Source: Salinisphaera orenii subsp. orenii MK-B5
Lineage (GTDB): Bacteria; Pseudomonadota; Gammaproteobacteria; Nevskiales; Salinisphaeraceae
Direction of reading: 5' to 3'
NCBI RefSeq assembly: GCF_003788635.1
Contig: NZ_AYKH01000040.1
Span: forward strand, 120,464 to 184,463
DNA: 64,000 bases
Both the position numbers and the translations under genes were made by a program. Numbering within the stretch: position 1 is the first letter of the stretch; each line of letters opens with the position of its first letter. Positions 1 through 64,000 of the stretch are shown piece after piece. Below the pieces are notes generated by a model. That model saw nothing but the letters and a program-made list of their open reading frames with translations. It searched no databases and was not told the DNA's origin.

Positions 1-1
1 G

Positions 2-523
2 CTCGCCGACGCGCCGGTGCTGGCCGCGGCCGACTGCCCCGTACATACGCCCACCGTGCAGCACTGGGGCGCGCTGCTGCGGGCGCTGCAGGCGGCCGGG
101 GCCATGCGTCGCGCGCTCGCGCTGGCCACCGACTACGCCAACGAACGCCGCCAGTTCGGCCGCCCGATCGCGCGTTTTCAGGCGGTCCAGCAGCAGCTCG
201 CGGCCATGGCCGGCGAGGTGGCGACGGCCGGCACCGCCGCCGAGGCCGCCGCCCGGGCGATCGCCGCCGATCGCGACGCCGCGCTGATGATCGCCATCGG
301 CAAGGCCCGCGTGGGCGAGGCGGCCGGCCGCAGCGCCGCGATCGCGCATCAGGTCCTGGCGGCGATGGGCTTCACGCAGGAGCACGAACTGCAGTACTTC
401 ACCCGTCGCCTGTGGTCCTGGCGCGACGAGTTCGGCGCCGAGCCCCACTGGCAGGCGATCATCGGCGAGCATGCGATCGCGGCCGGCGGCGACGGCCTCT
501 GGCCGCTGGTAAGCGGGCTCTGA
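2..523 (+). CDS. Acyl-CoA dehydrogenase, C-terminal part (5' end outside window)
   Basis: The open frame runs in from the left edge, so only the last 173 or so codons are seen. The segment is the C-terminal helical domain of a flavin-dependent acyl-CoA dehydrogenase: an RRQFGRPIARFQ stretch followed by a Q..LA.MA helix and a late MGFTQEHELQ segment, which in the family contacts FAD and the acyl chain. The family oxidises acyl-CoA to 2-enoyl-CoA and passes electrons to ETF. It ends one base before the acyl-CoA synthetase gene, so the two are probably co-transcribed. The exact substrate cannot be told from this fragment. Confidence 0.88.
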   Translation, partial: LADAPVLAAADCPVHTPTVQHWGALLRALQAAGAMRRALALATDYANERRQFGRPIARFQAVQQQLAAMAGEVATAGTAAEAAARAIAADRDAALMIAIGKARVGEAAGRSAAIAHQVLAAMGFTQEHELQYFTRRLWSWRDEFGAEPHWQAIIGEHAIAAGGDGLWPLVSGL

Positions 524-524
524 C

Positions 525-2684
525 ATGGGCGGATCCATTAACACCGCACACGCCGGCGACGCCGGCCGCAGCGACGATCGGCCGGCGCTGGCGCGCATGT
601 TCGCCCCGCGCAGCGTGGCGCTGGTGGGCGTGTCCGGGCGTCCCGGCTCGACCATGGCGCGGCCGCTGACCTTTCTGGTCGAGCACGGGTTCGCCGGCGA
701 GATCCATCCGGTCAACCCCAACTACGACGAGATCGACGGCCACCCCTGCCATCCGTCGCTGGACGCGGTGCCGGGGCCGGTCGATCTGGTGCTGGTCATG
801 GTGCCGGCCGCGCGGGTCATCGAGGTCGTGCACCAGGCCGGGGCTGTCGGGGCGGCGGGGGTGATTGTGTTCGCCTCCGGCTTCGGCGAGACGGGCGACG
901 CCGGTGCCGATCTGCAGACCCGGCTGCGCGATGCCGCCCGCGAGGCCGGCGTGCGCGTGCTCGGGCCCAACTGCCAGGGGCTGCTCTATGCGCCGGCCTC
1001 GCTGTGCGCGACCTTCACCTCCGCGGCCGTGCGCGCCCGCGCGCCGCGCGAGGCTGGGGTCGCCTATGTCGGCCAGAGCGGGGCCATCGGCGGCTCGATC
1101 CTGGATCTGGCCAACGAGATGGGGCTCGGCCTGACGGCCTGGGCGAGCACCGGCAATCAGGCCGATCTGGATCTGGTCGAGGTGGCCCGCGCGCTGGTCG
1201 ACGACGACGCCGTGCGTGTGATCATGCTCTACGTCGAGGCCGTGGGCGACGGCGCGGCCTACACCGATCTCGCCCGCGCCGCCTTCGAACGTGGCAAGAC
1301 GCTGGTGGTGCTGCGGTCGGGCCGTTCGGCCGCGGGCCAGCGCGCGGCGGCGTCCCACACCGGCGCGATGCTCGGCAACGACGCCGGCTTCCGGCTGGTC
1401 TCGCAGCGCTTCGGGGTGATCCAGGTCGAGGATCTCGACGAGCTGCTGGCGGTGGCCGCCGCACGGGCCGCGCTGGCGCCGATGCGCGGTCGACGGATCG
1501 CCGTGGTCACCACCTCCGGCGGCGCCGGCAGCCTGGCCGCGGACCGCTGCGCCGAGCACGGTCTGGCGCTGCCCGAGCTCGCCCCGGTCACGCGCGACGC
1601 GCTGGCCCCGCTGATCCCCGATTTCGGGGCGCTCGCCAATCCGGTGGACGTCACCGCCCAGATTCTGGGCAGCGACGACGCCTTCGGCGCGGTCTGCGAC
1701 ACGGTCGGCGCCGACGATTCGGTGGACGCGGTGCTGGTGCTGCTGACGATGGTCGTCGGCGACAACGGCCGCAAGCTGGCGCGCGATCTGGTGCGCACGG
1801 CGCAGGCGCTCGACAAGCCGATCCTGGTGGCCTGGCTCGCCGGGCACGATCTGACCGCCGAGGGCCGCGCGGAGTTGCGCGCCGCCGGCATGCCGGTGTT
1901 CGCCAGCGTCGACGGGGCGGTCCGGGCCGCGGCCCGACTGGCGCAGGCCGCGGTGATCGACGCCGCGCCGTCCAAGCCGCGTATCGACCGGGCGCGCCTG
2001 GATGCGGTGCTGGCCGGCGGGCGGCTCGACGGCGAGGCGCTGCTGGATGCGCTGACCGTGTCGCGGCCGCAGTCGTCGATCGTGAATTCGGCCGCGGCGG
2101 CGCGGGCGGCGGTTGCGGCGCTGGGCGCGCCGGCCGCGCTCAAGCTCGCCGGCGGCGGCCTCGACCACAAGTCCGACATCGGCGGTGTGCGCCTGGGCGT
2201 GAGCGCCGAGGCGGCCGAGGCCGCCTACGAGTCGCTGATGGCCGCGGCCCGGGCGAAGAACGTCCCCGTGGCCGGCGTGCAGGTGCAGTCCATGATCGAG
2301 TCCGGCGTGGAGCTGGTCATCGGCGCCACGGCGGCGGCCGAGGGCTTTCCGCCGATCGTGACCGTGGGCCTGGGCGGGGTGACCACCGAGCTCTATCGCG
2401 ACACCGCCTCCGCGCTCGCGCCGATCGACGCCGACGGTGCCCGCGCCCTGCTGCGCCGGCTGCGCGCCTGGCCGCTGCTGGACGGCTTTCGCGGCGCGCC
2501 GCCGGCCGATGTCGATGCGGCCGTGGACGTGATCGTGCGGGTGTCCGAGGCGATGGCCTTCGGCGCGGGCCGCATCGGAGAGTTCGAAATCAACCCCCTG
2601 ATCGTGGCCGCGGCCGGTCGCGGGGCAATGGCGGTGGACGTGCTCGTCTCGCCGCCGGCCGCGGTCGATTCCCGAGACGACTGA
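525..2684 (+). CDS. ADP-forming acyl-CoA synthetase (acetate-CoA ligase type), paralog 1
   Basis: 719 residues with the fused alpha-beta layout of NDP-forming acyl-CoA synthetases. A CoA-binding Rossmann domain covers about 22-150, succinyl-CoA-ligase-like domains about 175-470, and a C-terminal ATP-grasp domain about 485-705. The phosphorylated histidine lies in ASHTG (His278) and the second relay histidine in LDHKSD (His548). The family interconverts acyl-CoA, ADP and phosphate with carboxylate, CoA and ATP through phosphohistidine. The start follows the dehydrogenase stop by one base. Its place between an acyl-CoA dehydrogenase and a crotonase gene suggests it activates or releases the carboxylate handled by this operon. 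Substrate unknown. Confidence 0.88.
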   Translation: MGGSINTAHAGDAGRSDDRPALARMFAPRSVALVGVSGRPGSTMARPLTFLVEHGFAGEIHPVNPNYDEIDGHPCHPSLDAVPGPVDLVLVMVPAARVIEVVHQAGAVGAAGVIVFASGFGETGDAGADLQTRLRDAAREAGVRVLGPNCQGLLYAPASLCATFTSAAVRARAPREAGVAYVGQSGAIGGSILDLANEMGLGLTAWASTGNQADLDLVEVARALVDDDAVRVIMLYVEAVGDGAAYTDLARAAFERGKTLVVLRSGRSAAGQRAAASHTGAMLGNDAGFRLVSQRFGVIQVEDLDELLAVAAARAALAPMRGRRIAVVTTSGGAGSLAADRCAEHGLALPELAPVTRDALAPLIPDFGALANPVDVTAQILGSDDAFGAVCDTVGADDSVDAVLVLLTMVVGDNGRKLARDLVRTAQALDKPILVAWLAGHDLTAEGRAELRAAGMPVFASVDGAVRAAARLAQAAVIDAAPSKPRIDRARLDAVLAGGRLDGEALLDALTVSRPQSSIVNSAAAARAAVAALGAPAALKLAGGGLDHKSDIGGVRLGVSAEAAEAAYESLMAAARAKNVPVAGVQVQSMIESGVELVIGATAAAEGFPPIVTVGLGGVTTELYRDTASALAPIDADGARALLRRLRAWPLLDGFRGAPPADVDAAVDVIVRVSEAMAFGAGRIGEFEINPLIVAAAGRGAMAVDVLVSPPAAVDSRDD

Positions 2685-2696
2685 CAGGAGCTGTTC

Positions 2697-3434
2697 ATGG
2701 GCGATATTCACTGGGCGCGCGAGGCCGGCGTGGCGATCATCACGGTCGACTCGCCGGAGGTCAAGAACGGTCTGACCCCGGAGATGGGGCGCCGCCTCGC
2801 CGCGGTCTGCGACGAGATAGACGCCGACGAGACGATCGGTGCCGCGGTGGTGCGCGGCGCCGAGGGCACGTTCTGCTCGGGCGCGGACCGTCGCCGCTGG
2901 AATCCGGGCGCCGACCAGGCCGAGGATTCGACCTACCGCGAGTTCAGCGCGATCTACAACGCCTTCCGGCGGGTCGGCTCGCTGGCGGTGCCGACCATCG
3001 CCGCCGTTCGCGGGGCGGCGGTCGGCGCCGGCATCAACCTGATGCTGGCCACCGACCTGCGCGTGGTCGCGACCGACGCGCGCATCCTGGCGGGCTTTCT
3101 GCGCATCGGGATCCATCCGGGCGGCGGCTTCTTCACCATCGCCGGGCGGACCGCCGGGCGCGAGGCGACCTCGGCCATGGGCCTGTTCAGCGAAGAGCTG
3201 GACGGCGCCGCTGCCGAGCGCACCGGCATGGCCTGGAAGGCACTGCCGGACGCCGAGGTTGAGGACTTCGCGCTCGAGCTGGCGCGGCGTCCTGCCGCCG
3301 ATCCGTCCCTGGCACGCGAGGCCGTGCGCTCGTTCCGCACGGAGCTGGGCGCCTCCGGCATGGACTGGGATGCGGCCGTGCATTTCGAGCGCGCCACCCA
3401 GATGTGGTCGCAGCGCCGGCGAAGTGAGGCCTGA
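2697..3434 (+). CDS. Crotonase-superfamily protein (enoyl-CoA hydratase/isomerase-like)
   Basis: 245 residues, the usual crotonase length. Oxyanion-hole segments are visible as FCSGADRR (59-66) and RGAAVGAG (105-112). When aligned by eye to rat mitochondrial hydratase, neither catalytic glutamate is present. The Glu144 position falls on about Phe134 in GFLRIGIHPGGG, and the Glu164 region (about 155-165) has no acid at the right place. It is therefore probably not a classical hydratase; an isomerase, a hydrolase or another crotonase reaction is possible. CAGGAG at 2685-2690 supports this ATG. It is 12 bases downstream of the synthetase and likely in the same operon. Confidence 0.82.
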   Translation: MGDIHWAREAGVAIITVDSPEVKNGLTPEMGRRLAAVCDEIDADETIGAAVVRGAEGTFCSGADRRRWNPGADQAEDSTYREFSAIYNAFRRVGSLAVPTIAAVRGAAVGAGINLMLATDLRVVATDARILAGFLRIGIHPGGGFFTIAGRTAGREATSAMGLFSEELDGAAAERTGMAWKALPDAEVEDFALELARRPAADPSLAREAVRSFRTELGASGMDWDAAVHFERATQMWSQRRRSEA

Positions 3435-3513
3435 ACACGCGCCGGGCCGCGGTGCGATCGCCGTGGTCCGGAAATCACAAGGCCGTCAGAACAACAACGA
3501 CAGGAGAAACGGC

Positions 3514-4671
3514 ATGAAGGGAATCAAGCGAATCGGGATGGCCGCGGCGCTCGCGCTGACGGCCGGTGGCGCGATGGCGGCGGAGGGCGTGGATCTGCCC
3601 TCCACGCTGGTGATGACCGCCTACGGAACCGGCTCGACCGGCTACACGCAGATGGTGGCCGTCGGCAATCTGCTGCAGAACGAGTACGACACCGCGGTGC
3701 GTATTCTGCCCGGGGAGAACGATGTCTCGCGCATGACGCCGCTGCGCACCGGCCGGGTGCCGCTGTGTGCCTGCGGTATCTCCAGCTATTTCGCGTCGGA
3801 GGGCGTGATGATGTTCAGCGGGCCCGAATGGGGACCGCAGCCGCTGCGCGTGATCACCACCTCGACGGCCAGCTTCGGCCTCGGCCTGGCCGTGGCCGGC
3901 GATATCGACGTGGATACCCCGGCCGACCTGGAAGGCAAGCGGGTGGCCTACATCCGCGGCGCTGATGCGATCAATCTCGGCACCGAGGCGTACCTGGCCT
4001 TCGGCGGCCTGACCTGGGACGACGTCGAGCGCGTCACCTATCCGGGCTACGGGGCGTCGTTCGACGGCATCATCGCCGACCGGGCGGATGCCTCCTACGC
4101 CTCGACCACGGCGCCGCACGTCCAGCGGCTCGCGGCCAGCCCGCGGGGCATCGTCTGGCCGCGGCTCGACCCGGACGACGCCGAAGCCTGGGCGCGTCTG
4201 CAGTCGGTGGCGCCGTACTTCCAGCCGGCCGAGATCACCTCGGCCGCCGGCGACTACGGCCCCGAGCAGCCGTGGGCGGGGGCGACCTATCCCTACCCGA
4301 TCCTGCTGGGTACGCCGGATCTCGACGACAAGACCGCCTACGGTCTGATCAAGGTGATGACCGAGGATCACGATCGCTACAAGGACGCGGCGCCGGGCAA
4401 CGACGGCTACGCGCTGGAGCGCCAGAACATGGAATGGATCATCCCGTTCCACGACGCGGTCGTGCGCTATTACAAGGAGATCGGCGAGTGGAACGATTCG
4501 ATGCAGGCGCATCAGGATGGGTTGGTCGCCCGCCAGGAGCTGCTGGCCGAGACCTGGCAGCGCTATAACGCAGGCGACCCGCCCGCCGATGCCGAGGCTT
4601 TCCGCGAGGGCTGGATGAAAACCCGGGCCCGCGCGCTGGAGGCCTCGGACATGCGGGTGGTCTTCCGCTAG
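3514..4671 (+). CDS. TAXI-family TRAP transporter solute-binding protein (orphan receptor)
   Basis: 385 residues. A Sec signal peptide (basic MKGIKR, hydrophobic core, cleavage after AMA near residue 23) leads into a TAXI-type receptor. The signs are the TAYGTGSTGYTQM motif at the mature N terminus, a P..LRTGR..L segment and a late IIPFHDAVVRYYKE helix. Such receptors bind carboxylates or amino acids in the periplasm and deliver them to a fused TRAP permease. No TRAP membrane subunit occurs in the window, so the permease is elsewhere or the protein has a sensing role. A good AGGAGA site precedes the ATG at 3514; the open frame continues upstream to 3259 but overlaps the previous gene there. 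Confidence 0.87.
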   Translation: MKGIKRIGMAAALALTAGGAMAAEGVDLPSTLVMTAYGTGSTGYTQMVAVGNLLQNEYDTAVRILPGENDVSRMTPLRTGRVPLCACGISSYFASEGVMMFSGPEWGPQPLRVITTSTASFGLGLAVAGDIDVDTPADLEGKRVAYIRGADAINLGTEAYLAFGGLTWDDVERVTYPGYGASFDGIIADRADASYASTTAPHVQRLAASPRGIVWPRLDPDDAEAWARLQSVAPYFQPAEITSAAGDYGPEQPWAGATYPYPILLGTPDLDDKTAYGLIKVMTEDHDRYKDAAPGNDGYALERQNMEWIIPFHDAVVRYYKEIGEWNDSMQAHQDGLVARQELLAETWQRYNAGDPPADAEAFREGWMKTRARALEASDMRVVFR

Positions 4672-4690
4672 GGTCGGGTGCCGCCGGACC

Positions 4691-4715
4691 GCGGGGCGGC
4701 GGGCCGTCGCCCCGC
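4691..4715 (+). terminator. GC-rich hairpin after TAXI receptor gene
   Basis: An 8-bp stem (GCGGGGCG pairing with CGCCCCGC around a 9-base loop) begins 19 bases after the stop codon. No T-run follows directly, so it may be a pause or processing site rather than a true intrinsic terminator. Confidence 0.35.
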
Positions 4716-4770
4716 GCTAGCCGCGTGTCCGGTCAGGTTGCTGCGGCATCGATTTTTCGCTTTTTTTCGA

Positions 4771-4788
4771 GTACCGTATACAGTCGAC
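4771..4788. promoter_or_regulatory. Possible GntR-type operator centred on GTATAC
   Basis: The gap before the second synthetase gene holds a short A+T-rich tract, then an interrupted palindrome centred on GTATAC at 4776-4781. The embedded TATACA could serve as a -10 element, so a repressor bound here would block transcription. GTATAC-centred sites are typical of several GntR-family regulators of carboxylate catabolism. No such regulator gene is in the window. Confidence 0.25.
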
Positions 4789-4813
4789 AGAAAAAGCCAG
4801 AGGTCTGCTGCCG

Positions 4814-6940
4814 ATGACGTCGCGTGCGCCCGATCCCCAAGCCGTACAGAACCTGCTCGAACCGAACGCGGTTGCCATCATCGGCGCGTCCGCGGAGCCG
4901 ACCCGCATCGGTGGGCGGCCGGTGGACTATCTCAAGCAGGCCGGCTTCGCCGGCCCGATCTATCCGATCAACCCCAACCGCGATGTCGTCCAGGGGCTGA
5001 CGGCCTATGCATCGGTGCTGGATACGCCGGAACGGCCGGATCTGGCGATCCTGGCCATCCCGGCGGCGGCGGTGGTCGATGCCGTGGCCGAATGTGGCCG
5101 ACGCGGCGTGCGCGCGGCGATCATCTTCAGCGCCGGTTTCGCGGAGGTCGGCGCGGCCGGCGTCGAGGCCCAGCAGCAGCTGCTGGCCACGGCCCGGGAA
5201 TACGGCGTGCGTCTGCTGGGGCCGAACTGCCTGGGCGGCATGAACATCTCGCGCGGGCTGATCGCGACGTTCTCCAGCTCGGTTCAGAGCGGCCTGCCCC
5301 AGGCCGGGCGGATCGGTTTCGTCACCCAGAGCGGGGCCTTCGGCTCGCACTGCTTCGCCCTCGCCCGGGCGCGCGGACTGGGCCTCAGCCGGCTGGTGAC
5401 CACCGGCAACGAGTGCGATCTGGATGCCGCCGATTGCCTCGCCTATCTGGCCGCCGACGCCGATACCGACGTGATCGCGCTGCATCTGGAGGGCTGTCGC
5501 GACGGCGAGCGGATGAAGGCCGCGCTGGACGCGGTCCAGGCCAGCGGCAAGCCGGTGATCGCGCTCAAGGGCGGGGAATCGGACATCGGCGCGGCGGCCG
5601 CGATGTCGCATACCGCGAATCTGGCCGGCGCGGACGCGGCCTACGATGCGCTGTTCCGGCGTTATCCGGTGTATCGCGCCCACAGCATCCGCGAATTCAT
5701 CGATGTCGCCCACGCGGCCGCCCGCAGCGCGCTGCCGCGCGGCAACCGGCTGGGGCTGATCACCGTCTCCGGCGGCGTCGGCATCATGATGGCGGACGCC
5801 GCCTCGCATCACGATCTCGACGTTGCGCCCATGCCGGAGGCCGCCCAGCGCGAGCTGCACGACATGTGGCCGAACGCGACCACGCGCAATCCGGTGGATA
5901 CCACGGCGCAGCCGGTCTCGGACCCGGAGATGAACGCCAACTTCCAGCGCGTGATGCTGCGCGAAGGCAACTACGACGTCATCGTCAATTTCCTGTCCAT
6001 GCTGCCGCTGGCGCCGGCGCTGGCGGCCAAGCTGCGCCCGCCGCTGCAGGCCCTGCGCCGCGAGTATCCGGACAACGTGCTGATGATCGCGGCCATGTGC
6101 ACACCGGAGGCGCAGGCCGACTTCGAGGCCGACGGCTATCTGGTCTTCGAGGATCCGACCGCCGCCGTCGACACCGCCGCCGCCTTGACCGATCTCGGGC
6201 GTCGGCTGGCGCATTCGACGCCCTGGCAGCGGACCGCGGTCGACTGTCCGGCGCGAGTCGCTGCCGGGCAGCGCTACGCCGAGTTCGATGCGCTGGCGCT
6301 GCTCGCGGACGCCGGGGTGCCGGTCGTGCCCGCGCGCCGCGCCGCCAGCGCCGACGATGCCGCGGCGGCCGCGGCCGAAATCGGCTTTCCGGTGGTCCTC
6401 AAGATCGCGTCGCCGGACATCCTGCACAAATCCGATGCCGGTGGGGTGGCCTTGTCCCTGCAGGACGAGGCCGCGGTGCGAGCGGCCTACGATCGCGTGA
6501 TGGCCAACGCGCGCGGCTACGACGCGCAGGCGCGTCTGGACGGCGTGCTGGTGGCCGCCATGCTCTCCGGCGGTGTCGAGATGGCGGTGGGGGTGCAGAA
6601 CGATCCCACCTTCGGGCCGATGGTCATGGCCGGGCTGGGCGGCGTATTCATCGAGATTCTCGAAGACGTGACCTTCGAGCTCGCCCCCTTCGGCCCGGCC
6701 GAAGCGCGCGCGATGCTCCAGCGTCTGCGCGGCTATCCGCTGCTCACCGGCGCCCGCGGCGCCGCCCCCGCCGACGTCGACGCGCTGGCCGATGCCCTGG
6801 TGCGGCTGTCCGAATTCGCGGCCGCCAACGCGGCAACGCTGGCCTCGGTGGACATCAACCCGCTGCTGGTGATGCCGGCCGGTCAAGGGCTGGCGGCGGT
6901 GGACGCGGTCGTGCTCTCGAAGGACGACGCCAACGCCTGA
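4814..6940 (+). CDS. ADP-forming acyl-CoA synthetase, paralog 2
   Basis: 708 residues with the same domain order as the gene at 525-2684: CoA-binding domain (about 10-145), ligase-like middle (about 160-460) and ATP-grasp (about 480-700). The phosphohistidine is His266 in MSHTANLAG, and the second histidine is His538 in LHKSDAGGV. The two paralogs are clearly diverged, not recent duplicates. This copy has its own upstream region of 142 bases after the TAXI gene, so it may be separately regulated. It probably activates a carboxylate taken up through the neighbouring receptor or porin; the substrate cannot be named. Confidence 0.87.
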   Translation: MTSRAPDPQAVQNLLEPNAVAIIGASAEPTRIGGRPVDYLKQAGFAGPIYPINPNRDVVQGLTAYASVLDTPERPDLAILAIPAAAVVDAVAECGRRGVRAAIIFSAGFAEVGAAGVEAQQQLLATAREYGVRLLGPNCLGGMNISRGLIATFSSSVQSGLPQAGRIGFVTQSGAFGSHCFALARARGLGLSRLVTTGNECDLDAADCLAYLAADADTDVIALHLEGCRDGERMKAALDAVQASGKPVIALKGGESDIGAAAAMSHTANLAGADAAYDALFRRYPVYRAHSIREFIDVAHAAARSALPRGNRLGLITVSGGVGIMMADAASHHDLDVAPMPEAAQRELHDMWPNATTRNPVDTTAQPVSDPEMNANFQRVMLREGNYDVIVNFLSMLPLAPALAAKLRPPLQALRREYPDNVLMIAAMCTPEAQADFEADGYLVFEDPTAAVDTAAALTDLGRRLAHSTPWQRTAVDCPARVAAGQRYAEFDALALLADAGVPVVPARRAASADDAAAAAAEIGFPVVLKIASPDILHKSDAGGVALSLQDEAAVRAAYDRVMANARGYDAQARLDGVLVAAMLSGGVEMAVGVQNDPTFGPMVMAGLGGVFIEILEDVTFELAPFGPAEARAMLQRLRGYPLLTGARGAAPADVDALADALVRLSEFAAANAATLASVDINPLLVMPAGQGLAAVDAVVLSKDDANA

Positions 6941-6971
6941 GGCGCCGTCCCGCCGGGCGATGCGCGCAGCA

Positions 6972-6993
6972 AAGCCTTGTTCGACAAGGGCTT
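6972..6993 (+). terminator. Hairpin after second acyl-CoA synthetase
   Basis: AAGCCTTGT and ACAAGGGCTT pair around a TCG loop with one bulged base, starting 31 bases after the stop. There is no clear T-run, so termination efficiency is uncertain. Confidence 0.4.
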
Positions 6994-7128
6994 GCGGTCG
7001 CGTTCGTCTGGCGGTTCGATGCCGCGTCGTTTACTATCCCGGTTGGCGGGGCACGGCTGGCCGTGCGTGGACGCCGACGTGCAGCCTGAAAGCTGCATAA
7101 GCCAATCACTCGGGGAGCAGGGAGCATC

Positions 7129-8631
7129 ATGCCAAGTCAACGCATTCGGGCGGGCGCCGTCCGGCTGACGGCGGCCGTCGTGCTGGCCGCGCAGCTGCCG
7201 GTCGCGGTCGCCCAGACGAGCCGGGCCGATCTGGCGGATCTCGTGCGACGCCAGGCCGCCCAGATCGAAAAACTCGAGCAGCGCGTCGAGGCGCTGGAGA
7301 GCCGCGATCGCCAGGCCGACGCCGGCGCCGGGGTACAGCCGGACTCGGGCAAGACGGCCGCCGCGCCGCAGGCGGATACCGACTCGCGTTCGGTCGCCGA
7401 TCTGCAGGACGAAGTCGATGAACTCAAGGGGCGTACGGTGCAGGTCGACTGGAGCTCAGGTTCGCCGAAGTTCACCAGCGCCGACGATGAATTCACCTTT
7501 CAGCCGCTCGGACGCATCCAGTACGATTTCGGCACGACGAGCGGCTCGTCCTACGACGGCGCCGGTGTCGGCGACCGCAACATCAGCGGCACCGAGTTCC
7601 GGCGGCTGCGGCTGGGCGTGCAGGGCCAGCTCACGGATCCGATCCTGTACAAGGTCGAGCTCGACTTCGCCAACTCTGACATCGGCGTGCGCGATGCCTA
7701 CATCGCCACGCAGAAGGACTTCGCGCTCGGTCAGGGCGTGGTCTATCTCGGCAACAAGTTCGCCGACCGCAGTCTCGACGGCCGCACCTCGTCCAAGTAC
7801 ATCTGGTTTCTCGACCGCAACGCGGTGGCCGATGCCATCAGCCCGGAATCCGGCTACTACAACATGGGTACGTCCGCGGAGTTCTACGGCGACGACGACT
7901 GGCATCTGTCGCTGGGCGTGAGCAAGGGCTCGTTCGGAGGCAGCGACAACGATTCGGACAATCTGACCGTGCTCTCGCGGGGACACTTCAATCCGCTGGT
8001 CACCGACAACAGCATGCTGCATGTCGGCGCCTGGGGGTTCTACGAGGACTTCAGTCGGGGTAAGCAGCCGGAGCTGACCGACAATCTGCGTTTCGCCTCG
8101 CACTTCAACGACAATGTCCGGGTCTACGGCGACACCGTCGAGCAGCCGGAGACCAGTACCGGCTACGGTTTCGAGCTCGCCGGTCTGACCGGGCCGGTGG
8201 CGGCGAGCGCCGAATACGGCCGGCGCGAGATCGACAGCCGGGTGGCCGCGGATACCGACTATGACGCCTACTCGGCCCAGATCGGCTATTCGCTGACCGG
8301 CGAAGCCTTCGGCTATTCGACCAAGAACGGTGTCTGGAGCGCGCCGGATATCGCCGAGCCGGTGACCGATGGCGGCTGGGGCGCCTGGCAGGTCATGGCG
8401 CGCTACGACGCGCTCGACTACGAGAACAGCGGCAACTACGCCGGCGGCACCGGCCATGGCACCACGCTGGGGCTGAGCTGGTATCTCAACAACTACACCC
8501 GCTTCATGCTCAACTGGATCAACTGGGATACCCACAACCGGGTGCCGATCGTGGGTGATCCGGGCGACCGTGAGTTCATCGGCTCGGACGACGGCAACAC
8601 CGTCAGTGCGCGGGCCCAGGTGATCTTTTAG
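7129..8631 (+). CDS. OprO/OprP-family outer-membrane porin
   Basis: 500 residues. A Sec signal peptide ends near residue 28 (AVA-Q). A short coiled coil (about 30-60, QAAQIEKLEQRVEALE) follows, a feature of trimeric OprP-type porins. Then come alternating beta strands: the FQPLGRIQYDF start, an EFRRLRLGVQG strand, and a C terminus ending in aromatic ARAQVIF, as outer-membrane barrels require. The family includes phosphate, pyrophosphate and general anion porins, so specificity cannot be assigned. No Pho box was seen upstream. A GGGAG site precedes the ATG. The gene stands alone, between a weak hairpin upstream and a strong terminator downstream. Confidence 0.88.
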   Translation: MPSQRIRAGAVRLTAAVVLAAQLPVAVAQTSRADLADLVRRQAAQIEKLEQRVEALESRDRQADAGAGVQPDSGKTAAAPQADTDSRSVADLQDEVDELKGRTVQVDWSSGSPKFTSADDEFTFQPLGRIQYDFGTTSGSSYDGAGVGDRNISGTEFRRLRLGVQGQLTDPILYKVELDFANSDIGVRDAYIATQKDFALGQGVVYLGNKFADRSLDGRTSSKYIWFLDRNAVADAISPESGYYNMGTSAEFYGDDDWHLSLGVSKGSFGGSDNDSDNLTVLSRGHFNPLVTDNSMLHVGAWGFYEDFSRGKQPELTDNLRFASHFNDNVRVYGDTVEQPETSTGYGFELAGLTGPVAASAEYGRREIDSRVAADTDYDAYSAQIGYSLTGEAFGYSTKNGVWSAPDIAEPVTDGGWGAWQVMARYDALDYENSGNYAGGTGHGTTLGLSWYLNNYTRFMLNWINWDTHNRVPIVGDPGDREFIGSDDGNTVSARAQVIF

Positions 8632-8652
8632 CCGGCCGGAATACCGGCCAAG

Positions 8653-8686
8653 AAAAAGCCACCGTCCGGCCGGACGGTGGCTTTTT
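8653..8686. terminator. Bidirectional intrinsic terminator between porin and ppa
   Basis: A perfect 24-base palindrome (8658-8681) is flanked by five A on the left and five T on the right. It can end transcripts from both converging genes, the porin on the plus strand and ppa on the minus strand. Confidence 0.93.
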
Positions 8687-8727
8687 CTGTCTGCAGCCCG
8701 GCCAGCAGCGGCGACCGGCCGCGGCGA

Positions 8728-9261
8728 TCAGCCCTTGTTGTAGGCCTCGATCGACTTGTTGATCTCGGCCTTGGCCTTCTCGGCGCCTTCCCAGCCGGAG
8801 ATCTTGGACCACTTGCCGTCCTCGTGGTCCTTGTAGTGCTCGAAGAAGTGGGCGATCTTGTTGCGCAGACGCTCGTCGACGTCGTCTAGATCGCGCATCG
8901 CCTTGTAGTAGTCGGTGCTGATCTTGTCGGTCGGCACGCACAGGATCTTGGCGTCCAGGCCGGATTCGTCCTCGGTGCCGAGCACGGCCACCGGGCGGCA
9001 CTTGATCACCGCACCCGGCACGATCGGCTCGGGGGTGAGCACCAGCACGTCGACCGGATCGCCGTCGTCGTACAGCGTCTTCGGCACGAAGCCGTAGTTG
9101 GCCGGGTAGTGCATCGCCACGTTCATGAAGCGGTCGACCATCAGGCAGTCGGTGTCCTTGTCGACTTCGTACTTGACCGAGCTCGAGCCTTCGACGATCT
9201 CGATGATGACGTTGATTTCCTCGGGCGGATTCTTGCCCGGCGTGAGTGCTTCGTAACCCAT
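8728..9261 (-). CDS. ppa: Inorganic pyrophosphatase, family I
   Basis: 177 residues, the normal length for bacterial soluble pyrophosphatase. The family signature DDGDPVDVLVL is complete, with the acidic residues that bind metal and PPi. The N-terminal SSSVKYEVDKDT segment and the YPANYGFVPKT loop are typical. It hydrolyses PPi to two phosphates in the cytoplasm, pulling biosynthetic reactions forward. It lies 93 bases downstream of the PPi-dependent phosphofructokinase on the same strand. The two enzymes compete for the same PPi pool. Confidence 0.96.
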   Translation of the reverse strand: MGYEALTPGKNPPEEINVIIEIVEGSSSVKYEVDKDTDCLMVDRFMNVAMHYPANYGFVPKTLYDDGDPVDVLVLTPEPIVPGAVIKCRPVAVLGTEDESGLDAKILCVPTDKISTDYYKAMRDLDDVDERLRNKIAHFFEHYKDHEDGKWSKISGWEGAEKAKAEINKSIEAYNKG

Positions 9262-9354
9262 CGGGGACCCCTTGACGAATGAATGGAGCGAAAACCGGGC
9301 GTCAGTGTAACCGATGCGTCCGGCGCCCGGCAGCAGGCGCCGGTGCGCCCCCTG

Positions 9355-10617
9355 CTAGATCTGGAAGTCGCGCCCCGTCTTCCGGGCGACCCCCTGATTC
9401 TTCAGGCGGGCGTACTGGGGCAGGCCGTCGGCGTAGGGCGGATAGGCCTCGCCGGCAATCAGCGGCTTGAGGTAGCGCCGCGCCGCGTCGGTGATGTGGA
9501 AGCCGTCCTCGGAGATGAACTCGCGCGGCATCATCTTCTCGACGTTGGCGACCTGGTCCAGCGGCGCCTCGCCGATCGACCATTTGTAGGGCGAGTCGGA
9601 TTCGCGCACGATCGAGACCATGATCCCGGACTTGCCGGCGACCGCGTATTCCACCGCCGCGCGGCCAACCGCATAGGCCTGCTCGACGTCGGTGGCCGAG
9701 GCGATGTGGCGGGCGGCGCGCATGAGATAGTCGGCGATGGCGTAGTGATACTTGTAGCCGAGCCTGCTCTGGATGAGCCCGGCCAGCGTCGGCGCGACGC
9801 CGCCCAGCTGCTTGTGGCCGAAGGCGTCGGTCGTGCCGGCGTCGGCCATGAACTCGCCGTCGGCATTGCGTACGCCCTCCGAGGCGACGATGGTGCAGTA
9901 GCCGTGGCGCTTGACGGTGTCGTCGACCTTGGCCAGAAACTTCTCCTCGTCAAAGGCGATCTCGGGAAACAGCAGCACGTGCGGATCCTGGCCTTCGGCC
10001 TCGCTGGCCAGGCCGCCGGCGGCCGCGGTCCAGCCGGCGTGCCGGCCCATCACTTCCAGAATGAAGATCTTGGTGGAGGTCTTGCACATGCTGGCCAGAT
10101 CGAAGCCGGCCTCTCGGATCGATACCGCGGTGTACTTGGCCACGCTGCCGAAGCCGGGGGAGCAGTCGGTGTGGGGCAGGTCGTTGTCCATCGTCTTGGG
10201 CACGTGGATCGCCTGGATCGGGTAGCCCATCTTCTCGGACAGCTGGCTGACCTTGAGACAGGTGTCGGCCGAGTCGCCGCCGCCGTTGTAGAAGAAGTAA
10301 CCGATGTTATGCGCCTTGAACACCTCGATGAGGCGTTCATACTGCTCGCGGTTGTCCTCGAGCCCCTTGAGCTTGTAGCGGGCGCTGCCGAAGGCGCCGG
10401 CCGGCGTGTGCTTGAGGGCGGCGATCGCACCCGGGCTTTCCGCGCTGGTGTCGATCAGATCCTCGGTCAGGGCGCCGACGATGCCGTCGCGACCGGCGTA
10501 GACCGTGCCGATGGTGTCGGCGTGCTCGCGCGCGGCTTCGATGACGCCGGCAGCGGAGGCATTGATGACGGCGGTCACGCCTCCGCTCTGGGCATAAAAT
10601 GCATTCTTCGGGCTCAT
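9355..10617 (-). CDS. pfp: Pyrophosphate-dependent 6-phosphofructokinase
   Basis: 420 residues. PFK-fold motifs are AQSGGVTAVINAS at the N terminus, NGGGDSADT at the phosphoryl-donor loop and PKTMDND at the active site. The lysine in PKTMDND replaces the glycine of ATP-dependent enzymes (PGTIDND), which in this superfamily marks PPi use. The residue after GGD is Ser, not Gly (ATP type) or Asp (classical PPi type). GFGSVAKY and EVMGRHAGW are also present. The enzyme reversibly phosphorylates fructose 6-phosphate with PPi. The chosen ATG at 10617 has AGGATGG upstream and gives the family N terminus; a longer frame to 10737 lacks support. Confidence 0.9.
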   Translation of the reverse strand: MSPKNAFYAQSGGVTAVINASAAGVIEAAREHADTIGTVYAGRDGIVGALTEDLIDTSAESPGAIAALKHTPAGAFGSARYKLKGLEDNREQYERLIEVFKAHNIGYFFYNGGGDSADTCLKVSQLSEKMGYPIQAIHVPKTMDNDLPHTDCSPGFGSVAKYTAVSIREAGFDLASMCKTSTKIFILEVMGRHAGWTAAAGGLASEAEGQDPHVLLFPEIAFDEEKFLAKVDDTVKRHGYCTIVASEGVRNADGEFMADAGTTDAFGHKQLGGVAPTLAGLIQSRLGYKYHYAIADYLMRAARHIASATDVEQAYAVGRAAVEYAVAGKSGIMVSIVRESDSPYKWSIGEAPLDQVANVEKMMPREFISEDGFHITDAARRYLKPLIAGEAYPPYADGLPQYARLKNQGVARKTGRDFQI

Positions 10618-10683
10618 GAATCCATCCTGGCTGATCGGGCGATGCCAAAGCATACGTGACTGGCCGGGGACGATAAAATTGAC

Positions 10684-10697
10684 TTGCCTTATGGCAA
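10684..10697. promoter_or_regulatory. Short inverted repeat between divergent pfp and adk
   Basis: TTGCC and GGCAA face each other across four bases in the 170-base divergent gap. The sequence overlaps a possible adk -35 element (TTGACT at 10678-10683). It could be an operator for either gene. It is short, and no regulator is identified. Confidence 0.25.
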
Positions 10698-10787
10698 CCA
10701 TTAACGTCGAGCGTCCGCTCACGCTCGGCTGGTGCAACCGAGTGTCCGTTCTGCCGTCCTGTTCAGGATGCCTTTCGCGAGGAAGAA

Positions 10788-11354
10788 ATGCTTAAGATCG
10801 TGCTGTTGGGCCCGCCCGGGTCGGGTAAGGGAACACAAAGTGAAAAACTGGTGGCCGAGTACGGCGTGCCGCAGATCTCGACCGGCGATCTGCTTCGCAA
10901 CGCGGTGGCCAACGGCACGGAGCTCGGCAACAAGGCCAAGGCCGCGATGGATGCGGGTGAACTGGTGTCCGACGACATCGTCGTCGGCATGATCCGCGAG
11001 CGTCTGGAAGAGCCCGACACCGAGAACGGCTTCATCCTCGACGGTTTCCCGCGCAGCCTGTCCCAGGCCGAGGCGCTGGACGAGCTGCTCGAGCGTCTGG
11101 GCCGGCCGCTGCAGGCGGTCGTCCACGTCAAGGTGGATCAGGAAGAGATCGTCCAACGTCTGCTCGAGCGCGGCCGTGCCGACGACAACGAGGACACGAT
11201 CCGCAACCGGTTGAAGGTATTCGAGGACTCGACTGCACCGCTGGTCGCCTACTATGAGGAGCGCGGCCTGCTGTCCGCGGTTTCCGGCATGGGCGAGGTC
11301 GACGAGATCTACGCCCGCATCAAGAACGCGCTGCCGGCCGAAGCGAAAGGCTGA
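10788..11354 (+). CDS. adk: Adenylate kinase, short form without zinc-finger lid
   Basis: 188 residues. The P-loop GPPGSGKGT is at 8-16, the AMP-binding STGDLLR near 30 and DGFPRS near 85. The lid is reduced to a short loop (LLERGRADDNEDT), so this is the short variant, about 25-30 residues smaller than E. coli Adk. It converts ATP + AMP to two ADP in the cytoplasm. GAGGAAG lies just before the ATG. It converges on rnd with ten bases between the stops. Confidence 0.95.
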   Translation: MLKIVLLGPPGSGKGTQSEKLVAEYGVPQISTGDLLRNAVANGTELGNKAKAAMDAGELVSDDIVVGMIRERLEEPDTENGFILDGFPRSLSQAEALDELLERLGRPLQAVVHVKVDQEEIVQRLLERGRADDNEDTIRNRLKVFEDSTAPLVAYYEERGLLSAVSGMGEVDEIYARIKNALPAEAKG

Positions 11355-11364
11355 GGTCTTCGCC

Positions 11365-12504
11365 TTAGGTCGGGGTATCGAGGTCGGCGGCCGCCGCCTC
11401 GATCGCCTCGACCACCGCATCGCCGGCGACCGCCGCCCGCCAGCCGGTGAGCAGCGGGGTGTCGCGCTCGCCGTCGACCAGCCGTGCCACCTCGCGCCGG
11501 CTGGCGAGACGGGCGCTGGCGATGCCGGCGCTCTCGGCCCGCGCCTCGAGCCGCTCCATGCCCGCGCGGATCAGGGCTTTCTCCCGCGGTGACGGCGGGC
11601 CGGAGCTGTCGTCGAGCGGCTCGGCCGGGCGCGCGGTGGCGCGGGCGACGCACTCGATCAGGGCGTCGCCGTGGCGGCTCGCCGTCTTGGCCGGCAGGGC
11701 CCGGATCGCGTTCAGGGCCTCGGTATCCGCCGGCTGACGCCGGGCGATCTCCATGAGCGCGTCGTTGGCCAGAATCCATTTCCGGGGCCGATCCGTGGTC
11801 ACCGCCTCGCGCTCGCGCCAGGCCGCGATTTCCGCCAGCGCCTGCTGCTGACCGCCCGCCAGCCTGTGGCGGTTCTTCAGCCGCTTCCACGCCATATCCG
11901 GCGCCGGTTCGAAGCGGGCCGGATCCTGCATGCGCGTGCAATCCTCGGCCAGCCACGCCGATCGACCGGCGGCGGCAAGGCGATCCACGAGCACGGCGTA
12001 GGCGACCGCGAGATAGCGCACGTCGTCGGCCGCATAGCCGAGCGCGCCCTCGGCCAGCGGCCGTTTGCTCCAGTCGGTGCGCGTGTGGGCCTTGGGCAGA
12101 TCGATGTCGAGCAGGGCCGCGATCAGGCGGGCATAGCCCATCTGATCGTCGAAGCCCACCAGGGCCGCGGCGATCTGGGTGTCGAACACGGGCGCGGGCA
12201 GGGCGCCGAAGCGCTGATAGAGCACTTCCAGATCCTGCTCGGCGGCATGGAAGACCTTGAGCACGTCCGGGTCGAGCAGCAGCTCGGCGAGCGGCGCGAG
12301 ATCGTCGATCGCGAGCACGTCCACCAGCACGATGTGTTCGGCATCCGCGAGCTGGACCAGACAGAGTCTGGGATAGTAGGTGCGTTCGCGCAGGAATTCG
12401 GTATCGATGGCGACCCAGTCACATGTGCGCAGCCGCTCGACCGATTCGGCCAGCGCCGCGGTGTCGGTGATCGTGACCACGCGTTCGGGCGGCTTCGGTA
12501 TCAT
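11365..12504 (-). CDS. rnd: Ribonuclease D
   Basis: 379 residues. The N-terminal DEDD exonuclease domain (about 10-180) has WVAIDTEF, a middle VFHAAEQDLEVL, FDTQIAA and GYAADDVRYL, which carry the four acidic residues and the tyrosine of the DEDDy class. An HRDC domain follows at about 215-290. RNase D trims tRNA precursors and other stable RNAs from the 3' end. The start at 12504 has AAGGAA at a good distance; a frame-consistent ATG at 12534 has no ribosome site. It is divergent from the membrane protein gene with 45 bases between starts. Confidence 0.93.
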   Translation of the reverse strand: MIPKPPERVVTITDTAALAESVERLRTCDWVAIDTEFLRERTYYPRLCLVQLADAEHIVLVDVLAIDDLAPLAELLLDPDVLKVFHAAEQDLEVLYQRFGALPAPVFDTQIAAALVGFDDQMGYARLIAALLDIDLPKAHTRTDWSKRPLAEGALGYAADDVRYLAVAYAVLVDRLAAAGRSAWLAEDCTRMQDPARFEPAPDMAWKRLKNRHRLAGGQQQALAEIAAWREREAVTTDRPRKWILANDALMEIARRQPADTEALNAIRALPAKTASRHGDALIECVARATARPAEPLDDSSGPPSPREKALIRAGMERLEARAESAGIASARLASRREVARLVDGERDTPLLTGWRAAVAGDAVVEAIEAAAADLDTPT

Positions 12505-12549
12505 GCCGTGTTCCTTGTTCAGGATCGCTTTCATGGGGATGGGTCGTTG

Positions 12550-13080
12550 ATGGTCTTTGCGCGCCGGGTGATCGAATTGATGCTCCTGCGACGTGGTCCC
12601 CAGGACATGCCCGGGGATCAGACGTCGCTCGCGGCCAGCGCCGCGGTCTATTGTATCCTGCTGGTCCTGCAGGTCGGGCTGATCACCCCGCCCGGGTATG
12701 CCGTGTTCCAGGCCGTGGTCGCCACCGCCCTGATCGCGCTCTATGTCCGCACCGTGCTGCGAATGCGCGGGCTGGGCAACCGCTTCGCCCAGACCGCGAC
12801 GTCGCTGTACGCCGCAGGGGCCACGCTGACGCTGATCATGCTGGCGCCAACGCATGCGATGACGCCGTATCTCGAGGCGATCGCCCAGGCCAACGATCCC
12901 CAGCAGGTGCCGATGCCGCCGGGCTATGTCGTGCTCGCCTACGTCGCCATGGGCGTCTGGGGGCTGGCGATCTACAGCCACATCTATCGGCATGCGCTGG
13001 ACAGCTCGATCTGGCTCGGCGTCGGCGCCGCGCTCGCCTTCGAGGTGCTGCTGCTCGTCGTCTTCTCCGTGCTGGGCTGA
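12550..13080 (+). CDS. Small integral membrane protein of unknown function
   Basis: 176 residues with about four hydrophobic helices: near 30-50, 52-72, 88-105, and two close segments in 125-175 separated by a short basic turn. The N terminus is basic and cytoplasmic in style (MVFARRVIELMLLRRG). I do not recognise a named family. It ends five bases before mpl, so it may be co-expressed with that murein-recycling ligase. The ATG at 12550 was chosen because the longer frame runs back into rnd on the opposite strand. Confidence 0.75.
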   Translation: MVFARRVIELMLLRRGPQDMPGDQTSLAASAAVYCILLVLQVGLITPPGYAVFQAVVATALIALYVRTVLRMRGLGNRFAQTATSLYAAGATLTLIMLAPTHAMTPYLEAIAQANDPQQVPMPPGYVVLAYVAMGVWGLAIYSHIYRHALDSSIWLGVGAALAFEVLLLVVFSVLG

Positions 13081-13085
13081 GCTGC

Positions 13086-14429
13086 ATGCACGTTCATATC
13101 CTCGGTATCGGCGGTACCTTCATGGCCGGCGTGGCGCTGCTGGCGCGCGCGGCCGGGCATCGCGTGACCGGCTCCGACGCCGGCCTGTATCCGCCCATGA
13201 GCACTCAGCTGGCCGACGCCGGCATCGACGTCATGGACGGCTATGCCGCGGCCCATCTCGACCCTGCGCCCGACCAGGTCGTGATCGGCAATGCCATGAC
13301 GCGCGGCAATCCGGCGGTCGAACACACCCTCGACGCCGGCCTGGCGTACACCTCGGGCCCGCAGTGGCTGGCCGAGAACATCCTTCGCGGGCGCTGGGTG
13401 CTGGCCGTCGCCGGCACCCACGGCAAGACCACGACCGCGAGCATGCTCGCCCACATTCTGCAGCACGCGGGGCTGGCGCCCGGTTTCCTCATCGGCGGCA
13501 TCGCCCCGGACCTGGGCCGCTCGGCGGCCATGGGGTCGAGCGATTTCTTCGTGGTCGAGGCGGACGAGTACGACACCGCTTTCTTCGACAAGCGGGCCAA
13601 GTTCGTCCATTACCGCCCGCGGACGCTGGTGCTGAACAATCTGGAATTCGACCACGCCGACATCTTCGACGATCTCGAGGCCATCAAGCGGCAGTTCCAT
13701 CATCTGGTCCGCACCGTGCCTGCAGGCGGCCAGATCGTGCACAACGCCTCCGAGCCCGCGCTCGACGACGTGCTCGCCCGCGGCTGCTGGACACCGACCG
13801 TCGCCTTCAATGGGGCCGTCGGCTGGCAGGCCGAGGCGATGACCGCGGCCGGCGATAGGCTCCGGATCCGTCTCGACGGGGCCGACGTCGGTGAACTGTC
13901 CTGGTCGCTCGGTGGGGCCCACAACCGCGACAACGCGCTCGCGGCGCTCGCGGCAGCGCGCCATGTGGGCGTCGCCCCCGAGGTCGGCATCGAGGCGCTG
14001 TCCGCTTTCAGCGGCGTGCGGCGGCGGCTCGAGCTGCGAGGCACGCCCGGCGGCATCGCCGTCTACGACGATTTCGCGCATCACCCGACCGCCATTCGCA
14101 CGACGCTGGACGGCCTGCGCGCCGGTGCGCGGGACGGCCGCATTCTCGTGGTCTTCGAACCGCGATCGAACACCATGCGCCGCGGCGTCCACGCCGACAC
14201 GCTCGCCGCGAGCTTCGAGCGTGCGGACGCCGTCTACGTCTATGCCGCGAATATCGACTGGGATGCCGATGCCGTGTTCGCCGGCCTCGGGGACCGGGTG
14301 ACGCTGGCCGACGATATCGACCATCTGGTCGCCGCGGTCGTCGCCGCCGCGGCCCCGGGCGATACTGTCGTCGTGATGAGCAACGGGGGCTTCGGCGGCA
14401 TTCACGAGCGTCTTCTCGACGCGCTCTGA
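13086..14429 (+). CDS. mpl: UDP-N-acetylmuramate:L-alanyl-gamma-D-glutamyl-meso-diaminopimelate ligase
   Basis: 447 residues, the Mpl length. It has the three-domain Mur ligase fold: an N-terminal MHVHILGIGGTFMAG Rossmann segment, the ATP P-loop GTHGKTTTASM (about 112-122), EADEYDTAFFDKR, and a C-terminal DDFAHHPTAI typical of MurC/Mpl. It attaches recycled tripeptide to UDP-MurNAc, saving three ligase steps. It is distinct from murC at 58339. The start follows the membrane-protein stop closely. A strong terminator follows. Confidence 0.94.
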   Translation: MHVHILGIGGTFMAGVALLARAAGHRVTGSDAGLYPPMSTQLADAGIDVMDGYAAAHLDPAPDQVVIGNAMTRGNPAVEHTLDAGLAYTSGPQWLAENILRGRWVLAVAGTHGKTTTASMLAHILQHAGLAPGFLIGGIAPDLGRSAAMGSSDFFVVEADEYDTAFFDKRAKFVHYRPRTLVLNNLEFDHADIFDDLEAIKRQFHHLVRTVPAGGQIVHNASEPALDDVLARGCWTPTVAFNGAVGWQAEAMTAAGDRLRIRLDGADVGELSWSLGGAHNRDNALAALAAARHVGVAPEVGIEALSAFSGVRRRLELRGTPGGIAVYDDFAHHPTAIRTTLDGLRAGARDGRILVVFEPRSNTMRRGVHADTLAASFERADAVYVYAANIDWDADAVFAGLGDRVTLADDIDHLVAAVVAAAAPGDTVVVMSNGGFGGIHERLLDAL

Positions 14430-14468
14430 GCGCGCTCCGCCCCGGCGTCGCCAAAACGGCGCCAAAAA

Positions 14469-14492
14469 AAAAGACCGCCGAAGCGGTCTTTT
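14469..14492 (+). terminator. Intrinsic terminator of mpl
   Basis: AAAAGACCGC and GCGGTCTTTT pair around a CGAA tetraloop, preceded by more A. It starts 39 bases after the mpl stop. It also forms the left border of the three-unit repeat. Confidence 0.88.
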
Positions 14493-14580
14493 GAATTTCG
14501 CCCGGCCGGACCGGACCACGCCGAGGCACGAGGGGGGACCGGGAGACGCCGGCCCGACCGAGCGAAAACGATGGCAGCCG
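14491..14580. repeat. Palindromic repeat unit 1 of 3
   Basis: Begins TTGAATTTCG and ends AGCGAAAACG-ATGGCAGCC. The outer arms are imperfectly complementary (TTCGCCCGGCCGGACCGG with the reverse complement of GCCGGCCCGACCGAGCGAA). The inner 40 bases, from CCACGCCGAGGCACG at 14516, are almost identical in all three units. An A/T-flanked hairpin at about 14565-14592 joins it to unit 2. Confidence 0.9.
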
Positions 14581-14590
14581 GGCTGCCGTT

Positions 14591-14682
14591 TTGAATTTCG
14601 CTTTGACCGGGCCGGCCCACGCCGAGGCACGAGGGGGGGACCGGGGAGATGCCGGCCCGGCAAAGCGAAAACCGATGGCCTC
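14591..14682. repeat. Palindromic repeat unit 2 of 3
   Basis: Same layout as unit 1, with the core at 14617, 101 bases after the first. The arms are the best matched of the three: CGCTTTG(A)CCGGGCCGGC faces GCCGGCCCGGCAAAGCG, a 17-bp stem with one bulged A. Its right border lacks a clear hairpin. Confidence 0.9.
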
Positions 14683-14695
14683 GTGTCCGCCGCCT

Positions 14696-14786
14696 TTGAA
14701 TTCGCTGCGACCGAGCCGACCCACGCCGAGGCACGAGGGGGGACCGGGGAGACGTCGGCCCGGCCGAGCGAAAAAGGCTGGCAGCC
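14696..14786. repeat. Palindromic repeat unit 3 of 3
   Basis: The core starts at 14721, 104 bases after unit 2. The arms have drifted (TTCGCTGCGACCGAGCCGAC against GTCGGCCCGGCCGAGCGAA) but still pair in part. Its right end merges with the terminator of the EF-hand gene. Confidence 0.88.
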
Positions 14787-14794
14787 ACGCTGCC
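14771..14794 (-). terminator. Intrinsic terminator of the EF-hand gene
   Basis: On the minus strand, GGCAGC and GCTGCC pair around GTG, then AGCC and five T follow. It lies six bases after the EF-hand stop codon, so that transcript is probably monocistronic. Confidence 0.85.
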
Positions 14795-14800
14795 GAACTC

Positions 14801-15088
14801 CTACATACTGTCGTCCTGTTCGTTGTCCTGTTGCTCTTGCATCGACGCCATGTACTGCTTGAACTCTTCGCGCGTCACCTTGCCGTCGTCGTTCGCATCC
14901 ATGTCGTCGAACTTCGCCTCCCAGGGCGTGCTCGCGACTTCCTCCGGCGACAACGCGCCGTCGGCGTCGGCATCCATGGTCGCCCAGGAGGCCGAAGCGT
15001 CTGTGCCGGTGCCGCTGGCTACGAGAGAGGTCGTTGCCAGCGGGATCGCGACGGCGATCCCGGCGATTACGGCGTAGCGTTTCTTCAT
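14801..15088 (-). CDS. Small exported EF-hand calcium-binding protein
   Basis: 95 residues. The N terminus (MKKRYAVIAG, hydrophobic to about 25) is a Sec signal or anchor. Two 12-residue EF-hand loops follow: D39-x-D41-x-D43-G-x-x-S47-x-x-E50 and D64-x-N66-x-D68-G-x-x-T72-x-x-E75, both with all usual ligands. The acidic tail ends in QDNEQDDSM. It probably binds Ca2+ in the periplasm or at the membrane; no enzymatic domain is present. It lies directly downstream of the glrK-qseG-glrR operon but has its own sigma-54 promoter and terminator. The ATG at 15088 was chosen because it creates the signal peptide and leaves about 29 bases of leader. Confidence 0.87.
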   Translation of the reverse strand: MKKRYAVIAGIAVAIPLATTSLVASGTGTDASASWATMDADADGALSPEEVASTPWEAKFDDMDANDDGKVTREEFKQYMASMQEQQDNEQDDSM

Positions 15089-15127
15089 GACCCGACCGTG
15101 TTTCCGATCACTTGTTGATGCTGATAG

Positions 15128-15143
15128 AGCAACCCCCGTGCCA
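15128..15143 (-). promoter_or_regulatory. Sigma-54 (-24/-12) promoter of the EF-hand gene
   Basis: Minus-strand TGGCACG-GGGG-TTGCT matches the sigma-54 consensus TGGCACG-N4-TTGCW at every fixed base, with exactly ten bases between the -24 GG and the -12 GC. The predicted start of transcription is near 15117, 29 bases before the ATG. Such promoters need an AAA+ activator bound upstream, and one (glrR) is the adjacent gene. Confidence 0.92.
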
Positions 15144-15238
15144 ATCCGAATAATATCTTTAAAAACAATGTCCTGCGACGTTTCTCTGGAGCAGGAAGGC
15201 GCCAGCACGCGCTGTGGTCTCCCGCAGCGGCACAAACC

Positions 15239-15256
15239 TGTTGCCGTATGGCGACA
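15239..15256. promoter_or_regulatory. Promoter-proximal GlrR-type activator site
   Basis: TGTT-N10-GACA with a palindromic middle (TTGCCGTATGGCGA). It differs by one base from TGTC-N10-GACA, the site known for GlrR in enterobacteria. The centre is about 130 bases upstream of the predicted start, a normal distance for a sigma-54 activator. Confidence 0.75.
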
Positions 15257-15302
15257 GTCAATCGCGTCGTCGCTCAAGAAATTGAAATAAAAGAAAAAAT
15301 TA

Positions 15303-15320
15303 TGTCGCCGTATGGCGACG
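15303..15320. promoter_or_regulatory. Promoter-distal GlrR-type activator site
   Basis: TGTC-N10-GACG, a perfect GTCGCC/GGCGAC palindrome around GTAT. The ten middle bases are the same as in the proximal site, 64 bases away, or about six helical turns. The DNA between the sites is A+T-rich (15278-15302), and a second A+T-rich patch lies at 15146-15170, suitable for bending by a protein such as IHF. Confidence 0.75.
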
Positions 15321-15372
15321 GCTGGGGCGGAATGCCGATTCCCGCGTGTCGTCGCAGGGCAACAGGCCACGG

Positions 15373-16730
<1,358 letters not shown>

Positions 16731-16731
<1 letters not shown>

Positions 16732-17282
16732 CAGGGCGGACTGGAGCCCAGCCGTTCCTCGATGGTCGCCATCTCGCGCAGCTTGCGTTGGGCCTCGTCG
16801 AGCTCGGCCTCGAGTTCGGCGATGCGCGCCCGGGCGTCCTCGCTGTCGTCGTCGCTCGGACTCTGCTCGGTGAGCCGGGTGTAGAAGCGTCGGTAATCCC
16901 GAAGGTACTGTCGTGCCGCAGCGTTCCAGCGCGCATCGTCGGCCTCCAGCGCGCGGCCGGCGTAGCGTGCGGCCAGATCCGGCGTGTAGCGCGTCTGTTT
17001 CGGCGCGCCGTAGGCCAGAGCCAGCCGGGCGAGGTTCCGGGCGTCGGGTGCGTCGTCGACCGCGGACCGGGCCTGCTCGACCGCCTTGGCGCGCGCTTCG
17101 GGGCTGCCCGACTGCAGCTCGTGCGCGTACAGCAGCAGGTCGATCGCGGGATCCGCGGCCTGCTCGGTCTCGTGCGCGACGTCCTCGGTCTCTGCGGACG
17201 GTCGGTGCGCGCAGCCGGCGACCAGCAGCGCGCCGAGCATCGCCGCCACGCAGAGCGTGTGCGTCCGACGTTCAGAGTGCAT
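16731..17282 (-). CDS. qseG: QseG-like lipoprotein between kinase and regulator
   Basis: 183 residues. A lipoprotein signal peptide ends in LLVAGC, lipidated Cys24. The middle is helical and repeat-like (SAVDDAPDARNLARLALAYG, then AARYAGRALEADDARW). The C terminus is a long coiled coil (about 140-178). In E. coli the equivalent gene lies between glrK and glrR and encodes an outer-membrane lipoprotein that activates the kinase. The same position here supports the name, although sequence identity is likely low. The start overlaps the end of the kinase gene by 11 bases, and the stop overlaps the regulator start. Confidence 0.8.
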
Positions 17283-18762
17283 GACGATCGGGGATGTGCA
17301 GGCAAAACATGGCGCCTCCCTCGCGGGCGTCTTCGACATAGATTTCGCCGCCGTGGGCCTGAACGCATTCGCGCACCACCGACAGGCCGATGCCGGTGCC
17401 GCGCAGGCCGCTGTCGGCATCGGCGCCGCGCGCGCCCTGAAAGAAGGCGTCGAAGACGGCGTCGCGCTCGTTCGCGGGCACGCCCGGGCCGGCGTCGCTC
17501 ACGCAGATGCGGGTGCCGGCGTCGAGCCGCTCCACGTGAACGCCGATGGTGCCGCCCGCGGGCGAGAACTTCACCGCGTTGGCGATCAGGTTGTCCATGA
17601 TCAGATGCATACGGTCCCGGTCCGCCGTGATCTCGGTGACCTGTGCCGGGATCGCGACATCGAGCTGTTTCCCCTCGATCGTGAGCCGTTGACGGGCCAC
17701 GATCGCCTCGGTGAGCGCGCGCAGATCGAAGCGCTCGTATTCCAGTTTAGCGTGTTGTTGCTGCCAGGCGGCGAAGTCGAGCAGGTTCTCGATCAGGCTG
17801 GCCAGTTCGAGACTGTTGCGCTGCAGGATGTCGGCGACCTCCGCCTGCGGCGTGCTCAATGGGCCGACCGTGCCGTCGCGCAACAGTTCCGCGCCCTCGC
17901 GAATACTGGCCAGCGGCGTCTTGAGTTCGTGCGACATGTGCCGGATGAACTGCTGTTTCTCGTTTTCGAGGGTGGCCAGGCGTCGCCGCATCCAGTCCAG
18001 CCGGGCGCCGAGGGTGTCCAGTTCGGCGGCCGGGGCGACCACTCGGATGCGCTCGGAGAAATCGCCGTCGCCGAGCCGGGAGACGCCGGCGGCGATCTGC
18101 TGCAGCGGCCGGGCGATCACGATCACGAAGAAGCCGGTGAGCAGCAGCGCCCCGGGGATCAGTGCGAAGACGCAGAGCAGCAGGAACAGCCGGGCATCGG
18201 CGGCGGTCGCCTGGAGGCGCGACAGCTCGCGGTCGACGAACAGATTGCCCTGCTCGGCGATCAGATCGATTTCGCGCTGCATGGCGGCGAGGCGCTCCGC
18301 GATGCCGCGCGACTGTTCCGGGTGCTCGGCGAGCTCGCGCGAGAGCATGCGCGACTCGCGCCGCAGCGCATCGAGATTCCAGTCCGGCAGCGTGTCGAGC
18401 TCGAGCGCGGCCAGCGAATCCAGTATTCGGTCGAACTCGTCCGACTGACGCGAGAAGCGGCCGACCAGATCGGGGCTTTCGAGCACGCTGAACTGGCGCG
18501 CACTGCGCTCCATGGCGGTCAGCAGCGTGCTCAGGCGCTGGCTGTAGCGGGTCATCTCCACGCCCTGCAGGACCAGCCGTTCGCTCTGGTTGTTCAGGCG
18601 GTCGACGTAGACCACGCTGAAGACGATGGCGACGATCAGCGGCAGCGCGACCAGTCCGAAACTGGTCAGCAGCAGCCCGGTGATCGAGCGCGGGCGAAAG
18701 AACAGACGGCGGCGCCGCGTCGTGTCCGGGGGCTGGGGGTCGGCGGCATCGGAGCGGGACAT
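17272..18762 (-). CDS. glrK: Sensor histidine kinase, GlrK/QseE type
   Basis: 496 residues. There are two membrane helices (about 27-52 and 192-216) around a periplasmic helical domain of about 140 residues. A HAMP segment follows (about 217-265). The H-box HMSHELKTPLAS has phospho-acceptor His278; then come the N-box NLIANAVKFSP, DAGPGV and GTGIGLSVV. It phosphorylates GlrR in response to an envelope signal not yet fixed in the family. It is first in a three-gene operon with overlapping ends. The ATG at 18762 gives a family-like N terminus; the open frame upstream to 19758 runs antisense to pmbA. Confidence 0.91.
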   Translation of the reverse strand: MSRSDAADPQPPDTTRRRRLFFRPRSITGLLLTSFGLVALPLIVAIVFSVVYVDRLNNQSERLVLQGVEMTRYSQRLSTLLTAMERSARQFSVLESPDLVGRFSRQSDEFDRILDSLAALELDTLPDWNLDALRRESRMLSRELAEHPEQSRGIAERLAAMQREIDLIAEQGNLFVDRELSRLQATAADARLFLLLCVFALIPGALLLTGFFVIVIARPLQQIAAGVSRLGDGDFSERIRVVAPAAELDTLGARLDWMRRRLATLENEKQQFIRHMSHELKTPLASIREGAELLRDGTVGPLSTPQAEVADILQRNSLELASLIENLLDFAAWQQQHAKLEYERFDLRALTEAIVARQRLTIEGKQLDVAIPAQVTEITADRDRMHLIMDNLIANAVKFSPAGGTIGVHVERLDAGTRICVSDAGPGVPANERDAVFDAFFQGARGADADSGLRGTGIGLSVVRECVQAHGGEIYVEDAREGGAMFCLHIPDRHAL

Positions 18763-18855
18763 CGCGCCCAGCATACCGTGGCTGCATTGCGCGGCCATGC
18801 GCTGCGGGGCTAGGGTTCGCGCCATGCCACATCGATCGAGCGCGTGGGCGCGACC

Positions 18856-20223
18856 ATGACCGACAACCGTGATCCGGATACACCGGCCGAAAGCCGCCCC
18901 CTGCCAACGGGACAGGCGCTGTGCGCCCAGCTCGAATCCCTGCTCGGACAGGCGCGCCGGCGCGGCGTCGATACCGCCGAGGCCGCGATCTCGGCCTCCC
19001 GCGCGCTGTCCGTCACCGCGCGCGACCGCGACCGCGAGTCGGTGGAATACGAGGGCGATCGCAGCGCCGAGATCACCGTCTATCGCGGCCAGCGCAGCGG
19101 CCGTGCCTCCACCACCGACCTCAGCGCCGAGGGCCTGGACGCCGCGCTCGAGCAGGCGATCACGATCGCGCGCTTCACCGAAGCCGACGACTACGCCGGG
19201 CTCGCCGATGCCGCCGAGATGGCGCGGGACTGGCCGGAACTGTCGCTGTACCATCCCTGGGCGCTGACGCCGGCCGACGCGCTCGAGCGGGCATTGACCC
19301 TGGAGACGGCCGCGCTCGATCACGATGCGCGCATCCACCAGACCGAGGGCGCGACGGTGGCCACGCAGGACGCGGTCAGCGCCTACGGCAACACGCACGG
19401 CTTCGTGGCCGCCGAACAGGCCAGCCGGCACGCGCTGTCCTGTACCGCGATAGCCCGCGAGAGCGGTGGCATGCAGCGCGAGATCGCCTTCTCGCAGGCC
19501 CGCCACGCCGACGATCTCGACGATGTCGGTGACACCGGCCGGCTGGCCGCCGAACGGGCGCTGGCGCGGCTGGGCGCGCGCACGCCGCCGACCACGCAGG
19601 CGCCCGTGCTGTTCACGCCCCGGGTGGCGCGCAGCCTGTGGGGGCATCTCGTCAGCGCGATCAGCGGCGGCGCGCTGTATCGCAACGCGAGTTTCCTCAA
19701 GGACTGCATCGATCAGCCGATCGCGGCCGCTTCGGTGTCGCTGTCCCAGCATCCGCATCGACCGCGCGGGCTGGGCAGCGCCGGCTTCGACGGCGACGGG
19801 GTCGCCACCCGCGAGCGCGCCCTGGTCGCCGCGGGCGTGCTGCGAAGCTATGTACTGTCGGCCTATACCGCGCGGCGACTCGGGTTGGCCAACACCGGCA
19901 ACGCCGGGGGCGTGTTCAATCTCGACGTCGCCCCGGGCGACGAGAGTTTCGAGGCGCTGGTTGCCGGCATGGGCCGCGGACTGGTCGTCACCGAACTCAT
20001 GGGCCAGGGCGTGAATCTCGTCAACGGCGATTATTCACGCGGGGCCGCCGGCTTCTGGGTCGAGAACGGCGAACGCGCCTACCCGGTGGAGAATGCCACC
20101 ATCGCGGGCAACCTCGCCGACATGCTTCGCGCCGTGGAGGCGGTCGGCAACGACGTCGAGCACGCCGCCATGCTGCGTACGCCGTCGGTGCTCATCGGCG
20201 GGATGACGATCGCCGGTCGGTAG
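18856..20223 (+). CDS. pmbA: Metalloprotease-related protein PmbA (TldE)
   Basis: 455 residues, the length of E. coli PmbA (450). Typical segments are an N-terminal DRDRESVEYEGDR, the conserved EGATVATQDAVSAYGNTHGF, and the C-terminal NTGNAGGVFNLDV and GQGVNLVNGDYSRGAAGFWVENG. With TldD it forms a cytoplasmic protease that processes antibiotic peptides and antitoxins; PmbA itself lacks the zinc site. TldD is not in the window. A GTG at 18844 is an alternative start. The stop is one base before the next, broken gene. Confidence 0.93.
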   Translation: MTDNRDPDTPAESRPLPTGQALCAQLESLLGQARRRGVDTAEAAISASRALSVTARDRDRESVEYEGDRSAEITVYRGQRSGRASTTDLSAEGLDAALEQAITIARFTEADDYAGLADAAEMARDWPELSLYHPWALTPADALERALTLETAALDHDARIHQTEGATVATQDAVSAYGNTHGFVAAEQASRHALSCTAIARESGGMQREIAFSQARHADDLDDVGDTGRLAAERALARLGARTPPTTQAPVLFTPRVARSLWGHLVSAISGGALYRNASFLKDCIDQPIAAASVSLSQHPHRPRGLGSAGFDGDGVATRERALVAAGVLRSYVLSAYTARRLGLANTGNAGGVFNLDVAPGDESFEALVAGMGRGLVVTELMGQGVNLVNGDYSRGAAGFWVENGERAYPVENATIAGNLADMLRAVEAVGNDVEHAAMLRTPSVLIGGMTIAGR

Positions 20224-20224
20224 C

Positions 20225-21462
20225 GTGTTCGAGCGGCTCGCGCATCCGATCGTCGCGGCGCCGATCGGCAGTGTGGGCAGCGTCGATCTGACCGCGGCCG
20301 TCTGCCGTGCCGGCGCGATGGGTTCGCTCGCCATGACCTGGACCGGGCCCGAGGCGGCCGCGGCCCGGGTGCGAGCCGTACGTCTGCGCACCCGGGCGCC
20401 TTTCATCGCGAACTTCGTGCTGCATTTCGAGCCGGTAGCGCTCGATGCGGTGTAGGGCCTGTTGATGTTTCGTCCGCGTCCGCGCCAATCGCTGTTGTGC
20501 GGCAAGACGAGGCGTAGTGGGCGCCGTGCAGTCACTCTGCACAAGCGCACTAGAACGCTGGATTGCCGCACAACAGCGCTTGTCCCGAAGGGTTGGGCCG
20601 CAAATCGCGCCCGGCGGCGTTGCGAGCCTGGGTCGTGGCACGCCACGACGCGGCGGCTCGTGCCTTGCCGGACACGATTTGCGGTCTCCAACGCGGCGCG
20701 CGTACGAAACGTCAACAGACCCTAGCCGCGGGCGTGCCTGGGATCACGTTTTCGTGGGGCTGTTCGAGCGCATTGATCGCACGCGTGCACGGTGCGGGCG
20801 CGATCGCCGGGGTACAGATCGGTTCGGCCGCCGGGGCCGAGCGCGCGCTCGACGCCGGGGCGGACTTTCTCATCTGTCAGGGCGTCGAGGCCGGCGGGCA
20901 TGTCCAATCCACACTCGGGCTCATGGCGCTGCTGGAGCGCACGCGGACAGTGGTCGGCGATGCGACGCCCATCGTCGCAGCCGGGGGTCTGGCCACGGGT
21001 GCGGATATCGCGGCCGTTCGTGCGCGCGGGGCGGTGGCGGCCATGCTGGGCACGCGCTTCGTGGCGACGCGCGAGAGCGCGGCCCATCCGGTCTATTGCC
21101 GTGCGCTGCTGGACGCCGATGCGCAGGACACGGCACGGACCCTGTGTTTCGACGGCGGCTGGTCCGGCGCCGTCCATCGTGTCCTGCGAAACGATACGCT
21201 CGAGGCCTGGGAGGCCGCGGGTTGCCCGCCCGCGGGATGCCGCCCGGGCGAAGGTGGGATCATCGCGTACACCGAGGCGGGTGCGCCCGTGTACCGCTAC
21301 GACGACACCCCGGCCATGGTCGGCATGACGGGCCGGCCGGCCTCGGCCAGCCTGTTCGCCGGCTGCGGGGTCGGTGCGATCGATGATGTGCCCGAGGCCG
21401 GGGCGCTAGTGGCCCGTCTGGGTCGTGAGTTCCGCGCCGCCGAGCGCGTCAAAGCCCGTTGA
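20225..21462 (+). pseudogene. Nitronate monooxygenase-like FMN protein, disrupted by insertion
   Basis: The first part (20225-20452, GTG start) encodes the HPIVAAPIGSVGS beginning of an NMO-type TIM barrel and stops in FEPVALDAV. The second part resumes at about 20723 with LAAGVPGITFSWG and continues through GVEAGGHVQS, PIVAAGG and ATRESAAHP to 21462. Between them lie about 270 bases of palindromic DNA whose first codon is an in-frame TAG. Joined, the two parts give about 322 residues, the normal family length, so the gene was probably intact before the insertion. The function before disruption would be flavin-dependent oxidation of alkyl nitronates or a related reaction. It probably belonged to the pmbA transcript. 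Confidence 0.85.
20453..20725. mobile_element. MITE-like palindromic element inserted in the NMO-like gene
   Basis: Terminal inverted repeats of 21 bases match at 19 (left TAGGGCCTGTTGATGTTTCG, right end reading inward TAGGGTCTGTTGACGTTTCG). Inside are two nested structures. A 16-bp repeat (20490-20505 with 20563-20578) encloses a hairpin at 20526-20542. A 10-bp repeat (20598-20607 with 20675-20684) encloses a perfect 8-bp hairpin at 20632-20649. No transposase is encoded. TA, TAG or CTAG may be the duplicated target. It is probably a non-autonomous element moved by a transposase elsewhere. Confidence 0.82.
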
Positions 21463-22001
21463 CGCGTCATACGGGCGCCGCGCTGGCGCCCGTAGGTCGT
21501 GTCCCGCGGGAGGCGCGTCGTCGATCACGGCGGGCACGGTCAAGACGTGCAACGCCGCAGGGCGCGGGGAGCGGCCTTCGGGCGGCCGGACCCGAGGGGC
21601 AGGCGCCCGGTCAAATGAATGAGGTGCGGGAATCCATCAGTGCCGCACCCTGGCGCCGAGTAACGGGGCGACACGGCACGCACTGCGTCCCGCCCTGCCG
21701 CAAGACGGCGCTCGGCGCGGGCCGTATGAGGCGTCTTGATTATGTCCGAGCCTCAGCCGGGCCCTACTATCGTTTTTGTATTCAAGTCCCGTTTACGCAG
21801 CGTCGGCGTGAACCGTCATCGCCGGCGCTGTTTCGGTGCCCTTCTGTCGGTTACCTCGCTTGGGCAAGCCAGAAAGGTGACTCGCGCATCGGCGCGAAAC
21901 CCGAGCCGAGTCGCAGCTTCAGACACGCCAACGCGCCGAACGATCCTGCGTATCGGCTCCGGCTGAGCCTTATACACAATCAAGTGAAGCGTTGACCGAT
22001 C
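21463..22001. other. 539-base gap between NMO remnant and mgtE
   Basis: No convincing gene: frames here are short and lack ribosome sites or family features. A 9-bp hairpin (ACGGGCGCC with GGCGCCCGT, 21471-21493) begins eight bases after the remnant's stop and may end that transcript. An imperfect hairpin lies at about 21848-21882. The two flanking genes converge, so no promoter is needed here. The sequence may be a decayed gene or mobile-element debris. Confidence 0.5.
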
Positions 22002-23369
22002 CTAGTCGAGCAGGAACAGCGTGCCCAGGCCGAGGAAGGCGGAGAAGCCGATGACATCGGTGATGGTGGTCAGGACCACGGAGCCGGCAAGCGCCGGGTC
22101 GATGTTCATCTTCTTCATCGCGAGCGGGATGCCGACCCCGGCCACGGCCGCGCCGATCTGATTGATGACCAGCGCGACGGCGATGATCAGGCCGAGCACG
22201 GCGTTGCCGAACCAGACTTCGGCGATCACGCCCACCACCGCGCCCCAGAGCAGGCCGTTGATCACGGCCACGGCCAGTTCCTTGACGAGCAGGGTGCGGG
22301 CGTTGGAAAAACCGATCTGGCCCAGCGACAGGCCGCGGATCATCAGGGTCAGCGTCTGCGAGCCGCCGATGCCGCCCATGCTGGCAACGATCGGCATCAG
22401 CACGGCGAGCGCGACCACCTGCGAGAGCGTGGCCTCGAACAGGCCGACCACCTGGGCGGCCAGAAACGCCGTGAACAGGTTGGCGCCGAGCCAGACCGCG
22501 CGCCGGCGGGCGCTGCGTGCGATCGGCGCGAACACGTCCTCCTCTTCGTCGAGACCGGCCATGGTCATGATGCTGTGCTCGGCCTCGTCGCGGATGACGT
22601 CGACCACGTCATCGATGGTGATGCGCCCGACCAGACGGCCGTCCGGGTCGACCACCGGCGCCGAGATCAGGTCGAGATCCTGGAAGCGCTTGGCGACCTG
22701 AGCGGCGGGCATGTCCACGGTCAGGGCCTCGAGGTCGGTGTCCATGACCTCCGAGACGTCGCGTTCCGGGTCGAGCGTGACCAGCTTGGCCAGCGTCAGC
22801 ATGCCCAGATAGCGCCCGTAGCGGGAGACGACGAACAGCGTGTTGGTGTCCTCGGGCAGCGTGCCGCGCTGGCGCAGATAGCGGCCGACCACATCGAGCG
22901 TCACGTCCGGACGCACGGTGATGGTGTCGTTGTTCATCAGACCGCCGGCGGAATCCGACGGGTAGGACATGACCGCTTCCAGGCGCTCGCGGTTCTGGAC
23001 GTCCATCGAGCGCAGGACTTCCCGGGTGACCTGATCCGGCAGGTCCTCGATGAAGTCCGCCAGATCGTCGATCGGCATGCCTTCGGTGGCCGCGAGCAGG
23101 ACGCTGTGGTCCATGGCCTCGATCAGCTCCGAGCGCACCTCGTCGTTGACGTGCAGCAGCGTCTCGCCGTGATCCTCCTCGGGCACGAGGCTCCAGACGA
23201 CTTCGCGCTTGGCGCGCGGCACCGACTCCAGCAGCAGCGCGATCTCGGCCGGATGCAGCGCGTGCAGCATGGGCTTGAGGCGGCGCATGCGGCCGGATTC
23301 GAGCGCTTCGTCGAGATAGGCCAGCCGGGCCTCCATCTCGTTCTCTTCGGATGTGGCGGGCTCGCTCAT
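22002..23369 (-). CDS. mgtE: Magnesium transporter MgtE
   Basis: 455 residues. The N-terminal superhelical domain (about 15-130) precedes two CBS domains (about 140-260), which in the family sense Mg2+. Five membrane helices follow from about 290, with MPIVASMGGIGGSQTL and the pore-lining NIDPALAGSVVLTTITDV. It is an inner-membrane Mg2+ channel that closes when cytoplasmic Mg2+ is high. It lies downstream of the PTS genes on the same strand, with a 111-base gap containing a small A/T palindrome (23412-23425). No M-box or other Mg2+ riboswitch was recognised in that gap. Confidence 0.95.
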   Translation of the reverse strand: MSEPATSEENEMEARLAYLDEALESGRMRRLKPMLHALHPAEIALLLESVPRAKREVVWSLVPEEDHGETLLHVNDEVRSELIEAMDHSVLLAATEGMPIDDLADFIEDLPDQVTREVLRSMDVQNRERLEAVMSYPSDSAGGLMNNDTITVRPDVTLDVVGRYLRQRGTLPEDTNTLFVVSRYGRYLGMLTLAKLVTLDPERDVSEVMDTDLEALTVDMPAAQVAKRFQDLDLISAPVVDPDGRLVGRITIDDVVDVIRDEAEHSIMTMAGLDEEEDVFAPIARSARRRAVWLGANLFTAFLAAQVVGLFEATLSQVVALAVLMPIVASMGGIGGSQTLTLMIRGLSLGQIGFSNARTLLVKELAVAVINGLLWGAVVGVIAEVWFGNAVLGLIIAVALVINQIGAAVAGVGIPLAMKKMNIDPALAGSVVLTTITDVIGFSAFLGLGTLFLLD

Positions 23370-23480
23370 CGCGCGCTCCGGAAGACGGGCGGATGTCTAG
23401 AAAATAGCAGAAAAATCCGGATTTTCCCGGAGTTCGAGGGTCGCCGAGGCCCGCCCGCCGGATACGTCGCCGCTATCGGG

Positions 23481-25220
<1,740 letters not shown>

Positions 25221-25263
25221 CGCCGGTCCGGGCGGCTGCGAGCCTGTCCGGGGCGGGGCATGC

Positions 25264-25533
25264 TCACTGCCCCTCGCCGAAACGGTCGCGCACGAGTTCC
25301 TCGAGCGCGTCGAGCGCGGCCTCGGCGTCCTCGCCCTCGGCGCTCACCTCGATCCGCGAGCCGCGGGCGGCGGCCAGCATCATCACGCCCATGATCGACT
25401 TGCCCGAGACCTCGCGGCCGTCCTTGGAGACCTTGATGTCGGCCTCGTACTGCGAGGCGACGGTCACGAACTTGCTGGCGGCGCGGGCGTGCAGGCCGAG
25501 CTTGTTGACGATGGCGAATTCGCGCGTGGGCAT
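25264..25533 (-). CDS. ptsH: Phosphocarrier protein HPr
   Basis: 89 residues. The active His15 lies in GLHARAASKF and the regulatory Ser46 in GKSIMGVMML, both at their canonical numbers. His15 accepts phosphate from EI and passes it to EIIA proteins. Ser46 is the target of HPr kinase, which is also encoded here (26903-27946). Both inputs are thus present. The C terminus is a typical HPr helix. It is separated by 43 bases from the EI gene downstream. Confidence 0.94.
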   Translation of the reverse strand: MPTREFAIVNKLGLHARAASKFVTVASQYEADIKVSKDGREVSGKSIMGVMMLAAARGSRIEVSAEGEDAEAALDALEELVRDRFGEGQ

Positions 25534-25566
25534 AAGCGGTTGGGTCGGTTCGTTGTTGTCGGTCGA

Positions 25567-25968
25567 TTACGGGCTGGGGTCGGGCTGGGGACAGGGCATG
25601 ACGCCGGCGCGGCCGGCCTCGATGGCCGATGCCGCGAGATCGTCCAGCGCCAGCTGCGGGTAATTGTAGACCCGCACGAGCATGGACAGATTGATGCCGG
25701 CGACGACCCGGGTGCGGTCCGGGGCGGCGGCGCGGGTGGCGATGTTGCTCGGCGTCGATCCGAAGGCGTCGGTGATGATGAGCACGCCGTCGCCGTCGTC
25801 CAGCCGGGCGAGCGCGTCCGCGGCGGCCTGGCTGCGCTCGTCCGGGTCGTCGTGGCGGTGCACTTCCAGCACCTCCGTCGGCCGCGACAGGTCGCCGATC
25901 ATGCCGGTCACCGTCTCCACGAAATGGGCCCCCAGGCGGCCGTGGGTGATCAGCAGTACCCCGATCAT
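25567..25968 (-). CDS. PTS EIIA of the mannose family (regulatory)
   Basis: 133 residues. MIGVLLITHGRLG places the phosphorylated histidine at His9, as in EIIA-Man. TDAFGSTPSNIA and GINLSMLVRV complete the family pattern. No EIIB, IIC or IID subunits are present, so the protein probably acts as a phosphorylation-dependent regulator receiving phosphate from HPr. It sits between rapZ and ptsH on the same strand, as in many proteobacteria with an HprK-type PTS. Confidence 0.92.
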   Translation of the reverse strand: MIGVLLITHGRLGAHFVETVTGMIGDLSRPTEVLEVHRHDDPDERSQAAADALARLDDGDGVLIITDAFGSTPSNIATRAAAPDRTRVVAGINLSMLVRVYNYPQLALDDLAASAIEAGRAGVMPCPQPDPSP

Positions 25969-26013
25969 GCGATGGCCCGGCCGGCCCCGATCATGCGCGC
26001 GCTCGCGCGCCGG

Positions 26014-26871
26014 TCAATGCAGTTCATTGTGTCGCACCAGCGTCTGGGCATAGGTCTGTCGCAGGCGCCGGGCCAGCTGCTCGATCAGATAGACCGAACG
26101 ATGCTTGCCACCCGTGCAGCCGACGGCAATCGTGACATAAGCGCGATTCTCGCGCGCGAATTCCGGCAGCCAGCGCACCAGAAAACCGTGGATGTCGTCG
26201 AGCATGTCGTGGGTCGCCGGCTCGGCCGCCAGATGCTCGGCCACGGCCGCATCCAGCCCGGTGAGCTCGCGCAGTTCCGGAACCCAGTGCGGATTGGGCA
26301 GGCAGCGGGCGTCGAACACGAAGTCCACCGCCTGGGGCAGGCCGTACTTGAAGCCGAAGGACTGGAGCAGGATCGACAGCTCGCCGGTCCGGGTGGCGTC
26401 CACGCGATTGCGGACGATGTCCCGCAGCTGATGGATGTTGGTGTTGCTGGTGTCGATGGCGACATCGGCCTTGCCGGCGATGGGCTCCATCAGGCGCCGG
26501 TCCGCGGTGACCGCGTCGATCAGCGAGGTGTCGGCGTCGGTCAGCGGGTGCTTGCGCCGGGTCTCTGAAAACCGCCGCAGGATGGTCTCGTTGTCGGCGT
26601 GGAGATAGATCACCTCGACGTCGATGCCGCCCGCCCGGAGTTCCTCGATCCGCTTGGGGAAGGCGTCGATCTCGCCGCGCCGGGCCCGGGCGTCGATGCC
26701 CACGGCCAGGCGGTCGAAGTCCAGCCCCTGGCGCTGCAGGGTGGCCACCGAGACCTCGCCGAGCAGGCCCAGCGGCAGGTTGTCGATGCAGTAGTAGCCC
26801 AGGTCCTCGAGCATGTGGAGCGCGACGGACTTGCCGGCGCCGGCCAGGCCGCTCACCACGATCAGACGCAC
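26014..26871 (-). CDS. rapZ: RNase adapter / nucleotide-binding protein RapZ
   Basis: 285 residues. Walker A GLAGAGKS is at 8-15, followed by DLGYYCIDNLP. The C-terminal RNA-binding half carries GCTGGKHRSVYL. In E. coli RapZ binds the small RNAs GlmY and GlmZ and guides RNase E, adjusting glucosamine-6-phosphate synthase. GlrKR controls GlmY in E. coli, and this window also encodes GlrKR. It lies 31 bases downstream of hprK. Confidence 0.95.
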   Translation of the reverse strand: MRLIVVSGLAGAGKSVALHMLEDLGYYCIDNLPLGLLGEVSVATLQRQGLDFDRLAVGIDARARRGEIDAFPKRIEELRAGGIDVEVIYLHADNETILRRFSETRRKHPLTDADTSLIDAVTADRRLMEPIAGKADVAIDTSNTNIHQLRDIVRNRVDATRTGELSILLQSFGFKYGLPQAVDFVFDARCLPNPHWVPELRELTGLDAAVAEHLAAEPATHDMLDDIHGFLVRWLPEFARENRAYVTIAVGCTGGKHRSVYLIEQLARRLRQTYAQTLVRHNELH

Positions 26872-26902
26872 GCGCGCTCTCCTCGTTCGGCTGTGGTTGC
26901 GC

Positions 26903-27946
26903 TCATTCTAGCCCGTCTTCCGGCGGGGTCGCACGCGAGCCGGATACCGCCGGATCGTCGGTCTCCGGTTCCACGCTCATGGCCGCGCGCTGGCGGTCGG
27001 CGAACTGCCGGTCGCTCTGATGACCCTGCATGCGCAGCAGGTGATCGCGGCAGGCGGCTTCCACGAGCACCGACAGATTGTGGCCGACCGCCACGGGCAG
27101 CGTGATCTCGGGGATGTCGACGTCGAGTATGCGCCGGGTGGCGCGGGTGCCGGCCAGTCGGTCGGCGGCGGCCAGATGCGACGACTCCGGCCGCACCAGC
27201 CGGATGATGAGCCCGAGCTGCTTGCGGCGCTTGATCGCGGCCTCGCCGAACATCGCGCGGATGTTGAGCAGGCCGAGACCGCGGACTTCGAGAAAATCCT
27301 GCAGCAGGGCGGGGCAGCCGCCGTTGAGATCGTCCGGGCCCAGCAGGGCGAACTCCGGGGCGTCGTCGGCGACCAGCCGATGGCCGCGATTGACCAGTTC
27401 CAGCGCCAGCTCGCTCTTGCCCACACCGGAATCGCCGGTCAGCAGCAGGCCGATCGACAGGACCTCCAGGAACACGCCGTGCAGCGTGACCTGGCGGGCC
27501 AGCGCCTCGCCGAGGAAGTGCCGGATCCGGTAGGCCGCCTTGTGGCCGCTCTCGCGGCTCTCGAATACTGCGATCCCGGCCCCGTAGAGGGCCTCGCGCA
27601 GCGGCGCGGCCAGGGTCTGATCGTCGGCGACCACCACCAGCCGGGTCGCGCCCGTGGTCAGGCGTTCGAGCACATGGGCGTGCTGATCCGGCTCGATGGT
27701 ATCGAGATAGGCGATCTCCGGCTCGCCGATGACCTGGACCTGCGGCGGATGGATGAAATTGAGATAGCCGACGATCGGTACGCGCCGGCCGTCGATGCGG
27801 GTGGCGCCCACGGTGGCGTGACCGCCGATCGTCGGGCGGGGCCAGTGCAGACCGAGCGAGGTCCGAAGCTCGGCGAAGACCGTCTCGACTGCGACGCGAC
27901 GCGTCTCGAGGGTCTGGTCGAACTCGTCCTCGCCGGTCAGCGGCAC
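26903..27946 (-). CDS. hprK: HPr kinase/phosphorylase
   Basis: 347 residues from a GTG at 27946, 13 bases after the ptsN stop. The N-terminal MurF-like domain covers about 1-140. The kinase core has P-loop GDSGVGKS at 171-178, the ADDAPEF region and the family signature VRGLGLLNIRAMFG (about 221-234). The tail is longer than usual. It phosphorylates and dephosphorylates HPr at Ser46. No ATG fits the frame near the expected N terminus; the open frame upstream to 28192 is antisense-like sequence overlapping ptsN, so the GTG is preferred. Confidence 0.92.
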   Translation of the reverse strand: MPLTGEDEFDQTLETRRVAVETVFAELRTSLGLHWPRPTIGGHATVGATRIDGRRVPIVGYLNFIHPPQVQVIGEPEIAYLDTIEPDQHAHVLERLTTGATRLVVVADDQTLAAPLREALYGAGIAVFESRESGHKAAYRIRHFLGEALARQVTLHGVFLEVLSIGLLLTGDSGVGKSELALELVNRGHRLVADDAPEFALLGPDDLNGGCPALLQDFLEVRGLGLLNIRAMFGEAAIKRRKQLGLIIRLVRPESSHLAAADRLAGTRATRRILDVDIPEITLPVAVGHNLSVLVEAACRDHLLRMQGHQSDRQFADRQRAAMSVEPETDDPAVSGSRATPPEDGLE

Positions 27947-27959
27947 GGTGTCCGGCCGG

Positions 27960-28424
27960 CTACTGGGTGACCGGATCGTGGGCCAGCAGGACGCGATGCA
28001 GGGTGGCGTCGTCGCCGGCGTCGCGCAGTTCGGCCAGCGCCTGATTCTCGGAGAACATCTCCGCCAGGCGTCGGAGCATGTTGAGGTGCGCCTCGGTGGA
28101 CTGCTCCGGAACCAGCAGGCCGAACACGAGATCGACCGGCTGCTCGTCGTTGGACTCGAAATCCACCGGCTGCGGCAGACGCATGAAGGCACCGACGCAG
28201 TCGTCGGTGCCCTTCATGCGGGCGTGGGGAATGGCAACGCCGTCGCCGATGCCGGTGCTGCCGAGCTTCTCGCGTGCGACCAGGCCGTTGAAGATTTCGC
28301 TGGCGGTCAGATAGGGCGTGCCCTGGGTGAGAATCTCGGCCAGTTGCTCGAGCGCGCGCTTCTTGCTCTGGACATCCTCGGCAAGACGGACCCGCTCGGG
28401 GGCAACGATATCGGCAATATTCAT
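27960..28424 (-). CDS. ptsN: PTS EIIA-Ntr regulatory protein
   Basis: 154 residues, the EIIA-Ntr length. The phospho-acceptor is His67 in VAIPHARM, followed by VDLVFGLLVPE. In proteobacteria it links the PTS phosphorylation state to potassium transport and to nitrogen and envelope control. The position after hpf and rpoN is the conserved one. It is separated from hpf by 30 bases. Confidence 0.95.
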   Translation of the reverse strand: MNIADIVAPERVRLAEDVQSKKRALEQLAEILTQGTPYLTASEIFNGLVAREKLGSTGIGDGVAIPHARMKGTDDCVGAFMRLPQPVDFESNDEQPVDLVFGLLVPEQSTEAHLNMLRRLAEMFSENQALAELRDAGDDATLHRVLLAHDPVTQ

Positions 28425-28454
28425 GACGTTCCTTTCAACGATTGCGAAAAGCGG

Positions 28455-28781
28455 TCAACCGGCATCCAGATTGATGTGGCGGGCCTGCCGGTTGTGATGA
28501 TCCTTCGCCTTCTCCTTGTGCCGCCGCGTCTGCCGGTCGAGCTTGTCGATCATGCAGTCGATCGCGGCGTACATGTCGTCCTGCGTGGACTCGGCGTGCA
28601 CCGTGGCGCCGCGCAGCTGCATGGTCGCCTCGGCCTTGTGACGTACCTTCTCGACCTCGAGCACCACCTCGGCGTCGATGACATGGTCGAAATGACGCTC
28701 GATACGGCCCATCTTGGATGCGACATAGTCGTGCAAGGCATCGGTCATGTCGATGTGATGGCCGGAGATGTTCAGGTTCAT
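28455..28781 (-). CDS. hpf: Ribosome hibernation promoting factor (short HPF)
   Basis: 108 residues. The MNLNISGHHIDMTDALHDYV opening and the VEKVRHKAEATMQL strand are typical of the HPF/YfiA fold. The basic C-terminal stretch (RRHKEKAKDHHNRQ) suits rRNA binding. The short form helps pair ribosomes into 100S dimers in stationary phase. It lies 30 bases downstream of rpoN, its usual partner. Confidence 0.95.
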   Translation of the reverse strand: MNLNISGHHIDMTDALHDYVASKMGRIERHFDHVIDAEVVLEVEKVRHKAEATMQLRGATVHAESTQDDMYAAIDCMIDKLDRQTRRHKEKAKDHHNRQARHINLDAG

Positions 28782-28811
28782 CGCGTACTCCTTCTCTGCT
28801 TGGGAAGAGCG

Positions 28812-30272
28812 TTAGCTGGCCTGACGCCGCCGCTCGTGCGACGGCGGTATCGATAGCGCCTCGCGGTACTTGGCGACGGTGCGCCGCGCCACGCGAATGC
28901 CGTTGTCGAGCAGCAGCTCCGCGAGCTTGCTGTCGGACAGCGGTTTGCCATCGGGTTCGGATGCGACCATGCGCTTGATCATCGCCTGGATGGCGGTCGC
29001 CGAGGCGGAGCCGCCATCGGTGGTCGAGACATGGCTGGAAAAGAAATACTTGAGTTCGAAGATGCCGCGCGGCGTCTGCATGTACTTGTTGGCCGTCGCC
29101 CGCGATACGGTGGATTCGTGTATTTCGAGCTGTTCGGCCACGTCGCGCAACACCAGCGGTTTCATTGCCTCCTCGCCATACTCCAGAAAAGCGCGCTGGG
29201 CTTCAACAATGCATTGCGCGACCTGGAGCAGGGTGTCGTTGCGGCTCTTGAGGCTGTTGAGGAAGAAGCGGGCTTCCTGCAGGTGCGACTTGAGCGTGGT
29301 CTGGTCGGCGGATTTGTCCGCGCGCTTGATCAGGGCCAGATATTGGCTGTTGATGCGAAGCTTCGGCGCGATCTCGGCGTTGAGCGAGACCTGCCAGCGC
29401 GACGACTGGCGCGTGACGAACACCTCCGGCACCACATAGCCGGCCTCCTGATCGCCGAAAGCCTCGCCCGGGTGCGGTTGCAGCGTCTGCACCAGGGCGA
29501 TGGCGCCGTCGAGCGCCTCGGGCTCGACATCCAGCCGCTGCGCCAGGCCGGCGCGGTCGCGCGACGCCAGGCATTCCAGCGATTCGTTCTCGACGATGGC
29601 CAGCGCCAGATCGCGGTGGGCGGTGTCCGCCGGCAGCTGGCGCAGCTGGATGGCCAGACACTCGCCGAGGCTGCGCGCGGCCACGCCCGGTGGGTCGAAG
29701 GCCTGCACCACCGCCAGCACCGATTCGATGCGGGCGGCGTCGGTCTCGTACTCGTCGGTCAGGCGTTCGAGCAGCTCCGGCCAGTCCTCGAGCAGGCCGT
29801 TGTGGTTCACCGCGTCGATCAGCTGTGCGGCGATCGAGCGCTCGCCGGCGCTGAACGAGTGCATGTCCGCCTGCCAGGTCAGATGGGTGTGCAGGTCGGG
29901 GGTGCTGGTCAGATTGGCCTGGCGGTAGTCCCAGTAGTCGTCGTCCTCGCTGCTCGGCGCGGCCGGCGCCGGGCTGCTGCTGCCGGCGTAGATGTCGTTC
30001 CAGTCGGCATCGACCGGCAGATTCTCGGGGATCTCGGCGTCGCTCCCGGCGCTGTCCTTGGTCTGGCGTTCGCCGGCGCTGTCATCCGTCGTCTGGCCGG
30101 CGTCGACCTCGCCGTGGCCGTCGTCGGCCTCGAGCATGACGTTGGTCTCGAGCGCCTCCTGGATCTCGGTCTTCAGATCCAGCGTGGACAGCTGCAGCAT
30201 GCGGATGGCCTGCTGCAGCGCAGGCGTCATCGTCAGGCTTTGCGATAGGTTGAGGTTCAGCGACTGCTTCAT
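28812..30272 (-). CDS. rpoN: RNA polymerase sigma-54 factor
   Basis: 486 residues. Region I is glutamine- and leucine-rich ([23 protein letters not shown]) and receives the activator. An acidic, variable region II spans about 55-110. The core-binding domain follows. The C terminus has the HTH ([17 protein letters not shown]) and the RpoN box [12 protein letters not shown], which reads the -24 element. It serves the sigma-54 promoter found at 15128-15143 and is activated there by GlrR-type proteins. The ATG overlaps the lptB stop by four bases. Confidence 0.97.
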
Positions 30273-31033
30273 AGTCGGAAATCCTCGCCGAGGTAGACCT
30301 CCCGTACCTTGCGATCGGCCAGTACCGCCTCGCCGGTGCCTTCGGCGATGACGGCGCCGTCGCTGAGAATGTAGGCGCGTTCGCAGATGCCCAGCGTCTC
30401 GCGCACGTTGTGATCGGTGATGAGCACGCCGATGCCGCGGTTCTTCAGATGCGTGATGATGCCGCGGATGTCGCCGATCGAGATCGGATCGATGCCGGCG
30501 AAGGGCTCGTCCAGCAGCATGAAGCGCGGTTCCGCGGCCAGCGCCCGGGCGATCTCGACCCGCCGGCGCTCGCCGCCGGACAGGTTGAGCCCCGTGGAGT
30601 CGGCGATGTGCGTGATCGAAAGCTCGTCGAGCAGCGCGGCCAGTTCGCGTTCGATGCCCGCGCGATCGAGATCGGAACGCACCTGCAGGATCGCGCGGAT
30701 GTTGTCGGCCACGCTGAGCTTGCGGAACACCGAGGCTTCCTGCGGCAGATAGCCGATGCCGCGCTTGGCGCGCTTGTGCATGGGCACGCCCACCAGGCTC
30801 TGTTCGCCGAGGCTGATGCGGCCGGCGTCCGGCGAGACCAGGCCGACGATCATGTAGAAGGCGGTGGTTTTGCCGGCGCCGTTGGGCCCGAGCAGGCCGA
30901 CGACCTCGCCCTGGCCGAGATCGAGACTGACGTCGCGCACCACCTCGCGGCCGCGATAGCGCTTGCTCAGGTGCGTGGCCACCAGGCGGTCGGCGGCCGC
31001 CGCGTGGCCGATGTCCATCGCCGCGCTGCTCAT
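30269..31033 (-). CDS. lptB: LPS export ABC transporter ATPase LptB
   Basis: 254 residues. Walker A GPNGAGKT, the Q-loop region YLPQEASVF (characteristic of LptB), signature [15 protein letters not shown], Walker [13 protein letters not shown] and the switch histidine in [10 protein letters not shown] are all present. It powers extraction of LPS from the inner membrane with LptFG (not in the window). Four-base overlaps join it to lptA and rpoN. Confidence 0.97.
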
Positions 31034-31560
31034 GAGCCGTCGCCGTCGTTCTGCGGCGTGATCGTGATCTGCACCCGCTCGCCGTCGTTCTCGCCGCGCG
31101 CGGCCTGGGTGCGCTGGGTGTCGAGGTTGTGGCGGATGACCTGGCTGGCGATGCGATCGCCGCCGCGGTTGACCACGGCGTTGCCGCGCATGACCACGGT
31201 CGAGTCGGCGTTGGTGTACTCGATACGGCTGGAATGGCCGGTGACGACGTCGTCGCCGGTGCGATCGGGCTGCTTGTCCAGTCGCGCGGGGGCGCCGTTG
31301 AGCACCGCCTTGACGTTGCCGCGATCGTTGAGCCGCGTGACGACCAGCTTGTCGCCGGTCAGCGTCAGGCCGCCGCGGGTGAGCACGACGCTGCCGGTGT
31401 AGGTGCTTGTGCCCTCCTGCTGGGACAGCTCTGCGCTGTCGGATTCGATCCGGATCGGCAACGGCTCCTGCTGCGCCCAGGCCGCACCGCCCGCCACCAC
31501 GAGCGCCGCCGCCAGCCAGAGGCGGGCCCGGTCAATCCGGCGTGTAGGTGACTTGTACAT
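31030..31560 (-). CDS. lptA: LPS transport periplasmic protein LptA
   Basis: 176 residues. The signal peptide ends after AWA near residue 29. The OstA-type beta-jellyroll follows, with [19 protein letters not shown] and TLTGDKLVV. It forms the periplasmic bridge carrying LPS from LptC to LptD. The start lies inside the end of lptC (29-base overlap), implying coupled translation. Confidence 0.95.
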
Positions 31561-32086
31561 TGCTCAACAGTCTCAGCTTGTCCGTATCCAGATCGACCTC
31601 CATGCCGTCGCCCTCCACCCGCTGCCCGGGCTGGGTCGCGGTCACGTGGGCCCGGGTGTCGATGCGATCGGCGTCGGGTCGGACCCAGGCGTTGTCGGTC
31701 TCGATGCGCACCATCGGCCCGTTCGGCCGAGGATGCACGGCCTCGACGCCGTCATAGAGGTAGATGTCGCGCTCACCGGCCGGTATCCGGCCGCGTGCCG
31801 CGGTGACGTCCCAGTAGGTTTTCGTGCCTGCGAGATAGTGTACGTCAATATCCCGAAGCCGCGCCGAGTCGTCCGGGAAGTGCAACGTCTGGCCCAGCCG
31901 CATGCGATAGGCCAGATCGCCCTGGGGATCCATCTGGTGCACGACCGCGTCGGTCATGTAGTAGTCGCTGTTCTCGGGCGTGCTCAGGCGCGGCGCGGTC
32001 GGTGTGCCGGGATCGGGCGAATCGGCCCACCGCAGGGCGATCACGCCGGCGGCGATCACGAGCAGAACGGCGATGACGCGCAGCAT
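31532..32086 (-). CDS. lptC: LPS export membrane-anchored protein LptC
   Basis: 184 residues. One N-terminal membrane helix (about 3-20) is followed by a periplasmic jellyroll: YYMTDAVVHQMDPQGDLAYRM, and later TAARGRIPAGERDIYLYDGV. It receives LPS from LptB2FG and passes it to LptA. It is 12 bases downstream of kdsC. Confidence 0.94.
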   Translation of the reverse strand: MLRVIAVLLVIAAGVIALRWADSPDPGTPTAPRLSTPENSDYYMTDAVVHQMDPQGDLAYRMRLGQTLHFPDDSARLRDIDVHYLAGTKTYWDVTAARGRIPAGERDIYLYDGVEAVHPRPNGPMVRIETDNAWVRPDADRIDTRAHVTATQPGQRVEGDGMEVDLDTDKLRLLSNVQVTYTPD

Positions 32087-32098
32087 GACCGGGCCCGG

Positions 32099-32608
32099 CT
32101 AGTGCGCGTTGCGGGCGGCGATGATGAGTTCGCAGGCTTGCCGCACCGCTCCCTCGCCGCCCTTGCAGTCGCTGATCCAGTGCGCGGCCTCGCGCACGTC
32201 GGGCACGGCGTCGGCGACGGCCATTGCCAGCCCGGCCCGGCGCATCAGACCCAGGTCCGGCAGGTCGTCGCCCATGACCGCGGCGCGTTCGGGCGTCAGC
32301 TCGAGTTCGGCGAGCAGCGCCTCGAAGTCCATCTGCTTGTCGTGGCTGTCGAGATAGATGTAGTCGACGCCGAGCGCATGCAGACGCGCCGCGACGGCCG
32401 GCGACGGCCGGCCGCTGATCGCGGCCACGGCCACGCCGGCGGCCTGCAGCCGCTGGATGCCCAGGCCGTCGTGCACGTGCATGGTCTTGCTCTCCTCGCC
32501 GTGGCCGTGGAGATAGAGCTTGCCGTCGGTCATCACGCCGTCGACGTCGAAGACCGCCACCTCGATGGCCGCCGCGCGCCGCCGGACGTCGTCTGTCGTG
32601 TCTTTCAT
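32099..32608 (-). CDS. kdsC: 3-deoxy-D-manno-octulosonate-8-phosphate phosphatase
   Basis: 169 residues, HAD superfamily type without a cap domain. Motif I is VFDVDGVMTDG (nucleophile and acid/base aspartates), then AISGRPS, and motif IV GDDLPDLGLM. It releases phosphate from KDO-8-phosphate in LPS inner-core synthesis. The start ATG overlaps the kdsD stop by four bases; a longer open frame upstream is antisense to nothing real but overlaps kdsD in another phase. Confidence 0.95.
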   Translation of the reverse strand: MKDTTDDVRRRAAAIEVAVFDVDGVMTDGKLYLHGHGEESKTMHVHDGLGIQRLQAAGVAVAAISGRPSPAVAARLHALGVDYIYLDSHDKQMDFEALLAELELTPERAAVMGDDLPDLGLMRRAGLAMAVADAVPDVREAAHWISDCKGGEGAVRQACELIIAARNAH

Positions 32609-33582
32609 ATGACACCTGCCCTGAGCAGATCCTGCATGTTGAGGGCGCCGATCGGGCGCTCGTCGTCGTCGACCACCATCAGCGCGCCGCCGCCGATGCG
32701 GTGAGTCTGCAGCAGCCGTACCGCCTCGGCCGCGAGCGTATCCGCGGTGACCGTCTTGGGATCGCGCGTCATGCAGTCGGCGATCGGCGCGCGTTTGATG
32801 TCGATGTCGCGATCCAGTGTGCGGCGCAGGTCGCCGTCGGTAAACAGACCGGTCAGACGCCCCGCGGCGTCCGTCACCCCGGTCATGCCCAGGCCCTTGG
32901 CGGTCATCTCGAGCAGCGCCTCGCCGACCAGGGCGTCGTCGTCGACCAGCGGCAGGGCGTCGCCGGTGTGCATGAGATCGGCCACCGTCAACAGCAGCCG
33001 CCGGCCCAGCGTGCCGCCGGGATGCGAGCGGGCGAAGTCCTCGGCGGTGAAGTGGCGCGCCTCGAGCAGGGCGATCGCCAGCGCGTCGCCCATGGCCAGC
33101 GCCGCGGTGGTGGAGGCGGTGGGCGCGAGCTCCAGCGGGCAGGCCTCGATCGCCACCGAGACGTCCAGATGCACGTCCGAGCGCCGGCCGAGCGTCGAGC
33201 GCGCATTGCCGGTCATCGCGATCAGCGGTACGGCCAGGCGCTTGAGCAGCGGCAGGATCGTGAGGATCTCGGCGGTCTCGCCCGAATAGGACAGGGCGAG
33301 CACCGTGTCCTGGGCGGTGATCATGCCCAGATCGCCGTGGCTGGCCTCGCCGGGGTGGACGAAGAACGCCGGCGTGCCGGTGGAGGCCAGCGTGGCCGCG
33401 ATCTTGCCCGCGATGTGGCCGGACTTGCCCATGCCGGTGACCACCACGCGACCGCGGCATTCGAGCATGTGCTGCGCGGCGGCGGCGAAGGCCGTGTCGA
33501 TGCGCGACTCGAGGGCCGCGACCGCCGTCGCCTCGATGTCGATCACACGCCGCGCGGCGCCGATGAGTTCTCGTCGATCCAT
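32605..33582 (-). CDS. kdsD: D-arabinose 5-phosphate isomerase
   Basis: 325 residues. The SIS domain (about 40-180) has VVTGMGKSGHIAGKIAATLASTG and LSYSGET. Two CBS domains follow (about 205-325). It converts ribulose 5-phosphate to arabinose 5-phosphate, the first KDO precursor. It is the first gene of the long minus-strand run that ends at mgtE. Its promoter should lie in the 135-base gap shared with the ABC transporter. Confidence 0.96.
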   Translation of the reverse strand: MDRRELIGAARRVIDIEATAVAALESRIDTAFAAAAQHMLECRGRVVVTGMGKSGHIAGKIAATLASTGTPAFFVHPGEASHGDLGMITAQDTVLALSYSGETAEILTILPLLKRLAVPLIAMTGNARSTLGRRSDVHLDVSVAIEACPLELAPTASTTAALAMGDALAIALLEARHFTAEDFARSHPGGTLGRRLLLTVADLMHTGDALPLVDDDALVGEALLEMTAKGLGMTGVTDAAGRLTGLFTDGDLRRTLDRDIDIKRAPIADCMTRDPKTVTADTLAAEAVRLLQTHRIGGGALMVVDDDERPIGALNMQDLLRAGVI

Positions 33583-33680
33583 CCCCGTATTCTAGCGCAG
33601 GGCAGCGCAGGGCGGATCAAACGCGGCATGATTCGTGCCAGCGCGGGATCGCTGTGGAATGCAGCGTTTGCCGCAGTACG

Positions 33681-33686
33681 TATAAT
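33681..33686 (+). promoter_or_regulatory. Candidate sigma-70 -10 box for the ABC transporter genes
   Basis: A perfect TATAAT lies 31 bases upstream of the chosen start. The -35 region is poor, so the promoter may need help or be weak. Confidence 0.4.
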
Positions 33687-33717
33687 GCGCCGCCTCGCTC
33701 GCGACAGCCCGTCCGCC

Positions 33718-34662
33718 ATGCCCCGCGCCTCGAACGACACCGCCATCGCCATAGACCGCGTCCACAAGCGCTACGGCCGCACGCACGCGCTGCGGGGCGT
33801 GTCCTTCGATATCCGGCGCGGCGAGTACTTCGGACTCCTGGGCCCGAACGGCGCCGGCAAGTCGACGCTGATCTCCATCATCGCCGGCCTGACCCACGCC
33901 TCGGAGGGTTCGATCGCGGTGCTGGGTCACGACGTGCGCTCGGATTTCCGGGCGGCACGGCGGGCGCTCGGCGTGGTGCCTCAGGAGCTGGTCTACGATC
34001 CGTTCTTTCCGGTGCGTGATCTGCTGCGGCTGCAGGCGGGCTACTACGGCTGCGGCCGGGATTACTGGCCCTGGATCAACGAGCTGCTGGAACGGCTCGA
34101 GCTGACCGACAAGCGCGACATGTCCATGCGCGCGCTCTCCGGCGGCATGAAGCGCCGCGTGCTGATCGCCCAGGCGCTGGTGCACAAGCCCGACGTGGTC
34201 ATTCTCGACGAGCCGACCGCGGGGGTGGACGTGGAGCTGCGGCGCACGCTCTGGCGTTTCACCCGCGATCTCAACGACGCCGGCCACACCATCGTGCTGA
34301 CCACGCACTATCTGGAAGAGGCCGAGGAGCTGTGCGATCGCATCGCCATCCTCAATCACGGCGAACTCAAGGTGCTCGAGGACAAGCGCGCGCTGCTCGA
34401 TCGCCATCCGTATCGCTTCCTGTCGCTGCAGCTGACCGGCGACGGCGGCCCGCTCCCGGCGGAGGTCGAGGCGCTGGTCGAGGATCGCCACGAGGACACG
34501 CTCGAGCTCAAGCTCGAGCAGGGCCGGCACTACATCGCCGACGTGATGGAATCGATCCGTGACGCCGGCTACCGGATCGCAGACGTGCGCACGCGCGAGC
34601 CGCATCTCGAGGACATCTTCGTGGAGCTGACCATGGACAAGCCCGACGGCCGCGCGGCATGA
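33718..34662 (+). CDS. ABC-2 exporter ATP-binding protein (YadG-like)
   Basis: 314 residues. Walker A GPNGAGKST (42-50), signature LSGGMKRRVLIAQAL, Walker B VVILDEPTAGVD and switch histidine TTHYLEEAEEL are all present. A C-terminal extension of about 85 residues (from about 230) is typical of ABC-2 drug or polysaccharide exporters. It pairs with the permease that overlaps its stop. Substrate unknown. The ATG at 33718 was chosen by homology-like N terminus; an ATG at 33685 would begin inside the TATAAT box. Confidence 0.87.
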   Translation: MPRASNDTAIAIDRVHKRYGRTHALRGVSFDIRRGEYFGLLGPNGAGKSTLISIIAGLTHASEGSIAVLGHDVRSDFRAARRALGVVPQELVYDPFFPVRDLLRLQAGYYGCGRDYWPWINELLERLELTDKRDMSMRALSGGMKRRVLIAQALVHKPDVVILDEPTAGVDVELRRTLWRFTRDLNDAGHTIVLTTHYLEEAEELCDRIAILNHGELKVLEDKRALLDRHPYRFLSLQLTGDGGPLPAEVEALVEDRHEDTLELKLEQGRHYIADVMESIRDAGYRIADVRTREPHLEDIFVELTMDKPDGRAA

Positions 34663-35420
34663 ACTGGCGCGGCTGCTACACCCTGTTCGTCAAGGAGGTC
34701 CGGCGCTTCTACAACGTGCTGGGCCAGACCGTCGGCGCGCCGGTGATCACCGCCATGCTCTATCTGCTGGTCTTCCGGCAGGTGCTGGAGGATCGCGTCA
34801 ACGTCTACGAGGGCGTGTCGTACACGGCGTTTTTGATTCCGGGGCTGATCATGATGAACGTGATCCAGAACTCGTTCGCGAACACGTCGTCGAGCATCAC
34901 CCAGTCCAAGGTCATGGGCAATCTGGTCTTTCTGCTGCTCACGCCGATCTCGGCGTTCGAGTTCTATCTGGCCTACATCGGCGCCGCGCTGCTGCGGGCC
35001 ACACTCGTGGCCACGGTTCTCTACGTGCTCGCCCAGCTGTTCGTGACCGTGCCGATGGCGAATCCGCTGGTGGTCGCGGCGATGCTGGTCTGTGCCGGCG
35101 GCACGCTGGCGGTCATGGGCATGATCGCGGGCATCATGGCCGACAAGTTCGAGCATCTCGCGGCCTTCCAGAATTTCTTCATCATGCCGCTGTCGTTCCT
35201 GTCGGGCGTGTTCTACTCGATCCACTCGCTGCCGGCGTTCTGGCAGACGGCCTCGCACTTCAACCCGTTCTTCTACATGATCGACGGGTTCCGGCAGGGG
35301 TTTTTCGGCGTCGGGGACGTCGATCCGCTGCGCAGTCTGGCGGTGGCGGCCGGGTTCTTCGTGCTGGTGTCGATCATCGCCATCAGCATGCTCGCCCGGG
35401 GTTACAAGATCCGCGGCTAG
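34659..35420 (+). CDS. ABC-2 type permease (YadH-like)
   Basis: 253 residues with about six membrane helices. LFVKEVRRFYNVLGQTVGAPV at the N terminus and the LSFLSGVFYSIHSLP segment are characteristic of the ABC-2 membrane family. It overlaps the ATPase gene by four bases, so the pair forms one exporter. In E. coli and Pseudomonas this place before ibaG-murA is held by mlaFEDCB; the protein here is not MlaE. Confidence 0.88.
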   Translation: MNWRGCYTLFVKEVRRFYNVLGQTVGAPVITAMLYLLVFRQVLEDRVNVYEGVSYTAFLIPGLIMMNVIQNSFANTSSSITQSKVMGNLVFLLLTPISAFEFYLAYIGAALLRATLVATVLYVLAQLFVTVPMANPLVVAAMLVCAGGTLAVMGMIAGIMADKFEHLAAFQNFFIMPLSFLSGVFYSIHSLPAFWQTASHFNPFFYMIDGFRQGFFGVGDVDPLRSLAVAAGFFVLVSIIAISMLARGYKIRG

Positions 35421-35452
35421 ACGATGTGCGCGGTGGCGGCGGCGGCTCGTGC

Positions 35453-35458
35453 TAGCAT
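35453..35458 (+). promoter_or_regulatory. Candidate extended -10 promoter for ibaG
   Basis: TG-C-TAGCAT gives an extended -10 element 30 bases before the ibaG start. No clear -35. It may separate ibaG-murA-hisGD expression from the exporter. Confidence 0.35.
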
Positions 35459-35487
35459 TTCGCGCCAGCTTTGAAGGAATCGACACC

Positions 35488-37688
<2,201 letters not shown>

Positions 37689-37689
<1 letters not shown>

Positions 37690-38990
37690 TGCGCCGGCTC
37701 GACAACAGCGAGGCCGGTTTCGAGGCCGCGTTCGAGCGGCTGATCGACCGGGAGACCCCGGCACAGGCCGATGTGGACGCGCGGGTGGCGGCCATCATCG
37801 CCGACGTGCGGGCCCGCGGCGACGCCGCCGTGCTCGAATACACCCGCGAACTCGATCGGCATCCGGCGCGCGAGATGGCCGCACTCGAGGTCCCGCACAC
37901 CCGCTTGAAGGCCGCGCTCGACGCCATGCCCGGCGCCCAGCGCGCCGCACTGGAGGCCGCGGCCGAACGGATCACGCAGTTCGCCGAATCCCAGAAGCTC
38001 ACCGATCACAGCTATGCCGACGCCCACGGCAACCGGCTGGGCCAGGTCGTGCGTCCGATCGAGCGTGCCGGCATCTATGCGCCGGGCGGCAAGGCGGCCT
38101 ATCCCTCCAGCGTGCTGATGAACGCGCTGCCCGCGCGGGTCGCGGGTGTCGGCCAGGTCGTGATGGTCTCGCCGGCGCCGGAGGGCGTGGTCAACGACTG
38201 GGTGCTGGCCGCCGCGGCGTTGGCCGGGGTCGATCGCTTTTTCACGGTCGGCGGCGCCCAGGCCGTGGCCGCACTCGCCTGGGGCACCGAAACCATCCCG
38301 GGCGTCGACAAGATCGTCGGCCCGGGCAACGCCTACGTAGCCGCGGCCAAGCGCCAGGTGTTCGGTCGCGTCGGCATCGAGTCGGTGGCGGGGCCCTCGG
38401 AGGTGCTGATCCTGGCTGACGGCACGGGCGATCCCGACTGGGCCGCGCTCGATCTGTTCGCCCAGGCAGAGCATGACGAAGACGCGCGGGCTCTGCTCGT
38501 CAGCCCGGATGCCGCCCATCTGGACGCGGTCGCGGCCGCGGTCGAGCGTCTGCTGCCGGATCAGCCCCGGCGTGCGATCATCGAGGCGTCGCTGGCCCGG
38601 CACGGTGCGCTGATCCAGGTCGCCGACATGGCCGAGGCGGTGGCGTTGTCCAACCGCATCGCGCCCGAGCATCTGGAGCTCGCGGTGGATGCGCCGGGCG
38701 AACTGCTCGACGACATTCGTCATGCTGGCGCGGTCTTCATGGGTCATTACAGTCCGGAGGCCTTCGGAGACTACTGCGCCGGGCCCAATCACGTGCTGCC
38801 GACCGGGCGCACCGCGCGTTTCTCGTCGGCGCTCGGCGTCTACGATTTCCAGAAGCGGCTTTCGATCGTCGAAGCCGGCGCGCCGGGCGCCGCGAGGCTG
38901 GCGCCCGTCGCCGCCGAGCTCGCGCGCGGCGAGGGGCTGCATGCGCACGCGGCCTCCGCCGAAGCCCGGGGCGGGCGCGATCGTGGCTAA
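37689..38990 (+). CDS. hisD: Histidinol dehydrogenase
   Basis: 433 residues. Conserved segments are [39 protein letters not shown], the zinc ligands in FAQAEHDE, and GPNHVLPT. It oxidises histidinol to histidine in two NAD-dependent steps. An in-frame GTG directly precedes the ATG. Unlike the Pseudomonas order, hisC does not follow; the next gene is petA after 129 bases. Confidence 0.97.
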
Positions 38991-39014
38991 AAAGGGCGAT
39001 CGTGCAGCGCGCTA

Positions 39015-39023
39015 TGCTATACT
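39015..39023 (+). promoter_or_regulatory. Extended -10 promoter upstream of petABC
   Basis: TG-C-TATACT is a good extended -10 element in the hisD-petA gap, 97 bases before the petA start. The -35 region is weak, which extended -10 promoters tolerate. Confidence 0.5.
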
Positions 39024-39119
39024 TTTCAGATCCCTGCGTGGCCAAGTCGTGCCCGCAATCACACGAGTTGTAGTACAAGTCGAACCGGCATTCTTGCCCT
39101 GCTCGAAGAGGTTTAACGC

Positions 39120-39722
39120 ATGAGCAATGAGGGGGTCGACGTCCGCAAGCGCCGATTTCTAACCGGCGCCACCGCAGCCGTCGGTGGCGTGGGTGCGGCC
39201 TTCGTGGCCACGCCGTTCATCAAGTCCTGGCTGCCGAGCGCGCGTGCCCGCGCCGCCGGGGCTCCGGTGGAGGTCAATATCGCCGCGCTCGACGAGGGCG
39301 CTTTGCTGAGCGTGACGTGGCGCGGCAAGCCCGTATGGGTGGTCCGGCGCACGCAGGAGATGCTCGATTCGCTGGACAACGTGGCGTCCAAGCTCGCGGA
39401 TCCGGACTCCAGCGCGCCGCAGCAGCCCGCGTACTGTCAGAACAAGTACCGCGCCATCAAGGACCCGATCCTGGTCATGGTCGGCATCTGCACCCATCTG
39501 GGTTGCTCGCCGAGTTTCCGGCCGGATGCCTCGGAGTGGTCGATGGACGTGCCCGGCTTCTTCTGCCCCTGTCACGGCTCGCATTACGACATCTCCGGTC
39601 GCGTCTATGCCGGTCAGCCGGCGCCTCTGAACATGCAGGTGCCGCCGTATCGATATTCGAGTGACGAACTGATCGTGGTCGGCGAGGATCCCGCCACGGG
39701 CGGCGGCGAGGAGGCTGCGTAA
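39120..39722 (+). CDS. petA: Rieske iron-sulfur subunit of cytochrome bc1
   Basis: 200 residues. An N-terminal RKRRFL twin-arginine-like signal anchor spans about 9-35. Cluster ligands are Cys124 and His126 in CTHLGC, and Cys149 and His152 in CPCHGSHYD, with Cys129 and Cys151 for the disulfide. It passes electrons from quinol to cytochrome c1 in the inner membrane. Stop and petB start overlap (TAATG). Confidence 0.97.
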   Translation: MSNEGVDVRKRRFLTGATAAVGGVGAAFVATPFIKSWLPSARARAAGAPVEVNIAALDEGALLSVTWRGKPVWVVRRTQEMLDSLDNVASKLADPDSSAPQQPAYCQNKYRAIKDPILVMVGICTHLGCSPSFRPDASEWSMDVPGFFCPCHGSHYDISGRVYAGQPAPLNMQVPPYRYSSDELIVVGEDPATGGGEEAA

Positions 39723-40936
39723 TGGCGAGCAAGTTCATGAACTGGGTGGACGCCCGCTTTCCGGCGACGCAGCTCTGGAACGACCACGTCGGCCAGTACT
39801 ACGCGCCGAAGAACTTCAACTTCTGGTACTACTTCGGCTCGCTGGCGATGCTGGTGCTGGTCAATCAGCTGCTCACCGGCATCTGGCTGGCCATGTTCTA
39901 CAAGCCGTCGGCGGCCGAGGCCTTCGGGTCCGTGGCCTACATCATGCGTGAAGTGGAGTGGGGCTGGCTCATCCGCTACATGCACTCCACCGGCGCGTCG
40001 TTCTTCTTCATCGTCGTGTATCTGCACATGTTCCGCGCGCTGCTGTACGGCTCGTACCGCAAGCCGCGCGAACTGCTGTGGATCTTCGGCTGCCTGATCT
40101 TTCTGGCGCTCATGGCCGAAGCCTTCATGGGCTATGTGTTGCCCTGGGGCAACATGTCCTACTGGGGCGCGCAGGTGATCATCTCGCTGTTCTCGGCGGT
40201 CCCGGTCGTCGGCGAGCAGCTCACCACCTGGATTCGCGGCGACTTCGTGGTCGGCGATGCGACGCTCAACCGCTTCTTCGCCCTGCATGTGGTGGCACTG
40301 CCGTTCGTGCTGGTGGGCCTGGTGATCGCGCACATCATGGCGCTGCATCACGTCGGTTCGAACAATCCGGACGGCATCGAGATCAAGGCCAACAAGGGCG
40401 CCGACGGGCATCCCGTGGACGGCATCCGCTTCCATCCGTACTACACGGTCAAGGATCTGTTCGGGGTCGGCGTATTCCTGATCCTGTTCGCCGGGGTGAT
40501 CTTCTTCGCGCCGACGTTCGGCGGGCTGTTCCTCGAGGTCGACAACTTCAGCCCCGCGAATCCGTCGGTCACGCCCGAACACATCAAGCCCTCCTGGTAC
40601 TTCACGCCGTTCTACGCGATGCTGCGTGCGGTGCCCAGCAAGGGTGGCGGCGTCATCGTGATGTTCTCCGCGGTGTTCATCCTGTTCTTCCTGCCATGGC
40701 TGGATCGGAGCCGGGTGAAGTCCATCCGCTACAAGGGCATCATCTTCAAGGTCGCGCTCACGCTGTTCGCCGTCTCCTTCCTGAGTCTGGCCTATCTCGG
40801 CCTGCAGGCGCCGTCGGACGGGGTCAAGCTCTCAGCGCGCATTGCGACGGTGACTTACTTCTTGTTCTTCCTGTTGATGCCCATCTACAGCAAGCTCGAC
40901 AGGACCAAGCCGGTTCCGGAAAGGGTGACGGGATGA
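39722..40936 (+). CDS. petB: Cytochrome b subunit of bc1 complex
   Basis: 404 residues, full-length b (eight helices, not split). Haem-ligand histidines lie in the pair MHSTG...YLHMFR and in the pair LHVVALPF...AHIMALHH. The Qo-site motif appears as PEHIKPSWYF (PEWY region, here with a different spacing of residues). It carries both haems and both quinone sites. It overlaps petC by four bases. Confidence 0.96.
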   Translation: MASKFMNWVDARFPATQLWNDHVGQYYAPKNFNFWYYFGSLAMLVLVNQLLTGIWLAMFYKPSAAEAFGSVAYIMREVEWGWLIRYMHSTGASFFFIVVYLHMFRALLYGSYRKPRELLWIFGCLIFLALMAEAFMGYVLPWGNMSYWGAQVIISLFSAVPVVGEQLTTWIRGDFVVGDATLNRFFALHVVALPFVLVGLVIAHIMALHHVGSNNPDGIEIKANKGADGHPVDGIRFHPYYTVKDLFGVGVFLILFAGVIFFAPTFGGLFLEVDNFSPANPSVTPEHIKPSWYFTPFYAMLRAVPSKGGGVIVMFSAVFILFFLPWLDRSRVKSIRYKGIIFKVALTLFAVSFLSLAYLGLQAPSDGVKLSARIATVTYFLFFLLMPIYSKLDRTKPVPERVTG

Positions 40937-41676
40937 AGCGTTCGCTGTTGTTAGCACTGCTGGTGATGCTGCCGATCTCGGTGTGGGCGGCTGAGGGCAG
41001 CGTGCCGTTCGAGTTCGATCCGAATCTGGATAACCAGGCCTCTCTTCAGCGCGGCGCCAAGCTGTTCATGAACTACTGCTCGGGCTGTCACTCGCTGCAG
41101 TACATGCGCTACAACCGTATCGCCGAGGACCTCGAGATTCCCAGGGACGTGGTCGAGAACAACCTCATCATGACGGGCGGCAAGATTCACAGCACCATCC
41201 AGGGCACCATGTCCAAGGAGCAGGCGGGCGACTGGTTCGGCAAGGCGCCGCCGGATCTCTCGCTGATCGCGCGCCAGCGTGGTGCGGACTGGATCTACAG
41301 CTTTCTGCTGTCGTTCTATCTGGACGACTCGCGACCGAACGGCGTGAACAATCTGGTGATGGCGAACACCGCCATGCCGCACGTGCTGGCGCCGCTGCAG
41401 GGCTACCAGGTTCACGAGGAATCCGGCGGGCACGACGGGGAGAGCGAGGGTGGTCACGGCGACGCCGGTCCCGCACTCGAGCTCGTGCAGGAAGGCCAGC
41501 TCAACCCGGCGGAGTATCGGTCTGCGGTCGGGGATATCACCAATTTTCTGGTCTACGCCGGGGAGCCGGTCAAGCTGACGCGTGCGTCGCTCGGCTTCAA
41601 GGTGATCGTGTTCCTGATTCTGTTCACCGGTCTGGCCTACATGCTCAAGCGCGAATTCTGGCGCGACGTGCATTAG
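40933..41676 (+). CDS. petC: Cytochrome c1
   Basis: 247 residues. The signal peptide ends near residue 20 (VWA-AEG). The haem-binding CSGCH is at 49-53, and the axial methionine is probably in MANTAMPH. A C-terminal membrane helix (about 220-238) anchors it. An insertion rich in His, Gly and Glu (about 160-177) is unusual but poorly conserved in the family. It completes the bc1 operon. Confidence 0.96.
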   Translation: MKRSLLLALLVMLPISVWAAEGSVPFEFDPNLDNQASLQRGAKLFMNYCSGCHSLQYMRYNRIAEDLEIPRDVVENNLIMTGGKIHSTIQGTMSKEQAGDWFGKAPPDLSLIARQRGADWIYSFLLSFYLDDSRPNGVNNLVMANTAMPHVLAPLQGYQVHEESGGHDGESEGGHGDAGPALELVQEGQLNPAEYRSAVGDITNFLVYAGEPVKLTRASLGFKVIVFLILFTGLAYMLKREFWRDVH

Positions 41677-41695
41677 CCGCCAAGCGAGACGTCCG

Positions 41696-42325
41696 ATGGC
41701 GAGCCGCAGCTCCACGATCACGCTCTACTCGCGTGCCGACTGCGTGCACAGCCATCGGGTCCGGCTGGTCATGGCCGAAAAGGGCGTGGCCGGCTATGAG
41801 GTCGTGGCGCTGCGCGACGACGAGGAGAGCGAGGATCTCCTCCAGCTCAACCCCTACAATACGGTGCCGACGCTGGTCGATCGCGAGCTCGTGGTCTACG
41901 ACCCGCGGATCATCATCGAGTACGTCGATGAACGTTACCCACATCCGCCGCTGATGCCCGTCGACCCGGTGCTGCGGGCGCAGTATCGGCTGGCGATCTA
42001 TCGCATGGAGATGGATCTCTATCCGCTCTGCGACGAGCTCGAATCCACCCCTGCGGTGGCGCGCAAGGCGCGCGGTCGCATGACCGAGCTGCTGACCACG
42101 CTGGCCGCCGAATTCTCGCCGCGGACGTACATCGGCGAGGAATTTTCGCTCGTGGACTGTACACTGGCACCGGTGCTCTGGCGTCTGAACCATTACGGTG
42201 TCGAACTGCCGAAGCATCAGCACGAACGTTTGCACAGCTACGCCCGGCGTCTGTTCGCGCGACCCGCTTTCGAGCGCAGCCTGTCGCCGATCGAAGCCCA
42301 GATGGGCACCGCCGGCGCGCCCTGA
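41696..42325 (+). CDS. sspA: Stringent starvation protein A
   Basis: 209 residues with a glutathione-transferase fold: an N-terminal thioredoxin-like half (TLYSRADCVHSHRVRLVMAEKG, LNPYNTVPTLVDREL) and a helical C-terminal half. In E. coli it binds RNA polymerase and supports acid and starvation responses. The petABC-sspA-sspB order is conserved in many gammaproteobacteria. The gap to petC is 19 bases. Confidence 0.95.
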   Translation: MASRSSTITLYSRADCVHSHRVRLVMAEKGVAGYEVVALRDDEESEDLLQLNPYNTVPTLVDRELVVYDPRIIIEYVDERYPHPPLMPVDPVLRAQYRLAIYRMEMDLYPLCDELESTPAVARKARGRMTELLTTLAAEFSPRTYIGEEFSLVDCTLAPVLWRLNHYGVELPKHQHERLHSYARRLFARPAFERSLSPIEAQMGTAGAP

Positions 42326-42341
42326 AAACCCGGGAGCTTTC

Positions 42342-42770
42342 ATGGCCGAATTGACCTCGCGCCGCCCCTATCTCATACGCGCGCTCTACGACTGGGTGCT
42401 CGACAACGATCTGACGCCGCATCTGCTCGTGGCCGCCGACGCCGAGGGCGTCGACGTGCCGCATCAGTTCGTCACCGAGGACGGCAAGATCACGGTCAAC
42501 ATCAGTCCGGGCGCCGTGCGCGGCCTGTCGCTCGACAACGCCCTGATCAGCTTCTCGGCCCGGTTCTCGGGACAGAGCTACGACGTCAGCGTGCCGCCCG
42601 GTGCCGTTCTCGCGCTGTATGCGCGCGAGAACGGCGAGGGCATGCTCTTCGGCGAAGTCGAGCCGCCGACCCCGCCGGACGGCGGCCCGGATGGCGGTGA
42701 CGACGCCGACGGCGAGAGTGGCGAACAGACGGCCCAGAGCAAGCGCGCGCATCTGAAGGTCGTCAAGTAG
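42342..42770 (+). CDS. sspB: ClpXP protease specificity-enhancing factor SspB
   Basis: 142 residues. The substrate-binding domain (about 1-112) begins LTSRRPYLIRALYDWVLDN. A flexible acidic, glycine-rich linker follows, then the ClpX-binding tail AHLKVVK, close to the E. coli tail. It delivers ssrA-tagged proteins and others to ClpXP. GGGAG precedes the ATG at 42342. It converges with diaA after 58 bases. Confidence 0.95.
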   Translation: MAELTSRRPYLIRALYDWVLDNDLTPHLLVAADAEGVDVPHQFVTEDGKITVNISPGAVRGLSLDNALISFSARFSGQSYDVSVPPGAVLALYARENGEGMLFGEVEPPTPPDGGPDGGDDADGESGEQTAQSKRAHLKVVK

Positions 42771-42828
42771 TCGCCCCGGGTCGACCGCCGGCAGCCGCGC
42801 CTCGAACGACAGCGGTACCGACGGCCGC

Positions 42829-43764
<936 letters not shown>

Positions 43765-43777
<13 letters not shown>

Positions 43778-45681
43778 GGCGCAGGTTCGGATGGCTCGTT
43801 GCGGACGTCGGCCTGCGAGGGCATCTCGACGAGCTGGGGCCGGCCGCCACGAAAGACGGCCCAGGCGAGATAGCGTTCGATCCGATTGTCCGGCCTGACC
43901 GCCAGAACGCCGGTCATGCCCTCGAACGTATCGCCCGTGCGCAGGCCGCCGCTGCCGATCTGGTCGGTCAGTCGCCAGGCGTCCATGCCCATCGCGAACA
44001 GCCGCGTGTAGCGCTCGGCCGTGTCTCCGTAGCGCTCAGCGGCGGCCGCGCGACGGTCTTCGAGGAAGGCGCCTTCGCCGATGACCCAGGGCAGGTCGGC
44101 GAAGCGGACGCCGTTGAGGTCGATGTCCTCGTTGGGATCGGGGGAGCCGCTGTAGATGTGCGACGTCGAGAGCATCGGCAGCCCGGTGGCGCGATAGAAA
44201 CGCAGCTGGCTGCGGATCAGGCGTGCCTGTACCGGCTGCGCGGCGGCCACGAAGATGAAGTCGGCTTCGTTGCCGGGATAGCCCGACAGTACCGACTGGA
44301 TGGGGCCGCGGTGATCGTGCTGGTCGCTGTTGTAGGTCGCGTAGTCGATCACGCGCCCACCCCCGACACTGAAGCGCTCGCGGAAGGCGTCGAACACGCG
44401 ACTGCCCCAGTCGCCTTCCGGCACCAGCGCGAGTGCCCGCTCGTGGCCCTCGTCCGCGGCATGCCGTGCGACCGTGCGCGCATCGTCCTCGGGTGCGAGC
44501 GCGAACTGATAGAAGCCCGGCTCCGTGATCGTCCGATCGATGCGGTTCAGGGCGACGATCGGCCGTTCCCCGGCCTGGCTGGACAGCGCCGCGACCTTCG
44601 ACTTGTTCAGCGGCCCGACCAGCACACCCACATTATCCTGGCGCGCCCGGCGCAGGATCGCCTCGGCGCTCATCGTGTTCGTGTCGTAAATCAGCGGCTG
44701 CCCGGGTGCGCTGCTGTCGGTCTCGTAGGCGAACAGAAAGCCGGCGCGAATGGCCTCCGCCGCTCGGGCGAAGTCGCCGCTCAGCGGCAGCGCCAGGGCG
44801 ACGGTGTCGCTGGGCGGCTCCGGCGCGGGGCCGAGGTCGGCCGGCCCGGCCTGTTCTCCCGGCTCCGCCGGCTGACTCACCACCATCGTGCTGTCGTAGT
44901 CGAAGCGTTCGGGCAGTACGCTGCGGGCCGCGGGATGCCCCGCATACTCGTTCTCCCATTCCGCCAGCGCCCGATCGCGTGCCGCGCGGTCGGCCCAGCG
45001 GCGCTGGCCAATCGCGGCGAGGGCAAGCCAACCGCGCGTGGTGGTATCGGCGTTGCGTGCGGCGCGGCTGTCCGGCCCCTGGCCGTAGGCGATCGCCTGC
45101 AGCGCCTTGTCGTAGACGCGTGCGTCGTTGGCGGCGAGCGCGGTGTCGTCAACCAGCCAGATGCCGCGCTGGACGAGTGCGTGCATGCCCGCGATGAGGT
45201 CGTTCTGGGCGAAATGCAGCTCGCCGCGCTTGAGCCACACGCGCTGGGCGATCTCCGGGTCGGTGCCGCTGCTCGGCGGCGGCAGTTCCGCCAGGGCGCG
45301 TGTCGGTGGCATGGCGGCGATACGCGCCAGCGTGCTTGCCAGTTCGTAACGGATACGCGCGTCGTCGTCGAGGCTCGACGCCTGGATGCCGTCGAGAATC
45401 TGCCGGGCCCGGGTGGCCTGGCCCGCCTGCGCGGCGTCCAGGCCGGCGGACAGACGCAGCCGCTGGCGCTCGGCCGGGTCGTCGGCCTCCGCTGCGGCTT
45501 CCATATAGAGTTCGGCGGCGCGCGCGTGGTCATCCTCCAGTTCCGCCTGGCGCGCCTGTTCCGTCGGTGAGCGGCTCGGCTGCGATGTCGGTTCGGGCCG
45601 CTGCGTCGCCGCGCAGCCGGCCAGTACGGCGGCCGCGAACAGCAGACAGAGCGCTTGGATATACGACCGGATGCTTGTCAT
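43765..45681 (-). CDS. lpoA: Penicillin-binding protein activator LpoA
   Basis: 638 residues. A lipoprotein signal peptide ends in VLAGC (Cys23). The N-terminal half is helical and TPR-like (about 40-270), rich in Ala and Arg. The C-terminal half is a periplasmic-binding fold (about 285-610), with LALPLSGDFARAAEAIRAGF and GVLVGPLNKSKVAALS. The family reaches from the outer membrane to activate PBP1a. Head of the lpoA-yraN-diaA operon, divergent from rsmI. Confidence 0.93.
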
Positions 45682-45775
45682 TCGTAGAAACTCCCAGGGA
45701 TTCGCGCGCCCCGTTCCCCCATGCGCGCCGGTGTCATCGGCATAATATCAGCGCCGTTCGCCATCGTGCGCCGTC

Positions 45776-46618
45776 ATGACCGCCACGCCCGCCATGCTCT
45801 GGATCGTCGCCACCCCCATCGGGAATCTGGAGGATGTCGCCGCGCGGGCGGCCCGGGTGCTCTCGGAGGTGGCCGTGATCGCCGCCGAGGACACGCGCCA
45901 CAGCGCGCGGCTGAGCGAGCATCTGGCGATCGGCACCCCGATGCTCTCGCTGCACGAGCACAACGAGGCCGAGCGTGTGCCGCAGCTGATCGGTCGTCTT
46001 CAGGCCGGCGAGGCGGTGGCTCTGATCAGCGACGCCGGCACGCCCCTGATCAGCGACCCGGGTTTCGCGCTCGTGCGGGCGGCACGGGCCGAGGGTATCG
46101 AGGTGCGCTGCGTGCCGGGCGCCTGCGCGGCGGTGGCCGCGTTGTCGGTGGCCGGGCTGCCCAGCGATCGCTTCGTCTTCGAGGGTTTTCTGCCGGCCAG
46201 GGCGGCCGGGCGTCGGGCCCGCCTCGCCGAACTGGCCGACGAGACGCGCACGCTGCTGTTCTACGAGTCGAGTCATCGCATCGCCGCTGCGGTCGCCGAT
46301 ATCGCCGCCACCCTCGGCGAACAGCGCCCTGTCACCCTGTGCCGCGAGCTCACGAAGTTGCACGAGCAGAGCGTGCAGCTGCCGGCCGAGGCGCTGGGCC
46401 AGTGGCTGGCCGTCGACGCCAACCGGCGCCGCGGTGAGTTCGTATTGGTCGTCGGCGGGGCGGCGGTTGTCGAGCGCCATGCCGTCGAGGTCACGCTGGA
46501 CGCTCTCCTGACCGAGCTGCTCGCCGTGACCGGCACGAAAAGCGCTGCCGGCGCCGCGGCGCGTCTGCTCGGTGTCTCGCGCAACGCCGCCTATGCTCGG
46601 GCACTCGAGCTTCAGTGA
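45776..46618 (+). CDS. rsmI: 16S rRNA (cytidine-1402 2'-O) methyltransferase
   Basis: 280 residues. The tetrapyrrole-methylase fold has LWIVATPIGNLEDVAARA, AEDTRHSARL, SDAGTPLISDPG and VPGACAAVAALSVAGLP. It modifies C1402 of 16S rRNA together with RsmH, which is also encoded here. The divergent gap to lpoA is 94 bases and contains CATAAT at 45741-45746. The stop codon lies 13 bases before rnpB. Confidence 0.95.
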   Translation: MTATPAMLWIVATPIGNLEDVAARAARVLSEVAVIAAEDTRHSARLSEHLAIGTPMLSLHEHNEAERVPQLIGRLQAGEAVALISDAGTPLISDPGFALVRAARAEGIEVRCVPGACAAVAALSVAGLPSDRFVFEGFLPARAAGRRARLAELADETRTLLFYESSHRIAAAVADIAATLGEQRPVTLCRELTKLHEQSVQLPAEALGQWLAVDANRRRGEFVLVVGGAAVVERHAVEVTLDALLTELLAVTGTKSAAGAAARLLGVSRNAAYARALELQ

Positions 46619-46624
46619 TAGCAT
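46616..46624 (+). promoter_or_regulatory. Candidate extended -10 promoter of rnpB
   Basis: TG-A-TAGCAT ends seven bases before the predicted 5' end of the RNase P RNA. The TG is part of the rsmI stop codon. No good -35. Confidence 0.5.
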
Positions 46625-46631
46625 TGCGCTT

Positions 46632-46990
<359 letters not shown>

Positions 46991-47260
46991 CTTTGACTGC
47001 CCCGTCTGTCGCCCGTGTGGAGCGGCTGCCCTGCGGCGGCGGTCGCGCACCACACTGCCCCACATTCCATTTGCCCTCGTCACGCTGCTTTGGACGACGT
47101 TCGTCCGCGCCGGCGCGGAACGTGATCGTTTAATTCATATAACGCGCCCAAACACATGGAATGAAAAGACAAAATCGCGAGCCAATCTCTTGATGAGACG
47201 CTTGTGAAAAGGCCTCGGAAATGCCTGTTTAGCCGGATTTTTCGGTCGTTTGACTCGCGC

Positions 47261-47290
47261 TTGACACCCCAAACCGCGGCTGCCTATAGT
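47261..47290 (+). promoter_or_regulatory. Sigma-70 promoter of the dcw cluster (Pmra-like)
   Basis: A perfect TTGACA (47261-47266) and TATAGT (47285-47290) are separated by 18 bases. Transcription should start near 47297, about 50 bases before mraZ. It is the strongest sigma-70 promoter I can see in the window. Confidence 0.85.
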
Positions 47291-47323
47291 GGCGCTACGG
47301 GGCGAGAAGTGGGGTAAAGTGGT
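47289..47323 (+). promoter_or_regulatory. MraZ box: four direct repeats at 10-base period
   Basis: GTGGC, GGGGC, GTGGG and GTGGT begin at 47289, 47299, 47309 and 47319, exactly ten bases apart. This is the known MraZ operator form (TGGGN repeats). The first repeat overlaps the -10 box, so MraZ binding would repress the whole cluster. Confidence 0.88.
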
Positions 47324-47346
47324 TTAGAGCGACGAGAGGCCGCTAC

Positions 47347-47808
47347 GTGTTCAAGGGGTCACATCCGATCACCGTCGATGCCAAGGGGCGTATTGCGATC
47401 CCGGCATCATATCGCCAGTCGTTGATCGACGACTGCGGCGGTCGGATGGTCGTCACCCAGCACTGGGACGGCTGTCTGCTGCTCTATCCGCAGCCGGAAT
47501 ACCAGAAGTTCGAGGCGCAGCTGCTCGCCAAGGGCAGCCTCAACAATCAGGTGCGTGACATTCAGCGTTTCTTTCTCGGCAAAGCGCGGGACGCCGACAT
47601 GGACCGACAGGGCCGCCTTCTGCTGCCGGCCAATCTACGCACCTTCGCGGGGCTGGGTGATCGTGCCGTGCTCTCGGGTATGGGCAATCTGTTCGAGATA
47701 TGGGACGAGGCCACCTTCGAGGCCCGCAACGCCGATACCGCCGCCGCGCTCGCCCGGGATGCCGCCAACGGTGATCTGCCCGACGTGCTCATGGACATCA
47801 GTCTGTGA
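47347..47808 (+). CDS. mraZ: Transcriptional regulator MraZ
   Basis: 153 residues from a GTG, with GAGAGG upstream. It has two AbrB-like half domains: GSHPITVDAKGRIAIPASYR and DMDRQGRLLLPANLR, each with the DxxGR signature. MraZ forms a ring and represses its own cluster through the direct repeats upstream. First gene of dcw. Confidence 0.95.
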   Translation: MFKGSHPITVDAKGRIAIPASYRQSLIDDCGGRMVVTQHWDGCLLLYPQPEYQKFEAQLLAKGSLNNQVRDIQRFFLGKARDADMDRQGRLLLPANLRTFAGLGDRAVLSGMGNLFEIWDEATFEARNADTAAALARDAANGDLPDVLMDISL

Positions 47809-47847
47809 TGCCTGCCCGCTGCCAGCCACGCCACTCGTAACGACGCC

Positions 47848-48816
47848 ATGAGGACCGCCGCCGACATGCCGCAGGCCGAACATCAGCCGGTACTGCTAGA
47901 CGCCGCGTTGGCCGCGCTCGAACCGCGCGAGAGTGGCATCTGCGTCGATGCGACCTACGGTCGCGGCGGGCACAGCCGGGCGATTCTCGGTGTGCTCGGT
48001 GCCGGCGGCCGGCTGGTCGCGATCGACCAGGACCCGGACGCCGCGGCCGATGCCGAGGCGCTGGCGGCCCGGGATCCGCGTCTGACCTTCGTGCGCGGTT
48101 CGTTCCGCGAACTGCGGGCCCACATCGAGGCGCTCGGCCTGCTCGGTCGGGTCGATGCGCTGTTGTTCGATCTCGGCGTGTCGTCGCCGCAGTTCGACGT
48201 GGGCGCGCGCGGATTTTCCTTTCGTCACGACGGTCCGCTGGACATGCGCATGGACCCGGACGCCGGGGCGCCAGTGTCTGACTGGCTTCACCGGGCGAGT
48301 CACGGCGAGATCGCTTCGGTCATCAAGCGCCTGGGCGACGAGCCGTTCGCCGGCCGCATCGCCAGCGCGATCGTGGCGGCCCGCGCGGAGACGCCGGTGG
48401 CGACCACGCGGCGGCTGGCCGAGCTGGTGGTCGCCGCGGTCCCGGCCCGGGTAAGTGCCGGCAAGCGCATTCATCCGGCCACGCGCACGTTTCAGGCGCT
48501 GCGCATGCACGTCAACGACGAACTGGGCGCGCTGGACGCGGCGCTGGATGCGACCCTGGACGTGCTGGCGCCGGGCGGACGACTGGCCGTGATCAGCTTT
48601 CATTCGCTCGAGGATCGGCGGGTCAAGCGCTTCATGCGCACCCAGGCGCGCCCGGCGCCGCCGCCGGTGCCTATGGCGGCCGCGCCCGATCCGGCACTGC
48701 GTCTGCAGGGGCGGCCGGTGCGCGCCGGGGCCGACGAAGCGGGAGCCAACCCGCGGGCCCGCAGCGCGATCATGCGCGTGGCCGAGCGTACCGGCGCACC
48801 ACGGGTGTCGGCATGA
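47848..48816 (+). CDS. rsmH: 16S rRNA (cytosine-1402 N4) methyltransferase
   Basis: 322 residues. The SAM-binding VDATYGRGGHSRAIL, the LLFDLGVSSPQFD and the GFSFRHDGPLDMRM segments are diagnostic, with HPATRTFQALRMHVN and VISFHSLEDRRVK later. It works on the same nucleotide as RsmI. A second ATG at 47866, with AGGA upstream, is an alternative start. It overlaps ftsL by four bases. Confidence 0.96.
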   Translation: MRTAADMPQAEHQPVLLDAALAALEPRESGICVDATYGRGGHSRAILGVLGAGGRLVAIDQDPDAAADAEALAARDPRLTFVRGSFRELRAHIEALGLLGRVDALLFDLGVSSPQFDVGARGFSFRHDGPLDMRMDPDAGAPVSDWLHRASHGEIASVIKRLGDEPFAGRIASAIVAARAETPVATTRRLAELVVAAVPARVSAGKRIHPATRTFQALRMHVNDELGALDAALDATLDVLAPGGRLAVISFHSLEDRRVKRFMRTQARPAPPPVPMAAAPDPALRLQGRPVRAGADEAGANPRARSAIMRVAERTGAPRVSA

Positions 48817-49085
48817 ATCGCCGCAGTCTCGTCATTGCGGCGCTGGTCGCGGCCAATCTGGTCAGCGCCGTTGCCGTGGTTCAGGCCAAACACAAGTCGC
48901 GCGAGCTCGCGCATGAACTCCAGGTGGAACGCGTCGAGCGCGACAAGCTCTCCACCGAGTGGGCACAGCTACAGCTCGAGGAGAGCGCCTGGGCCAATCC
49001 GGACCGGGTCGCGCAGGTGGCCCGGCGCGAACTGGGCATGGTTCAGCCGCAGAACTATGTGGTGCTCGAGGAGCGCAAGCCGTGA
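48813..49085 (+). CDS. ftsL: Cell division protein FtsL
   Basis: 90 residues. A short basic N terminus, one membrane helix (about 4-22) and a periplasmic coiled coil (ELAHELQVERVERDKLSTEW). The late RVAQVARRELGMVQP segment is typical. It forms a complex with FtsB and FtsQ at the septum. Identified by position and layout, since FtsL sequences diverge widely. Confidence 0.92.
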   Translation: MNRRSLVIAALVAANLVSAVAVVQAKHKSRELAHELQVERVERDKLSTEWAQLQLEESAWANPDRVAQVARRELGMVQPQNYVVLEERKP

Positions 49086-50818
49086 GTGCGCCGCGCCGCA
49101 ATCGCAATACCCAGCTCCCGCCGCCGGCGCGCTGGCGTGGCGCCGCGGTTCTCGGCGCGTTCGCACTGTTCGCGCTCATACTCGCCGGCCGCGCCTTCGA
49201 TCTCCAGGTGCTCGATCAGGCGTTTCTGACCAAGGAGGGCGACAAGCGTCACCTGCGTACGGTCTCGGTTCCGGCCGGGCGTGGCGCGATCGAGGATCGC
49301 AACGGCGAGCCCCTGGCGCTGTCGGCGCCGACCGAGTCTGTCTGGGCGGTACCGGGTGCAGTGCTCGAGGCGCCGGAGAAACTGCCGGCCCTGGCCAAGC
49401 GCCTGGATATGTCCACCGCGGACCTCCGTAACCGGCTTGAGGAATACCGTGGGCGGCAGTTTTTGTACCTGCGGCGTCAGTTGTCGCCGTCGGACGCGCG
49501 CGCGGTGATGAACGTCGACGCGCCCGGCATTTTCCTGCAGCGTGAATACAAGCGCTATTACCCGGCCGGCGAGGCCGCCGCGCAGATCGTGGGGCTCAGC
49601 AATATCGACGGCCGCGGTCAGGAAGGTCTGGAGCTTGACCGCAACGAGTTCCTGGACGGCGAGCCGGGCAGCCGTCGCGTGATCAAGGACCGGCTCGGCC
49701 GCACGGTCGAGGACGTCGCCGAGTTCGAGCCGCCCGAGCCCGGCCACGATCTGCGCCTGACGATCGACTCCCGCCTGCAGTACCTGGCCTATCGCCACAT
49801 CAAGTCGGCGGTGATCAGCAACAATGCCGCCGGCGGCATTGTGGTCATGCTCGATCCGTCCAACGGCGAGTTGCGGGCGGTGGCGTCCTATCCCAGCTTC
49901 AACCCGAACGATCGCGAGTCGATCGATCCGGCCGGCGTCCGGGCGCGGGCGGCCACCGACGTGATGGAGCCGGGATCCACGGTCAAGCCGATCCTGCTGT
50001 CCGGCGCGCTGGACTCCGGCCTCTACGACGCCGACGACGAGATCGAGACCAAGGGCTGGTTCCAGGTCGGACGCCTCACCGTGCAGGACTACCGCAACTA
50101 CGGCGATGTCGATTTCGCCAAGATCCTGCAGAAGTCGAGCAATGTCGGCGCCGCTCATGTCGGTCTGGAAATGGGCGCGGAACAGGTCTGGCGCACCTAT
50201 CACGAGTTCGGCTTCGGCCAGACCAGTGGCGCTCGTTTCCCGGGCGAGCGCTACGGCGTGCTCGAGGATTTCTACGGCTGGAACGACGTCGAGACGGCCA
50301 CCGCCTCCTACGGCTACGGTCTGTCGATCACGGCGTTCCAGCTGGTGCGAGCCTACGGCGCGATCGCCGACGACGGCATGCTTCGCAGCCTTCGCCTGAT
50401 TCAGGGCGAAGGCGCGAAGATGCACGCGCCGCCCGAGCGCGTGATCTCAGCGGAGACCGCTCGTGCCATGCGCCGGATGCTCGAAGGCGTGGTCTCGCCG
50501 GCCGGCACGGCCTCGCGGGCCGCGATCCCCGGCTATCGCGTGGCCGGCAAGACCGGCACCGCGCGCAAGGCGGGCGGTGGCGGCTACAACAGCGATCGTC
50601 ACCAGGCGCTGTTCGTCGGCATGGCGCCGGCCGAGGACCCGGCGCTGGTCACGCTGGTAATGCTCGACGAGCCGAAGAAGGACGAATACTACGGCGGCGC
50701 GGTGGCCGCGCCGGTCTTCGCGGCGGTCATGCGCGATGCGCTGCGCATCCTGCGCGTACCCCCGGACAATCCGGCGATGCTGGCAGCCAAGGCCGACGAC
50801 GGCGAGGCGGGGACATGA
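49082..50818 (+). CDS. ftsI: Peptidoglycan DD-transpeptidase FtsI (PBP3)
   Basis: 578 residues from a GTG overlapping the ftsL stop by four bases. One membrane helix (about 20-37) leads into the pedestal domain. Transpeptidase motifs are Ser299-T-V-Lys302, SSN (352-354) and KTGT (490-493). It cross-links septal murein and is the target of aztreonam-type beta-lactams. The frame is open upstream to 48959, but that would bury it in ftsL. Confidence 0.95.
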   Translation: MSAPRRNRNTQLPPPARWRGAAVLGAFALFALILAGRAFDLQVLDQAFLTKEGDKRHLRTVSVPAGRGAIEDRNGEPLALSAPTESVWAVPGAVLEAPEKLPALAKRLDMSTADLRNRLEEYRGRQFLYLRRQLSPSDARAVMNVDAPGIFLQREYKRYYPAGEAAAQIVGLSNIDGRGQEGLELDRNEFLDGEPGSRRVIKDRLGRTVEDVAEFEPPEPGHDLRLTIDSRLQYLAYRHIKSAVISNNAAGGIVVMLDPSNGELRAVASYPSFNPNDRESIDPAGVRARAATDVMEPGSTVKPILLSGALDSGLYDADDEIETKGWFQVGRLTVQDYRNYGDVDFAKILQKSSNVGAAHVGLEMGAEQVWRTYHEFGFGQTSGARFPGERYGVLEDFYGWNDVETATASYGYGLSITAFQLVRAYGAIADDGMLRSLRLIQGEGAKMHAPPERVISAETARAMRRMLEGVVSPAGTASRAAIPGYRVAGKTGTARKAGGGGYNSDRHQALFVGMAPAEDPALVTLVMLDEPKKDEYYGGAVAAPVFAAVMRDALRILRVPPDNPAMLAAKADDGEAGT

Positions 50819-52311
50819 TGGGGCTCGCACCGGCCAAGCCCCTGCGCCAGCCCCTGGCTCGGCTGCTGGCGGGCTTCGACGTCGGCGACGTGCCGGACGC
50901 CGAGATCGCGCAGGTCACCGTCGACAGCCGCGCGGCGCGTCCGGGTAGCCTGTTCATGGCCTATCAGGGCACGCGCGCCCACGGCCTGGACCACGCCGAC
51001 GACGCCGTCGCGCGCGGCGCCAGGGCGGTGGTCTGGGACCGCGAACGCGCGCCCGTGCTGGACGTGCCCCATGTCCGTGTGCCGGATCTGGCCGCCCGGG
51101 CCAGTCGCATCGCCGCGCGCGCCTACGGCGAGCCGGCGCAGCGGCTGTTCGTGACCGGTGTCACCGGGACCGACGGCAAGACCTCCTGCGCCTGGCTGCT
51201 CGCCCGGGCTCTGGATGCGCTCGGCACGCGCTGCGGCTATCTCGGCACGCTGGGTTTCGGTTTCACCGACGATCTTGCCGAGGCCAGCCATACCACGCCG
51301 GATGCCGTCGCGGTCCAGGACTGGCTCGCCCGCTTCGTCACCGCCGACGCGGCGGCGGTCGCCTTCGAGGTGTCGTCGCATGCACTGGATCAGCACCGCG
51401 TGGACGGCGTGGCCTTCGACGTGGCCGTGCTCACCCAGGTCGGGCGCGATCATCTGGACTATCACGGCGACGCGGCCGCCTACGCCGCCGCGAAACGGCG
51501 CCTGTTCACGCTCGACGGGCTGCGGTACGCGATACTCAACGCCGACGACGCCCTCGGCCGCGCCTGGCTCGAGGAGCTGGCGGATGCGGTCACGCCGGTG
51601 GCCTACGGCAGCGGCGATGTCTCGCATCTCGCCGCGCACTACGTGGGCCTGCGGGCGGTGCGGGCGCGCGCCGATGGCCTGGAGATCGAGATCGACAGCC
51701 ATGCCGGCGCCGCGCGCATCGAGACCGGCCTGATCGGACGCTTCAACGCCGCCAACCTGGCCGCGGTGCTGGCCGTGCTGCTGGTGCGCGGTATTCCGGT
51801 GGCCGCGGCCGCGGCCGTGCTCGCCGAGGCGCGTACCGTGCCGGGCCGGATGGAACGAATCCCGGGGCGTGCCGACCAACCGCTGGTGGTGGTCGACTAC
51901 GCGCATACGCCCAACGCCCTGGCGCAGGCGCTCGCCGCGGTGGCCGAGCACGCCGCCGGGCGCGTGTTCTGCGTGTTCGGCTGCGGCGGTGATCGCGATA
52001 GCGGCAAGCGCGCCCTGATGGGCGAGGCTGCGGCCCGGGGCGCGGACGTGCTCTGGCTCACCGACGACAATCCGCGCCACGAGGTGCCGGCTGCGATCGT
52101 CGCCGACATCCGCGCCGGCATCGCCGACGACGTCGACGTGACCGTCCGTCACGACCGGGCCGAGGCCATCGGCGGCGCACTCGCCGCGGCGCGCGACGGC
52201 GACGTCGTGCTGATCGCCGGCAAAGGGCACGAGACGAGCCAGCAGATCGGCGACACCCGCCGGGCCTTCGACGATCGGGTCGTGGCCCGCCGCGCGCTGG
52301 GGGCGGTATGA
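50815..52311 (+). CDS. murE: UDP-MurNAc-L-Ala-D-Glu:meso-diaminopimelate ligase
   Basis: 498 residues. The ATP loop reads GVTGTDGKTS (115-124), with Asp in place of the usual Asn of GTNGKT and Ser in place of the following Thr. The DNPR motif, which selects meso-diaminopimelate over lysine, is present in TDDNPRHE. EVSSHALDQHRV holds the usual His and is near the carbamylated lysine. It adds the third residue to the murein peptide. Overlaps neighbours by four bases on both sides. Confidence 0.96.
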   Translation: MMGLAPAKPLRQPLARLLAGFDVGDVPDAEIAQVTVDSRAARPGSLFMAYQGTRAHGLDHADDAVARGARAVVWDRERAPVLDVPHVRVPDLAARASRIAARAYGEPAQRLFVTGVTGTDGKTSCAWLLARALDALGTRCGYLGTLGFGFTDDLAEASHTTPDAVAVQDWLARFVTADAAAVAFEVSSHALDQHRVDGVAFDVAVLTQVGRDHLDYHGDAAAYAAAKRRLFTLDGLRYAILNADDALGRAWLEELADAVTPVAYGSGDVSHLAAHYVGLRAVRARADGLEIEIDSHAGAARIETGLIGRFNAANLAAVLAVLLVRGIPVAAAAAVLAEARTVPGRMERIPGRADQPLVVVDYAHTPNALAQALAAVAEHAAGRVFCVFGCGGDRDSGKRALMGEAAARGADVLWLTDDNPRHEVPAAIVADIRAGIADDVDVTVRHDRAEAIGGALAAARDGDVVLIAGKGHETSQQIGDTRRAFDDRVVARRALGAV

Positions 52312-53687
52312 ACGGTCGATTGTCACGGCTGGCCGAAGTGCTGGACGCGGACCTGCACGGCGCCGACGGCGATTTCGCCGGTGCGAGCATCGACACCCGC
52401 CGCCTGCCGCGCGGCGCGCTGTTCTTCGCCCTGGCCGGCGAGCGCGTCGACGGCCACGACTTCGTCGCCAAGGCCGCCAGCCTGGGCGCAGCCGCGGCCG
52501 TGGTCGCGCATCGTGTGGATGCGCGTCTGCCGCAGCTCGAGGTCGCCGACGTCGCGGCCGCGCTTACCCGCGCCGGTGCCGAGGCGCGGGCGCGATTCGA
52601 CGGGCCGGTGGTCGGCGTGACCGGCAGCAACGGCAAGACGACGGTCAAGCAGATGCTGGCCGCGATCCTCGGGGCCGCCGGCCCGGTGCTGGCTACCGAA
52701 GGCAATCTGAACAATCACCTGGGCGTGCCGCTGACGCTGATGCGTCTGGACGGCCGGGTCGAGCGGGCGGTGATCGAGATGGGTGCCTCCGCGCCCGGCG
52801 AGATCGCCGAGCTGGCCGCGATCGCCCGGCCGAGCGTGGGCGTGATCACCAACGCCGGCGATGCGCATCTCGAGGGGTTCGGCAGTCGCGACGGCGTGGC
52901 CCGCGGCAAGAGCGAGCTCTATGCGGCGCTGGCGGACGACGGCGTGGCGGTGATCAACGCCGACGACGCCTATACGGACTACTGGCGCGAGGTGGCGGGT
53001 GCGCGTCGCGTGCTCACGTTCGGCCGCGAAGCCGAGGCCGCCGATGTGCGCGCCGTCGATGTGGTGATGGACGGTCGGGGCAGCCGTTTCACGCTCGTGC
53101 TCCCGGGCGAGACCGTCGCGGTCACGCTGCCGCTCGCCGGCGCCCATAATGTGTCGAACGCGCTGGCGGCGGCCGCGGGCGCGCATGCCGTGGGCGTGGC
53201 CGGCGCGACCATCGCGCGTGCGCTGGCCGGGCTGGAGGCGGTGGGCGGTCGGCTCGCGATCACCGCCGGTCGGCACGGCGTGCACCTGGTGGACGACAGT
53301 TACAACGCCAATCCGGGTTCGCTGGCGGCCGCGCTCGGCTGGCTGGCGCAGCAGCCGGCGCCGCGCTGGGCGGTGCTCGGCGATATGGGCGAACTCGGCG
53401 AGCATGCGCAGGCCGCGCACCGCGATGCCGGGGCGGCCGCGCGCGAGGCCGGTATCGACCGGCTCTGGGCGACCGGACCGCAGAGTCGGCTCTCGGTCGA
53501 GGCTTTCGGTGACGGCGGCGCCTGGTTCGCCGATCACGACGCGCTCAACGCCGCGCTGCTGGAAGCCCTCGATGGCGAAGAAGTGCCGGTGACGATTCTG
53601 GTCAAGGGCTCGCGCAGCGCCCGGATGGATCGGATCGCCGACGCTCTGCGCATCGCGCCCGAGGCGAAGGCGGGTGCGCCATGCTGA
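52308..53687 (+). CDS. murF: UDP-MurNAc-tripeptide:D-Ala-D-Ala ligase
   Basis: 459 residues. It has the N-terminal [20 protein letters not shown], the P-loop [14 protein letters not shown] (about 103-116), [10 protein letters not shown] and a C-terminal [12 protein letters not shown], as expected of MurF. It completes the UDP-MurNAc-pentapeptide. The end overlaps the mraY start by seven bases. Confidence 0.96.
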
Positions 53688-54763
53688 TGTATCTCGCCGA
53701 CTGGCTCGAACCGCTGCACAGCGGCTTTCGCGTGTTTCAGTTCATCACTCTGCGCGCGATTCTGGGCGTGCTCACGGCGATGCTGTTCTCGTTCCTGTTC
53801 GGCCCGTGGATGATCCGCAAGCTGACCTTTCACCAGATCGGCCAGCATGTGCGTGACGACGGCCCGCAGAGCCACCTGGTCAAGGCCGGCACGCCGACCA
53901 TGGGCGGTTCGCTGATCATCGCCGCCGTGATCGTGTCGACGCTGCTCTGGGCCGACGTCGCCAACGGCTGGGTGTGGCTGACGGTCCTGGTGACCGGCGC
54001 CTTCGGCGCCATCGGCTTCATCGACGACTATCGCAAACTGGCCTTCGGCAACAGCAAGGGGCTGTCGGCCCGGGCCAAGTACGGGGCGCAGACGCTCGTC
54101 GGTCTGGCCGCCGGGCTGTGGCTGTATCTGGGCGCGAGCAGCGCGGCCGAGACCAGCGTGCTGATCCCGATGCTCAAGGATGTGGCCGTCCCGCTGGGGG
54201 CGGGCTACATCGTCTGGAGCTATTTCGTGATCGTGGGTTCGAGCAACGCCGTCAATCTGACCGACGGCCTCGACGGGCTCGCGATCATGCCCTGCGTGCT
54301 GGTGGCCTCGGCGCTGGCGGTGTTCGCCTACGCCAGCGGCAACGCCGTGTTCGCCGATTATCTGGGCTTTTCCTACATCCAGGGGGTGGGCGAGCTGTCG
54401 GTCTTCTGCACCGCCATCGGCGGCGCGGGCCTCGGCTTTCTCTGGTTCAACGCCTATCCGGCGCAGGTTTTCATGGGGGACGTCGGCGCGCTGGCGCTGG
54501 GTGCGGCGCTCGGCGTGGTGGCCGTGATCGTGCGTCAGGAGCTGGTGCTGCTGGTCATGGGCGGCGTGTTCGTGGCCGAGACGGTGTCCGTGATCCTGCA
54601 GGTGGCCACCTACAAGCTCACCGGCAAGCGCATGTTCCGCATGGCGCCCCTGCATCACCATTTCGAACTCAAGGGCTGGGCCGAGCCCAAGATCATCGTG
54701 CGATTCTGGATCGTCACGCTGGTGCTCGTGCTCATCGGCCTGTCGACGTTGAAGATCCGATGA
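53681..54763 (+). CDS. mraY: Phospho-MurNAc-pentapeptide translocase
   Basis: 360 residues with ten predicted membrane helices. Active-site motifs are [19 protein letters not shown] and the HHHFELKGW loop. It transfers phospho-MurNAc-pentapeptide to undecaprenyl phosphate, making lipid I. The first ATG (53681) aligns with the E. coli start (MLxxLA); a second ATG is at 53687. Confidence 0.97.
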
Positions 54764-56100
54764 GTGGCCTGAGCCGAGAACTGTTCGACGGCCGCGTGCT
54801 CGTGGTCGGCTGCGGCGTATCCGGGGTCTCTGCGGCGCGCTTCGCTGCGGCCCACGGCGCCGCCGTGCGTGTGGTCGACAGCCGCGTCGAGCCGCCCGGC
54901 GCCGCGGCCCTGCGGCGGGACTGCCCGCAGGCGGAGCTGCATACGGGCGCGCTGGACCCGGCTGCACTCGAGGGCGTCGATCGGCTGGTCGTCTCGCCCG
55001 GGGTGGATCTGCGCGAGCCGATCGTCGCCACGGCCCGGGCGCGCGGCCTGACCGTGGTCGGCGACGTCGAATGGTTCGCCCGGGTCGCCGCCGCGCCGGT
55101 GATCGCGATCACCGGGTCCAACGGCAAGTCCACGGTCACCGCCTGGGTCGGCGAGATCGCGCGCGCGGCCGGCCTCGAGGTCGCCGTGGGCGGCAACTTC
55201 GGCACGCCGGCGCTGGATCTGCTCGCCGACGACGTCGAGCTTTATGTGCTGGAGCTGTCGAGCTTCCAGCTCGAACTGACGGAATCGCTGGCGGCGGCGG
55301 CGGCGGTCGTGCTCAACGTGAGTGCGGATCATATCGACCGCCACGGCGATGTCGAACACTACGCCGCGCTCAAGGCCCGCATCTACCGCCATGCCGGCGT
55401 GGCGCTGGTCAACGCGGACGACGCCCGGGTGGCGACCATGGACACCGGCGATGCCCGGGTGGTGCGTTTCGGCAGCGGCGCCGGCTGTGACTACCGGCTG
55501 TACCGGGATGTCGACGGCGAGTCGCTGGCCCGGGACGAGCGGCCCTGGCTGGCCTGCGACGCCCTGCGCCTGGCCGGGCGTCACAACCGCATCAACGCGC
55601 TCGCGGTCTGGGCGCTGGCCGAGGCGGCCGGGCTCCAGCCGGATGTCATCCGTTCCGGCCTGACGGCATTCTCCGGCCTGCCGCACCGCTGCGAGACGGT
55701 CGCCGAGCACCGGGGCGTAACCTGGGTCAACGACTCCAAGGGGACGAATCTCGGCGCGCTCATGGCCTCGCTCGAGGGCATGTCCGCCCCGGTGATCCTG
55801 CTCGCCGGCGGCCAGGCCAAGGACGCCGACTTCGCCCCGCTCGGGCCGCTGGCCGGGGCGCGGGCCCGCGCGGTCATCGTCTTCGGCCAGGACGGCGAGC
55901 GGATCGCCGCCGCGGTCGACGGCCATGTCGCGGTGTATCGGGTCGAGACGCTGCGCGAGGCCGTTCGGCAGGCCGCGGCGCTGGCCCGGTCGGGTGACAC
56001 GGTACTGCTCTCTCCGGGCTGCGCCAGCTTCGATCAGTTCGCCGGCTATGCCGATCGCGGCGCGGCGTTCGTCGCCGCCGTCGGGGAGGTCGCGGCATGA
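54760..56100 (+). CDS. murD: UDP-MurNAc-L-Ala:D-Glu ligase
   Basis: 446 residues. N-terminal [17 protein letters not shown]-loop [13 protein letters not shown] (about 116-128), ELSSFQLE and the C-terminal [10 protein letters not shown] and [12 protein letters not shown] are characteristic. It adds D-glutamate to UDP-MurNAc-L-Ala. Four-base overlaps with mraY and ftsW. Confidence 0.97.
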
Positions 56101-57263
56101 ATCGGCTCTTGGATTGGCTCGTTCTGCCGCGGGTGCGCCCCGACGCGGCACTGCTCATCAGCCTCGCTCTGATCGGCTGCATCGGCCTCGTCATGGTCGG
56201 TTCGGCCTCGGTGGCGGTGGCCGATCGGATGACCGGCGATCCGATGTATTTCTTCTATCGCCAGGCGATCTACGCGCTGATCGGGCTCGTGGTCGCGTTC
56301 CTGGTCCTGCACGTGCCGCTCAGGGTCTGGGAGGCCAATACGTTCACGCTGCTCGGTGGGGGCCTGCTGCTGCTGGTGGTGGTGCTCGTGCCCGGCATCG
56401 GTCACGCGGTCAACGGCGCCCAGCGCTGGATCGATTTCGGCCCGATCTCCATGCAGGCCTCCGAGCCGGCGCGTCTGGCGCTGATTCTGTACGTGGCGGG
56501 CTATGCGGCACGCCGGCGACTGGAGCTGACGACCTCCTGGAGCGGTTTGTTCAAGCCCATGCTGTTCATGGTCATCGCCAGCTTCCTGTTGCTGCTCGAG
56601 CCGGACTACGGTGCCGCTGCGATCCTGGTCGCGGTGGCCGGACTGATCCTGTTCCTGGCTGGAGCCCGGCTGCTGCATCTGGTTGTGCTCGCCGGGGCGG
56701 CGGGCGGTCTGCTGGTCGCACTCGCGCTGTCGTCGCCGTATCGCGTGGCCCGGCTGGTGAGCTTCGCCGATCCGTGGGCGCATCCCTACGCCAGCGGCTT
56801 TCAGCTGACCCAGTCCCTGATCGCGATCGGTCGCGGCGAGATCGCCGGCGTGGGGCTCGGCAATTCGGTGCAGAAGCTGATGTATCTGCCGGAGACGCAC
56901 ACCGACTTCCTGTTCGCGATCTATGCGGAGGAGTTCGGTCTGATCGGTTCGCTGCTGCTGATCGGCCTGTTCGGGCTGGTCGTCTGGCGTGGCTTCGCGA
57001 TCGGCCGGCGGGCGCTGGACATGGACCGGCTCTTTGCCGGCTTCGCCGCCTACGGATTGTCGAGCTGGCTGGCGCTGCAGGCGTTCGTGAACATCGCCGT
57101 GAACATGGGCATTCTGCCGACCAAGGGGCTGACCCTGCCGCTGATGAGCTACGGTGGCTCGAGCCTGGTGATCATGTGCGTGCTGTGCGCCCTGCTGATC
57201 CGCGTCGATATCGAGACGCGACAGCCCGAGTCCGGACAGTCGAAATCGCGGAGGGCCGGATGA
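56097..57263 (+). CDS. ftsW: Septal peptidoglycan glycosyltransferase FtsW
   Basis: 388 residues, SEDS family with about ten helices. AQRWIDFGPISMQASEPARL and the ETHTDFLFAIYAEEFG loop, with catalytic aspartate, are present, then MSYGGSSL near the end. It polymerises lipid II with FtsI at the septum. The short basic C-terminal tail is cytoplasmic. Confidence 0.96.
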   Translation: MNRLLDWLVLPRVRPDAALLISLALIGCIGLVMVGSASVAVADRMTGDPMYFFYRQAIYALIGLVVAFLVLHVPLRVWEANTFTLLGGGLLLLVVVLVPGIGHAVNGAQRWIDFGPISMQASEPARLALILYVAGYAARRRLELTTSWSGLFKPMLFMVIASFLLLLEPDYGAAAILVAVAGLILFLAGARLLHLVVLAGAAGGLLVALALSSPYRVARLVSFADPWAHPYASGFQLTQSLIAIGRGEIAGVGLGNSVQKLMYLPETHTDFLFAIYAEEFGLIGSLLLIGLFGLVVWRGFAIGRRALDMDRLFAGFAAYGLSSWLALQAFVNIAVNMGILPTKGLTLPLMSYGGSSLVIMCVLCALLIRVDIETRQPESGQSKSRRAG

Positions 57264-58342
57264 ATCGTGTCCCCCACGTGCTGATCATGGCCGGCGGCAC
57301 CGGCGGCCACGTGTTCCCGGCGCTGGCCGTCGCCGAGGCGCTGATCGCCCGCGGGGCCCGGGTCTCCTGGCTGGGCACGACCGCGGGCATCGAGGCCCGG
57401 CTGGTGCCGGAGCACGGCCTCGAACTGCACACCATCGACGTGGCCGGGCTGCGCGGCAAGGGCGCGCTGTCCTGGCTGACCGCGCCGCTGCGTCTGCTGC
57501 GGGCCGGAGGGCAGGCGCTGGCCGTCGTGCGCCGACTGGCGCCGCAGCTGGTCGTGGGCATGGGGGGCTTCGCCTCGGGCCCGGGCGGGCTCGCCGCGCG
57601 CCTGCTTCGCCGGCCGCTGCTGATCCACGAGCAGAATGCCGCCGCCGGATTGACCAACCGCGGTCTGGCGCGGATCGCCACGACCGTGCTTCAGGCGTTC
57701 CCCGACACCTTTACCGGCGCCGAGGCCCGCACCGTCGGCAACCCGGTGCGCCGCGAGATCCTGGCCCTGCCGGCACCGGCGGCGCGCTGGGCCGGGCGCG
57801 ACGGGCCGGTGCGGCTGCTCGTGCTCGGCGGCAGCGGCGGTGCCCTCGCGATCAACGAGCGGGTGCCTGCGGCGCTGGCGCAGCTCGCGCCGGAGATCCG
57901 GCCGGTGGTGCGTCATCAGGCCGGGCGGACCCTCGACGCCGCCCGCGCGGCCTACGCCGAACACGGGGTCGACGGCGAGGTGAGCGCGTTCATCGACGAC
58001 ATGGCCGCCGCCTACGGCTGGGCGGACGCGGTGATCTGTCGCAGCGGCGCGCTGACCGTGGCCGAACTGGCGGCGGCCGGTCTGCCCGCGATTCTGGTGC
58101 CGTATCCCTTTGCGGTGGACGATCACCAGCGCGCCAACGGCCGCTACCTGGTCGAGGCCGGCGCGGCCGAGCTGATCGATCAGGACACGCTCACCGTCGC
58201 GCGCCTGGCCGAGGCGATGCGCGCGCTGTGCGCCGACCGCGAACGGTTGCTGGGCCGCGCCGAATCCGCGCGCGCCGCCGCCTGGCCGCGCGCGACCGAC
58301 GACATCGCCGATGCCTGCTTCAAGACGCTGGAGGCCGCATGA
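57260..58342 (+). CDS. murG: UDP-GlcNAc:lipid I GlcNAc transferase
   Basis: 360 residues, GT-B fold. MAGGTGGHVFPALAVAE, GMGGFASGPGGLAAR and HEQNAAAGLTNR form the lipid I side; LGGSGGALAINE and RSGALTVAELAAAGLP bind UDP-GlcNAc. It makes lipid II on the inner face of the membrane. Four-base overlaps on both sides. Confidence 0.97.
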   Translation: MNRVPHVLIMAGGTGGHVFPALAVAEALIARGARVSWLGTTAGIEARLVPEHGLELHTIDVAGLRGKGALSWLTAPLRLLRAGGQALAVVRRLAPQLVVGMGGFASGPGGLAARLLRRPLLIHEQNAAAGLTNRGLARIATTVLQAFPDTFTGAEARTVGNPVRREILALPAPAARWAGRDGPVRLLVLGGSGGALAINERVPAALAQLAPEIRPVVRHQAGRTLDAARAAYAEHGVDGEVSAFIDDMAAAYGWADAVICRSGALTVAELAAAGLPAILVPYPFAVDDHQRANGRYLVEAGAAELIDQDTLTVARLAEAMRALCADRERLLGRAESARAAAWPRATDDIADACFKTLEAA

Positions 58343-59793
58343 TCGACCGTCAGCCCGCCGGTGATCGTTTCCAGCCGCTCATGCACCGGCCGATGCGGCG
58401 CGTGAGCGTCGTGCACATGGTCGGCATCGGCGGCGTCGGCATGGCCGGCATCGCCCGCGTGCTGCTCAACCTCGGTTATACCGTGACCGGCAGCGACGTC
58501 AAGGAAGGCACGGCCACGCGCGCGCTGGCCGCCCAGGGCGCCCGTATCGTCGTCGGCCACGCCGCCGAGAACGTCATCGATGCCGATGTGGTCGTCGTCT
58601 CGAGCGCGGTCTCGGGCGACAACCCTGAAGTCGCGGCGGCGCGGGAACGGCTGGTGCCGATCGTTCGTCGTGCCGAGATGCTGGCCGAGCTGATGCGCTT
58701 TCGTTACGGCATCGCCGTGGCCGGTACCCACGGCAAGACCACGACGACCAGCCTGGTCGCGTCGCTGCTGGCCGACGGCGGTCTGGACCCGACCTTCATC
58801 GTCGGCGGCAAGGTGCTGGGCGCGGGCTCCAACGCCCGGCTCGGCGAGGGCCCGTATCTGGTCGCCGAGGCCGATGAGTCGGACGCGTCGTTCCTCTTCC
58901 TGACGCCGCTGATCTCGATCGTGACCAATATCGATGCCGATCACCTGGAAGCCTACGGCGGCGAGTTCTCGCGCCTGACCGACACCTTCGTCGAGTTTCT
59001 GCACCACCTGCCGTTCTACGGGCTGGCGGTGCTGTGCGTGGACGATCCGGTGGTGCGGCGCATCCTGCCGGACGTCGGCCGGCCGATCGTGACCTACGGC
59101 ATCGACAACGATGCCGACTTCCGAGCGGAGAATCTGGTCTTCGACGGCGCCGGCACGCGCTTCACGCTGCGCTACGGCGACAGCGAGGGTTTCGACGTGC
59201 GTCTGAACCTGCCCGGGCGCCACAACGTGCTCAATGCGCTGGCGGCGGCGGCCGTGGCCCACGAACTGGGCGTGGGCATGCCCGCCATCGGCACGGCGTT
59301 GACCCAGTTCGCGGGCATCGGCCGGCGCTGCGAAGTCCACGGCGAGATCAGGCTCGGCCCGGCGCAGGTGCTGCTCGTCGACGACTACGGCCATCACCCG
59401 CGCGAGCTCACCAGCATTATCGATGCGGCGCGTGGCGCCTGGCCGGAGCGGCGGCTGGTGGTGGTGTTCCAGCCGCACCGCTTCACGCGGACGCGCGACC
59501 TGTTCGACGATTTCTGCCAGGTGCTGGCCGGGCTGGACGTGCTCGTGCTCTGCGAAGTCTATGCGGCCGGCGAGACCGCGCTGGCCAACGCCGACGGTCG
59601 CGCGCTGGCTCGCGGCGTGCGCGCCCGCGGCAAGGTCGATCCGGTGTTCGTGGACGATGTCCACCGGCTGGGCGAGGTGCTGCCGGGCGTGGTCCGCGAC
59701 GGCGACGTGCTGCTGACGCTCGGTGCCGGCGACATCGGATCCGTGGCCCAGGCGTTGGCGCGCGGCGTGATCGATACGGGAGGTGTCGCATGA
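58339..59793 (+). CDS. murC: UDP-N-acetylmuramate:L-alanine ligase
   Basis: 484 residues. HMVGIGGVGMAGIARVLLN, P-loop VAGTHGKTTTTSL (about 132-144), EADESDASFL and DDYGHHPREL are diagnostic. It adds the first amino acid of the murein peptide. Related to mpl at 13086 but clearly distinct. Confidence 0.97.
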   Translation: MIDRQPAGDRFQPLMHRPMRRVSVVHMVGIGGVGMAGIARVLLNLGYTVTGSDVKEGTATRALAAQGARIVVGHAAENVIDADVVVVSSAVSGDNPEVAAARERLVPIVRRAEMLAELMRFRYGIAVAGTHGKTTTTSLVASLLADGGLDPTFIVGGKVLGAGSNARLGEGPYLVAEADESDASFLFLTPLISIVTNIDADHLEAYGGEFSRLTDTFVEFLHHLPFYGLAVLCVDDPVVRRILPDVGRPIVTYGIDNDADFRAENLVFDGAGTRFTLRYGDSEGFDVRLNLPGRHNVLNALAAAAVAHELGVGMPAIGTALTQFAGIGRRCEVHGEIRLGPAQVLLVDDYGHHPRELTSIIDAARGAWPERRLVVVFQPHRFTRTRDLFDDFCQVLAGLDVLVLCEVYAAGETALANADGRALARGVRARGKVDPVFVDDVHRLGEVLPGVVRDGDVLLTLGAGDIGSVAQALARGVIDTGGVA

Positions 59794-60749
59794 GTGCGCG
59801 GCGTATCACCGATCCGGCCCGTTTCGGCCGCGTGGCCGTGCTGATGGGCGGCTGGTCGTCCGAGCGCGCGGTGTCGCTCGACTCCGGCGCGGCCGTGGCC
59901 GCGGGCCTGGAGCGACGCGGAGTGGACGTGACGCGTGTCGACGCCGACCGCGAGCGCGTGCTGGGGCTGGCCGCGGCGGGCTTCGATCGCGTCTGGCTGG
60001 CGCTGCACGGCCGCGGCGGCGAGGACGGCGTGGTCCAGGGTGCGCTGGAACTCCAGCGCCTGCCCTATACCGGTAGCGGCGTGCTCGCCTGCGCGCTGTC
60101 GATGGACAAGGTGCGTACCAAGGCGATCTGGGCGGCCCAGGGCATTCCCACGCCGGCGCACCGCGTGCTGGCGCCGGAGACCGATTCGGCGACCGTGGTC
60201 GAGGCGCTCGGGCTGCCGCTGATCGTCAAGCCGGTGCACGAGGGCTCGACCATCGGCATCACCCGTGTCGAGCGCCTCGAGGATCTGGAGGCCGCCCGAC
60301 GCGAGGCCGCGCGCTTCGATCGCGACGTCATGGCCGAGCAGTACGTCGCCGGTCCGGAGTACACGGCCTCGATCCTCGCCGATCGCGCGCTGCCGCTGAT
60401 TCGCATCGAGCCGTCCAGCGGCTTCTACGACTACGAGGCCAAGTACGTCGCCAACGACACCCAGTACCACTGTCCCTGCGAACTGCCCGCCGAGCGCGAG
60501 CGCGAGTTCTCGCGGCTGGCCCTGCGCGCCTTCGAGCTGATCGGCGCCCGCGGCTGGGGCCGGGTGGATTTCATGCTCGACGACGCCGGCCAGCCCTGGT
60601 TTCTCGAGCTCAACGCCACCCCGGGCATGACCTCGCACTCGCTGGTGCCGATGGCGGCACGGGCGGCCGATATCGATTTCGACGAACTGGTGTGGCGGAT
60701 TCTCGCCGCCACCGTGTCCCCCGAGGAGAGCAACGATGAACTGGCCTGA
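59790..60749 (+). CDS. ddlB: D-alanine:D-alanine ligase
   Basis: 319 residues. GRVAVLMGGWSSERAVSLDSG, LALHGRGGEDG, the ATP-grasp loop KPVHEGSTIGI and the metal-binding FLELNATPGMT are present. The YEAKY loop tyrosine is of the D-Ala-D-Ala type. It feeds MurF. The end overlaps the ftsQ start by 14 bases. Confidence 0.96.
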   Translation: MSARRITDPARFGRVAVLMGGWSSERAVSLDSGAAVAAGLERRGVDVTRVDADRERVLGLAAAGFDRVWLALHGRGGEDGVVQGALELQRLPYTGSGVLACALSMDKVRTKAIWAAQGIPTPAHRVLAPETDSATVVEALGLPLIVKPVHEGSTIGITRVERLEDLEAARREAARFDRDVMAEQYVAGPEYTASILADRALPLIRIEPSSGFYDYEAKYVANDTQYHCPCELPAEREREFSRLALRAFELIGARGWGRVDFMLDDAGQPWFLELNATPGMTSHSLVPMAARAADIDFDELVWRILAATVSPEESNDELA

Positions 60750-61491
60750 CCCACGACGCTGGCGCGACGTCGTGCTGGGCGCCGGCCTGCTGCTCGGTGT
60801 GGCCGCCTGCACCTGGCAGGGCATCAAGCCCGACGGCGAGACCACCCGGCATCTATACATCAGCGGCGAGGCCGGCCATGTCAGCGACGATCGCATCGCC
60901 GCACTCGCCGCCCCCTATCTGGACGCGCGTTTCTTCGATGTCGACATCGAGGCACTGCAGGACCGGCTCGCGGCGCTGCCGTGGCTGGCCGACGTGAGCG
61001 TGTCGCGGCACTGGCCGGACGGCGTGGTCGTGCGGATCACCGAGCATCGCCCGGTCGCGCTCTGGGGCGAGGACGGCGTGCTCGCCGAGGACGGCCGCGT
61101 GTTCCGGCCCGGGGCCGAGGCACGGCCGCAGGGGCTGGTGCGTCTCGACGGCCCCGAGGCCAGCGCCGAGCGGGTTCAGGCGCAGTACCGGGCGCTCGCC
61201 GACATTCTGTCGGCGAGCGACGTCGAGATCGCGCGACTGACTCTGGATGCGCGCGGTTCCTGGACCGCGACGCTGGCCGACGGGCTGGAACTGCGGCTGG
61301 GCCGCGACGGTACCGAGGCCCGGCTGCGGCGCTTCGTCGAGTATGCGCTCGGCCGCGCCGAGGCCCGTCGGGCGCTGGCGAACGCCGGCTATGTGGATTT
61401 GCGTTACAGCGACGGTTTCGCGGTCGGCGGGTCCCGTCCCGCGCCGGAGACCGGCAACGATCAGGAGAAGGTTGATGAGCAAGCGGCCTGA
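60736..61491 (+). CDS. ftsQ: Cell division protein FtsQ
   Basis: 251 residues. One membrane helix (about 12-27), then a POTRA domain (HLYISGEAGHVSDDRIAALAAPYL..FFDVDIEAL) and a beta domain containing WPDGVVVRITEHRPVALWG. It scaffolds FtsL and FtsB in the divisome. The helix contains VAAC, which resembles a lipobox, an odd feature. The start lies inside ddlB. Confidence 0.93.
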   Translation: MNWPDPRRWRDVVLGAGLLLGVAACTWQGIKPDGETTRHLYISGEAGHVSDDRIAALAAPYLDARFFDVDIEALQDRLAALPWLADVSVSRHWPDGVVVRITEHRPVALWGEDGVLAEDGRVFRPGAEARPQGLVRLDGPEASAERVQAQYRALADILSASDVEIARLTLDARGSWTATLADGLELRLGRDGTEARLRRFVEYALGRAEARRALANAGYVDLRYSDGFAVGGSRPAPETGNDQEKVDEQAA

Positions 61492-62710
61492 CAAGAATCT
61501 CGTCGTCGGCCTCGATATCGGCACCTCGAAGGTGGCCTGCATCGTGGCCGAGTCCTCCGGGGGCGAGCTCGAGATCATCGGGCTCGGCAGCGCGCCCTCG
61601 CGCGGCATGAAGAAAGGGATGGTGGTCAACATCGAATCCACCACCGACTCCATCCGCCGTGCGGTGGAGGAAGCCGAGCTGATGGCCGGCTGCCGGATCC
61701 AGTCGGTGCACTGCGGAATATCCGGGGCGCATGTGCGCTCGCTGAACTCCCACGGCATCGTTGCGGTGCGCAACAAGGAAGTCACCGAGTCCGACATCGA
61801 GCGCGTGATCGACGCCGCCTGCGCGGTCGCGATCCCGGCGGACCAGAAGATCCTCCACGTGCTGCCGCAGGAATTCGCGGTGGACGACAACGAGGGTATC
61901 CAGGAGCCGGTCGGCATGTCCGGCGTGCGGCTTGAGGCCAAGGTGCACATCGTCACCGGCGCGGTGACTTCGGCGCAGAACATCCAGAAGTGCGTCGGCC
62001 GCTGCGGACTGGAGGTCTCCAAGCTCTCGCTCGAGCAGCTGGCCTCCAGCTACGCGGTGCTCACCGACGACGAGAAGGATCTCGGCGTCGCGCTGGTCGA
62101 CATCGGCGGCGGCACCTCCGACATCGCGGTGTTCGTCAACGGCGCGATCCGCCACACCGCGGTGATTCCGATCGCCGGCGACCAGGTGACCAACGACATC
62201 GCGGTCGCCCTGCGCACGCCCACCCAGCACGCCGAGGGCATCAAGATCCGCTACGGCTGCGCGCTGCCCGAGCTGATCGAGGACGACGACGCCATCGAGG
62301 TTCCGAGCGTGGGCGAGCGCCCGCCGCGGCGGCTGTCGCGCTACACGCTGGCCGAGGTCATCAAGCCGCGCTACGAGGAGCTGTTCATGCTGATCCAGAA
62401 GGAGCTGGTGCGCTCCGGCTTCGAGGATCTGCTGGCCGGCGGCGTGGTGATCACCGGCGGCTCCTCGAAGATGGAGGGGCTGACCGATCTCGCCGAGGAA
62501 GTCTTCCACATGTCCGTGCGGCTCGGCACGCCGCAGCGCGTCAAGGGGCTGTCGGACGTGGTCAAGAACCCGATCCACGCCACCGGCGTCGGTCTGCTGG
62601 AGTTCGGCAACCGGAGCACGCCCAGCAAGGGCATGGATCTGTCCGGCAACGACAACTCGTTCACCCAGGTCTGGGAGCGCATGAAGGCCTGGTTTCAGGG
62701 GAATTTCTAG
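61475..62710 (+). CDS. ftsA: Cell division protein FtsA
   Basis: 411 residues, actin-like. Phosphate loops are GLDIGTSKVACIVAE and VDIGGGTSDIAVF; the adenosine segment is ITGGSSKMEGL. The C-terminal amphipathic helix FTQVWERMKAWFQGNF is the membrane-targeting sequence. It ties FtsZ to the membrane. AGGAG at 61463-61467 decides the start, inside the end of ftsQ. Confidence 0.97.
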   Translation: MSKRPDKNLVVGLDIGTSKVACIVAESSGGELEIIGLGSAPSRGMKKGMVVNIESTTDSIRRAVEEAELMAGCRIQSVHCGISGAHVRSLNSHGIVAVRNKEVTESDIERVIDAACAVAIPADQKILHVLPQEFAVDDNEGIQEPVGMSGVRLEAKVHIVTGAVTSAQNIQKCVGRCGLEVSKLSLEQLASSYAVLTDDEKDLGVALVDIGGGTSDIAVFVNGAIRHTAVIPIAGDQVTNDIAVALRTPTQHAEGIKIRYGCALPELIEDDDAIEVPSVGERPPRRLSRYTLAEVIKPRYEELFMLIQKELVRSGFEDLLAGGVVITGGSSKMEGLTDLAEEVFHMSVRLGTPQRVKGLSDVVKNPIHATGVGLLEFGNRSTPSKGMDLSGNDNSFTQVWERMKAWFQGNF

Positions 62711-62787
62711 GGGTCATCCGGCCGTCGAGCGGCCACGAAACAAAGGTTTTCCGCAAGGAAAAGCACGGCAACCAAGAGAGGTGCATC

Positions 62788-63933
<1,146 letters not shown>

Positions 63934-63959
63934 CGCCGTGTGCCGTGTGAACCGCAAGT

Positions 63960-63978
63960 GCCGGCCCCTCGGGCCGGC
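63960..63978 (+). terminator. Hairpin after ftsZ
   Basis: GCCGGCCC and GGGCCGGC pair around CTC, 27 bases after the stop. No T-run is visible and the window ends soon after, so it may be only a pause site before lpxC, the usual next gene. Confidence 0.35.
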
Positions 63979-64000
63979 CGGCGGGGCCGTGGGCCGGCCG

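Follow-up and report, generated by a model that had tools for sequence, protein, structure and literature searches.

In the literature considered here, GlrR is known through the enterobacterial GlmY and rpoE. The locus described here, in Salinisphaera orenii subsp. orenii MK-B5, raises the question of which product is driven by the GlrR-type promoter that follows glrR. A sequence-only reading had inferred that GlrKR controls a periplasmic Ca2+-binding product, encoded by a small EF-hand gene with its own terminator. We analyzed a window of 64,000 nucleotides (contig NZ_AYKH01000040.1), which is part of the 3.67-Mb draft genome of this strain, and compared the locus with those of other genomes. 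Positions refer to this window.

The promoter layout matches that of E. coli glmY

The features of the locus follow one another on the minus strand in the order histidine kinase gene, QseG-like lipoprotein gene, glrR, three GlrR-type sites, a sigma-54 box, the EF-hand reading frame, three hairpins, and a terminator-like stem with nine T residues. At the far border of the hairpin array lies a convergent gene with Pfam Mur ligase domains (13086 to 14429, plus strand), which we read as mpl. The product of glrR (15373 to 16731, minus strand) is a sigma-54-dependent response regulator with Pfam receiver and Sigma54_activat domains. Its best match was NCBIfam PRK15115 (GlrR; E = 2.6e-176), which ranked first of 118 families, 157 bits ahead of the next, with a score of 586.8 bits that is under the cut-off of 763 bits. 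As membership of the GlrR family would lead one to expect, glrR shares an operon with a glrK-like histidine kinase gene (17272 to 18813, minus strand; Pfam HAMP, HisKA, and HATPase) and with the lipoprotein gene between the two (16731 to 17420, minus strand). The lipoprotein was assigned by its position and by a weak NCBIfam QseG match (E = 1.4e-4), and it had no Pfam match. The GlrR of the window is 97% identical to that of genome G012. Elsewhere in the window, lptB, rpoN, hpf, hprK, and rapZ, then ptsI and mgtE, are all located on the minus strand at 22002 to 31033. The RNase P class A RNA at 46633 to 46986 was the sole Rfam match at gathering level in the window.

The sigma-54 box TGGCACGGGGGTTGCT (15128 to 15143, minus strand), which the sequence-only reading had reported, fits the consensus exactly; the window contains no other exact match. 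When up to two mismatches were allowed, seven matches were found against 9.8 expected, which is no more than chance. Genome-wide, the exact pattern TGGCACN5TTGC occurs at 16 sites and the reversed-pattern control at two. Of these 16 boxes, only the one at this locus is preceded by three GlrR-type sites in the 400 bp before it; another three boxes have one site each.

Two TGTC-N10-GACA sites had been reported, and both were found by the site scan and in relatives: UAS2 at −177 (15303 to 15320) and UAS3 at −113 (15239 to 15256), on the minus strand. Each has one mismatch, 16 of their 18 positions agree, and the ten central bases are identical. A third site, UAS1 at −221 (TGTTGCCCTGCGACGACA; 15347 to 15364, minus strand), which has the same position in relatives, had been overlooked together with the whole hairpin array; the coordinates given for the other elements were correct. 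The scan also detected an IHF-like site (8 of 9 bases) at −144 (15275 to 15287, minus strand). By count, sites of the TGTC-N10-GACA type show no clear excess: the window contains 28, whereas 19.9 would be expected, and 6 of 100 shuffles reached that number. The sites of this promoter stand above chance because of their fixed position and conservation, including the third site and the same positions in relatives, and not because of their number.

We compared 14 loci of the genus, of which 13 adjoin glrR on one contig and the remaining one, L050, is on contig C180 of genome G007. One of the 14 genomes, G011, carries a Lysobacterales label in its record. Palindromes with at least 5 of 6 core bases and at least 9 of 14 palindrome bases were accepted as UAS-like. 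The sigma-54 box was at the same place in every locus, in the form TGGCAC-R-N4-TTGCT (TGGCACA in two). UAS-like sites were located at −216 to −223, −175 to −180, and −110 to −113. Ten loci have the full set, and four have the first two. In raw counts, sites matching IHF in 8 or more of 9 bases were located at about −32 in nine loci and at about −144 in five.

A similar scan of the region upstream of E. coli K-12 glmY placed UAS at −203, −170, and −107. It also gave IHF-like sites at −150, the counterpart of the site at −144 in the window, and at −31. This agrees with the published glmY promoter, for which passages of PMC6075780 describe three UAS (TGTN12ACA) plus IHF. GlmY, the target of GlrR/QseF, IHF, and sigma-54 in Enterobacteriaceae, thus shares with the Salinisphaera locus a sigma-54 box, three UAS, and IHF-like sites at nearly equal distances, and both loci adjoin glrK-qseG-glrR. 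They differ in that the Salinisphaera locus is downstream of glrR, whereas E. coli glmY is upstream of glrK. The elements of a glmY-type promoter, namely sigma-54 box, three GlrR sites, and IHF, were found in the genus at the level of sequence, with two instead of three sites in the four loci mentioned and with IHF-like sites in some loci only. Judged in this way, the promoter of the GlrR/sigma-54 type is real, and better than it had been described. Control of the downstream RNA by GlrR and sigma-54 is highly probable from this layout.

The EF-hand frame is absent from five of 14 loci

The EF-hand open reading frame (14801 to 15088, minus strand) encodes 95 amino acids with two DxDxDG motifs. 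The protein is likely exported and scored 38.4 bits against PF13202, over the cut-off of 25.9. The gene was found in nine genus loci. The sigma-54 box and GlrR-type sites are present in all nine, as they are in the 14 loci overall, and the ATG is located 53 to 61 nt behind the start of the box in each. The observation that would have spoken against the proposed circuit, relatives with the gene but lacking the sites, was thus not made in the genus. The dN/dS ratio was 0.03 to 0.17 in six computable pairs of seven, values that are partly saturated because dS was 0.8 to 3.8 in five of the six. These sequence comparisons indicate that the gene is genuine and under purifying selection where present; hence, the frame is not filler.

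In the other five loci, which are spread over the GlrR tree, the frame is absent and the promoter, the sites, the hairpins, and the T-run end remain. A remnant of the frame was detected in L018 (tblastn, E = 5.5e-6) and a faint one in L017 (short matches, E of about 0.05), and none in L021 to L023. A search of these five genomes for a copy elsewhere gave no close match; the best E value was 2e-4, and G002 had no match. In the GlrR tree, all seven loci of one clade possess the frame, as do two of the seven in the other; the support of the two basal clades is 84/77 and 95/94. An ancestral frame would require three losses, and three gains would cost equal steps. We prefer losses because of the remnant in L018 and the identical position of the frame.

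If the EF-hand protein were the selected output of GlrR, the hairpins might be a 3′UTR that stabilizes or processes its mRNA. The constant distance of the ATG and the low dN/dS in six pairs agree with this explanation. However, five loci without the gene keep the promoter, sites, hairpins, and T-run end, and their genomes have only weak EF-hand matches elsewhere (E of 2e-4 or worse) or none. A role in the 3′UTR would also leave the near-invariant loop of the hairpins, described below, unexplained. We therefore consider this explanation improbable. As the promoter is kept in loci that lack the gene, the EF-hand gene does not explain the conservation of the promoter. The proposed circuit is thus supported in its promoter and sites, kept in 14 of 14 loci, but not in its supposed purpose of making a periplasmic calcium-binding protein. 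In our reading, the EF-hand protein is an optional co-product. In our judgment, the sequence-only reading had named the lesser of the two products of this promoter.

The terminator assigned to the EF-hand gene was not confirmed. The hairpin at 14794 to 14780 is followed by only five T residues, and these T residues are part of the next element, in its 5′ arm. We set this hairpin aside; a stronger terminator-like site (14492 to 14469, plus nine T) is located about 300 bp further, behind three hairpins. In the open-access literature, we found no report linking an EF-hand protein with QseF; the passages of PMC3162934 that cover the QseF-like family and the glmY promoter do not mention an EF-hand.

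Covarying hairpins with C-rich loops on the promoter strand

An array of two to five hairpins of about 75 nt each, located on the promoter strand before a terminator-like end, was found in all 14 genus loci, including those without the EF-hand frame. In the window, all on the minus strand, module 1 (14698 to 14773), module 2 (14594 to 14670), and module 3 (14494 to 14567) scored 81.5, 86.3, and 86.9 bits with our model R1. The array ends in a stem plus nine T resembling an intrinsic terminator (14464 to 14492, minus strand). The modules share a near-invariant C-rich loop, GGUCCCCCCUCGUGCCUCGG. The genus genomes contain 38 modules, two to five each; five copies in L050 and four in L015 reflect near-identical repeats of the last module type. 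A comparable arrangement is known from the CcsR family of Rhodobacter, in which a small frame is followed by repeated hairpins with C/U-rich loops. The Salinisphaera array shares with CcsR the tandem small RNAs behind a small ORF and differs from it in promoter and in host, Rhodobacter belonging to the Alphaproteobacteria.

Alignment A1 contains 35 of the 38 modules (L050_1, L050_4, and L050_5 are left out); the covariation test used all 38 plus one module of the outgroup genome G015. Ten of the 15 stem pairs changed on both sides, and 94.7% of the cells were paired. The covariation score was 0.455; shuffles gave 0.262, with none of 500 reaching the observed value, and slid versions did not exceed 0.185. 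As the modules are related to each other, the shuffle control overstates the significance. In two weaker measures, 7 and 23 of 500 shuffles were as high, the latter for the pair-type measure. The three modules of the window folded better than 198 to 200 of 200 shuffles (z of −2.9 to −4.9, with −4.93 for module 2).

The strand was assigned by two kinds of evidence. Within the genus, model R1 scored 60.7 to 97.6 bits on the promoter strand and at most 23.9 bits on the opposite one, and our tally of 525 cells on the promoter strand gave 72 G-U against 7 A-C. We therefore rejected the opposite strand as the functional one. In G015, the gap was narrower (42.4 against 28.5 bits on the opposite strand), and conservation of the loop does not extend to its 3′ half. 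In all 14 predicted transcripts, the loop core was the more open part, with a mean unpaired value of 0.49 to 0.82 per loop against 0.31 to 0.37 elsewhere in the transcript; the whole loop of 20 nt was about half open (0.37 to 0.60).

A search of the 14 genus genomes at E of 0.01 or lower, with the stricter filters of Infernal, gave no further module match, indicating one locus per genome. Several named Salinisphaera strains have the array, which is also found on a contig of Salinisphaera halophila YIM 95161. In the order, 16 of 85 genomes matched: the 14 of the genus, G015, and G449. G015, of another genus of the family, has one module in the qseG-mpl gap (E = 6e-8). We took the match in G449 (E = 3.5e-4) as chance; it falls within a same-strand ORF of 165 aa, which by eye reads as NlpC/P60-type. 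In a sample of the class, the loop pattern was present in 3 of 369 genomes; these three belong to the genus and include our own genome. Loop-pattern matches outside the genus (L043, L048, L049, and L051; 4 of 14) were dropped, as three were partial with 17 to 21 bits and one had no model match. Viral contigs gave 0 matches.

Mobile or REP-type repeats that have no function as RNA would also be tandem and palindromic and could vary from two to five copies. Such a repeat is very improbable here, since the hairpins occupy a single locus in each of 14 genomes, covary with G-U pairs on one strand, and are preceded by the same promoter in all 14 loci; a REP/MITE-type element was rejected on the single locus and the covariation.

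At the array, Rfam 15 gave nothing at gathering level, and the best weak match was Atu_C8 (24.9 bits against 50). Neither GlmY, GlmZ, nor sX13 was among the 13 Rfam matches up to E = 5 in 14440 to 15140. The family was found neither in Rfam 15 nor in the open-access literature, including that on C-rich arrays and on Salinisphaera small RNAs. Since all 14 genomes keep the hairpins, even those without the protein gene, the RNA is likely the main product. That the array, rather than the EF-hand frame, is the conserved product of the locus is very likely, and the promoter is probably retained for the sake of the array. With a structured RNA as its common product, the locus again agrees with the known type of GlrR target, a small RNA, although the RNA itself has no GlmY match. 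It differs from GlmY in consisting of tandem C-rich hairpins that may be accompanied by an ORF. Passages of PMC6075780 describe the GlrR-dependent rpoE promoter of E. coli as a second sigma-54/GlrR output in cell-envelope control. That promoter differs in driving a protein-coding sigma-factor gene.

Candidate function and GlrR promoters beyond the genus

We infer the following model. GlrK would sense cell-envelope stress, and phosphorylated GlrR, with IHF, would then activate sigma-54 transcription. The predicted single transcript contains the EF-hand reading frame and then the three covarying hairpins. The array would be a multivalent small RNA, and its loops, with the core UCCCCCCUCGU, may pair with G-rich stretches near the translation starts of several mRNAs, as in sX13. 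Where present, the EF-hand protein would be a co-expressed, exported Ca2+-binding product; the transcript would therefore be both an mRNA and a regulatory RNA.

The model draws on sX13 of Xanthomonas. According to passages of PMC3771888, sX13 has three C-rich loops, one with UCCCCCU, and represses mRNAs that have G-rich motifs near the start; HPnc5490 and RNAIII are named beside it as C-rich-loop RNAs. The array has in common with sX13 several stable stems and apical C-rich loops with a UCCCCCU-type core, and the predictions and covariation described above point to stable stems with accessible loops. Differences are that sX13 has 115 nt and adjoins polA, whereas the array is located between glrR and mpl, and that sX13 does not share the long invariant loop. 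The targets of sX13 are known, and the same passages of PMC3771888 do not mention control by GlrR. We read the array from its sequence as a new family of GlrR/sigma-54 small RNAs, with a GlmY-like promoter and an unrelated RNA, that is likely an sX13-like C-rich-loop regulator. Whether it acts through pairing of the C-rich loop we judge, from these analyses, to be about evenly balanced.

We searched for pairing targets. In our own genome outside the array, no site matched the complement of the loop (17 nt) within two mismatches; at three mismatches, ten other matches were found, not above the control (15). The 9-mer ACGAGGGGG occurs shortly before an ATG at 19 non-array sites in 11 genomes against two for the reversed control. 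This excess has limited meaning, since every Shine-Dalgarno-like motif should be enriched there, and a single pair of these sites is homologous. The glmS gene is present in all 11 genomes searched, and its leaders showed no complementarity beyond shuffles. As none of the 11 leaders was in the best 5% of 200 shuffles, we rejected glmS as a pairing target; the leader in L164 was shifted by about 35 nt, its contig starting early. Across the genomes searched, none of these three approaches gave a conserved target.

The loop might instead bind a protein or another RNA, and not mRNAs, either as a sponge or as a ligand for a chaperone (ProQ or Hfq, for example). Its constancy over about 20 nt exceeds a usual seed, and tandem copies suit a sponge. 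The lack of a close loop complement outside the array in our own genome, however, argues against a sponge, and overall we hold this explanation to be rather unlikely. A sponge for CsrA was excluded by its motif, because the loop has no GGA on the promoter strand.

As the promoter is glmY-like, the array could also be a functional GlmY, its two to five loops titrating the RNase adapter RapZ and thereby steering GlmS. In agreement with this, rapZ is present in 11 of 11 genomes searched, in 10 of them on the glrR contig; in the window, it is located at 26014 to 26871, near rpoN. Against it, neither GlmY nor GlmZ appeared among the Rfam matches at the locus, and GlmZ was over the cut-off in 0 of the 11 genomes. 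A GlmZ-like RNA elsewhere in the genus was rejected on that count, with one weak match in G013 (15.2 bits against 60). Moreover, the RNA-binding domain of RapZ is reported, in a passage of PMC7073468, as restricted to Enterobacteriaceae. A RapZ decoy, the principal rival with a named partner, is thus improbable, and a small RNA pairing with mRNAs remains our preferred reading.

To follow the promoter beyond the genus, we considered 23 glrR-like matches, of which 16 had loci that were scanned on both strands and 7 were left out. A box with two UAS was found in 2 of the 16 scanned loci, both in other genera of the order and about 200 bp behind glrR: L024 (−183/−116) and L030 (−178/−112). In L030 (G022, of another family of the order), the box is exact and is followed by an exported-looking mini-ORF of 33 to 37 aa and a BON-domain protein of 202 aa. 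In L024 (G021), the box at 3022 is followed, near the predicted start, by a leader hairpin that has a C-rich loop, and then by a 91-aa ORF without a Pfam match and a Fe/Mn superoxide dismutase gene; model R1 gave no match in this locus. In L121 (contig C50 of G015), glrK-qseG is present, no glrR was seen between these genes and mpl, and one R1 hairpin is located there. Next come a poor sigma-54 box, with its UAS at −174, and another hairpin whose loop is C-rich. The glrR-like gene of G015, 56% identical, is on a separate contig, C12.

As some species, such as S. shabanensis and S. hydrothermalis, have the coding frame and others, such as S. japonica, lack it, and the RNA is constant, the functions of protein and RNA are separable by species, as in a natural experiment, and they are directly testable because several named Salinisphaera strains have the array. 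More tentatively, and with somewhat less than even confidence, the GlrR-IHF-sigma-54 promoter of glmY may be an ancient control socket with swapped cargo: GlmY in enterobacteria, the C-rich-loop array with or without the EF-hand protein in Salinisphaeraceae, and genes for BON-domain protein or Fe/Mn superoxide dismutase in two further families. The envelope response of Salinisphaera GlrR would then run via a new dual-function mRNA/small RNA that replaced or preceded the GlmY-RapZ route. If true, the GlrR promoter architecture would stand outside enterobacteria before an unrelated RNA family, and the regulator would keep its switch and change its RNA.
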